A DNA stretch of 64,000 nucleotides from a bacterium (lineage in GTDB: Bacteria > Orphanbacterota > Orphanbacteria > Orphanbacterales > Orphanbacteraceae). This document shows positions 1 through 64,000 of this stretch, one piece after another. The translations under genes were made by a program, and so were the position numbers. A model generated the notes under the pieces. It ran no database searches and had not been told where the DNA came from. It saw only the letters and a program-made list of their open reading frames with translations. Position 1 is the first letter of the stretch, and every line of letters begins with the position of its first letter. The stretch spans positions 1 through 64,000 of the forward strand of contig JALGYY010000008.1 of the NCBI GenBank assembly GCA_025782575.1, given 5' to 3'.

Positions 1-114
1 TTCGTCCGTAACTACAATCCCCGATCTCGTCCGTTCGCCTGGACTGCCACAGCCGATTCCATCCTTCAAAAAATCGAGCGATTATGTAAAGCTATCGCCG
101 GGACAGGACACTAG
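1..114 (+). pseudogene. IS630-family transposase, C-terminal end only (cut by window edge)
   Basis: Reading frame 1 from the first base is open for 37 codons and stops at TAG (112-114). The encoded tail contains FVRNYNPRSRPFAWTATAD followed by a helix ending in LCKAIAG. That is the usual C-terminus of IS630-type DDE transposases, where a Phe-x-Trp-Thr-x-Thr-Ala stretch precedes the last helix. The bases around the stop, read on the minus strand, give CCTAGTGTCCTGTCC, which fits the terminal inverted repeat and TA target typical of this family, so the element probably ends near base 114. The rest of the transposase lies left of the window. Whether that copy is intact cannot be told here. Confidence 0.7.
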
Positions 115-126
115 GCGCCCCCCTTG

Positions 127-516
127 TTATCCGCCCTCTTTCCCTTCCAGAATGACTACCGCCGCTCCCATATCCCTCTCATGGGTAATGGAAATCGTGG
201 CGGTCAGGACGCCGATTTTTTCGGCACGCCGCCTCGCGCCCCCCTCGAATCGGAGCGTCGGCGCCTGGCCCGGATTCCGGGTTACCTGGATATCCTTGAA
301 GAATACGCCCTGCGAGAAGCCTGTTCCGAGCGCCTTCATCGCCGCTTCCTTCACAGCAAAACGTCCGGCGAGAGAGGGGACCGGATCCACTTTGCGGTAA
401 CAGTAAGCGATTTCCTCTTCTGAATAGATCCGCTTCAGAAAGCGTTCGCCGAATCGCTTCACGGTCTTACGTAACCGCCCGAGTTCGATGAGATCAATAC
501 CGAGTCCGATAATCAT
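127..516 (-). CDS. acpS: holo-[acyl-carrier-protein] synthase
   Basis: A 129-residue protein of normal AcpS length. This enzyme transfers 4'-phosphopantetheine from CoA to the serine of acyl carrier proteins, in the cytoplasm. The N-terminus MIIGLGIDLIELGRL holds the GxDxxE metal-binding motif (Asp8, Glu11), and FAVKEAAMKALG is the KEAxxKA motif. The frame is open for another 105 codons upstream, but the family begins at MIIG, so the start is placed at 516. The gene diverges from the aldehyde dehydrogenase across 69 bases. It ends 12 bases from the transposase remnant, so the insertion sequence landed just downstream of it. Confidence 0.93.
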   Translation of the reverse strand: MIIGLGIDLIELGRLRKTVKRFGERFLKRIYSEEEIAYCYRKVDPVPSLAGRFAVKEAAMKALGTGFSQGVFFKDIQVTRNPGQAPTLRFEGGARRRAEKIGVLTATISITHERDMGAAVVILEGKEGG

Positions 517-585
517 GTCGTTTAGAATAGCAGGATCGGTCGCCCTGATCATGAATTCCGTGCCGATTCCTGCTATCCTACTCTG

Positions 586-2007
586 ATGGAAGATCGAATC
601 CGTAGGCTTGCAGACGACCTGCTTACCAATGCGTTCGCCGCCCAGGAAGCATTTCTGGAGTTCGGCCAGGAGCGGGTAGACAAGATCTGCCACGCCATAT
701 TCGAGGCGGCGTTCGATGCCCGCTTCGACCTCGCGGAACGGGCGATCAAAGAGACCCGTCTCGGCGTGTACGAACACAAGGTCATCAAGAACGCATGGGC
801 AAGTCTTGTCGTTTACGATTCCATCCGACATTTGCGCACTGCCGGCGTGGTATCGAGAGACGAGGCGAGCGGCATCACCGAAGTCGCCTATCCCCGCGGT
901 CCCATACTCGCCCTCCTTCCGGTGACGAACCCGACTTCAACCGCGGTTTTCAAGATCCTCATATGCATGAAGACGAGAAACCCGATCATCCTGAGTCCTC
1001 ACGGCTTCGCCCGGAAGTGTGTCTCTGAAGCGGCGACCATCTGCTATGACGCCGCCCGATCGGCAGGGGCGCCCGAACATTGCATTCAATGGCTCAAGAT
1101 GGCGCGAAAGGACCTTTTCGATGAATTGACCGAGCGACGACGTCTGGCGCTCATTCTTGCAACCACGACTCGAGACATGGTGAAACGTGCGGAGAGATCG
1201 GCCACGCCCGCGTTCGGAGTGGGCCCCGGAAATGTCCCGATCTATGTCGACAAGAGCGCTGACATGCCGGAAGCAGCACGCAAAACTGTTCATTCCAAAA
1301 CATTCGACAACGGAACTGTCTGTGCGAGTGAACAGGCTCTCATCGTAACGGATGAGGTCTGGCCGCTGCTTCGGCCGGAACTCGAGAAGAGGGGCACGTT
1401 TGTGTGCACCGAGGCTCAAGCGGAAGCGCTCGGCCCCGTCTGCTACAGCCGGGAAGCGCGTTCCATGCGGGCCGATGCGGTGGGCCAGCCGGCCGCGAAG
1501 CTTGCCGAAAAGGCGCGAATCGATCTACCGGAGGGCGTCCGGATGCTCCTCGCTCCCGCGGCGGGCGTCGGCCATGAACATCCGCTATCGAACGAAATAC
1601 TCGCCCCGGTCCTCACTCTTTATGTCGTCAAGTCTTTCGAAGAAGCGCTCGTTCGTTCCAAAGAGGTTCTCCGATTCGGGGGAGCGGGGCATACCGCCGG
1701 AATCTATGCAACGGATCAGGCTCGAATCGATCGATGGAGCGAAGCCCTTCATGCCGGCAGGATGCTTATCAATATTCCGACTACCACAGGAGCGATCGGA
1801 GGCGTCATGAACCGGCTCGATCCTTCCCTCACACTCGGGTGCGGCACCGCTGCGGGGAACATCAGCATCGATAATATTACGGTGAGCAACCTACTGAACA
1901 TCTGCCGGATCACCGAAGAGCGGGCCAACGAAACCTGGATGAAGCTCTACCCCGACTTGCTGCTCGACCGATCGGTCCGCAGTGACAAAGCACTCCCGCC
2001 CGAATAG
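586..2007 (+). CDS. CoA-acylating aldehyde dehydrogenase (EutE/PduP/AdhE-N type)
   Basis: A 473-residue aldehyde dehydrogenase of the acylating branch, which converts an aldehyde, NAD+ and CoA to acyl-CoA. FDNGTVCASEQ carries the catalytic cysteine at residue 246. LLPVTNPTSTAVFK near residue 110 and a C-terminal LGCGTAAGN are typical of acetaldehyde or sulfoacetaldehyde dehydrogenases that lack the fused iron alcohol dehydrogenase of AdhE. Length fits stand-alone EutE/PduP/SauS proteins. The true substrate cannot be read from the sequence. No microcompartment genes are nearby. The 3' end overlaps the convergent Mut7-C/CheR gene by 61 bases. No clear ribosome binding site precedes the ATG. Confidence 0.85.
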   Translation: MEDRIRRLADDLLTNAFAAQEAFLEFGQERVDKICHAIFEAAFDARFDLAERAIKETRLGVYEHKVIKNAWASLVVYDSIRHLRTAGVVSRDEASGITEVAYPRGPILALLPVTNPTSTAVFKILICMKTRNPIILSPHGFARKCVSEAATICYDAARSAGAPEHCIQWLKMARKDLFDELTERRRLALILATTTRDMVKRAERSATPAFGVGPGNVPIYVDKSADMPEAARKTVHSKTFDNGTVCASEQALIVTDEVWPLLRPELEKRGTFVCTEAQAEALGPVCYSREARSMRADAVGQPAAKLAEKARIDLPEGVRMLLAPAAGVGHEHPLSNEILAPVLTLYVVKSFEEALVRSKEVLRFGGAGHTAGIYATDQARIDRWSEALHAGRMLINIPTTTGAIGGVMNRLDPSLTLGCGTAAGNISIDNITVSNLLNICRITEERANETWMKLYPDLLLDRSVRSDKALPPE

Positions 2008-3314
2008 CGGTACAGATTGGGCGCCAGCTTCTCCCAGCGGGGCAATCGATCGGGAAGCGTTTCATTCCCGCCGATCCAGAGAAACCCGCCAGCCACGAGA
2101 GAATTTTCGAGCTTTCCGACCGCCTCCCTCCTGCCTGCCTGATCGAGATAGGTAAAGAGATTGTTTCGCGCCAGAATCCAATGAAAAGGGCCGGGCCAAC
2201 TGTCAATGCGCCAGTCGAACCACTCGAATCGCACACTCCTTTGTACGGCCGGATCGAGCCGGAACTGCCCCCCCTCCGCTGCAAGAAAGCGCCCACGAAA
2301 CTCCGGCGGCATGCTATGGACGGAGCTTTCGAAATAGAGCCCCGCTGCCGCACGTTCGAGACACGGCTCGGACAGATCGGATCCCAGAACATTGAGCGCC
2401 TCACTCTTCCTTCCCGAATCCTGCCAGACCATTCGAAGAGTGAATGGCTCTTCGCCGGACGCGCAGCCGAGCGACCAGACCCTGATCGGACTCCCTTCGG
2501 CATGTTCTTTTGCGAGTTCTTCCAGCATGGGGAAAAACGATTCATGAAAGTGGAGCCATGTGTGGCGATTTCGAAAGAATCTGGTAATCGTGACGGCGAG
2601 AGTCGTGCCGAAACGATCTCTTTCGCGCCGGTCCCGCCGAAGTAAAGCGAAGTAATCATCGAGGTTCGACACGCCCGCCTCGGCCATCCTCTTCCGGACA
2701 CGGCTTCGGAGTCCTTTTCTTACCCGCCGGTATCCTCGCCACGACAGCCCGAGCAGGGGGAGCGCCCGCCGGAGAAACTCGTCGTACTCCCTCCGGTCGA
2801 TCGGGGGAGGCACTCCTGCCGCCCGTTCCGCCGTCACTCGCCGGAGCCCGGCTCGCACCTCTTCCAGCCCCTCCCTCACTCGATCGACATGACTCCCGAT
2901 CCAGAATACACGCCCGCACTGAGGACACTTCGTAAAGGGACCGTTCACCCCATCGGGGATTTCAATCGGTGGAGATGATTTCTCCACAGGAACATTGCAC
3001 TCCATGCATCGCGTAAACGGAGAGGCGAGCGGATCGAATGAGGGATAACAGGAAAGGACCTCAACCAGCTGCGGCAAGAGATCACGGCTCTCGATCAGAA
3101 TGCGCTCGGCAAACGTTCCGGGGAACTGAATGTCCCGCGTAAGAATGACCCGACCTTCCCGGCGGGCCCGGCTGAGCACCTCGGAGTTTTTCTCGCCGTT
3201 CTCGGACAAGGCTGTATCGAGACCGGCGGCGCGGAGCCACCGGGCGAGCCGGGCGAGCATGTCGTCCGCCAGAAACCGGGGGTTGGCCATGCCCGACCGA
3301 CCATCCATGGTCAT
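1947..3314 (-). CDS. Mut7-C RNase-like domain fused to a CheR-type methyltransferase
   Basis: A 455-residue two-domain protein. Residues about 11-145 match the Mut7-C PIN-like nuclease family: DDMLARLARWLRAAGLDT, then EGRVILTRD, then a two-knuckle zinc ribbon (Cys103/Cys106 and Cys130/Cys133). Residues about 175-455 match chemotaxis CheR methyltransferases: TITRFFRN (usually NETxFFR), VWSLGCASGEEPFTL as the SAM-binding motif, LGSDLSEPCLERA, and LARNNLFTYLD in place of CRNVLIYF. The ATG overlaps the upstream transporter stop as ATGA, so translation is probably coupled. No chemotaxis genes are visible, so a role in chemotaxis is not supported. The two-domain join is the odd point. Confidence 0.82.
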   Translation of the reverse strand: MTMDGRSGMANPRFLADDMLARLARWLRAAGLDTALSENGEKNSEVLSRARREGRVILTRDIQFPGTFAERILIESRDLLPQLVEVLSCYPSFDPLASPFTRCMECNVPVEKSSPPIEIPDGVNGPFTKCPQCGRVFWIGSHVDRVREGLEEVRAGLRRVTAERAAGVPPPIDRREYDEFLRRALPLLGLSWRGYRRVRKGLRSRVRKRMAEAGVSNLDDYFALLRRDRRERDRFGTTLAVTITRFFRNRHTWLHFHESFFPMLEELAKEHAEGSPIRVWSLGCASGEEPFTLRMVWQDSGRKSEALNVLGSDLSEPCLERAAAGLYFESSVHSMPPEFRGRFLAAEGGQFRLDPAVQRSVRFEWFDWRIDSWPGPFHWILARNNLFTYLDQAGRREAVGKLENSLVAGGFLWIGGNETLPDRLPRWEKLAPNLYRYSGGSALSLRTDRSSSKSG

Positions 3315-4636
3315 CCCAGCTTTTTGGCGATTTCAACGATCGCAAGATAGGCGAAGAGAGCGAGGGAGCAGACGAGGGCACCGTTTGTGAGCCGCCCGTT
3401 CTTGTGTTCGGCACCGACCCAGTCGGCCCGGTTCATCATGTAGAGAAGAGTACCGGCAAGAAATGGCATGAAGAGCGCCCCGACCGCGGCGTAGAGAATA
3501 ATCAGCCAGACCGGTTTTCCGACGTATAAGAGAATCACTGGCGGCACCGCCAGAAATCCCAGATACCATCGATAGGCGGGGGTACGGCTCGGCTCAGTCG
3601 ACTGATCCTCCCTCCGGACCAGTCGAACATATTCGGAGAAGAGATACGGAATGGATTGCCAGACACCCACAAGTGAACTTGCCACCGCTCCCCAGAACCC
3701 GATCAGAAAGAGGAGTGCCCCCGTATCCCCCCCCCTGGCCCTCAACATGTCAGCCATGCGGAGAGCAGCGTCTTTCCCCTCAACCTCCACTCCCCCCTGG
3801 TGGAGCGTCGTACCGGCGAGCGCGATAATGGCGATCCCGAAGACCCCCGTCAGTGTATAGGCGATGAGAAGATCCACCCGGGCGAACAGAATGTATCCTG
3901 GGCTGTTCCACCCCTTTTCTCTCAGCCAGTAACTGTAAGCCAGCAATGTGATCGTCCCCCCCACCCCACCGATCACGGCGAGAAGCAGACCGACCGAGCC
4001 TTCCGGGATTGTCGGGATAAACGTCCCGCGAAACAGATCCGTTCTTGACACATCCGCTGAGTACGCCGCAGCCAGGATCGCGACGAACATGACTCCCACG
4101 AAGAGTTTCATCGAGTTTTCGAAGGTGGTATAGCGGCCGATCAGGACAAAGACGACGGCAACGATCGAGTGAATGACCCCCCAGGTCCGATAACCGAGCT
4201 GGGGAAAAAGCGCGTGCCCCGCGAGCCCGCACGCCGAGATCAGCGCGGCCCCTACGATAAACGTCCAGATTACCAGATAGACGAGAAAGTAGATTCGGAC
4301 AGGCCGGCCGAGCCTGGTGATCCAACCCTCGAGAAGAGTCGTTCCCGTAGCGAGCTGCCACCGGGCCACCCCTTCGGCGAGAACGAACTTCAGAATCGCG
4401 CCGACCAGGGCGGTCCATGCCACAGCGAGGCCGAACCGGGAACCGGCGACTGTAGCGGCGATGATGTCGCCCGCCCCCACTCCTGTAGCGGCCACGGCGA
4501 TTCCGGGTCCCACCATCGAGAGAATCCTGGCTCCCATCTTTCTCAATTCACTCTCTCCCGAACCAGAAAAAGGGTAAGATAAATTAATCTGTGGTTTGTC
4601 CGCCGATTGGACGGACCTTTCTCTGCCTTGCGGCAT
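3311..4636 (-). CDS. NRAMP-family metal-ion transporter (divergent motif)
   Basis: A 441-residue integral membrane protein with about eleven hydrophobic segments. The opening MVGPGIAVAATGVGAGD sits where classical NRAMP (MntH) proteins have GPG...DPGN, and KFVLAEGVARWQLATGTTLLEG matches the next conserved stretch. The canonical DPGN motif reads GAGD (residues 54-57), and the TM6 MPH motif is not evident (GGTITLLAYSYW there). This points to a divergent subgroup whose ion preference may differ from Mn/Fe. The start is uncertain: Met34 at 4537, preceded by GAGAAAG, is an alternative that would clear the divergent neighbour's leader. It is coupled by a 4-base overlap to the downstream Mut7-C/CheR gene. 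Confidence 0.82.
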   Translation of the reverse strand: MPQGRERSVQSADKPQINLSYPFSGSGESELRKMGARILSMVGPGIAVAATGVGAGDIIAATVAGSRFGLAVAWTALVGAILKFVLAEGVARWQLATGTTLLEGWITRLGRPVRIYFLVYLVIWTFIVGAALISACGLAGHALFPQLGYRTWGVIHSIVAVVFVLIGRYTTFENSMKLFVGVMFVAILAAAYSADVSRTDLFRGTFIPTIPEGSVGLLLAVIGGVGGTITLLAYSYWLREKGWNSPGYILFARVDLLIAYTLTGVFGIAIIALAGTTLHQGGVEVEGKDAALRMADMLRARGGDTGALLFLIGFWGAVASSLVGVWQSIPYLFSEYVRLVRREDQSTEPSRTPAYRWYLGFLAVPPVILLYVGKPVWLIILYAAVGALFMPFLAGTLLYMMNRADWVGAEHKNGRLTNGALVCSLALFAYLAIVEIAKKLG

Positions 4637-4676
4637 TATAACAGCCGGGAACCGCGTCGAAGAAGGGGATCACATC

Positions 4677-5351
4677 ATGGAAACGGAACGCATATGCGGG
4701 CGAATCAAGCGATTCGCTTCTCTTTCGTTCGTCTTGTCTGTCGTCGCTCTTCTGCCCGCTGAAGGGATCGCAGCGCCGCTGATCGACTTTGGCGCCACGG
4801 CCGGCCTCAATTTTATCGGCCTCGACGACATTGACGTTCTGGATGCCAGTACAACATATGACAGCCGCACCGGATATCACGTCGGCGGTTTCGCAGAGAT
4901 CGGCTTCGGTCCTCTCGGAATCCGGGCCGGTCTGCTCTACGTTAATGCAGGGCCGCTTTTTGAAGGGCTGGCCGATATTCCAGGCGTCCCGGCTGATTTT
5001 GACGATGGATTCGACGTGACGTTCTTCGCCATTCCGATCGACCTTCAGTATCGAATCCCCCTTCCGATCGCCAGGCCCTATCTGCTTGCCGGGCCGGAGC
5101 TACGCTTCAACACGACCTCATCGGACAAGTTCGAAGATAACTTCAAGGATTCCATACTCATGGGGAATATAGGTGCCGGCGTGGAGTTCAGCCTTCCCAT
5201 AGTCGGGCTTTCAGTGGCGCCGGAACTGCGCTACGAGTTTAATCTCGAAGGGATGACGAAAGACGATCTCTCCATAGACAGCATTGATCTTCTCTCCGGC
5301 GATGAACAGGACCTGAAGGGGTGGGCTGTTCGGGTTCACTTGAAAATGTAA
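4677..5351 (+). CDS. outer-membrane beta-barrel protein
   Basis: A 224-residue secreted protein. The first 35 residues form a signal peptide (basic start, hydrophobic core SLSFVLSVVALL, cleavage likely after GIAA). The rest alternates amphipathic strands with Gly/Asp turns, such as HVGGFAEIGFGPLGIRAGLLY and RPYLLAGPELRFNT. It finishes with a strand ending WAVRVHLKM, like small porin-type or OmpA-barrel proteins. The ATG at 4677 is chosen because GAAGGGGA lies just upstream and the signal peptide starts there, although the frame is open to 4596. Ligand or function is unknown. It diverges from the NRAMP gene. Confidence 0.75.
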   Translation: METERICGRIKRFASLSFVLSVVALLPAEGIAAPLIDFGATAGLNFIGLDDIDVLDASTTYDSRTGYHVGGFAEIGFGPLGIRAGLLYVNAGPLFEGLADIPGVPADFDDGFDVTFFAIPIDLQYRIPLPIARPYLLAGPELRFNTTSSDKFEDNFKDSILMGNIGAGVEFSLPIVGLSVAPELRYEFNLEGMTKDDLSIDSIDLLSGDEQDLKGWAVRVHLKM

Positions 5352-5471
5352 GCAGAGGCACCCCCTGTCGGATGGCGTAAAACTTCTGTCACGAAGAGAG
5401 GATTCTTCCGAACTCTCGGGGGGTTTCCATCGTCTATATACAAGTAGAAGGAACCCTGGAGTGAAGTCAAT

Positions 5472-8087
5472 TTGAACCATTCTCCTGAACTCCTTTTCGA
5501 TCAAGGAGTTAGCCCGAAGATATCCCCCGTGGCTGTGGTCTGTCTGACACTTCTTACGGCGCTTCTCGCGCTGATTCCCTTAAAAACGGCCGAGGCCGCC
5601 CGCATTCCGGATGAACTTCAACCACTCTCAACGGATATTTACACTTTTCATGAGGTTTTCCACATCGCTCCCGAAGGAGCGGCCGAGATCGCGATCCACT
5701 CGAACGGCGGACTGGTCGATCTCGAGATCAGGCTCCTCCGGGCTGACTCCGGGGAGAGGCCGGCCGGATCATCCTCGGGCCGGGTCGACACGCTTAGAAT
5801 TTATGAATCCACAGAGATTTCGCCCAGGGAGACGATCGATGTCTGGGCGGTCGAAGAGCCGGGCTTCGCTCTCTATCCCGGTCTCCGAATCGAGCCGGGC
5901 TCACATTATTTCGGCATACAACCGGCACCGGGGTCGTCCGGCGGTATTTACGAGGTACGTCTCTCCTGCCGGCTGGACGGTTCGATCATCAACCTGAAGA
6001 CTGGAGGGGGAAACACGGGTGAAAGCGTAATCCCCATCCGCGCCCTTTCCGGTAGCCATGCGATTGTGGAATGGTTCGGGCGGGCGACAATCCCTGAACT
6101 GGTGGGCCGAAAGGATTTCGAGGGGAGTTTCGCCACCGCCGATCGAAAAGCCTGGGCCCGGGGCGGCTGGGGGCTCGTTCTTCCCGAAGTTCTCTCGGCT
6201 GAACTCCCACGCTTTCGTGACACTCGCGGAGAACCGGTCGACTTCATCACTTCTCCCGATCGTATCACTGACGAGGAACTACGGCTTTCGATGGTTTGGC
6301 TCGCAGGCGATCCCGAATCCAATCCGTGGCTTAAAGAGGCGCTTCTCCGACTCGGTACGCAGGTTACCGCCGGTGGCTTTCAGTTTGCCGACGGCCGCTC
6401 CTCCGGACCGGGTGTACTCGACTGCGTGATCGCCAACCCCTGGGCACCCGATCTTCCCATGCGTATCACAGTAGCCCCGACGAGCGATCAGATTGCGGCG
6501 AGCAGAGGGGTCGACAGTTACGATCCCGGCAGGGATGGAACCGCACTCGATCCCGACAGACATCACACGGCGATTACAGGTGCTTCCTCTCTCCTCTTTC
6601 TGGACGGCGGGGAGACTTTGGAGTTCAAAGAGAACGAGCCGCTCTTTCAGATTCGTGCGTTCGACGAAGATCAGGAAGAGTATTCCGGCGTCTACGGCAG
6701 GCCCGATATCTGGAGCAATCGATTCGAAATCAGTGCGCGGGAGCCGGTTCTTTCTCTCGAGAACCTGAGCAGCCGATGGGATCTCCGGCTCGAGCATTTC
6801 TATATCATCTGGGATGGCCCGGTGGTCGAGATGGTTCCCCCCCGCACCGCACTGACTCTTCGGCAGATCCAGACCAGCCAGCCTCCCCCCTGGAATGATG
6901 AATACACTGTCTGCGTGACTGTCGCCCAATCGACGGGCGAGTTTGATCCCGGGCTGGTGAAGATTCGGGCGACGCCGCAGGAAGTAGAAGGCGACCATTG
7001 GGTGCCAAGCGGAGAGCCGGTAATCGGAGGTCCCGATCAAGAGGGCCATTACTGCGTACAATTCGTGCGGGACGGTAAGCAGACCGCCTGGAGTACCCGT
7101 TTTCTGAACGAATCACACGATGATACTCTTTTCGTTCGTGATCAGTGGACCCGGGGGACGAAGCCGACCCTCCGTTACATCCCCTGGGCCCTCGGGAAGA
7201 CGGCAGAGTATGGGAAGCAGAATGCGGGGCCCGTTGCCGCGGGGTCAGGCCTTCTCGCCATCGGTATTGTAGCTGTCGTTCTTCTGGCACGGCGAAACAG
7301 CGAGAAAGCGACGATCCTCGCCGACATCAAGACCGAGCTCAACAAGGCGCGCGATATTCAACACTCCCTGTTTCCCGCCGGCACTCTTCGCGAGTCGAGT
7401 GTGGAAGTAGCGGGAATCTGCCGGAGCATGCAGGAGGTGGGGGGCGACTATTACGACTTCTTCACCCTCCCCGACGGCACCACGCTGATGACCATCGCCG
7501 ATGTCGCCGGCCACGGCTATGCAGCCGCGCTTCGAATGTCGGGAATTCACTATCATCTTCATAGCGGCGACTTTGAGAGAACAAAACCGGGGGTGATTCT
7601 GACCGCCATCAACAGAAATCTGGCGGCAGCCGGCCGGCCGGCGGAGTTCGTCACCCATTTTCTGGCGTGCATTTCTCCTGACAGGCGGACACTTCGTTAC
7701 GCAAACGCCGGACATCCGAGGGCGCTCCTCATTCGAGATGACGGCACCGTGGGACGGCTCGATTCGACCGGCATGCCCCTCGGGATCATGCCCGAAGCAG
7801 CTTACGAAGAAGTGGCTCTTTCGCTCCGGGCGGGCGACCTGCTCGTCGCATTCACCGACGGCCTTCTCGAGACGACCAATCACGCCGATGAAGAATTCGG
7901 CGAAGATCGCGTGGTGGACGTGCTCTCCGAGAACAGTGGCGCCAAGCTCGACTCGATCTTCCATACGCTCTTCCGGTCGGCCAGCGGTTTCAGCGGACAC
8001 GCCGGGCAGATGGATGACATTGCGATCATCGCCGCGCGGATCGGACTCATGGACGCCGAACGAATGGGGCAATTGAAGGCCGGCTAG
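5472..8087 (+). CDS. membrane-anchored SpoIIE/RsbU-type Ser/Thr phosphatase
   Basis: An 871-residue protein starting with TTG, preceded by GGAG at good spacing. A hydrophobic N-terminal segment (about 17-42) exports a long region of about 550 residues that is rich in beta structure and not recognised. A transmembrane helix near residue 595 (VAAGSGLLAIGIVAVVLLA) leads to a cytoplasmic PP2C-type domain with ARDIQHSLFP, EVGGDYYDFF, TIADVAGHGYAAAL, YANAGHP, FTDGLLE and MDDIAIIAAR. Those motifs supply the metal-binding aspartates of RsbU/SpoIIE phosphatases, which usually dephosphorylate anti-sigma antagonists. It probably senses an extracytoplasmic signal. The kinase and ATP-grasp genes follow on the same strand. 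Confidence 0.88.
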   Translation: MNHSPELLFDQGVSPKISPVAVVCLTLLTALLALIPLKTAEAARIPDELQPLSTDIYTFHEVFHIAPEGAAEIAIHSNGGLVDLEIRLLRADSGERPAGSSSGRVDTLRIYESTEISPRETIDVWAVEEPGFALYPGLRIEPGSHYFGIQPAPGSSGGIYEVRLSCRLDGSIINLKTGGGNTGESVIPIRALSGSHAIVEWFGRATIPELVGRKDFEGSFATADRKAWARGGWGLVLPEVLSAELPRFRDTRGEPVDFITSPDRITDEELRLSMVWLAGDPESNPWLKEALLRLGTQVTAGGFQFADGRSSGPGVLDCVIANPWAPDLPMRITVAPTSDQIAASRGVDSYDPGRDGTALDPDRHHTAITGASSLLFLDGGETLEFKENEPLFQIRAFDEDQEEYSGVYGRPDIWSNRFEISAREPVLSLENLSSRWDLRLEHFYIIWDGPVVEMVPPRTALTLRQIQTSQPPPWNDEYTVCVTVAQSTGEFDPGLVKIRATPQEVEGDHWVPSGEPVIGGPDQEGHYCVQFVRDGKQTAWSTRFLNESHDDTLFVRDQWTRGTKPTLRYIPWALGKTAEYGKQNAGPVAAGSGLLAIGIVAVVLLARRNSEKATILADIKTELNKARDIQHSLFPAGTLRESSVEVAGICRSMQEVGGDYYDFFTLPDGTTLMTIADVAGHGYAAALRMSGIHYHLHSGDFERTKPGVILTAINRNLAAAGRPAEFVTHFLACISPDRRTLRYANAGHPRALLIRDDGTVGRLDSTGMPLGIMPEAAYEEVALSLRAGDLLVAFTDGLLETTNHADEEFGEDRVVDVLSENSGAKLDSIFHTLFRSASGFSGHAGQMDDIAIIAARIGLMDAERMGQLKAG

Positions 8088-8091
8088 GCTC

Positions 8092-8133
8092 AGGCTGGCG
8101 CGAGCCGACTCGGGTTCGATCCCCGTCGCACCA
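8092..8133 (+). other. tRNA 3'-half-like remnant (T-arm plus CCA)
   Basis: Between the phosphatase and kinase genes lies GGGTTCGATCCCCG followed by TCGCACCA. This reads as a T-arm with the invariant TTCGATC loop and an encoded CCA. A short stem (GGCT...AGCC) precedes it, like a variable or anticodon arm. Only four of five T-stem pairs form, the acceptor strand is too short and no matching 5' half is present, so it is not a working tRNA. It may be a degraded tRNA or an attachment-site scar, or chance. Confidence 0.35.
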
Positions 8134-8162
8134 TCCCCCCACCATGCTATTCTCTACATCCT

Positions 8163-9755
8163 ATGGAAGAGACCGTTTTCATTCGTCAGACCAAGAGTAG
8201 CCGGGCCCACATCGGGCTGAAGGCACATCGCTACGAACTTCCGGACGATCTGGTCGAGGAGGGGGCGAAGCGCCTGGCGTTCGTCGCCCTGATGGTCGCC
8301 TTCATCATCGGCGTGACATATATCGCCTTCAATCTCCTCGGTCCGGGAGCCGCTAAGAGAGTCGACGCCGATCAAATCCTTCTTCCCATGCTGATTCTTT
8401 TTTCGCTGTTCATCTGGTATGCCCATCGGCGAAAGCTATTCAGTAACAGAAAACTGATCGATATCGGCTATCTGTATCAGATCGCCATCGGGGCGATGAT
8501 CGGACTGCTCATCTACCAGGCGCCCTGGCCCCAGGACTATATTCTGCCGAGCTGGTCACCGATCGCCGTCTGGATCGTGACCTTTTCCATGCTCGTTCCT
8601 ACTACATGGGGGCGAGCGATCTCAGCGGCGGTGATAACCGGCCTCATGGATCCGCTCACTTTTTTGATCATGGTGAAGCTCGGCTACACGGCTATTCCGG
8701 AAAATTCCCACCTCATGATCCAGCGTTTTTTCCCCACTGTTATCGCGATCGGGGTGGTCGCTTTCTCGTGCCAGATCATTTACAACCTGGGCGCCAAAGT
8801 GAGTGAAGCGCGGAAGCTCGGTAGTTACGCGCTCCAGCGTCTGATCGGCAAAGGGGGAATGGGCGAGGTGTGGGAAGCGAAGCACCGGATGCTTGCCAGA
8901 CCGGCGGCGGTCAAGCTGATCCGGCCGGAGTCGCTCGGCGCGGATGATACTCGGGGGCAGGACCGGATCCGGGCGCGATTTGAGCGAGAAGCGCAGGCGA
9001 CCGCCGCGCTCCAGTCACCCCATACGATCGGCATCTACGACTTCGGCACCACGAAAGATGGCACTTTCTATTACGTCATGGAGCTCCTTGACGGCGTTGA
9101 TTTTGAGACATTAATCAAACGATTCGGGCCGATCCCGGCTGAGCGCGTCATTAATCTGATCCGTCAAGCGTGCCACTCTCTTGCCGAAGCGCACGACCGC
9201 GGTCTCGTTCACCGTGACATCAAGCCGGCCAATCTCTTCAGCTGCCGCTACGGAATCGAACATGACTTCGTCAAGGTGCTCGACTTCGGTCTCGTCAAAC
9301 AGGCGGAAGAACGGGAGATGGGTGATGCCGGTCTCACAGCCGAAGGGGTGGCTACAGGAACACCCGCTTACATGCCCCCCGAAATGGCGTCGTCCGGACC
9401 GGTCGATCATCGGGCCGATATTTACGGGCTTGGCTGTGTCGCCTACTGGCTCTTGACAGGCCATCTGGTATTCGAAAACGAGACGCCTATGCTGATGGTA
9501 GTCGATCACATCAAGACCGAGCCTGTCACCCCTTCCACGCGAACCGAACTGGACGTTCCTGCTGAGCTGGACGCGGCTGTCCTCGCCTGTCTCGCCAAGC
9601 GCCCGGATGATCGCCCACAGACGGCGAGTGAGCTGGAGGCCCTGCTTGCTGCCGTTCCGGTAGCGAGCGAATGGAACGAGAAGAGTGCGGCCAGGTGGTG
9701 GGGGGCGAACTTGCCGGTACCGACCGGGACGCCGGCGGGAGAAGAACGCGCATGA
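8163..9755 (+). CDS. membrane serine/threonine protein kinase
   Basis: A 530-residue protein. The N-terminal 215 residues hold about six transmembrane helices and no recognised sensor fold. A Hanks-type kinase domain follows: IGKGGMGEVWEA (glycine loop, near residue 229), AAVKLI (catalytic Lys), HRDIKPANLF (catalytic loop, near 350), LDFGLVK (metal-binding Asp) and GTPAYMPPE (activation segment end). All key residues are present, so it should be active. The membrane domain lies N-terminal to the kinase, the reverse of PknB-type kinases, which place a PASTA sensor after the kinase. It starts 75 bases after the phosphatase gene, and its stop overlaps the ATP-grasp start as ATGA. Confidence 0.92.
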   Translation: MEETVFIRQTKSSRAHIGLKAHRYELPDDLVEEGAKRLAFVALMVAFIIGVTYIAFNLLGPGAAKRVDADQILLPMLILFSLFIWYAHRRKLFSNRKLIDIGYLYQIAIGAMIGLLIYQAPWPQDYILPSWSPIAVWIVTFSMLVPTTWGRAISAAVITGLMDPLTFLIMVKLGYTAIPENSHLMIQRFFPTVIAIGVVAFSCQIIYNLGAKVSEARKLGSYALQRLIGKGGMGEVWEAKHRMLARPAAVKLIRPESLGADDTRGQDRIRARFEREAQATAALQSPHTIGIYDFGTTKDGTFYYVMELLDGVDFETLIKRFGPIPAERVINLIRQACHSLAEAHDRGLVHRDIKPANLFSCRYGIEHDFVKVLDFGLVKQAEEREMGDAGLTAEGVATGTPAYMPPEMASSGPVDHRADIYGLGCVAYWLLTGHLVFENETPMLMVVDHIKTEPVTPSTRTELDVPAELDAAVLACLAKRPDDRPQTASELEALLAAVPVASEWNEKSAARWWGANLPVPTGTPAGEERA

Positions 9756-10831
9756 CCGACATTGCGCTTGTGACCTGCTCGGACATCCCCAATCTTCCCA
9801 TGGACGAATGGCCGGTGGTGACGGCACTCCAGAAAAAGGGGCTCACGGTACAGCCGGTCATCTGGGATGACCACGGAATCGACTGGAGCACCTTTCGGCT
9901 GGTAGTGATTCGATCGACATGGGACTACGTCAAACGTCATGAGGCGTTTTCCGCGTGGGCCGACTGGGTGGGGAGCGTCACTTCGCTCTGCAATCCGGCG
10001 GATGTCGTGAAGTGGAATACTCGGAAAACCTATCTGAGCGATCTGGGTGTGCGAGGGGTGAGGGTGGTGGAGAGTGAAGTTCTGGAAGCGGGTGGGGAGG
10101 TCGATCTCGCGGGATTGATGAGTGCGCGAGGCTGGGTCGACGTGGTCATCAAGCCGGTAATCGGCGCGGGAGCGAATGAGTCGATACGGGTCCGGTCGGG
10201 CGGGGGAGGTGGTGGCGGGAATGGGGCGGGCGATGATGACGGAGGTCGCGGTAGTGCGGGTAATGGCGGGAATGGCGAACCATCTACAGGCGCTAAACTT
10301 CTAGCGGGATATGGTGACTGGAATCCTGCGGGCATGAAAAGCGGAGGCCCAAAAACCGTCCGGGAAGGTCAAGACCATCTGAATAAGCAACTGTCGGATA
10401 CTTCCTTCTTAGTTCAACTATTCCTGCCTGCGGTATTGACCGAAGGCGAACTTTCTTTCCTTTATATCGATGGTGAGTTGAGCCATGCGATTCGCAAAAT
10501 TCCGCAGTCAGGCGACTACCGTTCACAGGAAGAGTACTCCAGCAAGATCACTGCCTATAAGCCGAGCGACTCTGATCGTGAGTTCGCCGATCATGTCGTT
10601 CGCGCGGCGAATCAGCATCTCAGTGCAAAGGGGTCGGGAGTGGCAGGGGCGACGGGTGATGCCGCCGAGCTTGACGGCAAACCGCTCCTCTACACCCGTG
10701 TCGACGCGGTCATCGGTGATGACAGCAGGCTTCGCCTCATCGAACTGGAGCTGATCGAACCGGCCCTCTATCTCGGTTTCGGCGACGGCGCCGCCGATCG
10801 CGTGGCAGCGGCGATCGCGAGGAGGGTTTGA
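9752..10831 (+). CDS. ATP-grasp ligase (RimK/DcsG-like) with Gly-rich insert
   Basis: A 359-residue protein. The N-terminal pre-ATP-grasp part has VVIRSTWDYVKRHEAF and NPADVVKWNTRKTYL. The ATP-grasp fold follows: VVIKPVIGAGA, FLVQLFLP, GELSFLYIDGELSHAIRK, YTRVDAV and LIELELIEPAL, the last two holding the Mg/ATP ligands. This matches the family that includes DcsG and bacterial glutathione-synthetase-like ligases, which join a carboxylate to an amine through an acyl-phosphate. A low-complexity Gly/Asn/Asp stretch (about residues 149-180, encoded near 10195-10290) interrupts the domain between two conserved blocks. The start is set at 9752 by the ATGA overlap with the kinase. The substrate is unknown. 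Confidence 0.8.
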   Translation: MTDIALVTCSDIPNLPMDEWPVVTALQKKGLTVQPVIWDDHGIDWSTFRLVVIRSTWDYVKRHEAFSAWADWVGSVTSLCNPADVVKWNTRKTYLSDLGVRGVRVVESEVLEAGGEVDLAGLMSARGWVDVVIKPVIGAGANESIRVRSGGGGGGGNGAGDDDGGRGSAGNGGNGEPSTGAKLLAGYGDWNPAGMKSGGPKTVREGQDHLNKQLSDTSFLVQLFLPAVLTEGELSFLYIDGELSHAIRKIPQSGDYRSQEEYSSKITAYKPSDSDREFADHVVRAANQHLSAKGSGVAGATGDAAELDGKPLLYTRVDAVIGDDSRLRLIELELIEPALYLGFGDGAADRVAAAIARRV

Positions 10832-11176
10832 GGTGTCACTCTGATCAAAGGCGGCGGTACTGAGTTTGGTGATCGGAATCACGTTGAGGCAGATGCTTGA
10901 TCGGAGTCTAGCTTCGGCAATGAGTCTCCCCGGGATTGCCGGAGACTCCACAATCTCCACAACACTGCGCTTTCGGCATTAGTATTCTCATAGGGACCGA
11001 ACGGATCGGGCGCCAACGAGGGCCCATGGGCCGAGAATCATGTTCGTAGACCGACGGGCGAGCGAACCCAGTGTCTGACCCAGTCCACGAAGCACATTTC
11101 CTCTGGCCATCGATAATCGTTAGAAGCTATTCTAAAGAATAGTTCTCAAATCATCTTCAGCCTCCAGGAGTTTGTC
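10832..11176. other. intergenic stretch with two inverted repeats
   Basis: No gene is seen in these 345 bases. A nested stem-loop at 10903-10949 pairs GGAGTCT with AGACTCC outside and CGGCAAT with ATTGCCG inside. It has no T-run after it, so it is at best a weak or factor-dependent terminator for the ATP-grasp gene. A second inverted repeat at 11122-11146 (CTATTCT/AGAATAG core) lies 30 bases before the lipoprotein start and could be an operator. Confidence 0.5.
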
Positions 11177-12355
11177 ATGACGAGTGACAATTCCACCCGA
11201 TGCCCGGCCCTTCCCGCAATTCTCGCGGCCTTATTGCTCCTCCCAATGTTGTCGTGCGGGGGGAGCGCATTTCTCCATCACTGGGATGGTACTGATTGGG
11301 ACTCCGAGGACTCGACCGAGTCTCGTTCCTTCCGCCCTCAGGGGGCTGTAACTCCTACACTATTCTGGAGACCTTTCGACGGTCGCCTGATGGAGCGATC
11401 CGTTGCCGGAGGGGCCCGCGAAGTAGGTTATGTCCCGAAAGAGGACTTTGTTGTAGACTACGCCTACTCGCCGTCCGGGGACTTGCTCATCGTTCTCCAG
11501 AGGATGGAAATTTTTCTTTCAGGTATAATCTATAATCCCTTCGGTGGGTACATACAACCCATACCCAAGGTCGTTCGCGATTCGCGGTTTCAACTCATCC
11601 AGAACGGCGGTAGAGGAGTGCGGGAGTTTGACACATGGGATGAAGATGCTACTTCTCTGTCGTTTCGAGATTCGACCGTTTCCTGCTATCTGGGCTCTCC
11701 GGGGCTTTGTGAAATCGACATCCGTACTGGCGAAATACGTGTCCTCGTACGAGATCGCGTACAGGACTATGCATTCATCGGGTCAGATGACTATCTCTAT
11801 CTTGCTCGAGGATCGATCTTCCGGGGATCGCTCTCCCTTGCCAAGCCTTCCGCCAAGATTCCCGCAGTGGACAACATCGGCTTCGCCCCGGACGCCGATG
11901 GTCGCTTTGTACTCACATGGAACAAAAAGGGTCGACTGACCAAGATCGATCTCGAAAACGAACTCGCACCTACACAGATCGGCGAAGTAGAAACGATAAT
12001 TCGACAAACAATCCCCAACCCCATCGCGGATTCCATCCTGCTGCTTTCCTACAGCAGCAAGCAGTACTTTACAAAAGACCCTTACGCAAAGTCACCGGAA
12101 CAGAAAAAGTTAACAGGGGGCGTCGAGGAAGAGATCTCGATCTACTCCATGAACTGGAAGGGCGACTCTCTCACAGCTGTGGCGAAGTACACGAACAAGA
12201 TACCCCACGGAGCATTTCGCCCCGTTTATCACGGCATGGGTGTCTCAAAAGATGGTACACAGTTATGTTTGTGGGTCAGGGACAAGCGGCATGGGTACGT
12301 GCCCGCTGCGCTCGATCTCACAGCCGGCGACGTTGCTCGTCTGCGAATCCACTGA
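11177..12355 (+). CDS. hypothetical lipoprotein
   Basis: A 392-residue protein that I do not recognise. The N-terminus has a hydrophobic core (AILAALLLLP) ending in MLSCGG, so Cys27 is the likely lipidated residue. This predicts an exported lipoprotein anchored in a membrane. The remainder is rich in short beta-strands spaced like a beta-propeller (repeated FAPDADGRFVLTW, FRDSTVSCYLG, IGSDDYLYLARG type units), but no clear WD40 or TolB signature can be counted. CCAGGAG lies 7 bases before the ATG. It converges on the zinc-protein gene with a 7-base gap, so it is not part of that operon. Confidence 0.6.
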   Translation: MTSDNSTRCPALPAILAALLLLPMLSCGGSAFLHHWDGTDWDSEDSTESRSFRPQGAVTPTLFWRPFDGRLMERSVAGGAREVGYVPKEDFVVDYAYSPSGDLLIVLQRMEIFLSGIIYNPFGGYIQPIPKVVRDSRFQLIQNGGRGVREFDTWDEDATSLSFRDSTVSCYLGSPGLCEIDIRTGEIRVLVRDRVQDYAFIGSDDYLYLARGSIFRGSLSLAKPSAKIPAVDNIGFAPDADGRFVLTWNKKGRLTKIDLENELAPTQIGEVETIIRQTIPNPIADSILLLSYSSKQYFTKDPYAKSPEQKKLTGGVEEEISIYSMNWKGDSLTAVAKYTNKIPHGAFRPVYHGMGVSKDGTQLCLWVRDKRHGYVPAALDLTAGDVARLRIH

Positions 12356-12362
12356 CTCCCCT

Positions 12363-12980
12363 CTAACGAACCACCAGCTTCACATCGCCCTCGGGCAGTC
12401 CCGGCAACGTTGCCATGGAGTTTTCGCGAAATGCCACTTCGGTATCACCGAAACGAAGGGCGTAGCGGGTGGGATCCTGAGGAAGGTCAGGGGAATTAGC
12501 GAGACCCGGAACAGAGCCGGGCATGAGGATGACGGCGGTCGCCTGGTCGCCGGATTGAGACGGAAAGACGCGGATCAGGATATCGCCCGCATCTGATTTG
12601 AAAGTAAACTCCCGGTCAATGTTGTCGGTGTTGCCAGAGCCCGACTCTGCGGCCAGGCTGTACTGGTGGTCCAATCCTCCCGCAGCCCCTTCACCGCCTG
12701 CATCAGATTTGAGAAGCTGAAGGCTCAATATAATTGGTTCGGTTCGATTCTTTCCGTACACCGACTTCCGAACAGGAGCATCTTCGGCTGCTCCCCCCCC
12801 CTCACCTCTCACTCCCCACTCAAGATCACGCAGTTCGGCGAGAATCGTACCGCACCGAAAGCACTCCCCGGCATGCAGTACAAACGACGCGAGATCGGCG
12901 GGCACAGCATCGCCGGCTTCCTCCGCCGCAACGATTCTCCTCGCGGCTATCTCAATTTCGATTTCATTCCAACAGTTCAT
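12363..12980 (-). CDS. ZAS-motif (anti-sigma-like) zinc protein
   Basis: A 205-residue protein of unknown function. Residues His36, Cys40 and Cys43 form HAGECFRC, the HxxxCxxC motif of zinc-binding anti-sigma domains, placed after a short helical start as in those proteins. No transmembrane helix is visible. The C-terminal half (about 75-205) is beta-rich, with SLQLLKSDAG and ILIRVFPSQ, and is unrecognised. It starts 4 bases after the stop of the Lon-like gene and is the last gene of a three-gene minus-strand operon. An anti-sigma role is only suggested by the motif. No sigma factor is recognisable next to it. Confidence 0.6.
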   Translation of the reverse strand: MNCWNEIEIEIAARRIVAAEEAGDAVPADLASFVLHAGECFRCGTILAELRDLEWGVRGEGGGAAEDAPVRKSVYGKNRTEPIILSLQLLKSDAGGEGAAGGLDHQYSLAAESGSGNTDNIDREFTFKSDAGDILIRVFPSQSGDQATAVILMPGSVPGLANSPDLPQDPTRYALRFGDTEVAFRENSMATLPGLPEGDVKLVVR

Positions 12981-12984
12981 GACC

Positions 12985-15135
12985 CTATCCCTGATTCACA
13001 CTGACCGGCGCCCATCCGTCTCGTGACAACCACTCGACCGCACCTAACAAGCGCTTCTCTTCTCTGGCGAAGTCTGCCTGCGTGATTGTACTGTCGTTCT
13101 TCACAATCATTTGTCGATGAGCGTCCTGCAAAGTTACGCTCACAAGAGTTGGTCGGTATTCGCTATCGAACCGCAATCCGAAGAGCATCCCTCCCCGCCA
13201 GCCGTTCGTTCCATGGGCAAAAACCTGATACAACCCTTCGGATATCTCATAGAACTCCCTGCAATGGGCGCGTCCCTCTGAAAATACATCTTTCGGGAAT
13301 CGCATCGCCACCAGCAGGCCATGGTCGAACATCTCTACATCCAAAAGGGGTGGGGGAAGAGAATCTCCCTCGGTTTTCGGCAGAGTTCTCATCTGTCTTA
13401 AATCATAGATCGCAAGCATTCCCATGCCGGTACGGTTGTCTGGGCCGACTATACAATGCACCTTTCTGCCGGTCCCATTGACGTCGTGGATGAAGACGGC
13501 ATCGAGGTGACCGGGATGCCAGAGCTGGCCCTCAGTGTTACCGGTCTTCCCGTCAATTCGCTGGATAGTTGAGATAGAACCCTGGCCGCTTCTTCTGAGT
13601 GCCAGGATATCCATCCCTTGGGGATCAGGAAATGGAAAGAGGTTATACCAGATGAGAGAACTGTCAGGGACCGGAAGATCCCCCGTCGATTCGATCTCCC
13701 AGAGAGGATTGCCGGACGCATCGAGAGCAGTCAGGCGATTGGTTTGACGCACGCCCCCGCAATAGGCGGCAACAACCTCGTCTATCCCATCCCCATCCAG
13801 ATCCCAAACGGCACCGAGAGCACCCTCTCCACTTGGGCCAACCGCCTTGATTTCCCGCCACATGCCGTGCTCTGTCTGGAATCTTCCGCAGGTTCGACCG
13901 TGACGGTTTTCAATCAGGAGAGTTGTCCCCTCCCACTTAATTTGAACAGCTTCGGGCGCATCCAGATAGGATTGCCACATCGAGTACCCGATACCGGCAG
14001 CGACGAGAACCAACGCCCCAGCAACTGCACTTGCAAAAACAGGCCGTCGAACAAACGTTCCTGCGAGGGATACCGCGCTTCGCTTCCAAGTCATGACCGC
14101 CTGACTGTCAGACCAGACCTCGATCGCATCTGTCATACCCCTGATCTCGAACCGACGATCAGGATGGCGGGATCGGAGATCAGCAGCCAGCTCTTCCGCC
14201 AGTTCTCGCTGCGCCTCAGGGACGAAGAGACGCTCCACGGGCGAGTAGAACGCAGCGCGGATTTTATGACCCAGTGTTCGCCCGTCTACCTCCGTAACTG
14301 TCGTTCCGGTCATTCCGCCGGTAAACGCAACACGTGGCTCGACCCCAAGCCGCTTCCTGCTTAAAGCCTGAGCCGACCAGGCCGCCCCCGCAGCGAGGAA
14401 GAAACCAAGTGTAGCGGACCTCCCCTCCCAGCTACCGGCCGGTACACCCCATGACACTCGGAACAAGCATTTCTTGAACGGTGGTACCCCGGGAATCCTG
14501 AGTCGTGCCAGATTCTGAAGAGACGCTTCGAAAGCCTCCATGGTCTTCGATGAAGTCTCGCGCTCCGTATCTTTCGCAAGCGGCCGATCGGTCTCTCGCA
14601 ACAGAGTCTCAGCACGAACACAGATCGGAACGAGCAGCCCCGCTTCCAGATCCCGGAATATCGGCGCGGACTTTGCGGCTCCCACCACTCGAGCAACTAC
14701 CGGGACGATCGCAAATCCATCCGAGAGCCCCGGTGCACCACCAACAGCTCCCCCCCACTCCTCACGAGGCCGAGCGCCCGTCAATACCGCTTCAAGCTGC
14801 GCGATCGCTTCCCCGAGCAATTGAATCGCCTCGGCTGAGCGTTCCTGCCACTTATCTTCCCGGTCGGGTCTCGGAAACGGCAGATTCCGTCCGCGCTCCA
14901 GCACATCGACCACCGCGCGCAGCTCGTCGAGTTCCAGCCCTTCCAACGGGGTACCGGGGAGATCACGGGCCAGATTGAACGCAACGCCATGTCCGTATCC
15001 AAGCCAAGCCGCCTCGCCTAATTGAAGCGTCTCGGACAGAAACCGGCGCCTGAGCAGGAGAGCGATCGCCGGCGCCTGACCCCGCCGAATGAGGCCTAGC
15101 AGATCTTCGTAAAGAGTGTGAAGTTTACCTGTCAA
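12985..15135 (-). CDS. membrane protein with cryptic Lon-protease-like domain
   Basis: A 716-residue protein. Residues 1-220 are helical and unrecognised. Residues about 222-342 resemble the Lon (S16) proteolytic domain: WEGRSATLGFFLAAGAAWS lines up with the Ser block (DGPSAGIALATAL), VAFTGGMTGTTVTEVDGRTLGHKIRAAF with [23 protein letters not shown], and VERLFVPEAQRE with the following strand. Ser240 and Lys291 would be the dyad, 51 residues apart versus about 43 in Lon. A transmembrane helix at about 367-386 leads to a C-terminal beta-rich domain with DLDGDGIDE (445-453), an FG-GAP/VCBS-like calcium loop. There is no AAA+ domain. The gene lies 9 bases after its upstream partner. Confidence 0.55.
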   Translation of the reverse strand: MTGKLHTLYEDLLGLIRRGQAPAIALLLRRRFLSETLQLGEAAWLGYGHGVAFNLARDLPGTPLEGLELDELRAVVDVLERGRNLPFPRPDREDKWQERSAEAIQLLGEAIAQLEAVLTGARPREEWGGAVGGAPGLSDGFAIVPVVARVVGAAKSAPIFRDLEAGLLVPICVRAETLLRETDRPLAKDTERETSSKTMEAFEASLQNLARLRIPGVPPFKKCLFRVSWGVPAGSWEGRSATLGFFLAAGAAWSAQALSRKRLGVEPRVAFTGGMTGTTVTEVDGRTLGHKIRAAFYSPVERLFVPEAQRELAEELAADLRSRHPDRRFEIRGMTDAIEVWSDSQAVMTWKRSAVSLAGTFVRRPVFASAVAGALVLVAAGIGYSMWQSYLDAPEAVQIKWEGTTLLIENRHGRTCGRFQTEHGMWREIKAVGPSGEGALGAVWDLDGDGIDEVVAAYCGGVRQTNRLTALDASGNPLWEIESTGDLPVPDSSLIWYNLFPFPDPQGMDILALRRSGQGSISTIQRIDGKTGNTEGQLWHPGHLDAVFIHDVNGTGRKVHCIVGPDNRTGMGMLAIYDLRQMRTLPKTEGDSLPPPLLDVEMFDHGLLVAMRFPKDVFSEGRAHCREFYEISEGLYQVFAHGTNGWRGGMLFGLRFDSEYRPTLVSVTLQDAHRQMIVKNDSTITQADFAREEKRLLGAVEWLSRDGWAPVSVNQG

Positions 15136-15144
15136 TTGTAACTC

Positions 15145-16311
15145 TTACCCCAGTTCTCTCTTAAGACGCTCTTCTTCCCAGGGAACAAGGCGCTTCACCA
15201 GATAGTCGATTCTCTGTTTATGATCTCTGTCATATGTTTTGTCGGACAGGCCCGAAAGCCACCGGATCGTCAGATCCTTCTGGGTGAACCTTTCGAGCTC
15301 CGGGCAACCCAGCTTGCAGCGCCGAAGCACAACCTCGGAAGTTACTCGCGCCCAGGTAGTTCCGCTCCTCCCGAACAAACGCCGGATCGCCCCATCCCCG
15401 TCCGGTTCACCACCCTTCCTAGCCTTCTCTAGAGCCACGGCAAGGTCATTATCGATAATGAGCCGTTTGGCTTCGGACTCCAGAGCCCTCCGTTCCCGTT
15501 CTCGCAAAAACGGGATGAATCTGTCGTCGGCAGCCACATGGTCGGACGGCCTAGAGTCACCGTCCCTGAGCTCGCAGTAGAGTGCGACCAGCTCCATCAC
15601 ATATACATAGCCGCCGTCAGTGCTCGATGGTTCAAGATAAGGCAGAAGCGCCTCCAGCACATCTCCATAAGACTTCTCGAAAACATGTAGAAGAGCGCCT
15701 AGTTTCTCGTAGGCCATTGGGGGAAGCCTTGTATCCGATCGATCACTCAGCAGAAACTGCTCCCGGCCGATCCATTCTGTTGTAAGTTGGGGATGCCTGC
15801 GTACAACATCGAGAAAGCCCTTGCGAACCTTTTTCTTCTCGGGATTCTCGGGACCCCACTCCTGGGAAATCCCCTGTTTTCCAATACCCCGCAAAATGGT
15901 CTGGAACGCGCTTAAAAGTTGCTGATCGGCGACGTTGTCGAAGTCGACCTCGCCGTTGGAGGCTGCATACGAGGATTCAGCGGGGACGCTTTCCGCCTTC
16001 CACCTCAGCATAATCTTGGTCATTTCGCGGCGCAGACCGGAGAGCACAATCTCCCCATCCGAGCCATTAGTCGGCCGAAGAAGCTCGCTGGTTTTGATAT
16101 CCACCACAGACTCCATGATGGATGAATCGCCGAACGGCCAGCGGTTGTTAAATGCCCTTTTCAAGTAAATCAGGAGATAGTTTCGCGCGTATGAAGCGAG
16201 GAAATTCCGGTCGTGTTCCCGGGGAGTGTCCAGCAGTCTTCGGAGCGCAGCCACCGCTCGCTCCTGCTCCGGTGTAAATCCAGATCGATCGCCCAAGCCT
16301 TGATCCTTCAT
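15145..16311 (-). CDS. hypothetical protein, first gene of Lon-like operon
   Basis: A 388-residue, largely helical, charged and apparently cytoplasmic protein, with no signal peptide or membrane segment. No family is recognised. The N-terminal part (YARNYLLIYLKRAFNNRW, about residues 41-58) faintly recalls sigma region 2 helices, but no region 4 or promoter-binding helix-turn-helix can be shown, so this is not claimed. The C-terminus is rich in Arg/Glu helices. It is 9 bases upstream of the Lon-like membrane gene and 4 bases separate that from the ZAS protein, so the three are very likely one transcript and one functional unit. Confidence 0.6.
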   Translation of the reverse strand: MKDQGLGDRSGFTPEQERAVAALRRLLDTPREHDRNFLASYARNYLLIYLKRAFNNRWPFGDSSIMESVVDIKTSELLRPTNGSDGEIVLSGLRREMTKIMLRWKAESVPAESSYAASNGEVDFDNVADQQLLSAFQTILRGIGKQGISQEWGPENPEKKKVRKGFLDVVRRHPQLTTEWIGREQFLLSDRSDTRLPPMAYEKLGALLHVFEKSYGDVLEALLPYLEPSSTDGGYVYVMELVALYCELRDGDSRPSDHVAADDRFIPFLRERERRALESEAKRLIIDNDLAVALEKARKGGEPDGDGAIRRLFGRSGTTWARVTSEVVLRRCKLGCPELERFTQKDLTIRWLSGLSDKTYDRDHKQRIDYLVKRLVPWEEERLKRELG

Positions 16312-16485
16312 CTACGGGTTTCTGACGCGGACTACCCATCGATTACACCGGGAGTGAAACTTTAGCAGAAACGGACAGATCAATACAACCGATGCAGCAG
16401 TTGGTTCAGGATCTACGCAACTTCAGTCATCCATTGAAATTTCCAGTGGCATTACATTTCGTCAATTCCCGATCTTACCCGATCA

Positions 16486-16502
16486 ACTCTCAATTCGAGA
16501 GT
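16486..16502. repeat. 17-base palindromic motif, copy 1
   Basis: ACTCTCAATTCGAGAGT: six-base arms ACTCTC/GAGAGT around AATTC. An exact copy occurs at 32471-32487, also intergenic. It could be a shared operator or a remnant of a small dispersed repeat. Confidence 0.55.
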
Positions 16503-16596
16503 GACCGCCCAGTCAACTAATCGCAACGCACAACCTGGCGGCAGTTCACGTCACAACGCCCCACCTTGCAACACACCACACCCCTCCCATTCTCCA

Positions 16597-16625
16597 TTGC
16601 CCCGGCCACATAATCGGGCTACCAT
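16597..16625 (+). promoter_or_regulatory. possible sigma-70 type promoter for the M3-like peptidase
   Basis: TTGCCC and TACCAT are separated by 17 bases, 62 bases before the chosen ATG at 16687. Each hexamer matches the consensus at four of six positions, so this is only a candidate. Confidence 0.3.
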
Positions 16626-16686
16626 CACCCTGAACATCAAAATCTAGATCGCTTTTGCTCTTTATATGAAAGAAAGGACTACCATC

Positions 16687-18423
16687 ATGTTCGGCATGCT
16701 CGACTATCGGACTTGGAAAACCCTGCGAGCGCCCCTCGCGGCTCTCGCTCTGCTCCCGCTCGTTTCCCTCATGTTCACTTCCTGCGCCGCCCCTCCCCCC
16801 TCTTTGACGGTAGAGGAGATCCGGGAAGAGGCGGAAGCTCTCGTGGCAGTCCAGTCAATCCTGTCGTGGTATTCCAATTGTGTGGGCGAGAAGTCGGTAA
16901 TCAGCGAATCGTACAAGGGCCATGAAAGGCTCTTTTCGCCCGAGGCGATCAAGACGGTCGGAACGGCCGCCTCCCGTTCCAAAAATGACGACGAAAAGCG
17001 GGCGCTCGAGTTTCTGAGGGCGTACCTGATTACCGAACATGTGGCGCTCGCGACCGCCCACTTCCAGGACGAAATCGCCGACGCCGAAGCAAACGGCATG
17101 GTGGCCATGGTGGGCATGACCGGGGATGTAGCCTATCGCGATCTCGACGGTCTTCTGGACAACGAGCAGGACCCCGAGAAGCGCCACGCCATTCAGAATC
17201 TGCAATCGAATTTCTGGCGTGACGTTCTTAACCCGATCCATGAGCGGAAAACCGCCGAAGAGCACCGGATCGTAGATGAGCTCGGGTATCCGTCTTACGT
17301 CGCTCTTTCCGAGGAGCTCCGCCATGTGAGTCTTGGTGACCTGACACAGATGTCGGGCGAGTTCATCGAAAAGACGGACGAAGAATACGGCGTTCTGTTT
17401 GCGAATCAGGTTCAGTGGATCCTGGGTATCGAGGTCGACGAGTTCAGGCGTTCCGATATCGGCCGGCTCTCTCAAGTCTCCTCCTACAACAAATTCTTCC
17501 CGGCCGAACTGGTCATCCCGGCATTCGAGGATTTCCTGGAAGGAATCGGCCTCGACATGTCGACCGCCGATGGGGGTGAGATCTTCGTAAACGATGATAA
17601 CCATCCCAAGAAAGACCCGCGGGCGGTCTGCTATTCCATGGTCCCCGGCTCGGACGTCCGCGTTTCAGTGAAGCCGACCGGCGGGATCCCGGACTATGAG
17701 ACGTTCTTCCATGAGGGAGGTCACGCGGTTCACTTCGCCAGCTCAACGACCGACGTCTGGGAGTATCAGCAGCTGGGCGATAATACGGTAACCGAGGCGT
17801 ACTCGGGACTCTACGAAAACCTGTGGGGTGACCCGGATTGGCTTCGATCCTATCGCGAATACGTGAGAAGTTATAACCGATTCGTAAGTACAGGCGAGAA
17901 AGTGCCGCTCATGACCGACGAGGAGATCGGCCGGCTCGTTATCAATCGCGCTTTCTGGGATCTCTACTTCGTGCGGCGTTATGCCGGGGCGAAAATGATC
18001 TATGAGACCATCCTGCACGGGGGGGATCCTTCAGTTTATGAAGGTCTCTACCAGAACGACTCACCCGACGACATGCACGAAACCTATCGCGTACTCTTCT
18101 CTGACGCCTACGGATTCGACATGACGCCAAGCGAGGCTCTCCGCTTCCGTACCGACGTCGACCCGTTCTTCTACTCAGCGGATTATGCCCGTTCGTACGC
18201 GCTGGCGAAGCAGATGCACGAAGGACTCGGCAAGAAGTTCGGCAAACCATGGTGGCGAAGCCGAGAGGCGGGGTCCTACCTGAAGAGTGAGCTCTTCTCG
18301 CACGCCAACAAATTCACCGGCGACGAAGTAGCGGCCAAGTTCGGTTACGAGAGTGTTAACTGGGAGGCGTTCGAACGCATCCTCAGAGAGAGGCTCGATT
18401 GGGCTGAGTCGATCCTGGGTTAG
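16687..18423 (+). CDS. gluzincin lipoprotein peptidase (M2/M3-like)
   Basis: A 578-residue zinc peptidase. HEGGHAVHF (near residue 342) gives the HExxH zinc site, and a Glu in TEAYSGLYENL about 28 residues later would be the third ligand, the pattern of M3 oligopeptidases and M2 ACE-like enzymes. The N-terminal hydrophobic segment ends FTSCAAPP, so Cys33 is probably lipidated and the enzyme works outside the cytoplasmic membrane. The start at 16687 is preferred over the ATG at 16666 because AAAGGA stands 8 bases upstream of it and nothing suitable precedes the other. It probably trims peptides in the periplasm. M2 versus M3 cannot be settled by eye. Confidence 0.8.
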   Translation: MFGMLDYRTWKTLRAPLAALALLPLVSLMFTSCAAPPPSLTVEEIREEAEALVAVQSILSWYSNCVGEKSVISESYKGHERLFSPEAIKTVGTAASRSKNDDEKRALEFLRAYLITEHVALATAHFQDEIADAEANGMVAMVGMTGDVAYRDLDGLLDNEQDPEKRHAIQNLQSNFWRDVLNPIHERKTAEEHRIVDELGYPSYVALSEELRHVSLGDLTQMSGEFIEKTDEEYGVLFANQVQWILGIEVDEFRRSDIGRLSQVSSYNKFFPAELVIPAFEDFLEGIGLDMSTADGGEIFVNDDNHPKKDPRAVCYSMVPGSDVRVSVKPTGGIPDYETFFHEGGHAVHFASSTTDVWEYQQLGDNTVTEAYSGLYENLWGDPDWLRSYREYVRSYNRFVSTGEKVPLMTDEEIGRLVINRAFWDLYFVRRYAGAKMIYETILHGGDPSVYEGLYQNDSPDDMHETYRVLFSDAYGFDMTPSEALRFRTDVDPFFYSADYARSYALAKQMHEGLGKKFGKPWWRSREAGSYLKSELFSHANKFTGDEVAAKFGYESVNWEAFERILRERLDWAESILG

Positions 18424-18484
18424 GAGCTCGCAAATTACCCGGCTGCTTCGCGAGAACTCGAAAAGCGTAGCGAGTCGGCGCCCG

Positions 18485-18922
18485 CTAGCCCGAAGGCGGG
18501 GTAAAGTGGATGTACTCGTTCAGGTGCTTGAGTTCTTCCGCCTGCACCTGGATCTCATGCTTGAACAGATCACGCATGGATATGAAGCCGATCAGCCGGT
18601 GCTCCTTAATCACAGGAAGATGGCGGACCTTGGCTGAGCGCATCTTTTCGACACACTTTTCGAACCCATCCTCGAGCATGCCGACAACGATGTCGCGAGT
18701 CATGATTTCGCTCAGCTTCGTTTTCACCGGATCAAGACCCTTCAGCACGACCCGGCGGGCGACATCCCTCTCCGATACCACGCCGACAACATGATTGTCC
18801 CGCAAGATGGGAAGCGCTCCCACGTTGAACCGATCCATCACATTGACCGCGTCGAGCACGGTGGCGTCCTCTCCGATCACATGCAGCGGTCGATTGGTAA
18901 TCAGATCTTCAAGCAGCTTCAT
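18485..18922 (-). CDS. two-CBS-domain protein
   Basis: A 145-residue protein consisting of a CBS domain pair. The first repeat is around LHVIGEDATVLDAVNVMDRFNVGALPILRDNHVVGVVSERDVARR. The second is around IVVGMLEDGFEKCVEKMRSAKVRHLPVIKEHRLIGFISMRDLFKH. Such stand-alone pairs bind adenosyl ligands (AMP, ATP, SAM) and act as regulatory subunits. GGGAGGTG lies just before the ATG. The partner is not evident. The next genes are the convergent peptidase and the divergent sixA. Confidence 0.88.
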   Translation of the reverse strand: MKLLEDLITNRPLHVIGEDATVLDAVNVMDRFNVGALPILRDNHVVGVVSERDVARRVVLKGLDPVKTKLSEIMTRDIVVGMLEDGFEKCVEKMRSAKVRHLPVIKEHRLIGFISMRDLFKHEIQVQAEELKHLNEYIHFTPPSG

Positions 18923-19015
18923 TTGTCACCTCCCTGCCGGGCACTCGGCGCTGTATCCTAGGTATGTAAAAGAACATAGCACATCGGGATACGCATTTCC
19001 ACCCCGCGGAAGGAC

Positions 19016-19044
19016 TTGTCCGATTCACCGGTCCCCTCTACTAT
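19016..19044 (+). promoter_or_regulatory. candidate promoter for sixA
   Basis: TTGTCC and TACTAT are spaced by 17 bases in the divergent region, 70 bases before the sixA ATG. This matches a housekeeping promoter reasonably well, but it is unproven. Confidence 0.4.
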
Positions 19045-19114
19045 ATGGGAAACGATTTGCCGCCAGGACAAATGGCGTCCAAGGAATGAGGCCGGACAAC
19101 AAGGGAGGATCAGC

Positions 19115-19558
19115 ATGGCATTGATCGTGATGCGCCACGGTGAGGCGAGAACGGACCAGTCCGGGAACAAGGTACTCACCGAAAAAGGCCGGAAAGATGT
19201 GGCCGATGTGGCGGAGCAGCTCTTCGAGGCCGGCTATGAAGTCCGACTGATTTTTCACAGCGGAAAGGCCCGTTCGGCGCAGACTGCGGAAATCCTTGCC
19301 GAGAAGATCGGAAGAAGTGCCCGGATCGAGAAAGTGGGCGGCCTGAATCCTGACGATGATGTATTCGAGATTGCAAAAGAGATCAACCGCGTGCAGGTCT
19401 CTCTGGCTGTCATCGGCCATATGCCACATGTCTCCAACCTGATTCTCCACATGACGGGCGTGCAGGACACGCCGCCGTTTGGTACGGCCCATGCGGTAAC
19501 GCTGAATCACGGCGAGCCTGATTGGGAGATCGAGGAGCCGTTCTCCCCCGGCAGCTGA
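19115..19558 (+). CDS. sixA: phosphohistidine phosphatase SixA family
   Basis: A 147-residue histidine-phosphatase-fold protein. ALIVMRHGEA holds the catalytic RHG at the start, LIFHSGKARSAQTAEIL the second conserved Arg block, and VIGHMPHVSNL the C-terminal catalytic His. The short length is typical of SixA, which removes phosphate from histidine in phosphorelay or PTS proteins. AGGGAGGA precedes the ATG at 19115 by 5 bases, which fixes the start. The frame is open further upstream but lacks such a site. The SfsA fusion gene begins 3 bases after its stop, so they are probably cotranscribed. Confidence 0.9.
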   Translation: MALIVMRHGEARTDQSGNKVLTEKGRKDVADVAEQLFEAGYEVRLIFHSGKARSAQTAEILAEKIGRSARIEKVGGLNPDDDVFEIAKEINRVQVSLAVIGHMPHVSNLILHMTGVQDTPPFGTAHAVTLNHGEPDWEIEEPFSPGS

Positions 19559-19561
19559 TCC

Positions 19562-20782
19562 ATGTCCGATGTTATTCGCCTACTCCCCGAGCCGATTCAG
19601 GCGACGTTCGTGGACCGCCCGAACCGGTATCGCTTGCGAGCCCGCCTGAGTGACAACCGGATCGTTCACGCGTTTCTGCCTAACCCGGGCCGGATGGCTG
19701 AGCTGCTCCTTCCCGGAACCCCCATTTCGCTCATTCCCGCTCCAGACCAACCCCGCGGCGCCCCTCCTCGGAAAACACGCTTCAACGCTGTCGCCGTGAA
19801 GAGGGGAGACTCTACACGGTTACTGGATACCCACTTGAGCAATGGAATAACCCGCGAACTGATTGAGAGACGATCAATTTCCGCGCTTCGAGATTGGAAA
19901 GTGATCCGGCAAGAGGTCAGGGTAGGTCGGTCTCGATTCGACTTCGAACTCGAGCGCCGCTCTCCCGTCGGAAAAGCATCACATAGAACCATGCTGCTTG
20001 AAGTGAAAACCTGTAATCTGGTTGAAAATGGGGTCGCGCTCTTTCCGGATGCACCGACGAATCGGGGACGGCGGCATCTGGAAGAACTGGCCGAGCTGGC
20101 CGATGGAGGCCGCCCCACCGGCGTGCTTTTTCTCATCCAGGATCCCGGTGCCACGGTGTTTCTACCCCACTGGCATACCGATCCCGCCTTTGCCAGGTCG
20201 CTCTTCCGGATCGCCGCGCGATTTCCCGGCGCTACCACCGGACGGCACCCCCATCTTCTTCTAACAGCCGCCGCCATAAGGACTTATCCCGACCTGACCG
20301 TCAACCCCGAGGTTCGCGAGGTCCCCATCCTGGTCGATCGGCTCGGCAGGGAGCTCGCCGATCAGGGCGCTTATCTGATCCTTCTTCGTCTCGCCCGCAC
20401 CCGACGCCTGACAGTCGGCGCGCTCGGCTCCCTCCTCTTTCCCGCCGGCTGGTATATGTACGCCGGCTCCGCTGAGGTCGGGCTCACGGCCCGAATTGAG
20501 CGCCACAGACGGACCCGTAAAAAGCTCCACTGGCACATCGATTACTTGCGTGCCGCCGCCCGTTTCGAAGAGGCTTTTCCCGTTCGATCTTCACGAAAGG
20601 ACGAGTGCGATCTTGCGGCTGCTCTGTCCGATATCGAAGGCTCGCCGGTCGATCGTTTCGGCTCATCGGACTGCTCGTGTTTGACCCATCTCTACTGTTT
20701 CGACGCCGATCCCCGGGTAGGCCGACCATTTCAGGACCTCATCGCACGCTTCCGTCATCGCGTTCCCCCTGCTGCTCAATGA
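19562..20782 (+). CDS. SfsA fused to a DUF123 GIY-YIG-like domain
   Basis: A 406-residue two-domain protein. Residues about 1-235 are SfsA: FVDRPNRYRLRA, HAFLPNPGRMAELL, LLEVKTCNLV, ALFPDAPTNRGRRHLEEL and GVLFLIQ. SfsA proteins bind or cut nucleic acid through a PD-(D/E)xK-like core, and here ExK lies in LLEVKT. Residues about 265-385 match DUF123: GAYLILLRL, FPAGWYMYAGSA (the GIY-YIG-like strand pair), HWHIDYL and ECDLA. The cytoplasmic role is uncertain, probably DNA processing rather than sugar metabolism. Both domains look complete. It follows sixA by 3 bases. Confidence 0.85.
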   Translation: MSDVIRLLPEPIQATFVDRPNRYRLRARLSDNRIVHAFLPNPGRMAELLLPGTPISLIPAPDQPRGAPPRKTRFNAVAVKRGDSTRLLDTHLSNGITRELIERRSISALRDWKVIRQEVRVGRSRFDFELERRSPVGKASHRTMLLEVKTCNLVENGVALFPDAPTNRGRRHLEELAELADGGRPTGVLFLIQDPGATVFLPHWHTDPAFARSLFRIAARFPGATTGRHPHLLLTAAAIRTYPDLTVNPEVREVPILVDRLGRELADQGAYLILLRLARTRRLTVGALGSLLFPAGWYMYAGSAEVGLTARIERHRRTRKKLHWHIDYLRAAARFEEAFPVRSSRKDECDLAAALSDIEGSPVDRFGSSDCSCLTHLYCFDADPRVGRPFQDLIARFRHRVPPAAQ

Positions 20783-20970
20783 ATCAACAGGAATTCCGCT
20801 GGTTTCCTTCGTTTACCCCTTCAATCTCCAGCAAGTCCAGCCGATAGATAGAAGGAACCCCCGGACTTGTCACCGGGTGAAACTTGAGCCAACTTGTATG
20901 TGAGTGACTTGAGATCATCCCACTCGGTCATTCGAAAACCTCCCCGGTTTACGAAAGAAGGAGGGTGGTC

Positions 20971-21378
20971 ATGCACCTTCGGGTGTACAGTCCGAACCAG
21001 TACCTCACTCGGGAGATGCATACACGCGTGGAGCGTCGATTCCGTTTCGCGTTTGATCACTATGCGCCGTTCATCTCTTGGGTGGGTGTGAGGATCATGG
21101 AGACGGAGGGGCCGCTTGAAACTGCGGTCAAGAAGTGTCAGGTGCAGGTGATGCTGAATTCCGGAGACGACCTCCTCGTCGAGGAGACGAATCCGAGCAT
21201 CTATCGCACGATCGACCGCGCGGCATCCAAAGCGGAAACGGAAGTTCACATCGCGATCGGCAGGATTGCCGGTGTGGCCTCCCGGAGATCGGCCCCATCT
21301 CTCGCGGAAGCAGAGGTGCACCATGTGGGCGAAAACAACAAAATCGCCTCGCGGACAGAGAAGATGACGGCTCAGTAG
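20971..21378 (+). CDS. HPF/RaiA-family ribosome-associated protein
   Basis: A 135-residue protein similar in layout to hibernation-promoting factors: two beta strands (MHLRVYS and VGVRIMETEG), a helix, QVQVMLNSGDDLLVEE and SIYRTIDRAASKAETEV. The C-terminal tail is short, so it would be a short-form HPF or a specialised relative. Conservation is moderate, so the family call is by fold pattern. The ATG at 20971 is preferred over GTG at 20965 because AAGGAGG ends 6 bases before it. It converges on carB. Confidence 0.65.
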   Translation: MHLRVYSPNQYLTREMHTRVERRFRFAFDHYAPFISWVGVRIMETEGPLETAVKKCQVQVMLNSGDDLLVEETNPSIYRTIDRAASKAETEVHIAIGRIAGVASRRSAPSLAEAEVHHVGENNKIASRTEKMTAQ

Positions 21379-21392
21379 GAAAGCAAGAGTTT

Positions 21393-21454
21393 TAGACGAG
21401 CGGGGAAGTCCGGGCGGGCTTTCCCGCTTTGCTATGCGGGCAGGCCCCGTCTAG
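21393..21454. terminator. possible bidirectional terminator between hpf-like gene and carB
   Basis: Two overlapping stem-loops lie between the convergent genes. GCGGGGAAG (21400-21408) pairs with CTTTCCCGC (21419-21427) and is followed by TTT. A longer TAGAC...GTCTA pairing encloses it and reaches the carB stop. The T-run is short, so strength is doubtful. Confidence 0.4.
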
Positions 21455-24400
21455 TCGGGCCGGATCGCGTCTTCGGCGGGTACGTAGTCATCCCACGCAC
21501 GAATTTTGAGGTCATCCTGGCCGTACCGATCGAGCGCCTGGGCAAAAAGCGCAGCGGTCTCGGCATTCACCAGAAGGGGCACTCCTCGATCCACGGCATG
21601 TCTTCGAATGAGATAATCGTTTGTCAGTTCATCCCGATCGATCGACTTGGGGATATTGAGTACGAGATCGATCTCTCCCGATGCAATAAGGTCGAGGGCG
21701 TTCGGCTTTTCCTTGTCCAGCGGCCAGCGGATAAAATCGGCAGCAACACCGTTTGCCTCCAGAAAAGTCGCCGTCCCTCCTGTCGCATAGAGTTTGAGCC
21801 CCAGTTTCTGAAAGATGTGAATCGCAGGGAGCAGTTTCGTTTTCTCCTCGATCGCGCCGGTCGAAAGGAGCACCCCCCTTTCCGGTATCCTGTATCCCAC
21901 TGATAACAGCGACTTGAGAAACGCCTCACGAAGGTCGTCTCCGAAACAGGCGACCTCTCCGGTCGACGCCATTTCGACACCGAGAACAGGATCGGCACCG
22001 GCCAGCCGGGAGAATGAGAACTGCGGCGCCTTGACTCCGACATAGTCAAGTTCGAAGAGGGAGCGACTGAGCTGCCCCGTTGTTGCCCCGAGCATGGCCC
22101 GCGTAGCAAGATCGACGAAGTTCAAGCGATACACTTTCGATGCGAACGGGAAACTGCGGGAAGCCCGCAGGTTGCATTCGATCACCCGGATGCGCCCATC
22201 TTTGGCGAGATACTGCACATTGAACGGCCCTGTTATATTCAGGCTCGCGGCAATTTCCCTGGTAATCCGTTTGATCCGTCTGACAGTCCCCACAAATACC
22301 CGCTGGGCGGGAAGGACGATCACCGCGTCTCCCGAATGAACCCCCGCATATTCCACATGCTCCCCGAGAGCGTAGGCAACTACCTCGCCGTGATCCGCTA
22401 CGGCGTCGACCTCAATCTCCTTCGCCCCGGAAATGAACTCGCTTACCACCACCGGATGCTCCGGACTGACGCTCGTCGCCTCGGCCAGGTAGCCCAGAAG
22501 ATCTTCATCCCGGTAGGCTACGTTCATCGCAGCCCCCGAAAGCACATAGCTCGGGCGAACGAGCACGGGATAGCCCACGTCGTTCGCGAACCGGACCGCT
22601 TCATCGGTACTCGACGCTTCTGTCCAGCGAGGCTGATCGACACCGAGCCGGTCGAGAAGCCTGGAAAACTTATGGCGATCCTCCGCCTCATCGATCGATG
22701 ACGGGGGCGTCCCCAGAATCTTGATACCGGCGCGATCGAGCGAAAGCGCGACGTTGTTCGGCGTCTGCCCCCCCATGGAGACGATGACGCCAAGGGGGTT
22801 TTCCTTTTCCCAGATATCGAGAATCCGCTCGAGCGAAAGTTCCTCGAAGTAAAGACGGTCAGCGACATCGTAGTCGGTGCTTACCGTTTCCGGGTTGTGA
22901 TTGACGACGATCGTCCGATAACCCATGCGTTTCAACGATTCGACGCAGTTGACTGAGCACCAGTCGAACTCCACACTCGATCCGATTCTGTAGGCGCCGC
23001 TCCCGAGCACCATCACTCCGTCCCGCCCCTCACTCCGCCCTGCTGCAGCAGACCCGAAATCGAGGTCGTCCACATCACCGTGATAGGTCAGATAGAGATA
23101 GTTGGTCTCGGCCGGGAATTCCCCGGCTGTCGTATCGATCTGTTTGACCACCGGCGTAACGCCCCGATCACGTCTGTGACGGCGGACGGCGAGCGCGCTC
23201 CGCTCCGCCCCGCCTCTCTCTCCGTCCTGCAGGATGCGACTGATCTGACGGTCCGAATAGCCTGCTCGTTTGGCATCCAGCAGAACAGGATCGGGCAGGC
23301 TCTTCAGCGTATGACGGGCGATCTCCTCCCGGAGCCGGACGATGCTCTTGATCCGATAGAGAAACCAGGGGTCGATTCCGGTCAGCCTCTGGATTTTTTT
23401 GATACTCCAATCCTGTCGCAGAGCTTCGGCAACCGCGAAAATCCTCTGATCGGTCGGATTGGTGAGCTCATTTTCGAGGTCATCGCCCGAATGGCCGGTA
23501 TCGGTAATCCCTTCCACACCGGGCGACACCATACGAAGCGCCTTCTGCAGTGCTTCTTCGAAGCTCCGCCCGATGCTCATCACCTCGCCGACCGATTTCA
23601 TTGAACTCCCGATCTCCCGCTCGGCACGGACGAACTTGCCGAGGTCCCAGCGAGGGACCTTGACGACAACATAGTCGAGGGCCGGCTCGAAACAGGCGGT
23701 GGTGGCGCGGGTCACTGAATTCGGGATCTCGTGAAGGGTCTTGCCGCACGCGAGCTTCGCGGCGACAAATGCAAGAGGATAACCTGTCGCTTTCGAGGCG
23801 AGCGCCGAGCTTCGAGAGAGCCGGGCGTTCACTTCGATGGCGACATAATCTCCCGTATCGGGATTGATGGCGAACTGAATATTGCATTCCCCTACTACCC
23901 CAAGCTGGCGGATCGTGTTTACCGCCGTCTCCCGCAGAGTATGGTACTCATCGTTCGATAACGTCTGGCTCGGAGCCACAACGATCGATTCCCCCGTATG
24001 AATGCCGAGAGGATCCAGGTTCTCCATATTGCAGACCGTGATACAGTTGTCCTCCCGGTCACGGATCACTTCATATTCCAGCTCTTTCCAGCCGGTCAGA
24101 GCCCGTTCAAGCAGAAGCTGCCCGGAGAAAGCGAAACCGGCTACCGCCGCCGCCTCCAGTTCATCCTGACTCTGCACAAAACGAGAACCGAGACCGCCGA
24201 GCGTAAAGGCCGCTCTCATGAGAAGGGGATAGCCGATCCGTTCCGCCGCAGCCAGTGCTTCTTCAACCGAACGGACCGCCTCGTTCGGTGTCACCGGAAC
24301 GCCGAGCTCATGAAGACGCCGGGCGAACAGCTCACGATCTTCGGTTTCGATTACGGTTTCGATCGGAGTGCCGAGCACGGCCACGTCATGCTCCTCGAGC

Positions 24401-24711
24401 GCACCCGACTCATGGAGCTCCACGCCGCAGTTCAGCGCCGTCTGGCCGCCGAAACTGAGCAGGATGCCGTCCGGCCGTTCCCGCTCGATAACACCTTTGA
24501 CGAAGTGATGGGTAAGCGGCAGGAAATAGATCTTGTCGGCGAGCCCTTCCGAGGTCTGAATGGTGGCGATATTCGGATTGACGAGGATGACCTCGCAACC
24601 TTCTTCTTTGAGAGCCTTGATCGCCTGCGAACCCGAATAGTCGAACTCACCCGCCTGGCCGATCGTGAGGCCGCCCGATCCGAGCAGGAGCACACGTTTG
24701 GGAGGCTTCAT
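21451..24711 (-). CDS. carB: carbamoyl-phosphate synthase, large subunit
   Basis: A 1086-residue protein, close to the usual 1073. It makes carbamoyl phosphate from bicarbonate, ammonia and two ATP for arginine and pyrimidine synthesis. The duplicated ATP-grasp halves are clear. Each starts with a dinucleotide-like loop (RVLLLGSGGLTIGQAGEFDYSG and VMVLGSGAYRIGSSVEFDW) and carries the ATP-binding strands. A C-terminal MGS-like allosteric domain has KLYATGGTATFLEANG. An Arg-rich insert near the end of the first half (about residues 505-525) looks lineage specific. Its ATG overlaps the carA stop by 4 bases, so the two subunits are translationally coupled. Confidence 0.97.
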   Translation of the reverse strand: MKPPKRVLLLGSGGLTIGQAGEFDYSGSQAIKALKEEGCEVILVNPNIATIQTSEGLADKIYFLPLTHHFVKGVIERERPDGILLSFGGQTALNCGVELHESGALEEHDVAVLGTPIETVIETEDRELFARRLHELGVPVTPNEAVRSVEEALAAAERIGYPLLMRAAFTLGGLGSRFVQSQDELEAAAVAGFAFSGQLLLERALTGWKELEYEVIRDREDNCITVCNMENLDPLGIHTGESIVVAPSQTLSNDEYHTLRETAVNTIRQLGVVGECNIQFAINPDTGDYVAIEVNARLSRSSALASKATGYPLAFVAAKLACGKTLHEIPNSVTRATTACFEPALDYVVVKVPRWDLGKFVRAEREIGSSMKSVGEVMSIGRSFEEALQKALRMVSPGVEGITDTGHSGDDLENELTNPTDQRIFAVAEALRQDWSIKKIQRLTGIDPWFLYRIKSIVRLREEIARHTLKSLPDPVLLDAKRAGYSDRQISRILQDGERGGAERSALAVRRHRRDRGVTPVVKQIDTTAGEFPAETNYLYLTYHGDVDDLDFGSAAAGRSEGRDGVMVLGSGAYRIGSSVEFDWCSVNCVESLKRMGYRTIVVNHNPETVSTDYDVADRLYFEELSLERILDIWEKENPLGVIVSMGGQTPNNVALSLDRAGIKILGTPPSSIDEAEDRHKFSRLLDRLGVDQPRWTEASSTDEAVRFANDVGYPVLVRPSYVLSGAAMNVAYRDEDLLGYLAEATSVSPEHPVVVSEFISGAKEIEVDAVADHGEVVAYALGEHVEYAGVHSGDAVIVLPAQRVFVGTVRRIKRITREIAASLNITGPFNVQYLAKDGRIRVIECNLRASRSFPFASKVYRLNFVDLATRAMLGATTGQLSRSLFELDYVGVKAPQFSFSRLAGADPVLGVEMASTGEVACFGDDLREAFLKSLLSVGYRIPERGVLLSTGAIEEKTKLLPAIHIFQKLGLKLYATGGTATFLEANGVAADFIRWPLDKEKPNALDLIASGEIDLVLNIPKSIDRDELTNDYLIRRHAVDRGVPLLVNAETAALFAQALDRYGQDDLKIRAWDDYVPAEDAIRPD

Positions 24712-25796
24712 CCTCTGGCCCTCCGCACTTCGTCCAGAAACGCATCGAATAGATAAGCGGTATCCACCGGTCCGCAGACCGCCTCGGGATGGAACTGCAC
24801 CGCCCGATGAAGGCCGCTCTTCATGCGGAGTCCTTCCAGCGTGCCGTCATTGCCGTTGGTGAACCAGACCTCCCACCCCTCGGGCAGGCTTCGTCCGTCT
24901 ACTGCGTATCCGTGATTCTGGCTGGTGATCGCCCACTTGCCTGTTCCTGTTTCAGCAACCGGCTGGTTCTGTCCCCGATGGCCGTAGGGGAGCTTGAAAG
25001 TACTCCCTCCGGCCGCGAGCCCGACTACCTGGCAGCCGAGACAGATGCCGAAGACAGGCTTCGATTCTCCGAGCAGCGTGCCGACTCTTATCCCGAGCGC
25101 CGCCACCTGCTCCGGATCACCCGGGCCGTTACTGATCAGAATGCCGTCGTAATCGACCTGGCTGAGATCATAGTCCCAGGGGACGACCGTGAGCGCCGCC
25201 CCCCTTCGGAGCAGGCATCGCAGGATGTTGTTTTTCACTCCGCAATCGATGACGGCGATACGAACATCCCCCTCTCCATAGGTCACCGGCTCTTTCCGGG
25301 CGACACGATCGACGACATTTTCCGATGCGGGATCGTACCAGCCCGGCTCGGCCTCTCCATCGACGACGATCTTACCGAGCACGGTTCCCCGTTCCCTCAG
25401 ATGTCTCGCGAGCGCCCTCGTGTCTATGCCGTAGATTCCGGGAACAGACTCGGAATGCAACCACTCTCCGAGTGACTGCGCCGCGTTCCAGTGATGATAC
25501 TCCCCATGATAGTTGGCGGTAACGAGCCCGCGAATCTGAACGTGTCCCGATTCGAAGTGCCTGGGAAGGCCGTACGAGTCCTGATCGAAAGAGGGGACGC
25601 CGTAATTGCCGATGAGCGGATAGGTCAGAACCAGAATCTGCCCGTAGTAGGATGGGTCGGTGATCGCTTCCGGATAGCCCACCATACCGGTATTGAAAAC
25701 GACTTCGCCGGCGGCGGGAGTGTGGGAGCCGAACAGGTGCCCTTCAAAAACAGCGCCGTCCTTTAGAACGAGCGACGCTTTTCGTTTCGACTTCAA
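24708..25796 (-). CDS. carA: carbamoyl-phosphate synthase, small (glutaminase) subunit
   Basis: A 362-residue protein of normal length. It hydrolyses glutamine and passes ammonia to CarB. ASLVLKDGAVFEGHLFG and GVVFNTGMVGYPEAITDPSY mark the N-terminal CarA domain, and the class I glutaminase domain has the nucleophile in GICLGCQ and the catalytic His in FHPEA. The residue after CLG is Cys where CLGH is common. The nucleophile itself is intact, so activity is expected. It starts 14 bases after the TPR-zincin stop and overlaps carB by 4 bases. No pyrimidine-responsive attenuator is evident upstream. Confidence 0.97.
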   Translation of the reverse strand: MKSKRKASLVLKDGAVFEGHLFGSHTPAAGEVVFNTGMVGYPEAITDPSYYGQILVLTYPLIGNYGVPSFDQDSYGLPRHFESGHVQIRGLVTANYHGEYHHWNAAQSLGEWLHSESVPGIYGIDTRALARHLRERGTVLGKIVVDGEAEPGWYDPASENVVDRVARKEPVTYGEGDVRIAVIDCGVKNNILRCLLRRGAALTVVPWDYDLSQVDYDGILISNGPGDPEQVAALGIRVGTLLGESKPVFGICLGCQVVGLAAGGSTFKLPYGHRGQNQPVAETGTGKWAITSQNHGYAVDGRSLPEGWEVWFTNGNDGTLEGLRMKSGLHRAVQFHPEAVCGPVDTAYLFDAFLDEVRRARG

Positions 25797-25810
25797 TAGC
25801 TATTCCTGAC

Positions 25811-26617
25811 TCAGTCCAGGTCCAGGTCGGTAAGTTCGTCTTCATTGAGCCCGAAAAAGTGGCCCAGTTCATGGTACACCGTGATCGCGATTTCGCGAAT
25901 CAGCTCATCAAAATCTTCGGCCACTCGCTCGACATTGTGATGGAAAATGTGGATCGTATCCGGCTCGACCGGATCGCCATTGGTCCGCTCCGGCAGAGGT
26001 ATTCCACGGTAGAGTCCCAAGATCGCCGGATCGAAGGGAGGGTCTTCTTCGATCAGCAGTTCCTCCGCTGGAACCGGATCGATAATCAGCGCGACGTTCC
26101 CATCCCGGATCGCCGCCTGGAAATCTTCCGGCAACGATATGACCGATTCATTGACCGCCGCTTCGAATGCATCCTCCGACATCCGGAAGGGCTTGGAGAA
26201 CATCTCATCATCTACGAGGTTCGCCTGCGCCGCCAAACGATCTGCCTCCCCAAGGCGCCCTGAACGCTCCGCGAGCCTGCTCATCACATCGAGCGCCTCG
26301 GCTCTCGTTTCATACTTGAGAGATTCTTTTGCGAACCTCCTGGCGCCAAAGAAATCGCAGAGGGAAAAACGAATTCTTGCGATCGCCGCGAGAAGTTCTG
26401 CAGCCTGGGGAGCGATGCGGATCGCCTCTTCATACGACTCATTCGCCTCCCGCACATGGCCGAGCGCCCACTCGGCGTCTCCCCGATAGGCAAACAGCTC
26501 AGCACTGTCCGGGTGTTCCGCGAGCGCCTCGAGAGCGAGCTCATGTGCCTCTTCCTCGCCGCCATCCTCGAGCAGATCTTCGATCGCGTCGATCCAATCG
26601 TCCAGTTCACGTATCAT
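25811..26617 (-). CDS. TPR protein with zincin-like metallopeptidase domain
   Basis: A 268-residue cytoplasmic protein. The first 130 residues hold TPR-like helical pairs (AHELALEALAEHPDSAELF, ANESYEEAIRIAPQAAELL). The C-terminal 125 residues match the zincin-like metallopeptidase family (DUF1025): DTIHIFHHN, then AITVYHELGHFFGLNEDEL, with HExxH followed by a downstream Glu. The small peptidase family is usually a 110-130 residue stand-alone protein, so the TPR front is an addition. ATG at 26617 is chosen rather than the TTG two codons earlier. It lies 27 bases after an S9 peptidase and 14 bases before carA, on the same strand. Confidence 0.82.
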   Translation of the reverse strand: MIRELDDWIDAIEDLLEDGGEEEAHELALEALAEHPDSAELFAYRGDAEWALGHVREANESYEEAIRIAPQAAELLAAIARIRFSLCDFFGARRFAKESLKYETRAEALDVMSRLAERSGRLGEADRLAAQANLVDDEMFSKPFRMSEDAFEAAVNESVISLPEDFQAAIRDGNVALIIDPVPAEELLIEEDPPFDPAILGLYRGIPLPERTNGDPVEPDTIHIFHHNVERVAEDFDELIREIAITVYHELGHFFGLNEDELTDLDLD

Positions 26618-26644
26618 CGTCAATAATTCCCGGGGCCTTTCTCT

Positions 26645-28630
26645 CTACAGATATCTGTCAAACCAGTCGAGTATGCGACTCAGCCGTTCCCGCCGGTTCG
26701 CCGGCTTCCCTCCACGGGACAACCCGTGCGATTCCCCTTCGAACCGGACCATCTCGGTCGTTCGTCCGAGCACTTTGAGGCTTGTAAAGAGTTCTTCCGA
26801 CTGTGCAATCGGACAGCGCAAATCGTTTTCACTATGAATAATGAGAAGAGGGGTCTTGATGTTATCGACATAGTAGTTCGGCGAGAGTTTCAGGTAGTGC
26901 AGCGGTTTTCTCCAGGGGAGCGCGTTCAGTTCGTACTTGTTGTCCCAGCCGTAGTCGCTCGACCCGAACTGGATGGTCCAGTTGCCGAGGGCTCGCTGGG
27001 TCACGGCCGCTTGGAAGCGATTCGTGTGACCCACCACCCACGTGGTCATGAAACCGCCGTACGATCCGCCGAGAATACCGAGCCGTTTCCCGTCGACATA
27101 GCGTTTTCTGGCCATGGAGTTGACCACGGCCATGCAATCGGAATAGTCCAGTTTGCCCCAGTTTCCTTCGATGCAGTTCATGTACTTGAGACCCCGGCCG
27201 CTCGATCCGCGGGGGTTGGAATACGCTACGATGTAACCCTCTGCGGCGAGGAGATGCATCTCATGAAAGAACGTGTAGCCGTACTGGCACATCGGCCCGC
27301 CATGCACTTCGAGCACACATGGATATTTACGATCCTTCCGGAATCCGGGAGGTTTGAGCACCCAGCCTTGAATTTTTGTCTTTCCGTTCCGGAACCAGAT
27401 TTCCTCAGGCTCTGAAAGTGCGAGGCCGTTCATGAGTGTGTCGTTCAGACGGGTCCGTCTCTTTGATTCGCCGTCACCGTTCAGAGTAAGCGAGTAGAGG
27501 TCACCGACGTCCGACATGTGTGCGGCGACCACCGCCGCCTTTCCCGTAGCGGACGAAACGGTCACGCCGTAGGAATTTACATCGCCACCGAACTCGAGCC
27601 GGATATCGCCGCCCCGCGCCGATACGGAGTAGAGCCGGCACGCCCCCTCCTCATCGAGGTAGAAGGCGATCCGCTCGTCTCCTTTCTCATCGTACCGATG
27701 AACCCCGCCACCGAAACCGGGCACTGTGTCGGTTACGACCATATTGAGCGTCCAGTTGTCGATATCAGGGGTGAGCACTTTCTCTCCCCCCCCCGTGGCC
27801 GGAATGCTCTTCACGGGGATGGTATGTCGGATCCACTCGCCAGGTCCGGCGTAGTTTCCGGTGTAGTAAATGGTCTTGCTGTCAGCGGACCAGCAGAGCG
27901 AATCCCGAAGGCCTTGCCGCTTCGTGATCTTCTTTACGGAACGGCCTTTGGGAGTGATGGTGAAAATATCCGAGTGCAACTGATGATTATCGTTGTCATC
28001 CAACTGATTCGAGAGAAATGCGATTCTCTTGCCGTTCGGTGCCCATGCCGCGTTCGTAATATCCCAGGGACCCTTGGTCAGTTGACGAGCCGTGCCTGAG
28101 GGGAAAGAAACGACCCAGAGCTGCCAGCGCGCCTGATAGTAGAAACCCATCCCGTCAAACTTATGATTCAAGCGGGTGATATGCTTATAGCTTGCTTCGG
28201 TCTTTTTCTTTTCCGGGTCTTTCTTGGGCATCAGTCGATGCAGGAACAGAAGACTCTTGCCGTCGGGAGCCCACTGGAGGCCCATGATAGGCCCCCCCTT
28301 CAACCGGCTGACCTGGACAGGCTCGCCTCCCCCCGCGGGCATGCTCCAGATATTCGTTGTATCGTCTTCGCGGTCGGAAAGAAACGCAATGTGCTTGCCG
28401 TTCGGGCTCCAGAGTGGATCGGTATCGTTTACGTGACCACGGGTAAGCGCCTCTGCCCGTCCCCCATCGAATCCCATGCGAAAGAGCCGGTAGTTGTATT
28501 TATTCTTCTTGCCGTTCGAATACTTTACGCTAAATACAATTTGCTCCCCATCAGGCGAAATGCTCGCGGTCTGCGGCACTTTGAATCGGAAGAGATCCTC
28601 AATGGTGAGCTTTTTCCCGCGTCTCGGCAT
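26645..28630 (-). CDS. S9-family prolyl oligopeptidase-type peptidase
   Basis: A 661-residue serine peptidase. The N-terminal half is a TolB-like beta-propeller (repeated blocks such as PLWSPNGKHIAFLSDRED and AAWAPNGKRIAFLSN). The C-terminal alpha/beta-hydrolase domain has LEVHGGP, the nucleophile in GILGGSYGGFMT and the catalytic His in GESHGLSRGG, with Asp in HSENDLRCP. This is the acylaminoacyl-peptidase/dipeptidyl-peptidase layout. No signal peptide is visible, so it is likely cytoplasmic. GAGGAG stands 9 bases before the ATG. It probably recycles peptides. It is upstream of the TPR-zincin gene in the same run. Confidence 0.93.
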   Translation of the reverse strand: MPRRGKKLTIEDLFRFKVPQTASISPDGEQIVFSVKYSNGKKNKYNYRLFRMGFDGGRAEALTRGHVNDTDPLWSPNGKHIAFLSDREDDTTNIWSMPAGGGEPVQVSRLKGGPIMGLQWAPDGKSLLFLHRLMPKKDPEKKKTEASYKHITRLNHKFDGMGFYYQARWQLWVVSFPSGTARQLTKGPWDITNAAWAPNGKRIAFLSNQLDDNDNHQLHSDIFTITPKGRSVKKITKRQGLRDSLCWSADSKTIYYTGNYAGPGEWIRHTIPVKSIPATGGGEKVLTPDIDNWTLNMVVTDTVPGFGGGVHRYDEKGDERIAFYLDEEGACRLYSVSARGGDIRLEFGGDVNSYGVTVSSATGKAAVVAAHMSDVGDLYSLTLNGDGESKRRTRLNDTLMNGLALSEPEEIWFRNGKTKIQGWVLKPPGFRKDRKYPCVLEVHGGPMCQYGYTFFHEMHLLAAEGYIVAYSNPRGSSGRGLKYMNCIEGNWGKLDYSDCMAVVNSMARKRYVDGKRLGILGGSYGGFMTTWVVGHTNRFQAAVTQRALGNWTIQFGSSDYGWDNKYELNALPWRKPLHYLKLSPNYYVDNIKTPLLIIHSENDLRCPIAQSEELFTSLKVLGRTTEMVRFEGESHGLSRGGKPANRRERLSRILDWFDRYL

Positions 28631-28744
28631 GGATCGAACTCCTCGTGGACAGGGTCGCTGCTTTTACTGAATTCTCCTGGCCCGTTCAGGGTAGCCGATA
28701 GGCCGTGGGAAGGGAAGGGGGCGCAATTCCGGACCCGGGCCCGG

Positions 28745-30112
28745 CTAGCGAGTGGCTTTGCTGACCACTATGATCGCCGTGCAGGAGATGAGGACTGCAG
28801 GGATCACGGCGCCGATTCCGGTGGCCGCTTCCAGACCGCCGAGTTTCCAGATAAGAGCGACAACGACTCCCGAAATCATTCCGGAAAGGGCGCCTGACGG
28901 CGTGGCCCCCTTCCAGAGAAGAGCGGCCAGCAGGGCCGGCGTGATTCCTACTCCGTAAATCGTGTACGCGAACAGGGCGACCCGGAAAAAGGCGGTCGAT
29001 TGAAAAGCAAGGAAGAGGGCGATCAGCCCGAGCGCGACCACGACAAGCCGGCCGGCTTTCACCAGCTCGGCATCTGTCGCTCCGGGCTTCATGAATCGGT
29101 GGTAGACATCCCTGACAAGAGCGGTCGACGGGGCGAGCAGATAGGAATCGGCCGTCGAAATTACGACAGCCAGAATGGCGGCGATCAGCATGGCGCCCAG
29201 GAATGGGGGGAGCAACGTGAATGCCGTCTCGACGATGACATGGGCAGGGTTATCAAGAGCCGGCAGGTAGGTGCGGCCGATGAGAGCGAGCCCGACGATC
29301 ATGCTTTCCAATACGATGACTCCCACGAACAGATAGAGAGTCGCCCGCCTCGCTTCATCGGCGCGCCGGGCGCTGAAGAATCGCTGGTACATGTTGGCGT
29401 CACCCAGAAGAAGCAGAAACGGCGGCAACAGGATTCCGATGAGATCGAGTTTGGAATAGGCATTGGTAGTCACCAGCAGATCGGGCGGGAGCTTGCCGAT
29501 GGTCTCGGCAAATCCTCCTCCCTGCCGGGAGAGGAGCAAAAGCGCCCCCCCGATGCCGACCATCATAATAATGCCGTTCGCCACATCCGTATAGGCGACC
29601 GAATACATTCCCGCGAGCGCCGTGTAGAGGATCACAAAAAGGGCCACGGCGATCACCGCGAAAGCGCCCCCCCCATCGCCGGGAAGCATGCGGTCGAGCA
29701 CCGCCGCACCCGCCCTGTACTGATAGGAGACGATGATCAGGTAGGCGAGAAGCAGGGTGACCGTGCCGATCACCCGCGCAGCCGGCCCGAATCGCTTCTC
29801 CAGAATATCCTGGATCGTAAACGCGTCCGATCGCCTCGCCCGGGCAGCAATAAAGTAAAGCGCCATCACCCCCGCCGCTCCCCCGATTGGAAGAACGAAC
29901 GCCGCCAGGCCGATCCGATACGTCTCTTCCGCGTTTCCGAAAATGCTCCCGGTACCGATCCAGGTCGCCAGAAGTGTACCGAAAAGAACCATCGGGCCGA
30001 GTGACCGGCCGGCCAGGGAGAAGTCCTCCTGGCTCTTGATCTTGCGGGCCTTCCAGGCGCCGACGCCGATCAGCGCGCCCAGATAGATGAATACGACCGC
30101 CGGATACAACAT
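28745..30112 (-). CDS. sodium:solute symporter family transporter
   Basis: A 455-residue membrane protein with about twelve to thirteen helices. GRSLGPMVLFGTLLATWIGTG matches the SSS-family TM1-TM2 segment that helps form the Na+ site, and GMYSVAYTDVANGIIM is the conserved TM5-TM6 signature. AILAVVISTADSYLLAPST matches the TM8 Na+-site segment with its Ser-Thr pair. Substrates of this family range over sugars, amino acids, nucleosides and organic acids. The substrate here cannot be assigned. It is the first gene of the minus-strand run and lies 114 bases ahead of the S9 peptidase. Confidence 0.9.
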   Translation of the reverse strand: MLYPAVVFIYLGALIGVGAWKARKIKSQEDFSLAGRSLGPMVLFGTLLATWIGTGSIFGNAEETYRIGLAAFVLPIGGAAGVMALYFIAARARRSDAFTIQDILEKRFGPAARVIGTVTLLLAYLIIVSYQYRAGAAVLDRMLPGDGGGAFAVIAVALFVILYTALAGMYSVAYTDVANGIIMMVGIGGALLLLSRQGGGFAETIGKLPPDLLVTTNAYSKLDLIGILLPPFLLLLGDANMYQRFFSARRADEARRATLYLFVGVIVLESMIVGLALIGRTYLPALDNPAHVIVETAFTLLPPFLGAMLIAAILAVVISTADSYLLAPSTALVRDVYHRFMKPGATDAELVKAGRLVVVALGLIALFLAFQSTAFFRVALFAYTIYGVGITPALLAALLWKGATPSGALSGMISGVVVALIWKLGGLEAATGIGAVIPAVLISCTAIIVVSKATR

Positions 30113-30175
30113 GAGCCCAAACTAGCAGATGAAAGGGGGAATTCCCCCCTAAATGCTACCTAGAGATGCGGTCCT

Positions 30176-30290
30176 GGCTGAGCCAGGTGGGGGGGGGTGT
30201 CCTCTGGGGAGAATTGACGAGACGAGGGGCGACGGTCAGAAGCCCCGGAGCCGTCTCCTCCAGAGGACACCCCCACCACCTGGCCCAGCC
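30176..30290. repeat. long imperfect inverted repeat (MITE/REP-like)
   Basis: Arms of about 36 bases (30176-30212 and 30255-30290) share GGCTG.GCCAGGTGG, a G-run, TGTCCTCTGG and GAGA in inverted orientation, with about 42 bases between. Only a few mismatches occur, mostly in the G-run length. The element fits a non-autonomous palindromic repeat or a very stable RNA hairpin between divergent genes. Confidence 0.65.
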
Positions 30291-30332
30291 CGACTCGTGT
30301 CCGATACCCTCCCAATATTCGCTCCCTGACGA

Positions 30333-30361
30333 TTGAGTGGATCTAATTCATCTGCTATCGT
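30333..30361 (+). promoter_or_regulatory. candidate promoter for the cyclophilin gene
   Basis: TTGAGT and TATCGT are spaced by 17 bases, 61 bases before the chosen ATG. This is a fair match to the housekeeping promoter. Confidence 0.4.
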
Positions 30362-30422
30362 GTTCCATCTACGAAGAGCCGATTAGCGGAATAACGGCTG
30401 ACTACCCAAGGAGATGAAGCTG

Positions 30423-31037
30423 ATGAATCGATTGTTTATGGCGGCTGTAACCGCGGCGCTGCTGACAGGCGGAATCGCCAACGCCCAGACGCCGGCCAAC
30501 GTGGAGAAACAAGTGGCGAATGAAGAGGCGAGAAAACCGAATGAACGCATCCTGATCGAAACCTCGATGGGGAACATCACCGTCGATCTGTTTGTGAACG
30601 AAGCGCCTGTCAGTGTTGCCAACTTTCTCTCCTACGTGGATGATGAATTCTACGATGGCACGATCTTTCATCGCGTGATCGACGGCTTCATGATCCAGGG
30701 GGGCGGTTTTACCGAAGACCTGAAGCGCAAGAAGACCGGTGATCCGATTCAGAACGAAGCGAACAACGGTTTAAGTAACAAGCGGGGCACGCTTGCCATG
30801 GCGCGGATGAACCCGCCCCATACCGCTACTTCGCAGTTCTTCATCAACGTGATCGATAACGCCTTTCTCGACTACTTCAACGAAGACAAATACGGGTATT
30901 GCGTTTTCGGTGAAGTGACCGACGGTATGGATGTAGTCGACAAGATGAAGCTGGTGAAGACAGGACGCAAAGGGCCGCTTCCATCGGACGTGCCGCTTGA
31001 AACGGTCACCATTATCAAGGTGAGCCGTCTCGACTGA
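30423..31037 (+). CDS. secreted cyclophilin-type peptidyl-prolyl isomerase
   Basis: A 204-residue protein with a signal peptide ([21 protein letters not shown], cleaved before QTP) and a complete bacterial cyclophilin domain: [42 protein letters not shown] (catalytic Arg and Phe region), [19 protein letters not shown] and [14 protein letters not shown]. It catalyses proline cis-trans isomerisation during protein folding in the periplasm. The start at 30423 is used because AAGGAG ends 9 bases before it, whereas the in-frame ATG at 30414 abuts that site. A strong terminator follows the gene. Confidence 0.93.
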
Positions 31038-31061
31038 GTACATAACAGACTGATATCAAGT

Positions 31062-31100
31062 AAAAGCCCCGCCCGATCGACTCGGTGCGGGGCTTTTTTC
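31062..31100 (+). terminator. Rho-independent terminator
   Basis: AAAGCCCCGC (from 31063) and GCGGGGCTTTTTT form a perfect GC stem with a loop of about 14 bases, followed by a T-run at 31094-31099. It ends cyclophilin transcription. The matching A-run upstream could let it also serve the convergent yceI gene. Confidence 0.9.
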
Positions 31101-31143
31101 TTATGCTCCCAAACAAAGACGCCGCGAGGCTGCCGGGAGCCCG

Positions 31144-31731
31144 TTACTTGTCCAGTACCAGCTCCAGATTCAGCCTGATATCAATATCATTCCCGACCAT
31201 CGGCGGATGGTATTTCATCTCAGCCCAGCCAACACCAAAGTCTTCCCGCTTGATGGTGACTTTGCCCTCGAAGCCGGCGCGCCGTCCGCCCCAGGGATCA
31301 TCCGCCGCACCGAAGAATTCGAACGGGATCGCGACCGCATTCTCCTTGCCATAAATCGAGAGAACACCATGCAGAACCATGCCTTCTTCGGTTTCCTCGA
31401 TGCTTGTGCTCTTGAACGTCATGGTCGGCATCTTTTCCGCGTCAAAGAAGTCGGTGCTCAGAAGGTGCTCATCCCGCTTCTCATCCTGGGTGTCGATGCT
31501 TGCCACCTGGATAGTGATGTCGACCGAGCCCGTGGAAAGGTCCTTTTCGTCGAATTCAATCGTGCCGTTAAAATCCTTGAACTCCCCGCGCACCTTGGAA
31601 ATTCCCAGGTGGCGAATCATGAAGCCGATCGAAGAATGACTACCATCGATCGACCAACTGGCCGCCGGCACCGACGCCGGCAACATGATCGCCAGTGCGA
31701 GTGCGATTACAAGAAATCTGGTCCCTTTCAT
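31144..31731 (-). CDS. YceI-family periplasmic lipocalin-like protein
   Basis: A 195-residue secreted protein. The signal peptide MKGTRFLVIALALAIMLPASVPA is followed by the YceI domain: WSIDGSHSSIGFMIRHLGISKVRGEF, STGSVDITIQVASIDTQDEKRDEHL, FFDAEKMPTMTFKST and VTIKREDFGVGW. Family members bind isoprenoid or amphiphilic ligands in a lipocalin-like barrel. AAGGAGAAGG directly before the ATG at 31731 fixes the start. It begins 29 bases after the MarR gene stop, so the pair is a regulator-effector operon. Confidence 0.93.
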   Translation of the reverse strand: MKGTRFLVIALALAIMLPASVPAASWSIDGSHSSIGFMIRHLGISKVRGEFKDFNGTIEFDEKDLSTGSVDITIQVASIDTQDEKRDEHLLSTDFFDAEKMPTMTFKSTSIEETEEGMVLHGVLSIYGKENAVAIPFEFFGAADDPWGGRRAGFEGKVTIKREDFGVGWAEMKYHPPMVGNDIDIRLNLELVLDK

Positions 31732-31760
31732 TCCTTCTCCTTTTCGATGAGATGCGCCCG

Positions 31761-32246
31761 TCATGAGAGCGCCGGTTCAACAGTTTCGCAAAGCTGCCCG
31801 AGCAGCCCGATCAATCTCTTCGTATCTTTGGTGTCCAGACCGGCCATGACCTTACGGGAAAACTGTTCCACCGGCCGGTCGAGCCGCTCCAGAAGAGCGA
31901 GTCCCGGTTCACTTATACGGAGAACAATCACCCGCCTGTCTGACTCCGACTTCTCACGGGAAAGGAGCCCCCGCTTCTCCAGCTTGTCCACGAGACGGGT
32001 AATATTCGGCGCTCTCGCGATCATCCGTGTGACCACCTGATACGTCCGAAGTCCCTCTTTCCCTGCACCCCGAAGAATGCGCAGGATATTGTACTGCTCC
32101 GGCGAGAGCCCTTCCCCCTGAAACGGACTCGACCTCGCCGACCTTACACGATCGGCCGTGTAGAACAGAGCGACGAGAGCCTCCGTCTCTTCCGACCTGA
32201 ACGGCTTCGTCTGCCTGATTTTTCTCTGAAATCCACTCTCACTCAT
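31761..32246 (-). CDS. MarR-family transcriptional regulator
   Basis: A 161-residue winged-helix repressor. LSPEQYNILRILRGAGKEGLRTYQV gives the first helices, ARAPNITRLVDKLEKRGLL the DNA-recognition helix, and SDRRVIVLRISEPG the wing. MarR proteins usually repress their own operon and are released by small ligands. It heads the operon with yceI. A perfect 16-base palindrome lies 26 bases upstream of its start and probably is its operator. TATATT sits only 10 bases before the ATG, so the mRNA may be almost leaderless. Confidence 0.93.
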   Translation of the reverse strand: MSESGFQRKIRQTKPFRSEETEALVALFYTADRVRSARSSPFQGEGLSPEQYNILRILRGAGKEGLRTYQVVTRMIARAPNITRLVDKLEKRGLLSREKSESDRRVIVLRISEPGLALLERLDRPVEQFSRKVMAGLDTKDTKRLIGLLGQLCETVEPALS

Positions 32247-32272
32247 GATCTTGAGTAATATAGTTCCATTTT

Positions 32273-32288
32273 ATCTTCCATGGAAGAT
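32273..32288. promoter_or_regulatory. probable MarR operator palindrome
   Basis: ATCTTCCATGGAAGAT is a perfect 16-base palindrome ahead of the MarR-YceI operon. Read on the minus strand, it overlaps the -35 position implied by TATATT (17-base spacing to TTCCAT), the place where a MarR dimer would block RNA polymerase. Confidence 0.65.
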
Positions 32289-32470
32289 TTATTTTCCTGA
32301 TTTTCCACCCCGCGTTTCCCGGGGTCGGCCGGTGAGACGTATGCGCTCACCTGGTCCCCTTCACCTCTCATCGCTAGCCCGTCACCCTCGCAGCAATCTG
32401 AGGCCGGCTCCGGAACTCTGCCCCCGAGCCCCAGAAAACGGAATCAGGGCTAATAGTTGACCGGCGAGTC

Positions 32471-32487
32471 ACTCTCAATTCGAGAGT
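32471..32487. repeat. 17-base palindromic motif, copy 2
   Basis: ACTCTCAATTCGAGAGT, identical to 16486-16502. It lies 440 bases before the glutamate dehydrogenase start. Confidence 0.55.
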
Positions 32488-32798
32488 CAGGTTTACATAA
32501 TCCAGGCGGGGAGAGAACGGAACCATGGCCGCTACAGGAGGCCGGCATACAGGCACGAGGCCAGCCAGAATTCAAAGGCAGGCACGCCCATCGGCCTGAC
32601 CGGCCACGCCGCATAGGACAACTTCGTTACGAAGGATCGACCTCGGAAAGGAATTCTGAGAGGCAAGGGTATCTTGACTTTGAATCACAAAGAGTTCCGT
32701 CCCCCCAATCGATTGATATTCATGGGGTAAAGCGAGAAACGGAATCTAGCACTCCCGGTCCCCCGATCAAGGAAAGAGACACCCACCCCCTCCCTTCC

Positions 32799-32828
32799 TT
32801 GACTTTTGCCGTTCCAGGACGACAGTAT
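32799..32828 (+). promoter_or_regulatory. candidate promoter for glutamate dehydrogenase
   Basis: TTGACT and CAGTAT are spaced by 18 bases. A transcript from here would have a leader of about 75 bases that starts with a GC-rich hairpin (GGCGGG...CCCGCC, 32829-32848). Confidence 0.35.
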
Positions 32829-32910
32829 GGCGGGGACTCGAACCCGCCCGGGTTGTGATATCCGCCCCGTGAAAACTCTTAGATCGCACTCAGGTGCGGA
32901 GGCCTCGACC

Positions 32911-34164
32911 ATGACAACCACTGAATACAATCCGTTTACGGTTGCCCAGGAACAGTTCGATGAAGCGGCCGAAATGCTCGGCCTGGACGAGGCTACGCGA
33001 GAACTCCTCCGCTGGCCCATGCGCGAGTTTGTCGTTTCTCTGCCCGTCCGTATGGACGACGGCTCGTTCAAAGTGTTTCGCGGCTACCGTGTGCAATACA
33101 ACAACAGCCGGGGGCCGACTAAAGGGGGGCTCCGCTGGCATCCCGACGAAACGATCGATACAGTTCGCGCGCTCGCCGCGTGGATGACCTGGAAGACGGC
33201 GGTAGTAGATATTCCTCTCGGAGGCGCCAAGGGGGGGGTCACATGTAACCCCAAAGAGCTCTCCCGAGGGGAGCAGGAGCGCCTCGCACGCGGATATATC
33301 CGACAGGTAGGCGCGATCCTCGGTGTCACCCGTGATGTGCCGGCGCCTGATGTCTATACGACGCCGCAGATCATGGCCTGGATGATGGATGAGTTCGAAA
33401 CGATCGAGAAAGAGGCGCACCCCGGAGTCATTACGGGCAAACCGATTCCGCTCGGTGGATCACAGGGTCGCGGTGACGCGACCGCCCGGGGAGGCATGTA
33501 TGTGACCCGCGAAGCGGCCAAAAGGCTGGAGATCGACCTGAATGGCGGCACGGCTGCTGTCCAGGGTTTCGGGAACGCCGGACAGTTCGGCGCTACCCTC
33601 GCTGAAGAGCTTCTCGGCCTCAAAGTGATCGCCGCGTCCGATTCCCGCGGCGGCGTGCAGAACCCGGACGGCATGGACGCCAAGGCATTGGTGGAGCACA
33701 AACTGACCACTGGACGGGTCGAAGGGTTTCCCGGATCGAAGCCGATCACCAATGAGGAACTGCTCGAACTCGATTGTACCGTGCTCTTTCCGGCAGCACT
33801 CGAAAACGCAATCACGGCGCAGAACGCCCCGAACATCAAAGCCCGAATCATCTGCGAGCTCGCGAACGGACCGACCACACCGAAAGCGGACAAGCTTCTG
33901 CATGAGCAGGGGAATTTCGTAATTCCCGATTTTCTCGCCAATGCGGGGGGCGTCACTGTTTCCTATTTTGAGCAGGTCCAGAACACTTACAACTACTACT
34001 GGCCGGTGGAGCAGGTCCACGAGCGTTTAGACGAGAAGATGACGAAGGCGTTCCACGACGTGTACGATATGTACGTGCGTGAGAAGGTCCATCCACGGCT
34101 CGCCGCTTACATTGTGGCCGTCTCACGTGTAGTCGAGGCGGTCAAGCTACGCGGCTGGGTCTGA
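32911..34164 (+). CDS. Glu/Leu/Phe/Val dehydrogenase (glutamate dehydrogenase)
   Basis: A 417-residue enzyme of the length typical for hexameric bacterial glutamate dehydrogenases. It interconverts glutamate and 2-oxoglutarate plus ammonia. [24 protein letters not shown] is the conserved substrate region, PLGGAKGGV holds the catalytic Lys segment, [10 protein letters not shown] follows, and [12 protein letters not shown] is the nucleotide-binding loop. [16 protein letters not shown] closes the family signature. ATG at 32911 is preceded by CGGAGG. The cofactor (NAD or NADP) is not assigned. The PEP/pyruvate-binding gene follows by 45 bases on the same strand. Confidence 0.95.
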
Positions 34165-34209
34165 TCCCGTCCCGGCAGCCCGCTGTCAAACGCTGAGGCC
34201 CGGCAATAA

Positions 34210-36501
34210 ATGACGGTCACCAACAAAACGCTGCGACGTCTTCGCGAGCACCTCCGATCGTATGAGGGGAGCACGGGCAAGATCTATCGGGGCCTGCTTG
34301 TTCTGCTGCATACCCGCGGCTCTATCACGATCGACGACATCTATCGCCAGGCGAAAGACACTCTCGTCGAGGAAATCGACCTGAACCGGGGGATCGGAAA
34401 GCGGTGGGACTCCGATGAACGGGACGCCGTCTTCTCCATGGTGGAGCACTACTCAGGCCGCTATCTCTCGCCCGAAGATGTAGACGCCGTCGTTCTCTCC
34501 GCCACCAAATCCCAGCGTGCGCAGACGATCGAAGATGTGTCGAGCATGCCGGGTGCCTCATTCGCCCTGCTTCACCAGAAAGTGGAGGAATTCTGCGCCT
34601 CCCGCGAGGGGATTCCGCAAAAGGATCTGCTTCCCGAGCCGACCAGCGTCCGTGTCCGTATGATCCGCAAGCTCATCAGCGACCAGCTCGAGTATATCGG
34701 CGTGGCGAGGCATTTCGTGTCTGTGTGCGACCTCCTGCCCATCATGAGGAATACGATCGGCCCCCGCGGCGGCCTCGGGAAGATCGGGGGCAAAGCAGCC
34801 GGCGTAATCCTCGCCGAAAAGATTATTGGCGAGCATCTCAAAACTCGAAAAGAGGAGCCGGCGTTCGAGATCGCCACACCCGAGACCTGGTTCCTCCGAT
34901 CCGATCTATTCGTCGACTTCGTGCAGCAGAATGATCTCATGGAATATTACGACATCAAGTACAAGCCGATCGAGGAGATCAAGAAAGCTTACCCGTTGAT
35001 TCGTGAGGTCTTCAAGAACGGTAATTTCTCAACCTACATCCAGCAGCAACTCCGAGAGCTGCTCGAGCAGATCGGAGAGCACCCGCTTATTGTTCGATCG
35101 TCGAGCCTTCTGGAGGACAACTTCGGGTCGGCTTTTTGCGGCAAGTATCAGTCCATTTATGTTGCCAATCAGGGACGGCTGGAAGACAGGCTGCAGGATC
35201 TGGTCGGCGCGATAGCGGAAGTGTACGCATCGACAATCAGCCCGGATCCTATCCTGTATCGCTCGGATCGTAACCTGATCGATTACGACGAGCAGATGGG
35301 GATCATGATCCAGAAGGTGGTCGGCAAGAAATACGGCAAGTACTTCCTCCCCTCCTGGGCGGGGGTTGCCTTTTCACGGAACGAGTGGAGGTGGACTCCG
35401 CGGATCAAGCGGGAGGACGGGTTGCTTCGGATCGTACTCGGGCTCGGTACGCGCGCGGTCGATCGAGTAGGCGGCGACTATCCACGGATGGTCCCTCTCG
35501 GCATGCCCGATCTTCGTCCCGAAGTCTCCGCTGACGATGTGGTCCGCTACTCCCAGAAGTTTGTCGATGTGGTCGACATGGAGCAGAATCATTTCCGGAC
35601 AATCCCCGCCCGCGAGATTCTCGGCGCGGATGAACCGCCCGATCTCTTCCGGATCATTTCGATCCGCGACCATGGAATGATCCAGTCGCCCGCCACCCGT
35701 CTGATCAACGCTCCCGCGACCAGCCTGGTTGTTACGTTTGACGGACTGCTGAACGGCCCGTTCCCCGCGCTTATGCGTGAGCTGCTTCAATCACTGGAGG
35801 ATGCTTACGGCTGGCCGGTGGACATGGAATTCGCCTACGACGGAGAAAAGCTCTACCTGCTTCAATGTCGCCCCCAGGGCCAGAGAGACGAATCAGTCGA
35901 AGTAAAAATCCCCGTGAACATACCGAACAAACGAAAGATCTTCAGCGCATCGAAATACGTCCAGACCGGGAAAGTGGAAAATATAGAGTACATCATCTAC
36001 ATCGACCCGCTCGACTACGACAAGCTGGAGACGCTGAACAGCAAAATCAGTATCGGGAAAGTGGTGGGCCAGCTCAATCATCGACTGAAAGGGAAGCGCT
36101 TCATTCTACTCGGGCCGGGCAGGTGGGGATCCAATGACATTAACCTGGGTGTCCGCGTTCAGTATGGCGACATCAATCACACGCTTGCCCTTATTGAAAT
36201 GGCGCGGAGCCAGGGGGCCTACACTCCCGATGTCTCGTTCGGCACGCACTTCTTCCAGGATCTGACCGAGGCAAGTATCTTCTATCTTCCACTCTACCCC
36301 GACGAAGAGAAGAACATCTTCAATGAGAAGTTCATGCGAGGGGCGCCGAACGTGCTTGCCGCCCTTCTTCCGGAAGCGGCACGGCAGGCCAATACGATTC
36401 ATGTGATTCACGTGCCGGGAAGCACCCGCGGCCTTTTTCTCCATCTCTACATGACTTCGGACAAGGACAAGGCACTGGCATTTCTGGGCAAGGAATTGTA
36501 G
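34210..36501 (+). CDS. PEP/pyruvate-binding domain protein lacking the phospho-His domain
   Basis: A 763-residue protein. Residues 1-150 are an unrecognised helical region. The ATP-grasp-like PEP/pyruvate-binding domain of PEP synthase/PPDK follows: LGKIGGKAAGVILAEKI near 196, PLIVRSSSLLEDNFGSAFCGKY near 297, an SAGVAFSRN-like block (WAGVAFSRNEWRW) and VDMEFAYDGEKLYLLQCRPQ near 540. The C-terminal 190 residues (FILLGPGRWGSND and so on) form a separate domain seen in such short proteins. The swivelling phospho-histidine domain and the TIM-barrel of PEP synthase are absent, so it cannot run the full reaction alone. It lies 45 bases after glutamate dehydrogenase and may be cotranscribed with it. 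Confidence 0.8.
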   Translation: MTVTNKTLRRLREHLRSYEGSTGKIYRGLLVLLHTRGSITIDDIYRQAKDTLVEEIDLNRGIGKRWDSDERDAVFSMVEHYSGRYLSPEDVDAVVLSATKSQRAQTIEDVSSMPGASFALLHQKVEEFCASREGIPQKDLLPEPTSVRVRMIRKLISDQLEYIGVARHFVSVCDLLPIMRNTIGPRGGLGKIGGKAAGVILAEKIIGEHLKTRKEEPAFEIATPETWFLRSDLFVDFVQQNDLMEYYDIKYKPIEEIKKAYPLIREVFKNGNFSTYIQQQLRELLEQIGEHPLIVRSSSLLEDNFGSAFCGKYQSIYVANQGRLEDRLQDLVGAIAEVYASTISPDPILYRSDRNLIDYDEQMGIMIQKVVGKKYGKYFLPSWAGVAFSRNEWRWTPRIKREDGLLRIVLGLGTRAVDRVGGDYPRMVPLGMPDLRPEVSADDVVRYSQKFVDVVDMEQNHFRTIPAREILGADEPPDLFRIISIRDHGMIQSPATRLINAPATSLVVTFDGLLNGPFPALMRELLQSLEDAYGWPVDMEFAYDGEKLYLLQCRPQGQRDESVEVKIPVNIPNKRKIFSASKYVQTGKVENIEYIIYIDPLDYDKLETLNSKISIGKVVGQLNHRLKGKRFILLGPGRWGSNDINLGVRVQYGDINHTLALIEMARSQGAYTPDVSFGTHFFQDLTEASIFYLPLYPDEEKNIFNEKFMRGAPNVLAALLPEAARQANTIHVIHVPGSTRGLFLHLYMTSDKDKALAFLGKEL

Positions 36502-36510
36502 AGCGGTTTC

Positions 36511-36660
36511 CTAATAATTCCCGTCAAATATCCGGTACACGTCGGACTCTGACCAGGTCTCATGGAGGGCGGCCCGCACACCGTCGAATCGGAACATATT
36601 CGCGATCTCTTTGTAGACCTTGATATAGCGCCCAGGTTCAAAAGCGGATCCGACCACAAC
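36511..36660 (-). pseudogene. displaced 3' end of PTS EIIA gene (direct repeat copy 1)
   Basis: Read on the minus strand, this encodes the last 49 residues of the EIIA-like protein at 41023-41526 (VVVGSAFEP..., ending IFDGNY and stop TAG). It differs from the intact copy at only two bases over 36521-36660 versus 41033-41172. In-frame stop TAG occurs just upstream, so it cannot be expressed as part of a gene. It lies 9 bases from the convergent PEP/pyruvate-binding gene, which suggests it is the original gene end. Confidence 0.85.
36521..36660. repeat. 140-base direct repeat, left copy
   Basis: It matches 41033-41172 at 138 of 140 positions, in the same orientation and 4512 bases apart. The two copies bracket three plus-strand genes. 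Confidence 0.93.
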
Positions 36661-37154
36661 AACCTAACGAGGTACGGCAAACGATGCCACAAGGAATCCT
36701 TCAGTTCCAGTTCGAATCGGAAAAGAGTGATCCGGGAACCGTTGCGGGAGCTGGAACTGCCGGGGCTGGGAGTGCCCGAGCCCCTTTCCCGGCGATGCCG
36801 TCCGGGTGGTGTACCACTCGAACCGTTTTTGAATCCGTGTGGCGGCAACTAGAGAATCGTTGCAGACTTTGCTCACGGCGCGTCGCCGGATCCTTGCTTT
36901 GGCAAACAGTCCGCCCGGGTTGAACTCAGCATCCATAGCCGGGAAGAGTGGGGCGTTGGCATGGGCGGTGTCGGTTGCGGAGCATTGTTTTTGATCAACT
37001 GATCACGACGGTGCGAGCCCCTGAAGGCCGTCGAGCCCGGCTGATGTTGCTCGCGGGAGCCCGGGCCTTGTCTGACCAGATAGCTCGACGTAATAACGGA
37101 GCGCAAAATTGATCGCCCGGCCGGTAAGCGACCACTACCGGCGGATTATGAGCC

Positions 37155-37184
37155 TTGACCACTTCCTTCAATTTTCGCTAAACT
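37155..37184 (+). promoter_or_regulatory. candidate promoter for the cassette
   Basis: TTGACC and TAAACT are spaced by 18 bases, 40 bases before the carbamoyltransferase ATG. It would drive all three overlapping cassette genes. Confidence 0.45.
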
Positions 37185-37224
37185 GCATGGGATTTCAACA
37201 CCATCAACCTATTGAGGTATCTCT

Positions 37225-38934
37225 ATGCTAGTGCTCGGCTTGCACGACGGAAAGGACGCGGGTGTCGCGCTGATCGACGGCACCGAAGTCCTGTTCGCCG
37301 CCAACGAGGAACGGTACTCGCGGCGAAAGCTTCACTTCGGGTTCCCGTTCCTGGCGCTCGAGAAGATGTTCCGGCACACAGGTGTCAGACCATCCGACAT
37401 CGCGGTAGTCACCGCCGGCTTCGAGGCGATGGTGGAGAACACGGAATCGGCGTACGATTACGCTGCGCAGCCGCGCCTCCACCAGAAGGTATTCTCCGTC
37501 CTCGCCCGCTCATTCGGACCTCTGATGAACAGCAAACTCGCCGCGTACGGCTCACTCCAGCTCATGAAACTCATGAGCCAGAACAAGGAGGAGCTCGAAC
37601 AGAACTTGAAGGAGCTTGGGATCACGGGGTCGGTCCACTACATGAATCACCACATGTCCCACGCGGCATCCGCGTACTATGCTTGCGGCAAAGATCCGGC
37701 GCTGATCATTTCCTCGGACGGTGGAGGGGACGGAATCTCGGGGGGAATCTACATCGGCCGGAACGGCAATCTCACCAATGAGACGACCTTCTCCAAGCTG
37801 AACTCGGCGGGGATTTTCTGGGAGATCATCACACAAATCTGTGGCTTCAATCCGGAGCGGCACGGCGGCAAGATCACTGGGCTGGCCGCGTACTCGTCCG
37901 GTGACCAGGCGTACGCGATCCTCTCCGAGTTGTTCGCATACAACGAGAAGACGGGCGGACTCCTGAACAAGGGGCAGCGGGCGTTCCAGGACGCGTACCA
38001 ACTCGTCCGAAAGAAGGTAAAACACCTCGACATCCAGGAGCTTTCGGCGGGGGCGCAACGAATCCTCGACGAAGTGTTCGTCAGCACAGTGCGCGAAGCG
38101 GTCGCGCGCCACGATCTCCACGACATCGCACTCGTCGGCGGGACGTTCGCGAACGTACGCACCAACCTGCGCATCCGCGAGATCGAGGGGGTGGACAGCG
38201 TTTTCGTCTTCCCGCACATGGGGGATGGCGGGATCACGATCGGAAGCGCCTGGCTCTACCACGGTGACCAGGGCGGCGGGCTCCCGGTTCGAAAACTGCC
38301 CGATGTCTACTGGGGCGACGAGTTCACGGATGCGCAGATCCAGGCAGAGCTCGAGGTCTCGAAGGGGATCCGCTGGGAGAAGCTCGAGAACCCAGCAGAC
38401 GCGATCGGCGAAGCGCTCGCAGAGAAGAAAGTCGTGGGGCTCTTCCAGGGGCGGATGGAATTCGGGCCGCGCGCGCTCGGGCACCGCAGTATCCTCGCCG
38501 AACCGAACGACGCAGAAATGATGGACTGGCTCAATAAGCGGCTCGGCCGCACCGAGTTCATGCCGTTCGCCCCGATCATCATGGAGGAACATGCCGCCGA
38601 GTACTTCGACGATTTCGAGGGCGTTTCCTACCCGTGCCAGTTCATGACGATCTGCACGCACTGCACGCCGCTATGCAAGGAGAAGGCGGCCGGCGTGGTC
38701 CACATCGATGGAACCGCGCGTCCGCAGACCGTCTCGAAGTCGGTCGACCCATACCTCCATGCCGCGCTCGCAGCGCATAGGGAGAAAACGGGACTGCCGC
38801 TAGCGATCAACACCAGCTTCAATAAGCACGAGGAACCGATTGTGGGGAGCCCTACGGATACGGTCTCCGAGCTTCTCCGAGGCGCTGTAGACGTCGTGTT
38901 CCTTGAGTCGTATCGGGTCACCGCGAGAGGGTGA
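37225..38934 (+). CDS. carbamoyltransferase (NodU/TobZ family)
   Basis: A 569-residue enzyme that moves a carbamoyl group from carbamoyl phosphate, through carbamoyl-AMP, onto a hydroxyl of a sugar or antibiotic. The N-terminal Kae1-like half has LGLHDGKDAGVALIDG, NHHMSHAASAYY (metal-binding His cluster), LIISSDGGGDG and NPERHGGKITGLAAY. The C-terminal YrdC-like half has GLFQGRMEFGPRALGHRSIL, a family hallmark. Length and both halves are complete. GAGG lies just before the ATG. Its stop overlaps the next frame's GTG. In this cassette it probably decorates a surface glycan or glycolipid. It could serve a small molecule instead. Confidence 0.92.
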   Translation: MLVLGLHDGKDAGVALIDGTEVLFAANEERYSRRKLHFGFPFLALEKMFRHTGVRPSDIAVVTAGFEAMVENTESAYDYAAQPRLHQKVFSVLARSFGPLMNSKLAAYGSLQLMKLMSQNKEELEQNLKELGITGSVHYMNHHMSHAASAYYACGKDPALIISSDGGGDGISGGIYIGRNGNLTNETTFSKLNSAGIFWEIITQICGFNPERHGGKITGLAAYSSGDQAYAILSELFAYNEKTGGLLNKGQRAFQDAYQLVRKKVKHLDIQELSAGAQRILDEVFVSTVREAVARHDLHDIALVGGTFANVRTNLRIREIEGVDSVFVFPHMGDGGITIGSAWLYHGDQGGGLPVRKLPDVYWGDEFTDAQIQAELEVSKGIRWEKLENPADAIGEALAEKKVVGLFQGRMEFGPRALGHRSILAEPNDAEMMDWLNKRLGRTEFMPFAPIIMEEHAAEYFDDFEGVSYPCQFMTICTHCTPLCKEKAAGVVHIDGTARPQTVSKSVDPYLHAALAAHREKTGLPLAINTSFNKHEEPIVGSPTDTVSELLRGAVDVVFLESYRVTARG

Positions 38935-38939
38935 TTGGC

Positions 38940-40244
38940 ATGTCGAGACTTCTCGACCATTGGAAGCTTCCACAGCCGCTCGAGAAGAGTTACCGGCCGT
39001 GGCAGGGGGGCTCGCTTCCGCCGGACGCCGTTCCTCAACTGAGCCGGTTCTGCGGCAGGACGATCTGGATTCATCCTTCGGACACCGCGGATCCCGGGTC
39101 GCCGTTCACCACCGACGACGAAAAAACCCCCTTCCGGCCCGACGTGTCAATCGAGAGCGTTCAGCTCGAACGCTACACGGGCGCAGTCGCCGCCGAAGGC
39201 GCCAAGACCCGCCTCCTCAAGACCGCCTACTACTTGCTCAAGCCGCTCATGCCCCGATCTGCCCAGCTCGCCGCCCAGCGCATGAACGCCAACTCCCGGA
39301 TGCGGAAATCGGTCTACCCCGCGTGGCCGGGCGACGATTCGGTCGACCATCTCCTCCAAGCCGCGCTCGGGTGCCTCCTGGATGCCGCCGGCCTCGAGCG
39401 TACGCCCTTCATCGGTTTCTGGCCGAAGGGATATCGATGGGCCGCATGCTTCACACACGATGTGGAGATGACCGCCGGGCTTCGCGCGATGGACCGAATG
39501 GCGGGCATTGAGGAGGAGTACGGGATTCGGTCGACGTGGTACATCGTGCCCGAACGCTACCCGGTCAAGTCATCCGATTTCGCCTCGCTCCGGGATCGTG
39601 GCCACGAGATCGGTGTCCATGGTCTCAATCACGACGGGAAGCTCTTCGCGAGCGAGGCGGAGTTCATGCGCCGTGTTCCGCTCATCAACCGATACATCCG
39701 TGAGTGGGAGGCAGTCGGATTCCGCTCGCCGGCGCTCTACCGAAACGCCGACTGGATCACCCGGCTTGAGATCCGCTACGACACATCCTACATGGACACG
39801 GCGATCCTCGAGCCGCAATACGGCGGTGTCGGCATGGTCCTTCCGTACTACCTGGACGACCGCGTCCTGGAATTGCCGATCACAATGCCGATGGACCACC
39901 ATCTGATCAACCTGCTCCGAAAGGACACCGTCCAGGGAATGTCGGAGAAGTTCCGGTGGGTCGTGGAGCGGGGGGGGCTCGCGAACTTCCTATTCCATCC
40001 CGATTACAACCTTGAACAGGAGCGGATGGACGATTATCGCAAGGTCGTGGATGAGGTCACGGGGACGGAGGGAGGATGGGTTGCGACTGCCGCGGAAATC
40101 GCCGACTGGTGGGACCGCAGGCACCGATCGCACCTCCGGGAGGAGACGGGAACGATCCGCGTGGACGGTCCGGCGGCAGATGACGCCGAGGTTTGGACAG
40201 CGGTGCGCGATGGCACCGGCCTTCGGATCGAGCGTGGACAATAG
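38940..40244 (+). CDS. polysaccharide deacetylase-fold protein
   Basis: A 434-residue protein. The C-terminal 260 residues show the NodB-type CE4 fold: WAACFTHDVEMT (the catalytic Asp-Asp motif reads HD-V here), RSTWYIVPER, LRDRGHEIGVHGLNHDG (HxxxH-like metal site) and VGFRSPALYRN. The catalytic motif is THDVE rather than TFDDG, a variant common in large deacetylase-like proteins from glycan clusters. The N-terminal 160 residues are unrecognised. ATG at 38940 follows GAGAGGG. An alternative GTG at 38931 overlaps the carbamoyltransferase stop. It is the middle gene of the cassette and ends 13 bases before the methyltransferase. Confidence 0.78.
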   Translation: MSRLLDHWKLPQPLEKSYRPWQGGSLPPDAVPQLSRFCGRTIWIHPSDTADPGSPFTTDDEKTPFRPDVSIESVQLERYTGAVAAEGAKTRLLKTAYYLLKPLMPRSAQLAAQRMNANSRMRKSVYPAWPGDDSVDHLLQAALGCLLDAAGLERTPFIGFWPKGYRWAACFTHDVEMTAGLRAMDRMAGIEEEYGIRSTWYIVPERYPVKSSDFASLRDRGHEIGVHGLNHDGKLFASEAEFMRRVPLINRYIREWEAVGFRSPALYRNADWITRLEIRYDTSYMDTAILEPQYGGVGMVLPYYLDDRVLELPITMPMDHHLINLLRKDTVQGMSEKFRWVVERGGLANFLFHPDYNLEQERMDDYRKVVDEVTGTEGGWVATAAEIADWWDRRHRSHLREETGTIRVDGPAADDAEVWTAVRDGTGLRIERGQ

Positions 40245-40257
40245 CCAGGAGAGTCCG

Positions 40258-41007
40258 ATGCCTCTTTTTCCATTGGCGGACCCGAAGGACGACGGGAGCG
40301 CGGAGGAAGAACGGATCGTCCGAGCTGTCGCCGACTTCTACGAGGAGCTGATCTTCCCTTCACAGGGAAGCCACACCGCCTATCATCGCCTGCTCGATCC
40401 CTCCCCGGGCGAGAGGATCGGTGACTTCGGCTGCGGCCAGTCCCTGCTCCACACATCGCTCCGCGACCACCGGCCGCCCCCCATCTTCTTTGACATCTCG
40501 CGAAACGTTCTGTCGAGGATCACCTCCGGACACCGGGTGCGCGGGGACATCCGCCGTCTGCCGTTCCGGCCCGGATCGTTCGACCGGATCCTGTGTGTGG
40601 GCGTGATTCACCACCTGCCGCAACCGCACCGGATCCTCGACCAGATCGCAGGCGTCCTCCGTCCGGGAGGGGAGTTGCTCCTCGGCGTCTACAGTCCCGG
40701 AACGCTTCCCACGAAGCTGCGGGGCCTCCATGATGCGTGGGAGTTCCCACCCTGGCGCCGAGCGGTCTCCTTCCTCACCGGCGCGATGATCCAGGCCCGC
40801 TCTGCCATGGGAGGGAAGATCCTCCCGAGACAGGAGGTCTGCACACGCATCAAGGATTTCCTCGAAGTGCCCTATGTCCAGGTGAACTCCGCCGACTTCT
40901 ACGCCGCCCGCTCCGGTTTCCGCCTGTTGCGCCTACAGCGCATCTCCACAATGAACGTGCTTCATCTCGAACGGACCGATCAAGGCGGAAAACAAGATGG
41001 CCCATAG
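40258..41007 (+). CDS. class I SAM-dependent methyltransferase
   Basis: A 249-residue protein with the SAM-binding fold: RIGDFGCGQSLL (glycine motif I), PIFFDISRNVL (motif II acidic strand reads FFD), GDIRRLPFRPGSFDRILCVGVIHHL (post-motif loop) and LRPGGELLLGVYSPG (motif III). It is similar to small-molecule or sugar methyltransferases with a variable C-terminus. CAGGAGAG precedes the ATG at 40258. The preceding stop is 13 bases upstream, and it closes the three-gene cassette. The acceptor is unknown. The right direct repeat starts 25 bases after its stop. Confidence 0.85.
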   Translation: MPLFPLADPKDDGSAEEERIVRAVADFYEELIFPSQGSHTAYHRLLDPSPGERIGDFGCGQSLLHTSLRDHRPPPIFFDISRNVLSRITSGHRVRGDIRRLPFRPGSFDRILCVGVIHHLPQPHRILDQIAGVLRPGGELLLGVYSPGTLPTKLRGLHDAWEFPPWRRAVSFLTGAMIQARSAMGGKILPRQEVCTRIKDFLEVPYVQVNSADFYAARSGFRLLRLQRISTMNVLHLERTDQGGKQDGP

Positions 41008-41022
41008 AGGATAGTGTCCGGG

Positions 41023-41526
41023 TTAGAAATTACCGTCAAATATCCGGTACACGTCGGACTCTGACCAGGTCTCATGGAGGGCGGCCCGCACACCGTCGAA
41101 TCGGAACATATTCGCGATCTCTTTGTAGACCTTGATATAGCGTTCAGGTTCAAAAGCGGATCCGACCACAACGATAAAAAAGTGAACCCGTTCGCCGTCC
41201 GGGGCGTCGAACTCGTATCCCTCGATCGACCGGCAGAATCCGAGCATACAGTCGCGCACCTTCTTCGAACGGATATGGGGGACGGCGATCCCGTGTCCGA
41301 TCGCCGTACTCGCTTTCTTTTCCCGATTCCAGAGATCGTTGAATAGGCGATTCTGATTATCCACGCGACCGGTGGCATAGAGGAGCTCGGTGATCTCGGT
41401 GATCACGCTCTTCTTCACGCGCGCTATGTATCCGTCTTTGTCGTAGTCATCTTCCTCGGGCGGATCGATACGAGTCTGCATGTCGAGGCAGATAAATCCG
41501 TTTCGCAGGTAGTTGGACATTCGCAT
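41023..41526 (-). CDS. PTS EIIA (fructose/PtsN-type) domain protein
   Basis: A 167-residue protein with an EIIA-2 domain. STAIGHGIAVPHIRSKKVRD holds the phosphorylatable His in the PHxR motif, and DGERVHFFIVVVG is the following strand. It probably has a regulatory role like PtsN, since no sugar permease genes are near. The start is uncertain: ATG at 41526 and 41520 are the likely ones, although the frame is open to 41661. The last 46 codons lie in the right copy of the 140-base direct repeat, so the current gene end was probably delivered or rebuilt when the cassette inserted. Confidence 0.82.
   Translation of the reverse strand: MRMSNYLRNGFICLDMQTRIDPPEEDDYDKDGYIARVKKSVITEITELLYATGRVDNQNRLFNDLWNREKKASTAIGHGIAVPHIRSKKVRDCMLGFCRSIEGYEFDAPDGERVHFFIVVVGSAFEPERYIKVYKEIANMFRFDGVRAALHETWSESDVYRIFDGNF
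41033..41172. repeat. 140-base direct repeat, right copy
   Basis: Same sequence as 36521-36660 with two mismatches (41143-41144 read TT where the left copy has CC). It is the functional 3' end of the EIIA gene. Confidence 0.93.
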
Positions 41527-41653
41527 AACCTGTGATGGTAGCGGACCACCCTCGCTATGCACAAGAGCGAGAAATCCCCCGCTCCCTTCATTCCGGATTC
41601 GGCATCCACCCCTCCCTGTGGCATTATGTGACTGGTAGGAGGTGTCGGATCGC

Positions 41654-42769
41654 ATGAACATCCTGTTCCTGGGAAACTCGTTTGGTGTCGGGGGCTACGA
41701 GCAACTGATGCTCGAAGTGTTTCGCGGCATGAGCGCAAACGGAATCCAGGTCGACGCCTGCTTCCTGAAGGACGGGGGAAAGCTCGCGCCCGAACTGGAA
41801 AAGTGCGGAGTTCCCGTAAAGAGCGGTTTCCTGCGGGGCAAATATGATGTGGCCGCGCCGGGGCGAATCGTCCGGGAGTACCGGGGGAAGCGGTTTGACG
41901 CTCTCTTCGTCGAAACCGGACGGAATGCGCTCCTCGCCGGGGAATACATTGCCGGCCGGCTCCGGATCGGACGGCGCATCACATCCGTCCATTCCACCGG
42001 GAAGTGGGGGGGCGGCAAACTCTTCAGGCGGAGCCAGCTCTTTTTGCTCCGCCGGCTGGATGGCATCATCGCCTGTGCGGAAACGCAGCGCCGCTACCTC
42101 GTTCGGGACGAAGGCCTCCCTGAGCCACTTCTGAAGACGATCTTCAACGGCGTGGATCACCGGAAATTCAAGCCCCGTCCCAAAGTCGATCTCCCCCCGT
42201 TTCCCGAAGGGGGGGCGTCCGCCCGGCGTATCGCCATTGTCGCCTCGCTCACACCGGAGAAAGGACACGAAGTCTTCATCGAGGCGGCCGGTATCACTCG
42301 AAAGCGATTCCCCGATTCCCGTTACTTCATCATCGGTGACGGACCGGAGAGAGAAAGATTAAAGGAGAGAATCGGAGCAGCGGGGCTGCGGGAAAGCGTC
42401 GTACTGCTCGGCATCCGAAGGGATCTGCCGGAGCTCCTGCCGCATTTCGACCTTCTAGCGCTCTCGTCTCACCCCTTTCGGGAGACTCTGCCCATTTCGA
42501 CGATGGAGGGGATGGCCTGCGGTCTCCCCACGGTAAACACCGACGTCGGGAGTGCCCGCGACCTCGTGCTCGACGGCGAGACCGGTTATCTCGTTCCGCC
42601 CGGCAATCCGGTTGCGCTATCAGAGGCGTTTTCCCGCATTCTCGGTGATTCCGAACATGCCGCTTCCCTCGGTCGCGCGGCAAGGTCGCGGATCGAAGAT
42701 CTGTTCACTCTCGATCGGTCTGTCGCCGATTACACGGACTACTTCCGGCGACAGACCAGTAAAGAGTAG
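41654..42769 (+). CDS. glycosyltransferase, GT4-like
   Basis: A 371-residue GT-B glycosyltransferase. NILFLGNSFGVGGYEQLMLEV is the acceptor-side start, IAIVASLTPEKGHEVFIEA opens the nucleotide-sugar domain, IIGDGPERERLKERI follows and STMEGMACGLPTVNTDVG is the conserved E-x7-E-type region. It adds a sugar to a lipid-linked or protein-linked glycan at the inner membrane face. ATG at 41654 is preceded by TAGGAGG. It diverges from the EIIA gene and lies 6 bases ahead of a second glycosyltransferase. Confidence 0.9.
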   Translation: MNILFLGNSFGVGGYEQLMLEVFRGMSANGIQVDACFLKDGGKLAPELEKCGVPVKSGFLRGKYDVAAPGRIVREYRGKRFDALFVETGRNALLAGEYIAGRLRIGRRITSVHSTGKWGGGKLFRRSQLFLLRRLDGIIACAETQRRYLVRDEGLPEPLLKTIFNGVDHRKFKPRPKVDLPPFPEGGASARRIAIVASLTPEKGHEVFIEAAGITRKRFPDSRYFIIGDGPERERLKERIGAAGLRESVVLLGIRRDLPELLPHFDLLALSSHPFRETLPISTMEGMACGLPTVNTDVGSARDLVLDGETGYLVPPGNPVALSEAFSRILGDSEHAASLGRAARSRIEDLFTLDRSVADYTDYFRRQTSKE

Positions 42770-42775
42770 AGGCTC

Positions 42776-43999
42776 ATGAGAATCCTCCAGATCAACAAGT
42801 ACTTCTATCTGCGAGGAGGGTCGGAGCGCTATCTCTTCGAAGTGTGCCGTCTTCTCGAAGAGGCGGGGCATGATGTGGCCCATCTCGCCATGTCGAACCC
42901 GCGTAACGAACCATCACCTTTTTCCGAGTTCTTCCTCCCCGACATCGATTATCGGGATGACCTGTCCACGTTCGACCGGATTCGGCTGGCCGGAAAGGTC
43001 ATATGGAACGGGGAGGCGTTCAAGCGAACGAAGGAAATCGTGCGGCGTTTTCGCCCCGATGTGGCCCATCTTCATAATATCGCCCACCAACTTTCGGGAT
43101 CGGTCGTCCGCGCCCTTGTTGAAGAGGGGGTTCCCATTCTCCAGTCACTTCACGACTACAAACTGATCTGCCCGAACTACCGTCTGTTCCGGGACGGCAA
43201 ACCGTGCGACTCCTGCTTCCCTCATCGATACTGGAACGCCGTTCGCTACAAGTGTCTTCTCGGGAGCCGTGCCGCCAGTCTGGTCGCCGCCGCCGAGGCG
43301 ACCGCCTACTCCCTTACCGGGCTCTACAGAAAAGGAATCGATCTCTATCATTCTCCCTCCCTCTTTCTTAAAGAGACCATGGTGAAATGGGGAATCGACG
43401 GCGAGCGGATCATCCCGATTCCACTTACGATCGACATCGATCAATTCGAACCATGTTACGAAGATGACGGCTACTTTCTTTTCGCCGGACGCCTCTCTCA
43501 TGAGAAAGGACTCGGCGTTCTGATCGAGGCGGCCCGGGCGAGGCCCGATGTGAAAATCGTCGTTGCAGGAGAAGGACCGGAGAGGGGGATGCGGGAAGAA
43601 GAAGCTACCCGGTACGGGCTCGACAGGATCCGGTTTGCCGGCCATCTCGGGACGAAGGAACTGGGCGAGGCGATGCGGCGATGCCGGGCACTTCTCTTGC
43701 CATCAGAGTACGACGACAATTCCCCTGTCGTCATGTACGAAGCATTTGCGTTCGGAAAACCGGTGATCGGGGCAGCCCGGGGCGGGATTCCGGAGATGGT
43801 GGTGGATGGAGAAACGGGGATTCTCGTCCGGTCAGGCGACTCCGAAGAGCTGGCGGGAGCGATAGCGGAGCTGGCCGATCACCCCGACCGGGCAAGGAAA
43901 ATGGGCCGGGAAGCGCGAAAGAGGATGGAGACGATCTACAGCCCGGCGACCCATCGAGATCGACTGCTCGAACTCTACGAACGCATGATCAACGAATAA
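42776..43999 (+). CDS. glycosyltransferase, GT4 family
   Basis: A 407-residue glycosyltransferase. RILQINKYFYLRGGSERYLFEV and HLHNIAHQLSGS belong to the acceptor domain, and a Cys-rich patch (CPNYRLFRDGKPCDSCFPHRYW) is typical of one GT4 subgroup. YFLFAGRLSHEKGLGVLIEAA, VVAGEGPERGMREE and VMYEAFAFGKPVIGAARGGIPE make up the donor domain with the E-x7-E motif. GAGG precedes the ATG. It overlaps the convergent FlgD-tailed gene by 11 bases at its 3' end. Confidence 0.92.
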   Translation: MRILQINKYFYLRGGSERYLFEVCRLLEEAGHDVAHLAMSNPRNEPSPFSEFFLPDIDYRDDLSTFDRIRLAGKVIWNGEAFKRTKEIVRRFRPDVAHLHNIAHQLSGSVVRALVEEGVPILQSLHDYKLICPNYRLFRDGKPCDSCFPHRYWNAVRYKCLLGSRAASLVAAAEATAYSLTGLYRKGIDLYHSPSLFLKETMVKWGIDGERIIPIPLTIDIDQFEPCYEDDGYFLFAGRLSHEKGLGVLIEAARARPDVKIVVAGEGPERGMREEEATRYGLDRIRFAGHLGTKELGEAMRRCRALLLPSEYDDNSPVVMYEAFAFGKPVIGAARGGIPEMVVDGETGILVRSGDSEELAGAIAELADHPDRARKMGREARKRMETIYSPATHRDRLLELYERMINE

Positions 44000-46007
44000 G
44001 GGTCATCCGCCCCGAGACTTCCCGAACCGGTGTCTTTACCAGATAAACGTATACACCGCTCGGCACATCGCGGCCCCTTCCATCGAGGCCATTCCACACG
44101 ACTTCTCTCTGGCCGGGGAAAGCGTTCTCATCGACCAGAAGACGGATCAATCGGCCGGTCACATCGTAAATCTCTATGCGCACCCGGCCCCGGGACCGGA
44201 GCTCATATCGGATTGTCGTTGACGGGTTGAACGGGTTCGGCCGGTTCGAGTGAAGCGCAAGGTAATGTCCGTCGAGTGCCGGCGGCCGAACGGCGGCCCC
44301 CTCCGAAAGCGCAAACCTCCCGAACTCCTGAATCAGGGCGACCACTTCCCCCCGTTTGTGATCGATCCATGTCTCCAGGTCCCGTTCTCGATCGAGATCG
44401 CGAATGATACAGGGATCTTCATCGAATCCGCCGGCTGAACCGGGCGGGATCTTGATACGGAGCAGTGCACGCCGGCTGAGCAGGAGATCGCGAGGATGGA
44501 GAACATAAGTCTCTGGAGCGCGATTATCCGGCACGATGAGAGCCCAGACATCGTAAGGCAATCCGCCGGATGGGACCTCCACCAGAATCGAGCCGCCAGG
44601 ATCAGCGACAAAGCCTTCATGGTCTTTCAACAGGCGGACCGCGCTGAATTCGGACTCCCCCTCCCCTTCGTTGCCGGCCGAATCGACTGCCGTCGCCAGA
44701 AGACGGATCGCGCCATCTTCTACCAGCGTGAAATCCCCTTTCCAGACCATTCCCGCTTCATCGAGGGGAGCGAGCAAGAGCGTATCGATCACAAAATCGT
44801 TCCGTACCAGTCGCATCTCACCGGAAGCAAGCGGTTCGGATGAAACAATGACGAGATCGAGTCGTTCGGTGAGAAACGGATTCTGAAGAACGCCGACTGT
44901 CACCATGGGAGGGGTCAGATCCATCGGCGAACCGGAACGGGAGATGACCTCCCCGTATTGCGGTACCTCGTCAAATGCAAAAGCGCCGTAATGATAAGTC
45001 TTGCCGTAAACAAGTCCTTCGTGAACGAAGGAATCGACTGAGGAGGGAAGGCCGTGAAAGAGACCATCGTTCCCGTTCGGCACCGGATCGCCGTCGGTCA
45101 CGCTCCCGATCACGCGGGAATCGGAAAACCGAATCAACGTCCCTTCGAAATCGTCGTCATTCGGATTCGTCCAGTGCAGAACGAGACGGCCGTCCTGCTC
45201 CGCAATCTGAAAGTCGATGACGTTACCGGGAGGCCCCGGGTCTGACGGAAAAGCGGAGGCGGTCGCGCCGAGTGTATCGACATTGTTCGACCGATCGATC
45301 GAGAAGAATCGATAACGGTGATGCTTCCCGTTCGTTACCGGTTTGTGAACGAATGTGAGAGTGTCTCCGGGGATGCCGACGAAGAGTCCGTTCTGCCCGT
45401 TTTCGACCGGCAGATCATCTTCGTAGGATGGGGGGAAGCGGTCCAGACTGTATCGAATCAAAGTCCCGTAGAAGTCGCCGGAACCGGGGTTCCGCCAGGT
45501 GAGTGTGACACGGCCGTCCCCCCCTACCGCGCTCGCCTCTTCGACCGGGTCAGGAGTGGTGGTGTCCCATGCGTCGGCGGCCGTTTCCGCCGCCTGTGAA
45601 TAACGCCGCGCATCATCGAAAACGAAAGCGGAGTAAAAGTACCTTCTGGAATCATCGATTCCCATATGGATGAAGTCGCGCGAGCTCCCCGGCCATCCCG
45701 GAAACTCACCAGGCTCTTCGCCGGAGCCACTCTCAGGTACGGGGAGGCCGTCATCCGGGAGGCTCGGGAAATCCGACGTGGAGTACCGAATCCGGACACC
45801 CTGAATCGCTGTAGTGTCCTCGGAAAACGTCCAGGAGAGCGAGATACCCCCCTCTACAAGGACATGCGCCACAAAACCGGCCAGCGGCGGCGGACCGGCA
45901 ACGGAACGGCTGTCTCTATCTGCAGCCGCCTCGAGAGCATCCGCATCAGGAACGGCGCCGGCCAGGGTAAGCGCGATCGCCGCGACAAATGTAAGGGAAA
46001 TCTTCAT
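43989..46007 (-). CDS. secreted multi-domain protein with FlgD-like C-terminal domain
   Basis: A 672-residue exported protein: signal peptide MKISLTFVAAIALTLAGAVPDADA, then three repeated fibronectin-III-like units. Each unit has a VTLTWRNPGSGDFYGTLIRYS or LVLHWTNPNDDDFEGTLIRFS strand block and a FVHEGLVYGKTYHYGAFAFDE type ending. An Ig-like part follows. The C-terminus NRPNPFNPSTTIRYEL...YDVTGRLIRLL...SGVYVYLVKT is a FlgD-like / type IX-like sorting domain used by FCB-group bacteria for surface attachment. It is the last gene of the glycan run. It may be a surface protein tied to that glycan. The start is set at the signal peptide. Confidence 0.82.
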   Translation of the reverse strand: MKISLTFVAAIALTLAGAVPDADALEAAADRDSRSVAGPPPLAGFVAHVLVEGGISLSWTFSEDTTAIQGVRIRYSTSDFPSLPDDGLPVPESGSGEEPGEFPGWPGSSRDFIHMGIDDSRRYFYSAFVFDDARRYSQAAETAADAWDTTTPDPVEEASAVGGDGRVTLTWRNPGSGDFYGTLIRYSLDRFPPSYEDDLPVENGQNGLFVGIPGDTLTFVHKPVTNGKHHRYRFFSIDRSNNVDTLGATASAFPSDPGPPGNVIDFQIAEQDGRLVLHWTNPNDDDFEGTLIRFSDSRVIGSVTDGDPVPNGNDGLFHGLPSSVDSFVHEGLVYGKTYHYGAFAFDEVPQYGEVISRSGSPMDLTPPMVTVGVLQNPFLTERLDLVIVSSEPLASGEMRLVRNDFVIDTLLLAPLDEAGMVWKGDFTLVEDGAIRLLATAVDSAGNEGEGESEFSAVRLLKDHEGFVADPGGSILVEVPSGGLPYDVWALIVPDNRAPETYVLHPRDLLLSRRALLRIKIPPGSAGGFDEDPCIIRDLDRERDLETWIDHKRGEVVALIQEFGRFALSEGAAVRPPALDGHYLALHSNRPNPFNPSTTIRYELRSRGRVRIEIYDVTGRLIRLLVDENAFPGQREVVWNGLDGRGRDVPSGVYVYLVKTPVREVSGRMTLIR

Positions 46008-46041
46008 GACTCTACATGGTACCGAACGATCGGTGCTCTGA

Positions 46042-47226
46042 TCAACTGTCTGGATAGGCCCTTTCCAGCACACCCTGCTCGATCAGCTGCTGGTAGATCC
46101 TGGCGGCGATCACATAGTTGCCGGCAGGATTCGGGTGGATCGGATCCGCGAAGAGCGCCGTCCGCGGATCGGCGTCTGGATCGTAAGGCGGAACAGCCAA
46201 GTTTTCGAAGCCCGGGGGAGTTTCCCCATCGGCGAAAACCTTTACGAGAGAGGCGACGACCGGCATGGGGTCGACCAGAACCACGTCTTGCTCTACAGAA
46301 ACACGTGTCATGGCATCGCGATACTCGGGAGGCATGACGAGCGCGAGCAGTACCGGCTCCGCCCCTCCGGCCCTCACATCGGAAATGAGGTTACGCAGAT
46401 TCTGTTCGTAGTTCTCGATCGATACTCGCGGAGTCCGGCCTGCCTCGTTCACTGCCGACTTCCCCTTGAGAAACAATGATTCCAGAAATCGGTAGATCCT
46501 GAGCCGCCCGGCGTAGGCTCCCAGGCGACCGCCAAACGATGACCGGGCAATCTGAATCACTTCATCGGATTGAGTCGCCAGGCGAGAATCATTGAACCCG
46601 AATGAAATGATCACTACGTCCGACTCGAACGAAGCGAGATCAGAGCGATAGAACAGGAGCCCCTGATGAGATGTGTAGCCGGGAATGCCCGCGTTCCGTG
46701 CATCGACATCGAAACCGACAGGACGGGCGGCAAAGAGAGCATCCAGCTGTGCCGTATACGTCTCATCCCGCGCGATTCCCCACCCGAATGTGCACGAGTT
46801 TCCCATGCAGAGAATGCGGACGGCACTCCCCTCTCTCCAGCTCTCCTCCTCTCTCATTCCCGCGGCGTTCGTTCGAATCGGAAACGTGGGAGGGTCCCCC
46901 CACTCTTTCGGTACGAGGTAGTTCCTGGCGGGAAGGTCGAGGTTCGGGTGGAGCCGCCAGAAGAGATCACGATCCCACCGGTACATTCTCTCGGACGCGA
47001 GGACCTTTCCGGCAGCCGTTCCCGCCTCCTCGGCGATACGCCTCTGGATCTCGAACAATCCTCCCTGCCGGTCGAGCACGAAATCGGGGGCGAGCCCGGC
47101 GCTGCCGGACCATCGGGACTCAGTCACTCCCAGAATCAATTCGAGGACGACAAGAACAAGAATGGATGGAACGAGCAGAACAAAAACGCGCAGAACGGGC
47201 ATGGTTGATCGAGTCCGGATTGTCAT
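46042..47226 (-). CDS. SGNH/GDSL-family hydrolase, membrane-anchored
   Basis: A 394-residue protein. The N-terminal transmembrane helix (VLRVFVLLVPSILVLVVLELIL) places the enzyme outside the cytoplasm. RILCMGNSCTFGWGIARDETY is the block I nucleophile motif with GNSC in place of GDSL, VIISFGFNDSR is block III (Asn) and FADPIHPNPAGNYVIA holds the catalytic Asp-x-x-His. Such proteins in glycan clusters add or remove acyl groups from surface sugars. The nucleophile Ser is present. It lies 21 bases downstream of a glycosyltransferase and 34 bases before the FlgD-tailed protein. Confidence 0.85.
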   Translation of the reverse strand: MTIRTRSTMPVLRVFVLLVPSILVLVVLELILGVTESRWSGSAGLAPDFVLDRQGGLFEIQRRIAEEAGTAAGKVLASERMYRWDRDLFWRLHPNLDLPARNYLVPKEWGDPPTFPIRTNAAGMREEESWREGSAVRILCMGNSCTFGWGIARDETYTAQLDALFAARPVGFDVDARNAGIPGYTSHQGLLFYRSDLASFESDVVIISFGFNDSRLATQSDEVIQIARSSFGGRLGAYAGRLRIYRFLESLFLKGKSAVNEAGRTPRVSIENYEQNLRNLISDVRAGGAEPVLLALVMPPEYRDAMTRVSVEQDVVLVDPMPVVASLVKVFADGETPPGFENLAVPPYDPDADPRTALFADPIHPNPAGNYVIAARIYQQLIEQGVLERAYPDS

Positions 47227-47247
47227 TCTTGCCTCACAGGAGCAGAG

Positions 47248-48336
47248 CTACTTGGGGGACATTTTCTCCAGCACTTCAGCCCATGCCTGACTTGCTGCCT
47301 CGAATGAGTGGGTTTCTCGAACGCGGAGCGCGTTCCTGGAAAGACGTGATTCCCGCTCCGCATTACCAAGAACGGCCAAAAGAGCCGCAGCGAAAGCTGG
47401 AGCATCTTCGCAGTCGTCGATTACCATGGCGTTCCAGTCGTGCTTCGCCACTTCCGCCATATCACCTACATTGGAAACGATGCACGGCAGCCCGCATGCC
47501 ATCGCTTCCAGAATCGAAATGGGAAACCCTTCCGACCGGGAGGTCAGAATACAGAGTCTTCCCTGATTCAGAACATCAGCCACATCTTCCATGTATCCGA
47601 GAAACTCCACCCCATCCCCGAGCTTCAAATCCGCAGCGAGTGTTTCAAGACGCTCCCTTTCGGGCCCCTTGCCCCCGATCGCCGCTTTGAGATCAGGCAT
47701 CGTTTCCCGTGCAATTGCAAGGGCGCGCAATGTGGTCTCTACATTTTTTACAGAATAGAGACGGCTCGTCGAAACTACATCGTATCTCCTGGACGATTCA
47801 GAAGCAGGCTTGAAATGATCCATATCCGCCAGATTCGGGATCACTCTGATAAGAGATGGCGACACCTGATTCGCGATGAGATGATCCCTTGTCTGCTCAC
47901 CGGTGACGATTACCGCATCGCAGTTTTTGAGACAGTAGAGCGCCGCCCTCTGCAGGAGCCCACCCTTGAGCCCGACCTCTCTGCTTCCCGCAACGATCGT
48001 AATCGCACATTTTCTACCCGTAATCTTCGCGGAAATGAACGCGAGGAAACCCTGGGGCCAGAGATGGATGCCATGGACGAAATCGATCTTGTGGCGCAGG
48101 ATGCCGGCGACCGCCTGTAATAGACGGCAGACCGTACGCAGAATACCGGGCAACTTTCGGAGAGGGAGAGAAAGGGTGATCACCGGCACATCCGGTTGTG
48201 ACTCGAGGGGCGTATCTCTCAGGAGTCGTAACTCGACGCCCGGACGGGCGGCGAGAATGGACAGAAACTGATTCGACGCCGATTGCTCGAACCCGAATCC
48301 GATACCCATGTTGTTTACCTGAAGGATTCTCACCAC
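47248..48336 (-). CDS. glycosyltransferase, GT4 family
   Basis: A 362-residue GT-B enzyme. VRILQVNNMGIGFGFEQSA starts the acceptor domain, and HKIDFVHGIHLWPQGFLAF belongs to it. The donor domain has VVSTSRLYSVKNVETTLRALA, AAIGGKGPERERLETLA, EFLGYMEDVADVLNQG and PISILEAMACGLPCIVSNVGDM (E-x7-E region). It is likely one of the sugar-adding steps of the glycan built by this operon. It is 31 bases after capA and 21 bases before the SGNH gene. Confidence 0.92.
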   Translation of the reverse strand: MVRILQVNNMGIGFGFEQSASNQFLSILAARPGVELRLLRDTPLESQPDVPVITLSLPLRKLPGILRTVCRLLQAVAGILRHKIDFVHGIHLWPQGFLAFISAKITGRKCAITIVAGSREVGLKGGLLQRAALYCLKNCDAVIVTGEQTRDHLIANQVSPSLIRVIPNLADMDHFKPASESSRRYDVVSTSRLYSVKNVETTLRALAIARETMPDLKAAIGGKGPERERLETLAADLKLGDGVEFLGYMEDVADVLNQGRLCILTSRSEGFPISILEAMACGLPCIVSNVGDMAEVAKHDWNAMVIDDCEDAPAFAAALLAVLGNAERESRLSRNALRVRETHSFEAASQAWAEVLEKMSPK

Positions 48337-48367
48337 TCAATCCGTTTTGTCCTGGAACCGACACTGA

Positions 48368-49492
48368 TCATCGGACGATTCTCCAGGCTGCTTCCACATC
48401 GCTACGAGACGGCTTACCTGCGCGACCCGCCAGTCTGTCCAGCTTGCCCGCTACCAGATAAGCGATCGACGCCGGTGGCAGGCGGAAGAGATTCTTTCTG
48501 ATGTATCTTTTCATGTCGACACTTTCCCCGGCCCGTTTTTCCCAGGTGAGAGCGGCGTATGCTTCTTCATCCGAATCGGCAATCCGGTCGAAGTGGACCG
48601 ATGGAAACTGTCGCTGATGATACTCATCCAACCCGAGAGGCTCCCCACTCGGCACCGGCTGAAAATGGTCGTTGATCTCAATCGGCGTGATAGTACATAC
48701 AGGTCGTTCACCCGGTACTTTTGGAAGCACGACATCGACCAGCAATCCGTCCCTCGAATGGCGCGACCAGGTCATATCGAAAACAAAATTCCCCATGCTG
48801 TAGATGATCACGCCGTCTCGATAAGCCTCCACAGGTTGAACCGTATGGGTGTGATGGCCGATGACAAGACGAGCGCCGGCATCGATCAGGGCCCGTCCGA
48901 ATCGAACTTGCGACGGCGATGGTGTGCCGACGAACTCGGCGCCCCAATGCAATGAAACGACAGGCCATTCCGATCGGGCAACGCTCTTTTCGATCGCACG
49001 AATGAGATCGGCGGGACCGGGGGCGACGGGGACCCCGCGCGATGATCGTACGAGACTCCAGACATGCAACGCGATATTGACGTCACCCCGTTCGATTCGG
49101 GTGACAGGCTCGCGCCCGGGCAGGCCGGGAGCGGCGACCCCTCTCTTCTCGAGTGCGTTTTCCGTCTCCCTCGCCGGACCTTCGTCATACTCGAACATAT
49201 GGTTATTGGCGAGCGCGAGGACATCGAAACCAGCCTCGACTAGAGCATCAATCGCCCCGAGATCGCCTATGAACGGCTTCTTCCCGAATCCGGTCCGTCC
49301 GGTTAGGGCGCACTCCAGATTGCCGAACAGGAGATCAGCCCCCCCCTTCAGTCCCCCGCCCATCCGATCGAAGGGATGGCCGAAACCTTCGCTCCTGCAG
49401 ATCGCCCGCGTGCCATGGCCGATTGAGAGATGGCTGTCACCAAAAAGAATATCGCCGACCGCCCGAATCAGAATCGAAGATGAGGTTTCCAT
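48368..49492 (-). CDS. CapA-family metallophosphatase-like protein
   Basis: A 374-residue protein of the CapA/PgsA group. RAVGDILFGD is the first metal-binding block, FGNLECALTGR the Asn-Glu block, VLALANNHMFEYDEG the NHxxD-like block, and VSLHWGAEF and VIGHHTHTVQPVE the His blocks. These proteins take part in capsule or poly-gamma-glutamate assembly and may work outside the membrane. No clear signal peptide is seen. ATG at 49492 is chosen over the TTG at 49501, which overlaps the upstream stop. It sits inside the glycan operon, so a role in polymer export or modification fits. Confidence 0.88.
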   Translation of the reverse strand: METSSSILIRAVGDILFGDSHLSIGHGTRAICRSEGFGHPFDRMGGGLKGGADLLFGNLECALTGRTGFGKKPFIGDLGAIDALVEAGFDVLALANNHMFEYDEGPARETENALEKRGVAAPGLPGREPVTRIERGDVNIALHVWSLVRSSRGVPVAPGPADLIRAIEKSVARSEWPVVSLHWGAEFVGTPSPSQVRFGRALIDAGARLVIGHHTHTVQPVEAYRDGVIIYSMGNFVFDMTWSRHSRDGLLVDVVLPKVPGERPVCTITPIEINDHFQPVPSGEPLGLDEYHQRQFPSVHFDRIADSDEEAYAALTWEKRAGESVDMKRYIRKNLFRLPPASIAYLVAGKLDRLAGRAGKPSRSDVEAAWRIVR

Positions 49493-49497
49493 GCTTG

Positions 49498-50460
49498 TCA
49501 AACCTCATCACCGAACGAAGAGAGCCAGTAGCCGTAGACTTCGCGGAGGGATGATTCAAAGTCGATCTCCGGGCGCCACCCGAACACCCGCTCGGCTCTG
49601 GAGCCGGAGCCGATGTAGACCGATCGATCATCTGTTTCGCCGAACGCCGGGTTTCGGACGATCGGAGGCTGGATACCGCTTATGCTCCGCAACAGGTTCA
49701 GGATCTCTTCGCCTGAAATGCCGTGGCCGCTGGCAATGTGAAACAGCTTGCCTGTTGCCGCTCTCGTCTTCGCCGCCATTCGGTAGGCGCGGACTACATC
49801 TCGCACATCAACGAAATCGCGCTGAGATCCCAGGGGTCCCACTTCCACTTCATGCGCACCGCCGGTCGCCACCGCGGCGAAACCTCGCGCAAAGGCCGAG
49901 CAGATAAACGCAGGCGGTTCTCCCGGCCCCGTAATATTAAAGGTGCGTGTTCTCACCACCGGAAGGCCGAACTCTTTCTGATACCGGGCTGCCAGATCAG
50001 ACTGCGCCGCTTTCGATCTTCCATAGTCACTCACGGGACAAGGATCGATCGTTTCGTCGATCGGGAGGAGATCGGCGGAAACCGGACCGATTTCCGCCGC
50101 CGAACCGGGGATGATAATACTGTCCACGCATGATCCACGATCACGGATCGCGTTGAGAAGATGGCGGGTACACCCCTCATTGACAGCCAGAAGTCTCCCG
50201 TAATCATCGGCACGAATCAGACCGGCCAGATGGAATACATGGTGGGGCTGTACGCTGTCGATCAGCGCGTCCAGACGCTCCGGTTCGGCGAGATCGATCG
50301 TATGGTGCGTGTATGAACCGGTGATTTCCTGCCCGGTCCGGTTCTCCGGTTCAAAGTGCGCAATGTCAACGCCGTGGGCCTCAACTCCTTCGGCCAGAAG
50401 CTGGCTGACGAGATGCCGCCCGTTGAAGCCGGCGGCTCCTGTAACAAGCGCGCGCTTCAA
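49498..50460 (-). CDS. NAD(P)-dependent sugar epimerase/dehydratase (Rmd-like SDR)
   Basis: A 320-residue extended SDR. RALVTGAAGFNGRHLVSQLL is the nucleotide-binding loop, HVFHLAGL follows, and YGRSK is the Tyr-x-x-x-Lys catalytic pair, with SAAEIG supplying the Ser. FNITGPGEPPAFICSAF recalls GDP-6-deoxy-mannose reductases and related enzymes. The start is set at TTG 50460, with GGAG upstream. The frame extends to 50547 but that part overlaps the preceding gene. It probably produces a deoxy-sugar nucleotide with the nearby nucleotidyltransferase. The exact sugar is unresolved. Confidence 0.82.
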   Translation of the reverse strand: MKRALVTGAAGFNGRHLVSQLLAEGVEAHGVDIAHFEPENRTGQEITGSYTHHTIDLAEPERLDALIDSVQPHHVFHLAGLIRADDYGRLLAVNEGCTRHLLNAIRDRGSCVDSIIIPGSAAEIGPVSADLLPIDETIDPCPVSDYGRSKAAQSDLAARYQKEFGLPVVRTRTFNITGPGEPPAFICSAFARGFAAVATGGAHEVEVGPLGSQRDFVDVRDVVRAYRMAAKTRAATGKLFHIASGHGISGEEILNLLRSISGIQPPIVRNPAFGETDDRSVYIGSGSRAERVFGWRPEIDFESSLREVYGYWLSSFGDEV

Positions 50461-50476
50461 ACGCTTCGCTCCATGA

Positions 50477-51190
50477 TTATCCCCGGCTTGGCAGAAAACG
50501 GTCTTTGTGGGCTTCGAACGTCTCCACGGCGCTTTCGTAGTCTTCATGCCGCCCGATGTCGAGCCAGATCCCGTCGAAACGGTAACCTTTCACCGTTTTT
50601 CCTTCCTTCATCAAGAGTCGAACAAGGTCGGGGAGATCGAATCGCTCACCATGGGGGAGGCGGGTCACGACTTCAGGTTCCATCAGATAGATCCCGGTGC
50701 TGACATCGTAGTGGTATGTGGGCTTCTCGATATACTCGGTCACGGTTCCGTCTTTCTCCGCCTCGATCACACCCAGATCGATCTTTACATCTTTCTGAAA
50801 GAGGCCGAGAGTGGCCGAGCACTTGTTCTTTCTATGGAAGTCGAGCATGGCCCGAACATCGAGGGTGGTGAGAAGATCACCATTCATCACAAGAAATGTA
50901 TCCTCGAGACCGGACAGAAGCGAGAGAGGACCGGCCGTTCCGAGCGGCTTCTCTTCGAGCGAATAATCGATCTGTACGCCGAACCGCTCTCCGTCACCGA
51001 AGTAGGCTTGAAGGAGTGAGGAAAGATAGCCGACGGCCAGCGTAATTCGATCAAAACCGTAATGACCGAGTTGACGGACAACCACCTCGAGAATCGGCAT
51101 CTCACCGATCGGCATCAATGGTTTGGGAAGAACGGTGGTATACGGGGCGAGGCGTGTCCCCAGTCCTCCGGCAAGCACAACGGCCCTCAT
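50477..51190 (-). CDS. sugar-1-phosphate nucleotidyltransferase
   Basis: A 237-residue enzyme that joins a sugar-1-phosphate to a nucleotide. MRAVVLAGGLGTRLAPYT is the pyrophosphorylase signature, VLPKPLMPIGEMPILE the Lys-containing substrate block, EKPLGTAGPL the sugar-binding region and FLVMNGDLLTTLD the metal-binding Asp block. Length fits the RmlA/ManC-core/HddC-like group without a C-terminal isomerase or LbH domain. GGAG lies just before the ATG. Which nucleotide (GDP, CDP, dTDP) is used cannot be decided by eye. It sits 16 bases ahead of the SDR gene. Confidence 0.92.
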   Translation of the reverse strand: MRAVVLAGGLGTRLAPYTTVLPKPLMPIGEMPILEVVVRQLGHYGFDRITLAVGYLSSLLQAYFGDGERFGVQIDYSLEEKPLGTAGPLSLLSGLEDTFLVMNGDLLTTLDVRAMLDFHRKNKCSATLGLFQKDVKIDLGVIEAEKDGTVTEYIEKPTYHYDVSTGIYLMEPEVVTRLPHGERFDLPDLVRLLMKEGKTVKGYRFDGIWLDIGRHEDYESAVETFEAHKDRFLPSRG

Positions 51191-51214
51191 CAGCCACTCC
51201 CTGTTCGCGTGATC

Positions 51215-52210
51215 TTAAACCACATACTTGTCCACGTCTCGAAACTGGTCGAGGTTGTCCCGAATCCAGTCCACTACGCGGGTCAGCCCATCCCGCAGGG
51301 AAATCTCCGGCTCCCACCCGAGCAGTTCTCGTGCAAGCGAGGCGTCGGCGATGAGGCGCATGACTTCGCTCTTTTCAGGCCGGATCCGCTTTTTTTCCGT
51401 AATCACTTTTTTCTCACCACCGACGATTGCGATGATCTCATTTACGAGATCGCCGATGGAGATTTCCTTGCCGGTCCCGAGATTGACTGCCCGGCCGATC
51501 GCTTCATCCGATTGGGAGGCGAGCACGAATCCGCGGGTCGTGTCATCTACATAGTTCAGGTCACGGGTGGGCGTTAAAGATCCGAGACGAATCGTGTCGC
51601 CCGTGAGGGCTTGAACAATGATTGTCGGAATTACGGCTCGGGCCGACTGCCTCGGACCGTATGTATTGAACGGCCGTACAATGACCACCGGCAGATCAAA
51701 CGCATTGGCGTAACTCTCCGCCATTTTATCCGCTCCGATCTTGCTCGCCGAGTAGGGGGATTGCCCCTGAAGCGGATGCTTCTCGTCTATTGGTGAGTAC
51801 TGGGCTGTGCCATAGGTCTCACTGGTCGACGTGTGAACGACACGGCTCACTTTTTGGCGGCGCGCCGCTTCCAGAACGTGAATTGTGCCCGTCACATTTG
51901 TCTGGACGAAATCGACGGGGTTTACATAGGAGTACGGGATGGCGATCAAGGCCCCCAGATGAAAGATCTTGTCCACCCCGCGGCAAGCCAGATCGACAGC
52001 CGAAGGGTCCTTGATATCGCCTGCGAAAACCTCGACCTTTTCACGAATCTCGGATGACAGGTGATGCAGATGCCCGTGATCGGAGCGCGAATTGTAGCGC
52101 ACGAAAGCGCGCACCGGATGTCCCTCGCGGACGAGCCGCTCCACAAGATGACTCCCGATAAATCCGGCTGCTCCTGTGACGAGTACCAGCGGTTTGTCCG
52201 TTCCACTCAT
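51215..52210 (-). CDS. LegB-like NAD-dependent nucleotide-sugar dehydratase
   Basis: A 331-residue extended SDR. VLVTGAAGFIGSHLVERL binds NAD, FVRYNSRSDHGHL is a feature of LegB-type 4,6-dehydratases, IFHLGALIAIPYSY follows, and STSETYG plus YSASK give the Thr/Ser-Tyr-Lys site. It would make a 4-keto-6-deoxy amino sugar nucleotide for legionaminic-acid-like or related sugars, but LegC/NeuB-type partners are not in the window. ATG at 52210 is used. The frame is open to 52303 but that part is not conserved. It starts 98 bases after the PaaK-like gene. Confidence 0.85.
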   Translation of the reverse strand: MSGTDKPLVLVTGAAGFIGSHLVERLVREGHPVRAFVRYNSRSDHGHLHHLSSEIREKVEVFAGDIKDPSAVDLACRGVDKIFHLGALIAIPYSYVNPVDFVQTNVTGTIHVLEAARRQKVSRVVHTSTSETYGTAQYSPIDEKHPLQGQSPYSASKIGADKMAESYANAFDLPVVIVRPFNTYGPRQSARAVIPTIIVQALTGDTIRLGSLTPTRDLNYVDDTTRGFVLASQSDEAIGRAVNLGTGKEISIGDLVNEIIAIVGGEKKVITEKKRIRPEKSEVMRLIADASLARELLGWEPEISLRDGLTRVVDWIRDNLDQFRDVDKYVV

Positions 52211-52308
52211 TCTTCGAAAGTCTCCCGCCTTCCGGCCTTTCCGTTCAAATGATTCCGATAATTCAAGATAGCACGGCGGTTCGGCAGAGTGCAATCGGCG
52301 CAAAAATC

Positions 52309-53655
52309 CTAGAGATCAGAGATAATGAACCGTCTCTTTCCGGCACGAGTGGCCGGTATGTCGTCGACCAGTCTGAATTCGATCCGAACATCGGATCCGA
52401 CATGGTTCTCGAGCATCGCCCGGATCGGTTCGATCTGAGTCTCCACATCGATCGAATCATCGGCAACATAACTCACCTGCAAGAGATCATCCGCCGTCTG
52501 TCGCAGCTGGTAGGCGAGGAACGTGGAGTCACGAAACATGAGCGTTGTCGCCGGCCCCGAGAGGGTTCTGCCGTTATGGAACGTCAGGACATCTGTTGTC
52601 CGGCCGTCCAGGGATTGGATGAGAGGCAAACCCCGCCCGCAGGGACACGGCTCCGGGGCGAGCGTCCCCCTGTCTCCCGTTTCATATCGAATGAACGGCA
52701 TGGCATAGTTCAATAGGTCAGTCGTGACGATCCTTCCCGTGCCGGCCGGATTCTCCTCATCATCCAGGAACTGGAAAACGCCCCGCTCCGAACAGATGTG
52801 CATGCCGAGATGGCGGTCACATTCCATCGCAATCGCCCCCCCGTCGCGGCAACCGTACCCGTCGAACACGGGCGCCTGCAGCACCTCTTCGATCGTCTGC
52901 CGATGTTCCGGCCGGAGCATTTCCGCAGTCGTCATGATACCGGTCAGTCCGGGGATGGAGAGCCCGAGACTACGCACATGTCTGGCGAAAACGAAAAGAG
53001 CCGTCGGGTAGCCTCGAACGAACCGGGGCCGGAAATCGGAGAGATCGCTTGCGTGGCGTCTTGCAATTTCCGGAGAGAGAGACGCCACGGAGAGGGGCAG
53101 GTTCCGTTCGAGCTTTACACGAAGCGCCTGCTTCCAATTGACCGAAACATCGCCCATGAGAGAAGAACCGGCGAGAGTGGCGATCTTGTCTCCCGGGCGG
53201 TACCCGGCATACCCCCAGCCGCGGTAAAGAGACGCCCAGTCGGCGCTCCACGCTGACCAGTCGGCGTAATACCGCAACGGCTCGCCGGTTGTCCCCCCGG
53301 TGGAGTTGATCTTGGCTCGCCGGGATTTCAGATCGCGGCTCTTCAGGTTGTCCCGCTCCCGTCGGACCATTTCGCGAGTCAGCAATGGAAAGCGTGCCAG
53401 ATCAACCACGCCGGTAAGACCACCGGGCTGGATCCCCCGCTCGTCCATCACCCGTTTGTAATAGGGAACATTCTCATAGGCGTGCCGGAGAAGCCGGACT
53501 ACCTTTTCGTCCTGATATTCCGTCATTCGGTCGGCGCTCCACCACTCCGACTTCGAGTATGCCCGCAGAGTCCGGCTTACAGAAGTACGGAGCGCCATGT
53601 CCTCCATCGGAAGAATGACGTTTCGAAAAAGCACGGGGTAAATGGCGTTGATCAT
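52309..53655 (-). CDS. PaaK/CapK-like adenylate-forming enzyme
   Basis: A 448-residue member of the phenylacetate-CoA-ligase-like group found in polysaccharide loci. INSTGGTTGEPLRYY is the ATP-binding P-loop-like motif, DGYGCRDGGAIAMEC the Y-G-x-x-E-like region, and YETGDRGTLAPEPCPCGRG the YxTGD motif. It activates a carboxylate as an adenylate. It may form a thioester or transfer the acyl group to a sugar. It is 12 bases after citF, so its substrate could be linked to the citrate-lyase-type reaction encoded upstream. Confidence 0.88.
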   Translation of the reverse strand: MINAIYPVLFRNVILPMEDMALRTSVSRTLRAYSKSEWWSADRMTEYQDEKVVRLLRHAYENVPYYKRVMDERGIQPGGLTGVVDLARFPLLTREMVRRERDNLKSRDLKSRRAKINSTGGTTGEPLRYYADWSAWSADWASLYRGWGYAGYRPGDKIATLAGSSLMGDVSVNWKQALRVKLERNLPLSVASLSPEIARRHASDLSDFRPRFVRGYPTALFVFARHVRSLGLSIPGLTGIMTTAEMLRPEHRQTIEEVLQAPVFDGYGCRDGGAIAMECDRHLGMHICSERGVFQFLDDEENPAGTGRIVTTDLLNYAMPFIRYETGDRGTLAPEPCPCGRGLPLIQSLDGRTTDVLTFHNGRTLSGPATTLMFRDSTFLAYQLRQTADDLLQVSYVADDSIDVETQIEPIRAMLENHVGSDVRIEFRLVDDIPATRAGKRRFIISDL

Positions 53656-53667
53656 CCGCCTGACCTG

Positions 53668-55251
53668 TTAGGTGTTGACACGAAATACTGTATCGATCAC
53701 GGTCCCGTCCACCCACTTGATGATGGCGACCGGGTCATCGGCAAGCGACGGCTGTGCCGGCGCTCCCCCCACAATCCGCTCTACTTCCTGTTTGATCTCT
53801 TCGATCGGCCGGATCGGAAGGCCGCTCCCCTTTACTGAGTTCAGAAGATCCTGGCGCCGTGGATTGATGGCGATGCCCCGCTCGGTAACGATCACATCGA
53901 TCAATTCGCCCGGCCCGCAGAGGGTCGTCACCCTGTCGACGATCACGGGGATTCGGTCTCGAAAAGAGGGAATCGCCAGGATCGTACAGTTTGAGAATAG
54001 GCAATTCTGCCACCCCCCGATTCCATGGAGAAGCCGACCGTCAGAGTGAGTGACCACATTGGCGCCGAAATCCAAATCGACTTCAGTCGCTCCCAGTACG
54101 ACCGCGTCCACCATGCCGGCAAAGTTCCCTTTACCATGGTAGTTGTAACTCGTAAAGGGACTGGTGTTCACGTGGTTCGTGTTTTCCCGCATCGATCGAA
54201 CACCATCGAGGTCAAACGTCTGCCCGTCAAGAATGTAATCCGTCAATCCCTCTTCGAGCATCTCCACAAGATACTTCGTGCTTCCCCCGCGAATGAACCG
54301 CGCCTTGACGCCCTCCTCTATCATCATCTCTTTCAAATAGATCGCGAACGCAAGCGCCGTTCCCCCGGCGCCCGCCTGGAATGAAAAGCCGTCCTTCATG
54401 ATTCCCGCCTCGCGAACGAAGCGAGCCACATAGTCAGCGATGAGCAGGCGGTCAGGACTCTTGGTGATCTGTGTGGTGCCAGAGATGATCTTCGAAGGAT
54501 CGCCGATCTGTTCCATCTCTACAACGAAATCCACGTAATTCCCTTGTATCTGCCAGGGAACGCAGGGGAAGGGGACCAGGTTATCCGTGACGACCACTAC
54601 CCGCTCCGCATACTGCGAATCGGCAAGGGCGAACCCCAGTAACCCGCACGCGCTGTCGCCGGTTACGCCGTTGGCGTTTCCAAACGGGTCCGCAGTCGGC
54701 GAGGCGATGACAGCGATATCGATCGGAACCTCGCCATCCTGAACCGCCTGATACCGCCCCCCATGGCTCCGCAAGACGCCGAGTCCGCGCATCTTTCCCC
54801 TCGAACAATAATCACCGAGTGGTCCGTTCATGCTTCCTTCGATGTGATGGATCACGCCCGACTCGAGATGTTTCAACTGATTCTGGTGACAGGGAAAAGA
54901 GGCGCTTGGAAACCAGAGGAGGTTTTTTACCCCCAGATCGGCAGCGGCATCGAAGATGGCGTTCGCCACGAGATCACCGTTCCGAAAATGATGGTGAGTG
55001 GAGATCGTCATCCCGTCTTTCAGTCCGCACTTTTCCAGCGCCGTTCGGAGGTCAGAGACTCGCTTGTCGCCCCGGAGCGGATAGTCTGCGCAGGATCGAA
55101 TTCGGGGGGCGGCGCGACGACCCTCCGGTTTGTGGGCACTCACCAGATCGCCGAACTCGTTCTTCCGAAAACCACAATAGGGAACCTGGATCTTTCCATT
55201 CGCTTCGGTGGGGGCGGGACGACCGGCCACGTTCTTTCTCAGCTCACTCAT
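53668..55251 (-). CDS. citF: citrate lyase alpha subunit (citrate:acetyl-ACP transferase)
   Basis: A 527-residue protein of normal CitF length. It swaps the acetyl group on the acyl carrier for citrate. ISTHHHFRNGDLVAN, HIEGSMNGPLGDYC, ASPTADPFGNANG, ARFIRGGSTKYLVEMLEEGL, FGANVVTHSDGRLLHGIGGWQN and GPGELIDVIVTERGIAINPRR are all family blocks. ATG at 55251 overlaps the end of the CitD-CitE gene by 8 bases, so the subunits are coupled. The ligase and prosthetic-group genes (citC, citX, citG) are not in the window. The placement inside a glycan operon is unusual. Confidence 0.92.
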   Translation of the reverse strand: MSELRKNVAGRPAPTEANGKIQVPYCGFRKNEFGDLVSAHKPEGRRAAPRIRSCADYPLRGDKRVSDLRTALEKCGLKDGMTISTHHHFRNGDLVANAIFDAAADLGVKNLLWFPSASFPCHQNQLKHLESGVIHHIEGSMNGPLGDYCSRGKMRGLGVLRSHGGRYQAVQDGEVPIDIAVIASPTADPFGNANGVTGDSACGLLGFALADSQYAERVVVVTDNLVPFPCVPWQIQGNYVDFVVEMEQIGDPSKIISGTTQITKSPDRLLIADYVARFVREAGIMKDGFSFQAGAGGTALAFAIYLKEMMIEEGVKARFIRGGSTKYLVEMLEEGLTDYILDGQTFDLDGVRSMRENTNHVNTSPFTSYNYHGKGNFAGMVDAVVLGATEVDLDFGANVVTHSDGRLLHGIGGWQNCLFSNCTILAIPSFRDRIPVIVDRVTTLCGPGELIDVIVTERGIAINPRRQDLLNSVKGSGLPIRPIEEIKQEVERIVGGAPAQPSLADDPVAIIKWVDGTVIDTVFRVNT

Positions 55252-56455
55252 CAGCCGATCCCCCGGCGGACGTTCTGCTCTGGCCGGCGAGCCGCACGGT
55301 TCGGAGCGCCCGCTTGACAACAGGCGGATCGATCATTTTGCTCCCGAGACTCACAACGCCGCTCCCGGTCGCTTCGGCTTTTTCGAACGCGGCGACGATC
55401 CGCTTCGCCTTTTCCAGTTCCATCTCGGTCGGAGCAAAAGCCTCATGAACGACTCTGACCTGGCGGGGGTGAATACAGCCCATTCCTTCGAAGCCGAGTC
55501 CCTTGGATTCGAGCGCATTCAAGCGGAGCCGGTCCATGTCCGCCACATCGGAGAAGACGCTGTCAATCGGAGCGACACCTGCAGCCCGCGCGGCATTCAC
55601 CACAGCCGATCGCGCCCACTGTGACTCGCGGCCCTCACTCGTCCGCGGGGCGCCGATGTCAGCCGTATAATCCTCGAGCCCGATCGTCAGAGCGATCACC
55701 GTTGGAGATGCCGTGGCGATTTCGTACGCCCTTTCAATGCCGAGTGCCGTCTCGACGATCGGCATCAGGAAGATCTCTCCTTCGAACCCGTGGGCGGCAC
55801 GGATCCTGTCGATCCGGTCAGCCACACCGTTCACCTGGGAAGCCGACTCGCACTTGGGAATCAAGACGACATGCACATTCTCCGGAATGATCGAATCCAG
55901 ATCGGCATAGCCGTCGGGAATCGGATTGATGCGAACCATTCGTTCAGCGCCATAGAAATCGACCGATCGAAGGGCGTTTCGAACGACGATCCGGGCGGCG
56001 TCCTTCTCGGCGTGGGCGACAGAATCTTCGAGGTCCAGGATGATCGCGTCCGGTTCGTGGAGCCCCGCATTCGGCGCGAACTTGGGTTCGTTCCCGGGAA
56101 GATACAACCTGCTGCGACGGAGCCGGTCACGGGTCGTTTTCCCCCGAGACTGATCGATACGCTCCGGCAGATGGGAGCGTTCCAGATCGGGAAGCGCCCT
56201 CTTGGCTGCCGTCTCGATGCGCGCAGCCAGAACAAACGGGAGTGCCCCCGCATCTTCGATCCGGAGCGATGCATGCTCGATTCCAAGGCTTCGCATAGTC
56301 TCTTCGGCCAGTGCTCGGATCGATTCGCCGTACATCGAAGCGACTTTGCTCTCGAGGTCGATCGCGATACCACCGGTTACGCCGGATTCGAAAGAAACCC
56401 AGCAATCCGACCGGATCTTCGCCCCTCTCCTTCCCGCCTCAGCAGTATGTCCCAT
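55244..56455 (-). CDS. CitD-CitE fusion (citrate lyase acyl carrier and beta subunit)
   Basis: A 403-residue fusion. Residues about 5-95 are the acyl carrier CitD: AGRRGAKIRSDCWVSFES (the Ser of IRSD is the probable attachment site of the phosphoribosyl-dephospho-CoA), GGIAIDLESKVASMYGESI and DAGALPFVLAARIETAA. From about residue 110 it is CitE, which cleaves citryl-carrier to oxaloacetate: RRSRLYLPGNEPKF, PDAIILDLEDSVAHAEKD, MVRINPI, IPKCESASQV, LMPIVETALGIE and GMGCIHPRQV. CitD and CitE are normally separate genes. ATG at 56455 is chosen because AAGGAG is 7 bases upstream of it. The gene lies 67 bases after the alcohol dehydrogenase. Confidence 0.9.
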   Translation of the reverse strand: MGHTAEAGRRGAKIRSDCWVSFESGVTGGIAIDLESKVASMYGESIRALAEETMRSLGIEHASLRIEDAGALPFVLAARIETAAKRALPDLERSHLPERIDQSRGKTTRDRLRRSRLYLPGNEPKFAPNAGLHEPDAIILDLEDSVAHAEKDAARIVVRNALRSVDFYGAERMVRINPIPDGYADLDSIIPENVHVVLIPKCESASQVNGVADRIDRIRAAHGFEGEIFLMPIVETALGIERAYEIATASPTVIALTIGLEDYTADIGAPRTSEGRESQWARSAVVNAARAAGVAPIDSVFSDVADMDRLRLNALESKGLGFEGMGCIHPRQVRVVHEAFAPTEMELEKAKRIVAAFEKAEATGSGVVSLGSKMIDPPVVKRALRTVRLAGQSRTSAGGSADE

Positions 56456-56522
56456 GCCCATTCTCCTTGCCCTTGGGTCGAGCGTATCCGGCGCTCATCC
56501 GGAGCGCAACCATAAGCGGGCT

Positions 56523-57524
56523 CTACCCGACCTGGAGGACTCCGGCGCCCCTGATCTCGCTTCTCTCGAGCTTCAGCAGCGCCTCGTTCAACTCCTCGAA
56601 GGGGAATACCTCTACTTCCGTTCGTATCGGAATTTCGGCCGCGATCTGGAGCAATTCCCGGCCGTCCCGTCTTGTGCCGGCCGTCACGCTTCGGAGCGTT
56701 CGCTCACCATATAAGTACTTCCCGTAGTCCCATTCCGGAATCTTCGACATATAGATCGACGCGATCGATGCGGTCCCTCCCCGCCTCAGATGGCCGAGCA
56801 TGTCCAGAACGAGCGGGCCGGCAGGCGCAAACATGACAGCGCTGTCCAGCCGGACTCCCGGATCGTCATCCGCACCGCCTGTCCACACCGCTCCGAGCGC
56901 CTCTGCAAGTTCCCGATGTTCCCGGCCCCGCGTGAAAACGTAAGGCTTCGCCCCGCGATGTACCGCCACCTGAATCGCCACATGAGCGGAGGCGCCGAAT
57001 CCGAACAGGCCGAGACGGTCCCCCGGTTCATACTCGGAGAGCCGAAGCGCCCGGTACCCGATAATCCCGGCACATAGGAGCGGAGCGACATGATAGTCAT
57101 CGAACCGATCAGGCAACACATGAGCAAAAGCGGCCGGGACGACCATTTTCTCCGCGTAGCCTCCGTCCCGGTGAAAGCCTGTAAAGATCGCGCCCTCACA
57201 GAGATTTTCCCGATCACGATTGCAATCGACACAACTGCCGCACGTCTGGTGCAGCCAGGCGACACCGACCCGCTCCCCGATCTGAAAGCCCCTCACCCCT
57301 TCGCCGAGCCTGTCGATCACGCCGACCACCTGATGGCCGGGTATGACGGGCAATCGGGGGAGTTCCAGCTCCCCTTCCACCGTATGCAGATCGGTATGAC
57401 AAAGACCGCAGGCCTTCACATGAAGACGGATCTCGCCAGGCTCCGGCCCGGGCTCGGCCACATCCACCAGTTCGAGAGGCGCTGTCCCGATCGGACCGGG
57501 GCGTTTGAGCTGATAAGCGCGCAT
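56523..57524 (-). CDS. zinc-dependent alcohol dehydrogenase (MDR family)
   Basis: A 333-residue medium-chain dehydrogenase. GLCHTDLHTVEGEL and PVIPGHQVVGVIDRLGEGV carry the catalytic zinc ligands (Cys, His), GSCVDCNRDRENLCEG holds the four structural-zinc cysteines, and LGLFGFGASAHVAIQVA is the nucleotide-binding loop. It is the first gene of the long minus-strand run and is 67 bases from the CitD-CitE gene. Substrate unknown. The long CoA-acylating aldehyde dehydrogenase at the left end of the window would be a biochemical partner, but it is 54 kb away. No strong promoter was found in the 125 bases upstream. Confidence 0.93.
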   Translation of the reverse strand: MRAYQLKRPGPIGTAPLELVDVAEPGPEPGEIRLHVKACGLCHTDLHTVEGELELPRLPVIPGHQVVGVIDRLGEGVRGFQIGERVGVAWLHQTCGSCVDCNRDRENLCEGAIFTGFHRDGGYAEKMVVPAAFAHVLPDRFDDYHVAPLLCAGIIGYRALRLSEYEPGDRLGLFGFGASAHVAIQVAVHRGAKPYVFTRGREHRELAEALGAVWTGGADDDPGVRLDSAVMFAPAGPLVLDMLGHLRRGGTASIASIYMSKIPEWDYGKYLYGERTLRSVTAGTRRDGRELLQIAAEIPIRTEVEVFPFEELNEALLKLERSEIRGAGVLQVG

Positions 57525-57649
57525 GCCAACAGGTTCGGTCTTTTGGGCCCGCCCGTCAATATCGGTAAAACAATAGAATCGGGGATATGCTCCTCACGGT
57601 TGCCGCCCATCAGCCGATTCCGTAATATGACGCTGAGGAGGGATCCCGC

Positions 57650-60600
57650 TTGAGTCGCAAAATCATCGGAATACTGTTTTTACTGTCCGGCGCGGCCGGC
57701 CTCATTTATCAGGTCGTCTGGAGTCGGTCCCTGACTCTGCTGTTCGGGTCGACCACTCTCGCCGTCAGCACGGTAATCACGGCATTCATGGCAGGTCTGG
57801 GGCTTGGAAGCTGGCTCTTCGGACGCTATGCGGACAGGGTTAAGAAAGCCCTCCCCCTCTATGCCGCTCTCGAAATCGGGATCGCCGTTCTCGCGATTCT
57901 CTTTCCCTTTTTCCTGAAGGTGATTACCCCTCTCTTTTTCGCTTTGAGCAAGACCATCGGTGATTCCTATGTCCTCTTCCCGCTCGCCCGCTTTGCTCTC
58001 TGTTTTGTAGGGCTTCTCTTCCCCACCGTATTGATGGGCGGCACCCTTCCGGCAATGACACGCTTCTTCGTCAAAGAAAGGGCTACTTTCGGGGGAAACG
58101 TAAGCGTTCTCTATGCACTCAACACATTCGGCGCCATGATCGGGTGTTTTACGGCCGGATTCTTCTTGATCCCCTACCTCGGGATCGACGGGACTGTCGC
58201 ACTCGCCGTCGGGCTGAACCTGACAGCTGCGATCGGCGCCCTCCTCCTCTCACGGGTCGAAAAAGAACAGAAGGCGGAACGACCGGAAAACCGAGCAACC
58301 GCAATCGACGGTGCAACTGATAGCGGGAGAGCGGGCTCTACCGACGACTCGATCAACCCCGGCATCGTACTTCTTATTTTTGCCGTGGCCGGATTCACTT
58401 CACTCGCCTATGAGGTCCTCTGGACGAGAGCCCTTCTGTTCTTCCTCGGATGGTTCGCGGTGTACGCATTTACAATTATTCTGACCACGTTTCTGTTCGG
58501 GCTTGCCGTCGGAAGCGCCGCCTATCCTCTCCTGTTTCGGAAGGGGAAAAATCTGCTTCTTGCTTTTGCCGTCATCGAGATTGTAATCGGCATTTTCGGC
58601 GCACTTTCCGTTCCGATTTTTTCAGGCCTGTTCGAGGTGATCCGCTCGCTCGAGGAGTCTCTGCCAAGGGACAACTGGTGGCACTTTATTATCGCCAGGG
58701 CGGGCGGTAGCTTTGCCGTCATGCTGGTCCCGACATTTCTCATGGGACTCACCTTCCCGCTGGCAAGCGCAATCTATGCGCGTGCGGGAAAAGGCTACGG
58801 TGCGACGATCGGAAATGTTTACGCATCGAATTCATTGGGCGCGATTCTGGGATCGATGGCAACCGGGTTTCTGCTGCTCCCCCTGCTCGGTCTCGGGCAG
58901 AGCATGGCGCTCATAGCTCTTTTGAATCTACTGCTCGGCGGCTCTATTCTGCTCCTCCGTGCGCGGCGCAGTCGCTCCAGGGTCCCGGCATTTGCGATGG
59001 CGGTCCTCCTGCTCGCAGCCGGTGGGGCCAACTTCGCGTTCTCATCCGATCGCCCGATGGTGTTATCGAGCCGCCATTTCAAAGATCCCGATCGCCCGAT
59101 GCGGCTTCTATACTCGAGCGAAGGGGCCACCGCATCGCTTGCCGTCCTCCATGACGTCAACAGTGGCCATGTTGAGCTGAACATCAATGGCGAGTCGACC
59201 GCGTACACGACTTATACGGACATGCAGGTTCATCTCATGCTTTCACACCTGCCTCTCCTCTTTGTGGAGAACCCTAAAAAGGTACTCGTAATCGGTTTCG
59301 GCCTCGGATCAACGTCGTACGGCGCCACGCTCCATCCCTCGGTCGAAGAGGTACGTTGTATCGAGCTAGTCCCGAAAGAGGTCGAAACGGCTGAGTTCTT
59401 CGAGTCAGTGAATCACGGCGTCCTTCGTTCGCCCAAATTCAAACTGACGATCGATGATGGTCGAAATTTCATTTTCAGGACCGAAGAGAAGTTCGACCTG
59501 ATTTCGTTCAACGCCATTCATCCGAGCCATAGCCCGGCGCTCTACACGGTCGAGTTCTACCGGGAATGTGCGAAGAAAATGACCGATGCCGGCGCGATCT
59601 GCGCCTGGGTGCCGAACAACAGCTTTACAGAGAGACAGTTTCAGATTCTACTGCGGACATTCCAATCCGTTTTCCCCCACTCCTCGCTCTGGTATGTAAA
59701 CCCGAATCATCTCGTTCTGATCGGCACCAGGCAGAGACATGCTCTCGACTTCGATGACTTCAGGCGAAGGGTGGGGCAGGAACCGGTTCGGACGGAACTG
59801 GCCAACTACACGATGGAAGATCCCTATCAGCTGCTGGCGTATCACCTGATGGATGAAAAGGACCTCGAGATCTACACGAGCGGTGTTCCTGTGAATTCCG
59901 ACTCCAAACCCTATCTGGAATACTCCCGCGAACTGTACACCAGAATCGAAATCATCGATGCGATGCAGTACCACCGATCGAGCATACTTCCGTACATGAC
60001 GATCGCGAACGATTCAGCCGCCGTTGTAGATACGCTGCGGGAATATGAGAAAGCGGCGTATCACCTGCTGGCCGCCCAGTCGATCTACTGGATCGAATCG
60101 AAGGCGCCCGATCTCCCCGGCCGGGTATGGCGAATTGACATTGAACTCGCCGAAGCGATGCGACTGACGCCCGGGCAACGAAATCTCCTGGCGATCAGCG
60201 GCATCCGTGAAACGGATAAAGGAAATCTGTCGAGCCAGTTCGAAAACCGGCCGGATAACACCGAATCACAGCGAAGGCTTTTGAGGCTCTACAGGCTTCA
60301 GGGCGACTGGGATCACGTCCGTGAGACTCTTAACGCTGTTCGTGGCGTTCACACCACATCGACCACTTTGGAGGGAGCTCTCCTCCACTTCGAAAACGGC
60401 GAACTGGAATCGGCGGCGACCGCATTTCGCGCGGTTGCATCCGGCGACTCGCCGGTACTCGGGAACGTGGGCAGTCAGTATCTTCAGATAACGGATTATG
60501 AATTGCGACGTAAGACAGGAGAGTCGCTCAATACCGACGAGATGCTCGCTCTGGCGAACAGTTACTGGACAGTGGGCGATCGTGACCGTGGCGAAGTCGT

Positions 60601-61123
60601 GTTTCAGGAGGCGATTGCACAGTCAACCGGCCTGGCGCTCCCCCTGCTACAATACGGCCAGGCAATGGAAAATGCCTATCGGATCGACGAGGCGGCTGAA
60701 CTTTATAAAGCAGCCCTCGAGCTTCCGATCGCCCGGACCGATCTTAAACAGTTGATCGCCCACTCTCTCGAGCGGACCAGAATTCAGATCGCCATGCGTG
60801 AGAAGCCGAACGAGGTACAATCGATCGAAGTCGGGGATCGAGTCATTCCGATCGATCCCGCTTCCTCGGCATTTCGGATGAAGCTGGGGTTGCTTCACAT
60901 GGAAAGAAGGGATGTCAGCCGGGCTGCGATAGAACTTCGGCTCGCCGTCATGCTCGACGGAAAGAACGTGGAGGCCCGGCTGAATCTCGGCCGGGCTCTC
61001 GCCTTCCGAGGGCTCGAAGACGAGGCGGAAGAAGAGTTCCGCGTCGCCCTGGCGATCGACCCGGATCGAGCGGACATCAGGCAGGAGATATCGAGACTCC
61101 GTCGGACGCGGGTCGAGCAGTAG
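57650..61123 (+). CDS. large membrane spermidine-synthase-like protein with TPR tail
   Basis: A 1157-residue protein, far longer than soluble SpeE. Residues about 1-475 have around twelve to fourteen transmembrane helices in two similar halves, each opening with a SGAAGLIYQVVWSR / VAGFTSLAYEVLWTR type motif. Residues about 500-690 hold a spermidine-synthase-like Rossmann domain (VLVIGFGLGSTSYGA, CIELVPKEVETAEFF, LTIDDGRNFI, FDLISFNAIHP). The remainder has TPR-like helices to the C-terminus. Such fused proteins are thought to transfer aminopropyl groups or act as transporters, but the activity is unproven. TTG at 57650 follows GGAGGG. It diverges from the alcohol dehydrogenase. Confidence 0.82.
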   Translation: MSRKIIGILFLLSGAAGLIYQVVWSRSLTLLFGSTTLAVSTVITAFMAGLGLGSWLFGRYADRVKKALPLYAALEIGIAVLAILFPFFLKVITPLFFALSKTIGDSYVLFPLARFALCFVGLLFPTVLMGGTLPAMTRFFVKERATFGGNVSVLYALNTFGAMIGCFTAGFFLIPYLGIDGTVALAVGLNLTAAIGALLLSRVEKEQKAERPENRATAIDGATDSGRAGSTDDSINPGIVLLIFAVAGFTSLAYEVLWTRALLFFLGWFAVYAFTIILTTFLFGLAVGSAAYPLLFRKGKNLLLAFAVIEIVIGIFGALSVPIFSGLFEVIRSLEESLPRDNWWHFIIARAGGSFAVMLVPTFLMGLTFPLASAIYARAGKGYGATIGNVYASNSLGAILGSMATGFLLLPLLGLGQSMALIALLNLLLGGSILLLRARRSRSRVPAFAMAVLLLAAGGANFAFSSDRPMVLSSRHFKDPDRPMRLLYSSEGATASLAVLHDVNSGHVELNINGESTAYTTYTDMQVHLMLSHLPLLFVENPKKVLVIGFGLGSTSYGATLHPSVEEVRCIELVPKEVETAEFFESVNHGVLRSPKFKLTIDDGRNFIFRTEEKFDLISFNAIHPSHSPALYTVEFYRECAKKMTDAGAICAWVPNNSFTERQFQILLRTFQSVFPHSSLWYVNPNHLVLIGTRQRHALDFDDFRRRVGQEPVRTELANYTMEDPYQLLAYHLMDEKDLEIYTSGVPVNSDSKPYLEYSRELYTRIEIIDAMQYHRSSILPYMTIANDSAAVVDTLREYEKAAYHLLAAQSIYWIESKAPDLPGRVWRIDIELAEAMRLTPGQRNLLAISGIRETDKGNLSSQFENRPDNTESQRRLLRLYRLQGDWDHVRETLNAVRGVHTTSTTLEGALLHFENGELESAATAFRAVASGDSPVLGNVGSQYLQITDYELRRKTGESLNTDEMLALANSYWTVGDRDRGEVVFQEAIAQSTGLALPLLQYGQAMENAYRIDEAAELYKAALELPIARTDLKQLIAHSLERTRIQIAMREKPNEVQSIEVGDRVIPIDPASSAFRMKLGLLHMERRDVSRAAIELRLAVMLDGKNVEARLNLGRALAFRGLEDEAEEEFRVALAIDPDRADIRQEISRLRRTRVEQ

Positions 61124-61147
61124 AGAGAAGACGCACCTCGATCCGAA

Positions 61148-62176
61148 TCAACTATCCATGAATCGGATTTCCGCCGACTCTTTCAACTTCCGAATATAAG
61201 CCTCAACAGCTTCGCTCCGACGTTCTCCCGTAAGCTGAAACGCGATCTGCTCTTCTACGTCGGCAAGAGGAATCTTCTTCTCATCCCGGCGATCGGCAAT
61301 GCGAATCACGTGATAACCGAACTCAGTCTCCACCACCTCGCTGATTTCACCCGGCTGCAGCCGGAACGCGACCTCTTCGAACTTCTTCACCATCCGTCCG
61401 CTTCCGAACCAGCCGAGGTCTCCCCCATTGGCGCTGCTCGGGCATTTGGATTCCGCTCGCGCGAGTTCCGCAAAATCAGCCCCGTCGACACACTGCTTCC
61501 GGATTCCCTCAATTTTCTCCTTGATCGCCGCTCGCTCTTCATCGGTTGTGTTGGCGTCCACCGTCAAAAGAATGTGACTCGCCTGAACTTCCTCGCCCTG
61601 AATGAATCGTTCCGCGTTGGTCTCGTAGTATTCGCGACAAACCGCCGGGGTCGCCTCTTCCAGCTCTCCGATGTTGTTCTTGAGTAGCTCCTCAATCTGC
61701 AGGGACTTCGCCATCTCTTCCTTCAGACTCTCCTCGGTCATTCCCATGCTCGCCAGCTGGCCAAGATAGGTCTCTTCGTTCGGGAATTGAGCGACATATT
61801 CTGCATGCCGTTCGGCGAGCGTTTCATCGCTCACAGTAATCTGCTGGGTTTTGACCGCGTCGTAGAGAAGGACGTGAGCAATCAGCCGCTCCATGGCCTG
61901 CTGAAGGAGCTGCTCTTTCATCGCCTCCGCCTGAAACGGGGAGATCTGACCACCCCCCAGGCGCTCGAACAGGCGGGCCACTTCACGATCAATGTCCGCC
62001 TGGTTAATCTCGGTTCCGTCTACCGTACAGAGTGCCTCGCCTGGCAGGATGCTCGCCTGAGTATCGGACGATGACGTCGCCACCCCGTCCTCTCCCCCGC
62101 TTTCACTCCCCTTTCCACAACCGACAACAATCAACAGGGCACAGCCGAACAACGCGGCCAACGTGCGAAACTTCAT
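61148..62176 (-). CDS. SurA/PpiC-type lipoprotein peptidyl-prolyl isomerase
   Basis: A 342-residue chaperone. The signal peptide ends VVGCGKG, so the Cys is lipidated. A SurA-like N-terminal helical domain includes EINQADIDREVARLFERL and QQAMERLIAHVLLYDAV. One parvulin domain follows: VQASHILLTVDANTTDEE, AKIEGIRKQ-like helix, FAELARAESKCPSSANGGDLGWFGSGRMV and VETEFGYHVIRIADRRDEKK. It would help fold exported proteins in the periplasm. The family has one or two parvulin domains and this has one. It converges on the large membrane protein gene with a 24-base gap. Confidence 0.92.
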   Translation of the reverse strand: MKFRTLAALFGCALLIVVGCGKGSESGGEDGVATSSSDTQASILPGEALCTVDGTEINQADIDREVARLFERLGGGQISPFQAEAMKEQLLQQAMERLIAHVLLYDAVKTQQITVSDETLAERHAEYVAQFPNEETYLGQLASMGMTEESLKEEMAKSLQIEELLKNNIGELEEATPAVCREYYETNAERFIQGEEVQASHILLTVDANTTDEERAAIKEKIEGIRKQCVDGADFAELARAESKCPSSANGGDLGWFGSGRMVKKFEEVAFRLQPGEISEVVETEFGYHVIRIADRRDEKKIPLADVEEQIAFQLTGERRSEAVEAYIRKLKESAEIRFMDS

Positions 62177-62653
62177 TCCGTCCAGTCCTTTCTTCGAGTG
62201 GATGCTTTGCGGCCCGGCAGGGGTAAAGAGGACCGCATCTAAGAGAAATCTTCACAACAGACATATAATGTTAGTAGACCCTCAGTAGCCCGTCAAGCAG
62301 TCAGATCTGGAGTTTCCCCGTTTTTCAGAAGTTCTTGAGTGACATCCGGTGCGAGGAGTCCGGCGGCTCCGGTTTGTGACAGAGCAAAACACCTCGACAT
62401 ACTTGATCTACCAAGCATCCCACTCAACCGAACGATCTCTTTACTCCCGAATCATAGCGACCGGTTTCCGGCTGCCGAATTGGCGAGACGAGGCCGGTGG
62501 GCCCCGTGAATTCTGGGGACACAATACGCAATTTCCACGCTCGGTACCGGTAGAGATACGTATTGTGTCCCCAGAATTCAGCGGCTCCTCGGGAGGAGGG
62601 TCGGCCGGCGTGGAGGAAGGCACCGGTGTGGTAACCCTAGGTCACTGGTGTGA
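62177..62653. other. intergenic region with a perfect 22-base inverted repeat
   Basis: No gene is seen in 477 bases between the isomerase start and the sulfatase stop. It contains a 74-base element with perfect 22-base arms (62507-62580) and nothing else recognised. Confidence 0.6.
62507..62580. repeat. palindromic mobile repeat with 22-base perfect arms
   Basis: Bases 62507-62528 (TGAATTCTGGGGACACAATA...) are exactly the reverse complement of 62559-62580, with 30 bases between. Ends of the form GAATTCTGGGGACAC are familiar from repeats beside REP-associated Y1 transposases, so this may be a non-autonomous remnant. No transposase is present in the window. Confidence 0.75.
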
Positions 62654-64000
62654 TCAATCGATATAGCCGAGCGATCGGAGACGTTCCATTTCAGATGAGT
62701 CGAGTACGGCTCTCTCGGGAGCACCGAATCGGATGGCCGATTTCTCCATCTCCGCAAGCCTCACTGCGAGAGTGCGTGCCAGGGAATCAGCTACATCCGG
62801 ATGAGCCTCGGCCAGATTCTGCAGATCACCCGGATCGTCTCGAACATCGAAAAGCAGAAGGTCCCCCTGCCGAGGCGGCCTGACAAGCTTCCAGTGCCCG
62901 CGGCGGATCGCCTTCCACCGGTCGACACGTCCACCGACGATCTTCCCGTCCACCAGAGCCTTGAGCGGCAGGTCGAGCTCAAAAACATGATCTCCCGTGG
63001 GGGACATCGGGACCGAAGCGATTTCAGCGCCGGCAACTGCATCTCCGGGCCTGGTCGACAGCCGCTTCCATCCACCATTAAGAAGCTCAGCGAGATTCGT
63101 CTGACTCATCAGCTCGGCGCTGACCGCCGGCGGACTCTCACCGGGGAGCTTCACGAGAAGCGGGACGCGAACCGACTGATCGAAGAGATTGTTCTTGTGT
63201 CCTGCACTTCCGTGCTCGAAAAACTCCTCACCATGATCGGCAGTAATCACGATCAAGGCGTTCTCCCATAGCCCTTCTGCTTTCATGACATCGAACAGGC
63301 GGCCGAGCATTTCGTCGGTGCAGCGAATTTCGCCGTCATATTGCGACACCAGATAGCGAGATCGTGCCGGGTCCATCTCAGCATGAATCGCTTCGTTGAA
63401 TTCAAATCGGGAGATATCAAATCGCTCCATGTCGGAAGTTACGAACATCGTGTCGAACGGCGGAGGGGGGAGGAAGTCGTAGTGAATGTCCCAGAAGTAC
63501 GCGAACAGAAAAAGCGGCCTCGCTGAAGTCTGTCGGAAAAAGCGGGCCAGCTTTCGTTCCATTTCCGGATTGGTGACCTCTCCATGACCCTCCTCCTGGG
63601 TGGGGGCCGCGGCCGAGTCGTCATAGAGATCAAATCCCTGATCCAGATTGTATGAGCTTCGCAGAAAGGGTCCGCTCACAAATGCCGCGGTCTGGTACCC
63701 CTCTCCGGCACCGCGCTTCCCGTCCTCCGCCGACAGCCGCTCGGCGATCGTCTCGTACGCCCCACCCAGCCGGTCCCGGGGCTCTCTGACCTGATGTTCG
63801 GAGGGGTAGAGCCCGGTCAGGATCGATGCATGAGAGGCAAGCGTCCAGCTCGTCACCGCCTGAACATCGGTAAAACGGATCGCCGATCGCGCAAACTCAT
63901 CGAGATTCGGTGTGGTATCCAGAGAGTAGCCGTAGCAGCCCATATGATCGGGGCGAAGTGACTCGAGGGTGATCAGGATGATATTGGGGGGGCGCTCTCC
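62654..64000 (-). CDS. alkaline-phosphatase-superfamily (sulfatase-fold) enzyme, 5' end beyond window
   Basis: At least 448 codons; the frame is still open at base 64000 and the true start lies to the right. It begins in-window with PNIILITLESLRPDHMGCYGY, the sulfatase-fold opening metal block. At the usual nucleophile position the sequence is SWTLASHASILTGLYP rather than CxPSR, so formylglycine is not formed and Thr would be the nucleophile, as in some phospho- and phosphoethanolamine-type transferases. ALIVITADHGEEFFEHG is the second metal block, and the tail carries LVRPPRQGDLLLFDVRDDPGDLQNLA. It is probably extracytoplasmic, with target unknown. Confidence 0.85.
   Translation of the reverse strand, partial: GERPPNIILITLESLRPDHMGCYGYSLDTTPNLDEFARSAIRFTDVQAVTSWTLASHASILTGLYPSEHQVREPRDRLGGAYETIAERLSAEDGKRGAGEGYQTAAFVSGPFLRSSYNLDQGFDLYDDSAAAPTQEEGHGEVTNPEMERKLARFFRQTSARPLFLFAYFWDIHYDFLPPPPFDTMFVTSDMERFDISRFEFNEAIHAEMDPARSRYLVSQYDGEIRCTDEMLGRLFDVMKAEGLWENALIVITADHGEEFFEHGSAGHKNNLFDQSVRVPLLVKLPGESPPAVSAELMSQTNLAELLNGGWKRLSTRPGDAVAGAEIASVPMSPTGDHVFELDLPLKALVDGKIVGGRVDRWKAIRRGHWKLVRPPRQGDLLLFDVRDDPGDLQNLAEAHPDVADSLARTLAVRLAEMEKSAIRFGAPERAVLDSSEMERLRSLGYID

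Follow-up and report, generated by a model that had tools for sequence, protein, structure and literature searches.

How did a block of foreign DNA settle in the 3′ end of a conserved gene, with that gene still intact and no enzyme for the insertion in view? The question is raised by an EIIA gene in the window analysed here, which is the stretch of 64,000 nucleotides from base 1 to 64000 of contig C28. The genome is 4.88 Mb in 49 contigs. We describe the anatomy of the insertion, which we call the islet, and then weigh the routes by which it could have formed.

Results

The end of the EIIA gene is present twice

The original prediction reported that the end of the EIIA gene occurs as direct repeats 4512 bases apart (36521–36660 and 41033–41172), and the identity of 138/140 over these spans was reproduced. 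In self-comparison the repeat, D1, was recovered at 36516–36660 and 41028–41172 (145 nt, 98%, spacing 4512). Its full extent is 150 nt, through the stop codon, with the final 12 nt diverged. The longest identical run between the copies is 110 bases. On the 108-kb contig no other self-match comes near D1 in strength, and no second repeat of such kind is present; the whole genome holds two copies of D1 only. The features of the locus are listed in Table 1.

Table 1. Features of the EIIA locus and the islet, in window coordinates.
Feature	Coordinates	Strand	Basis
PPDK_N (PEP/pyruvate-binding) gene, native left flank	34210..36501	+	PF01326, E=2e-52
Native spacer of 9 bases between two convergent stops	36502..36510	.	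Sequence; similar spacing in G001, stops overlap in G002
Displaced native EIIA 3′ end, 50 codons including stop TAG, ends GNY-stop	36511..36660	-	
Islet left arm, non-coding, unique, no family match	36661..37224	.	
O-carbamoyltransferase (NodU/TobZ type)	37225..38934	+	PF16861 8e-54, PF02543 3e-26; GC3 0.81
Polysaccharide-deacetylase (NodB)-like protein	38931..40244	+	PF01522 E=1.9e-4, slightly under the curated cut-off; GC3 0.79
Class I SAM methyltransferase (Methyltransf_11)	40258..41007	+	PF08241 2e-15; GC3 0.78
Islet right end (GATAGTGTCCGGG...), unique in genome	41008..41022	.	
Replacement EIIA 3′ end, 50 codons including stop TAA, ends GNF-stop	41023..41172	-	
Native 5′ part of EIIA gene	41173..41661	-	PF00359

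The left D1 copy is a gene end with no gene in front of it; an in-frame TAG lies just upstream, and the native stop TAG is 9 bases from the PPDK_N stop. No EIIA homology was found past 36660 in the left arm (564 bases), so a longer, diverged EIIA sequence there was rejected. The right copy completes an intact EIIA gene matching PF00359. These observations agree with the earlier description of an orphan gene end and a working gene, and with the proposal that removing the block, about 4.4–4.5 kb in size, leaves PPDK_N and EIIA as a tight convergent pair about 9 bases apart. The listed EIIA ORF begins some 45 codons ahead of the homology and overlaps a divergent glycosyltransferase ORF. Since relatives align to EIIA from residue 40–46, translation probably starts near 41526.

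Three intact genes lie between the D1 copies. They had been predicted to overlap one another; the first two do, by 4 bases, whereas the third begins 13 bases after the second. The carbamoyltransferase matches solved structures of the TobZ/GdmN type and has the catalytic-site motifs HxxxH and GPRALGHRS. The deacetylase-like protein has the metal motif HD...HGxxH. A promoter-like sequence, recognised by consensus match (TTGACC-18-TAAACT, 37155–37184), is found 40 bases before the carbamoyltransferase gene; no known RNA was detected in 36000–41700. To the right of EIIA is a polysaccharide cluster encoding glycosyltransferases, a capsule-synthesis-type protein and sugar epimerases. Because the cargo adjoins this cluster, its products probably decorate a cell-surface glycan or lipid by O-carbamoylation, N-deacetylation and methylation.

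Differences between the two EIIA ends cluster in the last codons

On the EIIA coding strand, the D1 copies differ at 2 positions over the first 138 bases and at 4 over the last 12. The change is sharp, from 1.4% to about 33% (Fisher p=3e-4). The right copy ends GGT-AAT-TTC-TAA and the left copy GGG-AAT-TAT-TAG. Both encode Gly-Asn-aromatic-stop, as do all relatives except G003, which has Lys for Asn. When 400,000 random 12-mers were generated, 26 had the ending xN(F/Y)-stop and 574 matched the native end at 8/12 positions or more. Since endings of the first kind are so rare by chance, the right-hand terminus is, to judge from its codons, a real gene end. The left copy has the native-looking form, GNY-TAG, as in G002. 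It also carries G in place of a conserved acidic residue (D/E), a loss that fits an unselected, displaced copy.

A plain duplication predicts even similarity along the copies; conversely, an end brought in by an element may differ yet must keep the protein. The clustering of differences at the last codons, and the rarity of a chance origin, thus favour incoming DNA with its own EIIA end over target-site duplication. Both the mismatch and the random 12-mer tests were chosen after the data had been seen, and are support rather than proof.

The cassette is foreign

The cassette is horizontally acquired and compositionally foreign. A check of its composition against the flanks bore this out: GC3 of the cargo genes is 0.81, 0.79 and 0.78, which is 3–4 SD above the contig's genes (0.669 ± 0.035 in its remaining long ORFs). 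Within its own family of genomes, the deacetylase-like protein has weak, partial matches only. For each of the three genes the best relative belongs to G178, a genome of another phylum, which has the nearest complete set that we detected (63%, 46% and 45% identity); its methyltransferase gene is on the opposite strand. That set lies between ssb and a tRNA-Lys/tmRNA pair (L080 4977–9561), an interval that is possibly a second insertion locus for these genes. Among 79 further genomes of the G178 phylum, strong relatives of the deacetylase-like protein occur in only 2, and in neither is a carbamoyltransferase or methyltransferase gene alongside.

Relatives have an empty site or a different filling

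We compared the locus with six other genomes of the same family, all at genus distance. The gene order GDH–PPDK_N–EIIA is kept in the 4 relatives with both genes on one stretch, and in four relatives the PPDK_N gene is syntenic and 57–67% identical. The empty site that the original prediction led one to look for is present in two other genera of the family, and the gene pair is tight in both. Thus, 15 bases separate the PPDK_N and EIIA stops in G001, and the stops overlap (CTAG) in G002. Two glycosyltransferase genes adjoining EIIA are also near EIIA in relatives.

In G003, G004 and G006, the PPDK_N–EIIA interval holds a different gene, in the EIIA direction, for a PMT-type membrane glycosyltransferase (L024 8600–10400, L026 9901–11415 and L025 150–1664). 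The gene matches PF13231 in G004 and G006; that of G003 looks alike by eye. A second EIIA end is absent from all three intervals. Since three relatives hold an unrelated gene here, the sequences indicate that the interval has been filled at least twice, independently, by different DNA.

The closest further PPDK_N match, 58% identical, is from Gemmatimonadetes bacterium DeMMO4_6, where the contig ends just past PPDK_N. The sequence of this contig end (L092 7370–7452) is the same as that of a contig start in G006 (G006:C103, L025 1–70). Probably this is a repeated sequence at which the two assemblies broke off in this interval.

No recombinase, phage or mobile element accompanies the islet

As predicted, the gene content of the block by Pfam and NCBIfam includes no recombinase, and transfer genes are likewise absent from it. 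The genome has 12 matches to the tyrosine recombinase family, none near the islet. One is on the same contig (G000:C28:104910–105514); it is split over two frames and is therefore probably a pseudogene. We found no core-type inverted repeats in D1 (arms 8–13, spacer 5–9, at least 80%), and an exact 28-base stretch of D1 is absent from viral contigs. The region had no match in phage collections. With viral and phage collections empty of matches, a phage origin was rejected. No ICE, IME or phage using the same attachment site was seen in viral contigs, in phages or at the locus in family members, and no second copy or free form of the islet was found. The left arm gave matches of chance length only in 386 genomes and none in plasmids. 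The islet does not fit a tRNA-borne genomic island: there is no tRNA or tmRNA in the 64-kb window or the rest of the contig.

Alternative origins of the repeat pair

The original prediction also linked TAGTGTCC, near 41012 in the islet's right end, to the end of an IS630 element. This resemblance, and a small left-arm ORF (MPQGILQFQFESEKSDPG..., 36682–36920) that by eye is like a transposase start, would suit an insertion carried by an IS or transposon, be it by way of the IS630 end or of an IS that has decayed in the left arm. The IS630 link did not survive: the two sites share only 8 bases, and the 3 occurrences of TAGTGTCC in the window are close to the 0.72 expected by chance. One is at the IS630 end, at 106–113, which corrects 105–112, and another is at 45812. 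The genome has a single copy of the right-end 14-mer TAGTGTCCGGGTTA, and none of 385 other genomes contains the form extended to 15 bases. The 14-mer itself occurs in 44 viral contigs, none with a partner repeat. The left-arm ORF matches no transposase family and has no similarity to 30 IS1380-type loci, so a decayed IS1380 was rejected; nor was there a plasmid match of note. Transposase, terminal inverted repeats and a short target duplication, the marks of an insertion sequence or composite transposon, are absent. The IS or transposon reading is largely refuted and we regard it as very improbable. Equally improbable is an assembly artefact, or a strain mixture in this metagenome-assembled genome. 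The repeat length is close to large assembler word sizes, but the copies differ, with no identical run beyond 110 bases, and both junctions look biologically sensible. Moreover, the cassette is complete and compositionally distinct, and the empty sites of relatives fit a real insertion.

Two further readings are unlikely, though less remote. In one, a staggered break or an end-joining event doubled about 150 chromosomal bases around an EIIA-free fragment, and the last codons of the right copy mutated later. Direct repeats flanking an insert have the same geometry, the copies are nearly identical across 138 bases, and no recombinase is present. Against this, the right copy stops exactly at the stop codon, and the mismatch of 4/12 at the end compared with 2/138 is at odds with the uniform similarity that plain duplication should give. 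Target duplications of 150 bases are also atypical of known transposons. In the other reading, to which we would assign a shade more weight, the insertion is older and later gene conversion homogenised the diverged EIIA ends over 138 bases, with the last codons left as a relic. Direct repeats on one chromosome are able to convert each other, and the sharp change in mismatch is what such a tract would produce. Yet an extra step is needed, and the upstream stop of the left copy and its G for D/E change stayed unconverted.

A proposed single crossover in the EIIA 3′ end

On balance we lean towards a single incoming DNA molecule that became the islet through one crossover within the 3′ end of EIIA. 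The incoming DNA would have brought its own last 50 EIIA codons, ending GGT-AAT-TTC-TAA, and the crossover would fall within the 138 near-identical bases. EIIA would from then on use the incoming end, with its native one (GGG-AAT-TAT-TAG) displaced across the islet. Two agents are about equally likely in our view: RecA, through the homology, or a recombinase that worked in trans or was later lost (CIME-like). The 138/140 match far exceeds the need of a site-specific enzyme, so a single crossover by homologous recombination accounts for this anatomy too. An element arm almost identical to the native gene over 138 bases is odd, unless the element came from a close relative or gene conversion followed. 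The model is drawn from a single case in one assembly. A more particular version seems to us improbable: the islet as a minimal, enzyme-less mobile unit with a gene-end mimic, which relies on homologous recombination or on a recombinase supplied in trans by the host or a helper.

Discussion

Our analysis identifies the islet as a real, foreign, gene-end-rebuilding insertion that is ordinary in kind and well preserved; most likely it is integrase-less and CIME-like. The original interpretation stands for the foreign cassette, the empty site in relatives and the rebuilt EIIA end, and falls for the IS630 link.

The e14 element is one of the prophages that replace gene ends. In E. coli icd it displaces 163 bp (PMC6379469). 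Like e14, the islet would have entered the 3′ end of a protein-coding gene and supplied a substitute end of similar length, with the native end now lying beyond the element. The islet has three cargo genes and no integrase; e14, as well as phage genes, has recombination functions of its own. The cis-mobilizable elements (CIMEs) are decayed ICEs or IMEs with attL and attR but without integration and transfer genes (PMC5704250). Like them, the islet is flanked by direct repeats that lie at the 3′ end of a gene and leave that gene whole, has an empty site (attB) in genus-level relatives G001 and G002, and lacks integrase and transfer genes. It differs in that no related complete ICE or IME with this site was found and its repeats are far longer than usual att cores; its att sites are putative. 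Hence, with no related ICE, IME or phage at the same site, we do not claim CIME membership. Variable segments inserted by homology-facilitated illegitimate recombination (PMC2884548) are also alike in being small and foreign, placed between conserved genes and joined with the aid of homology, with no mobile-element genes. What sets the islet apart from those segments is its flanking repeat, a gene end by which the target gene is rebuilt.

Entry by supplying a gene end is a known route for foreign DNA into chromosomes; here its pattern is seen without a visible enzyme. The host phylum is sparsely sampled, with 7 genomes in the comparison set, and the islet is a clear fossil of cargo-only DNA settling in a conserved gene without destroying it. 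The mismatch pattern provides a simple test of element-borne gene ends against target-site duplications that is applicable to other genomes. Were the islet a mobile unit with a gene-end mimic, conserved genes could be repeated landing sites for cargo-only cassettes. If the cargo does act on a surface glycan, it would add carbamoyl, deacetyl and methyl decorations.
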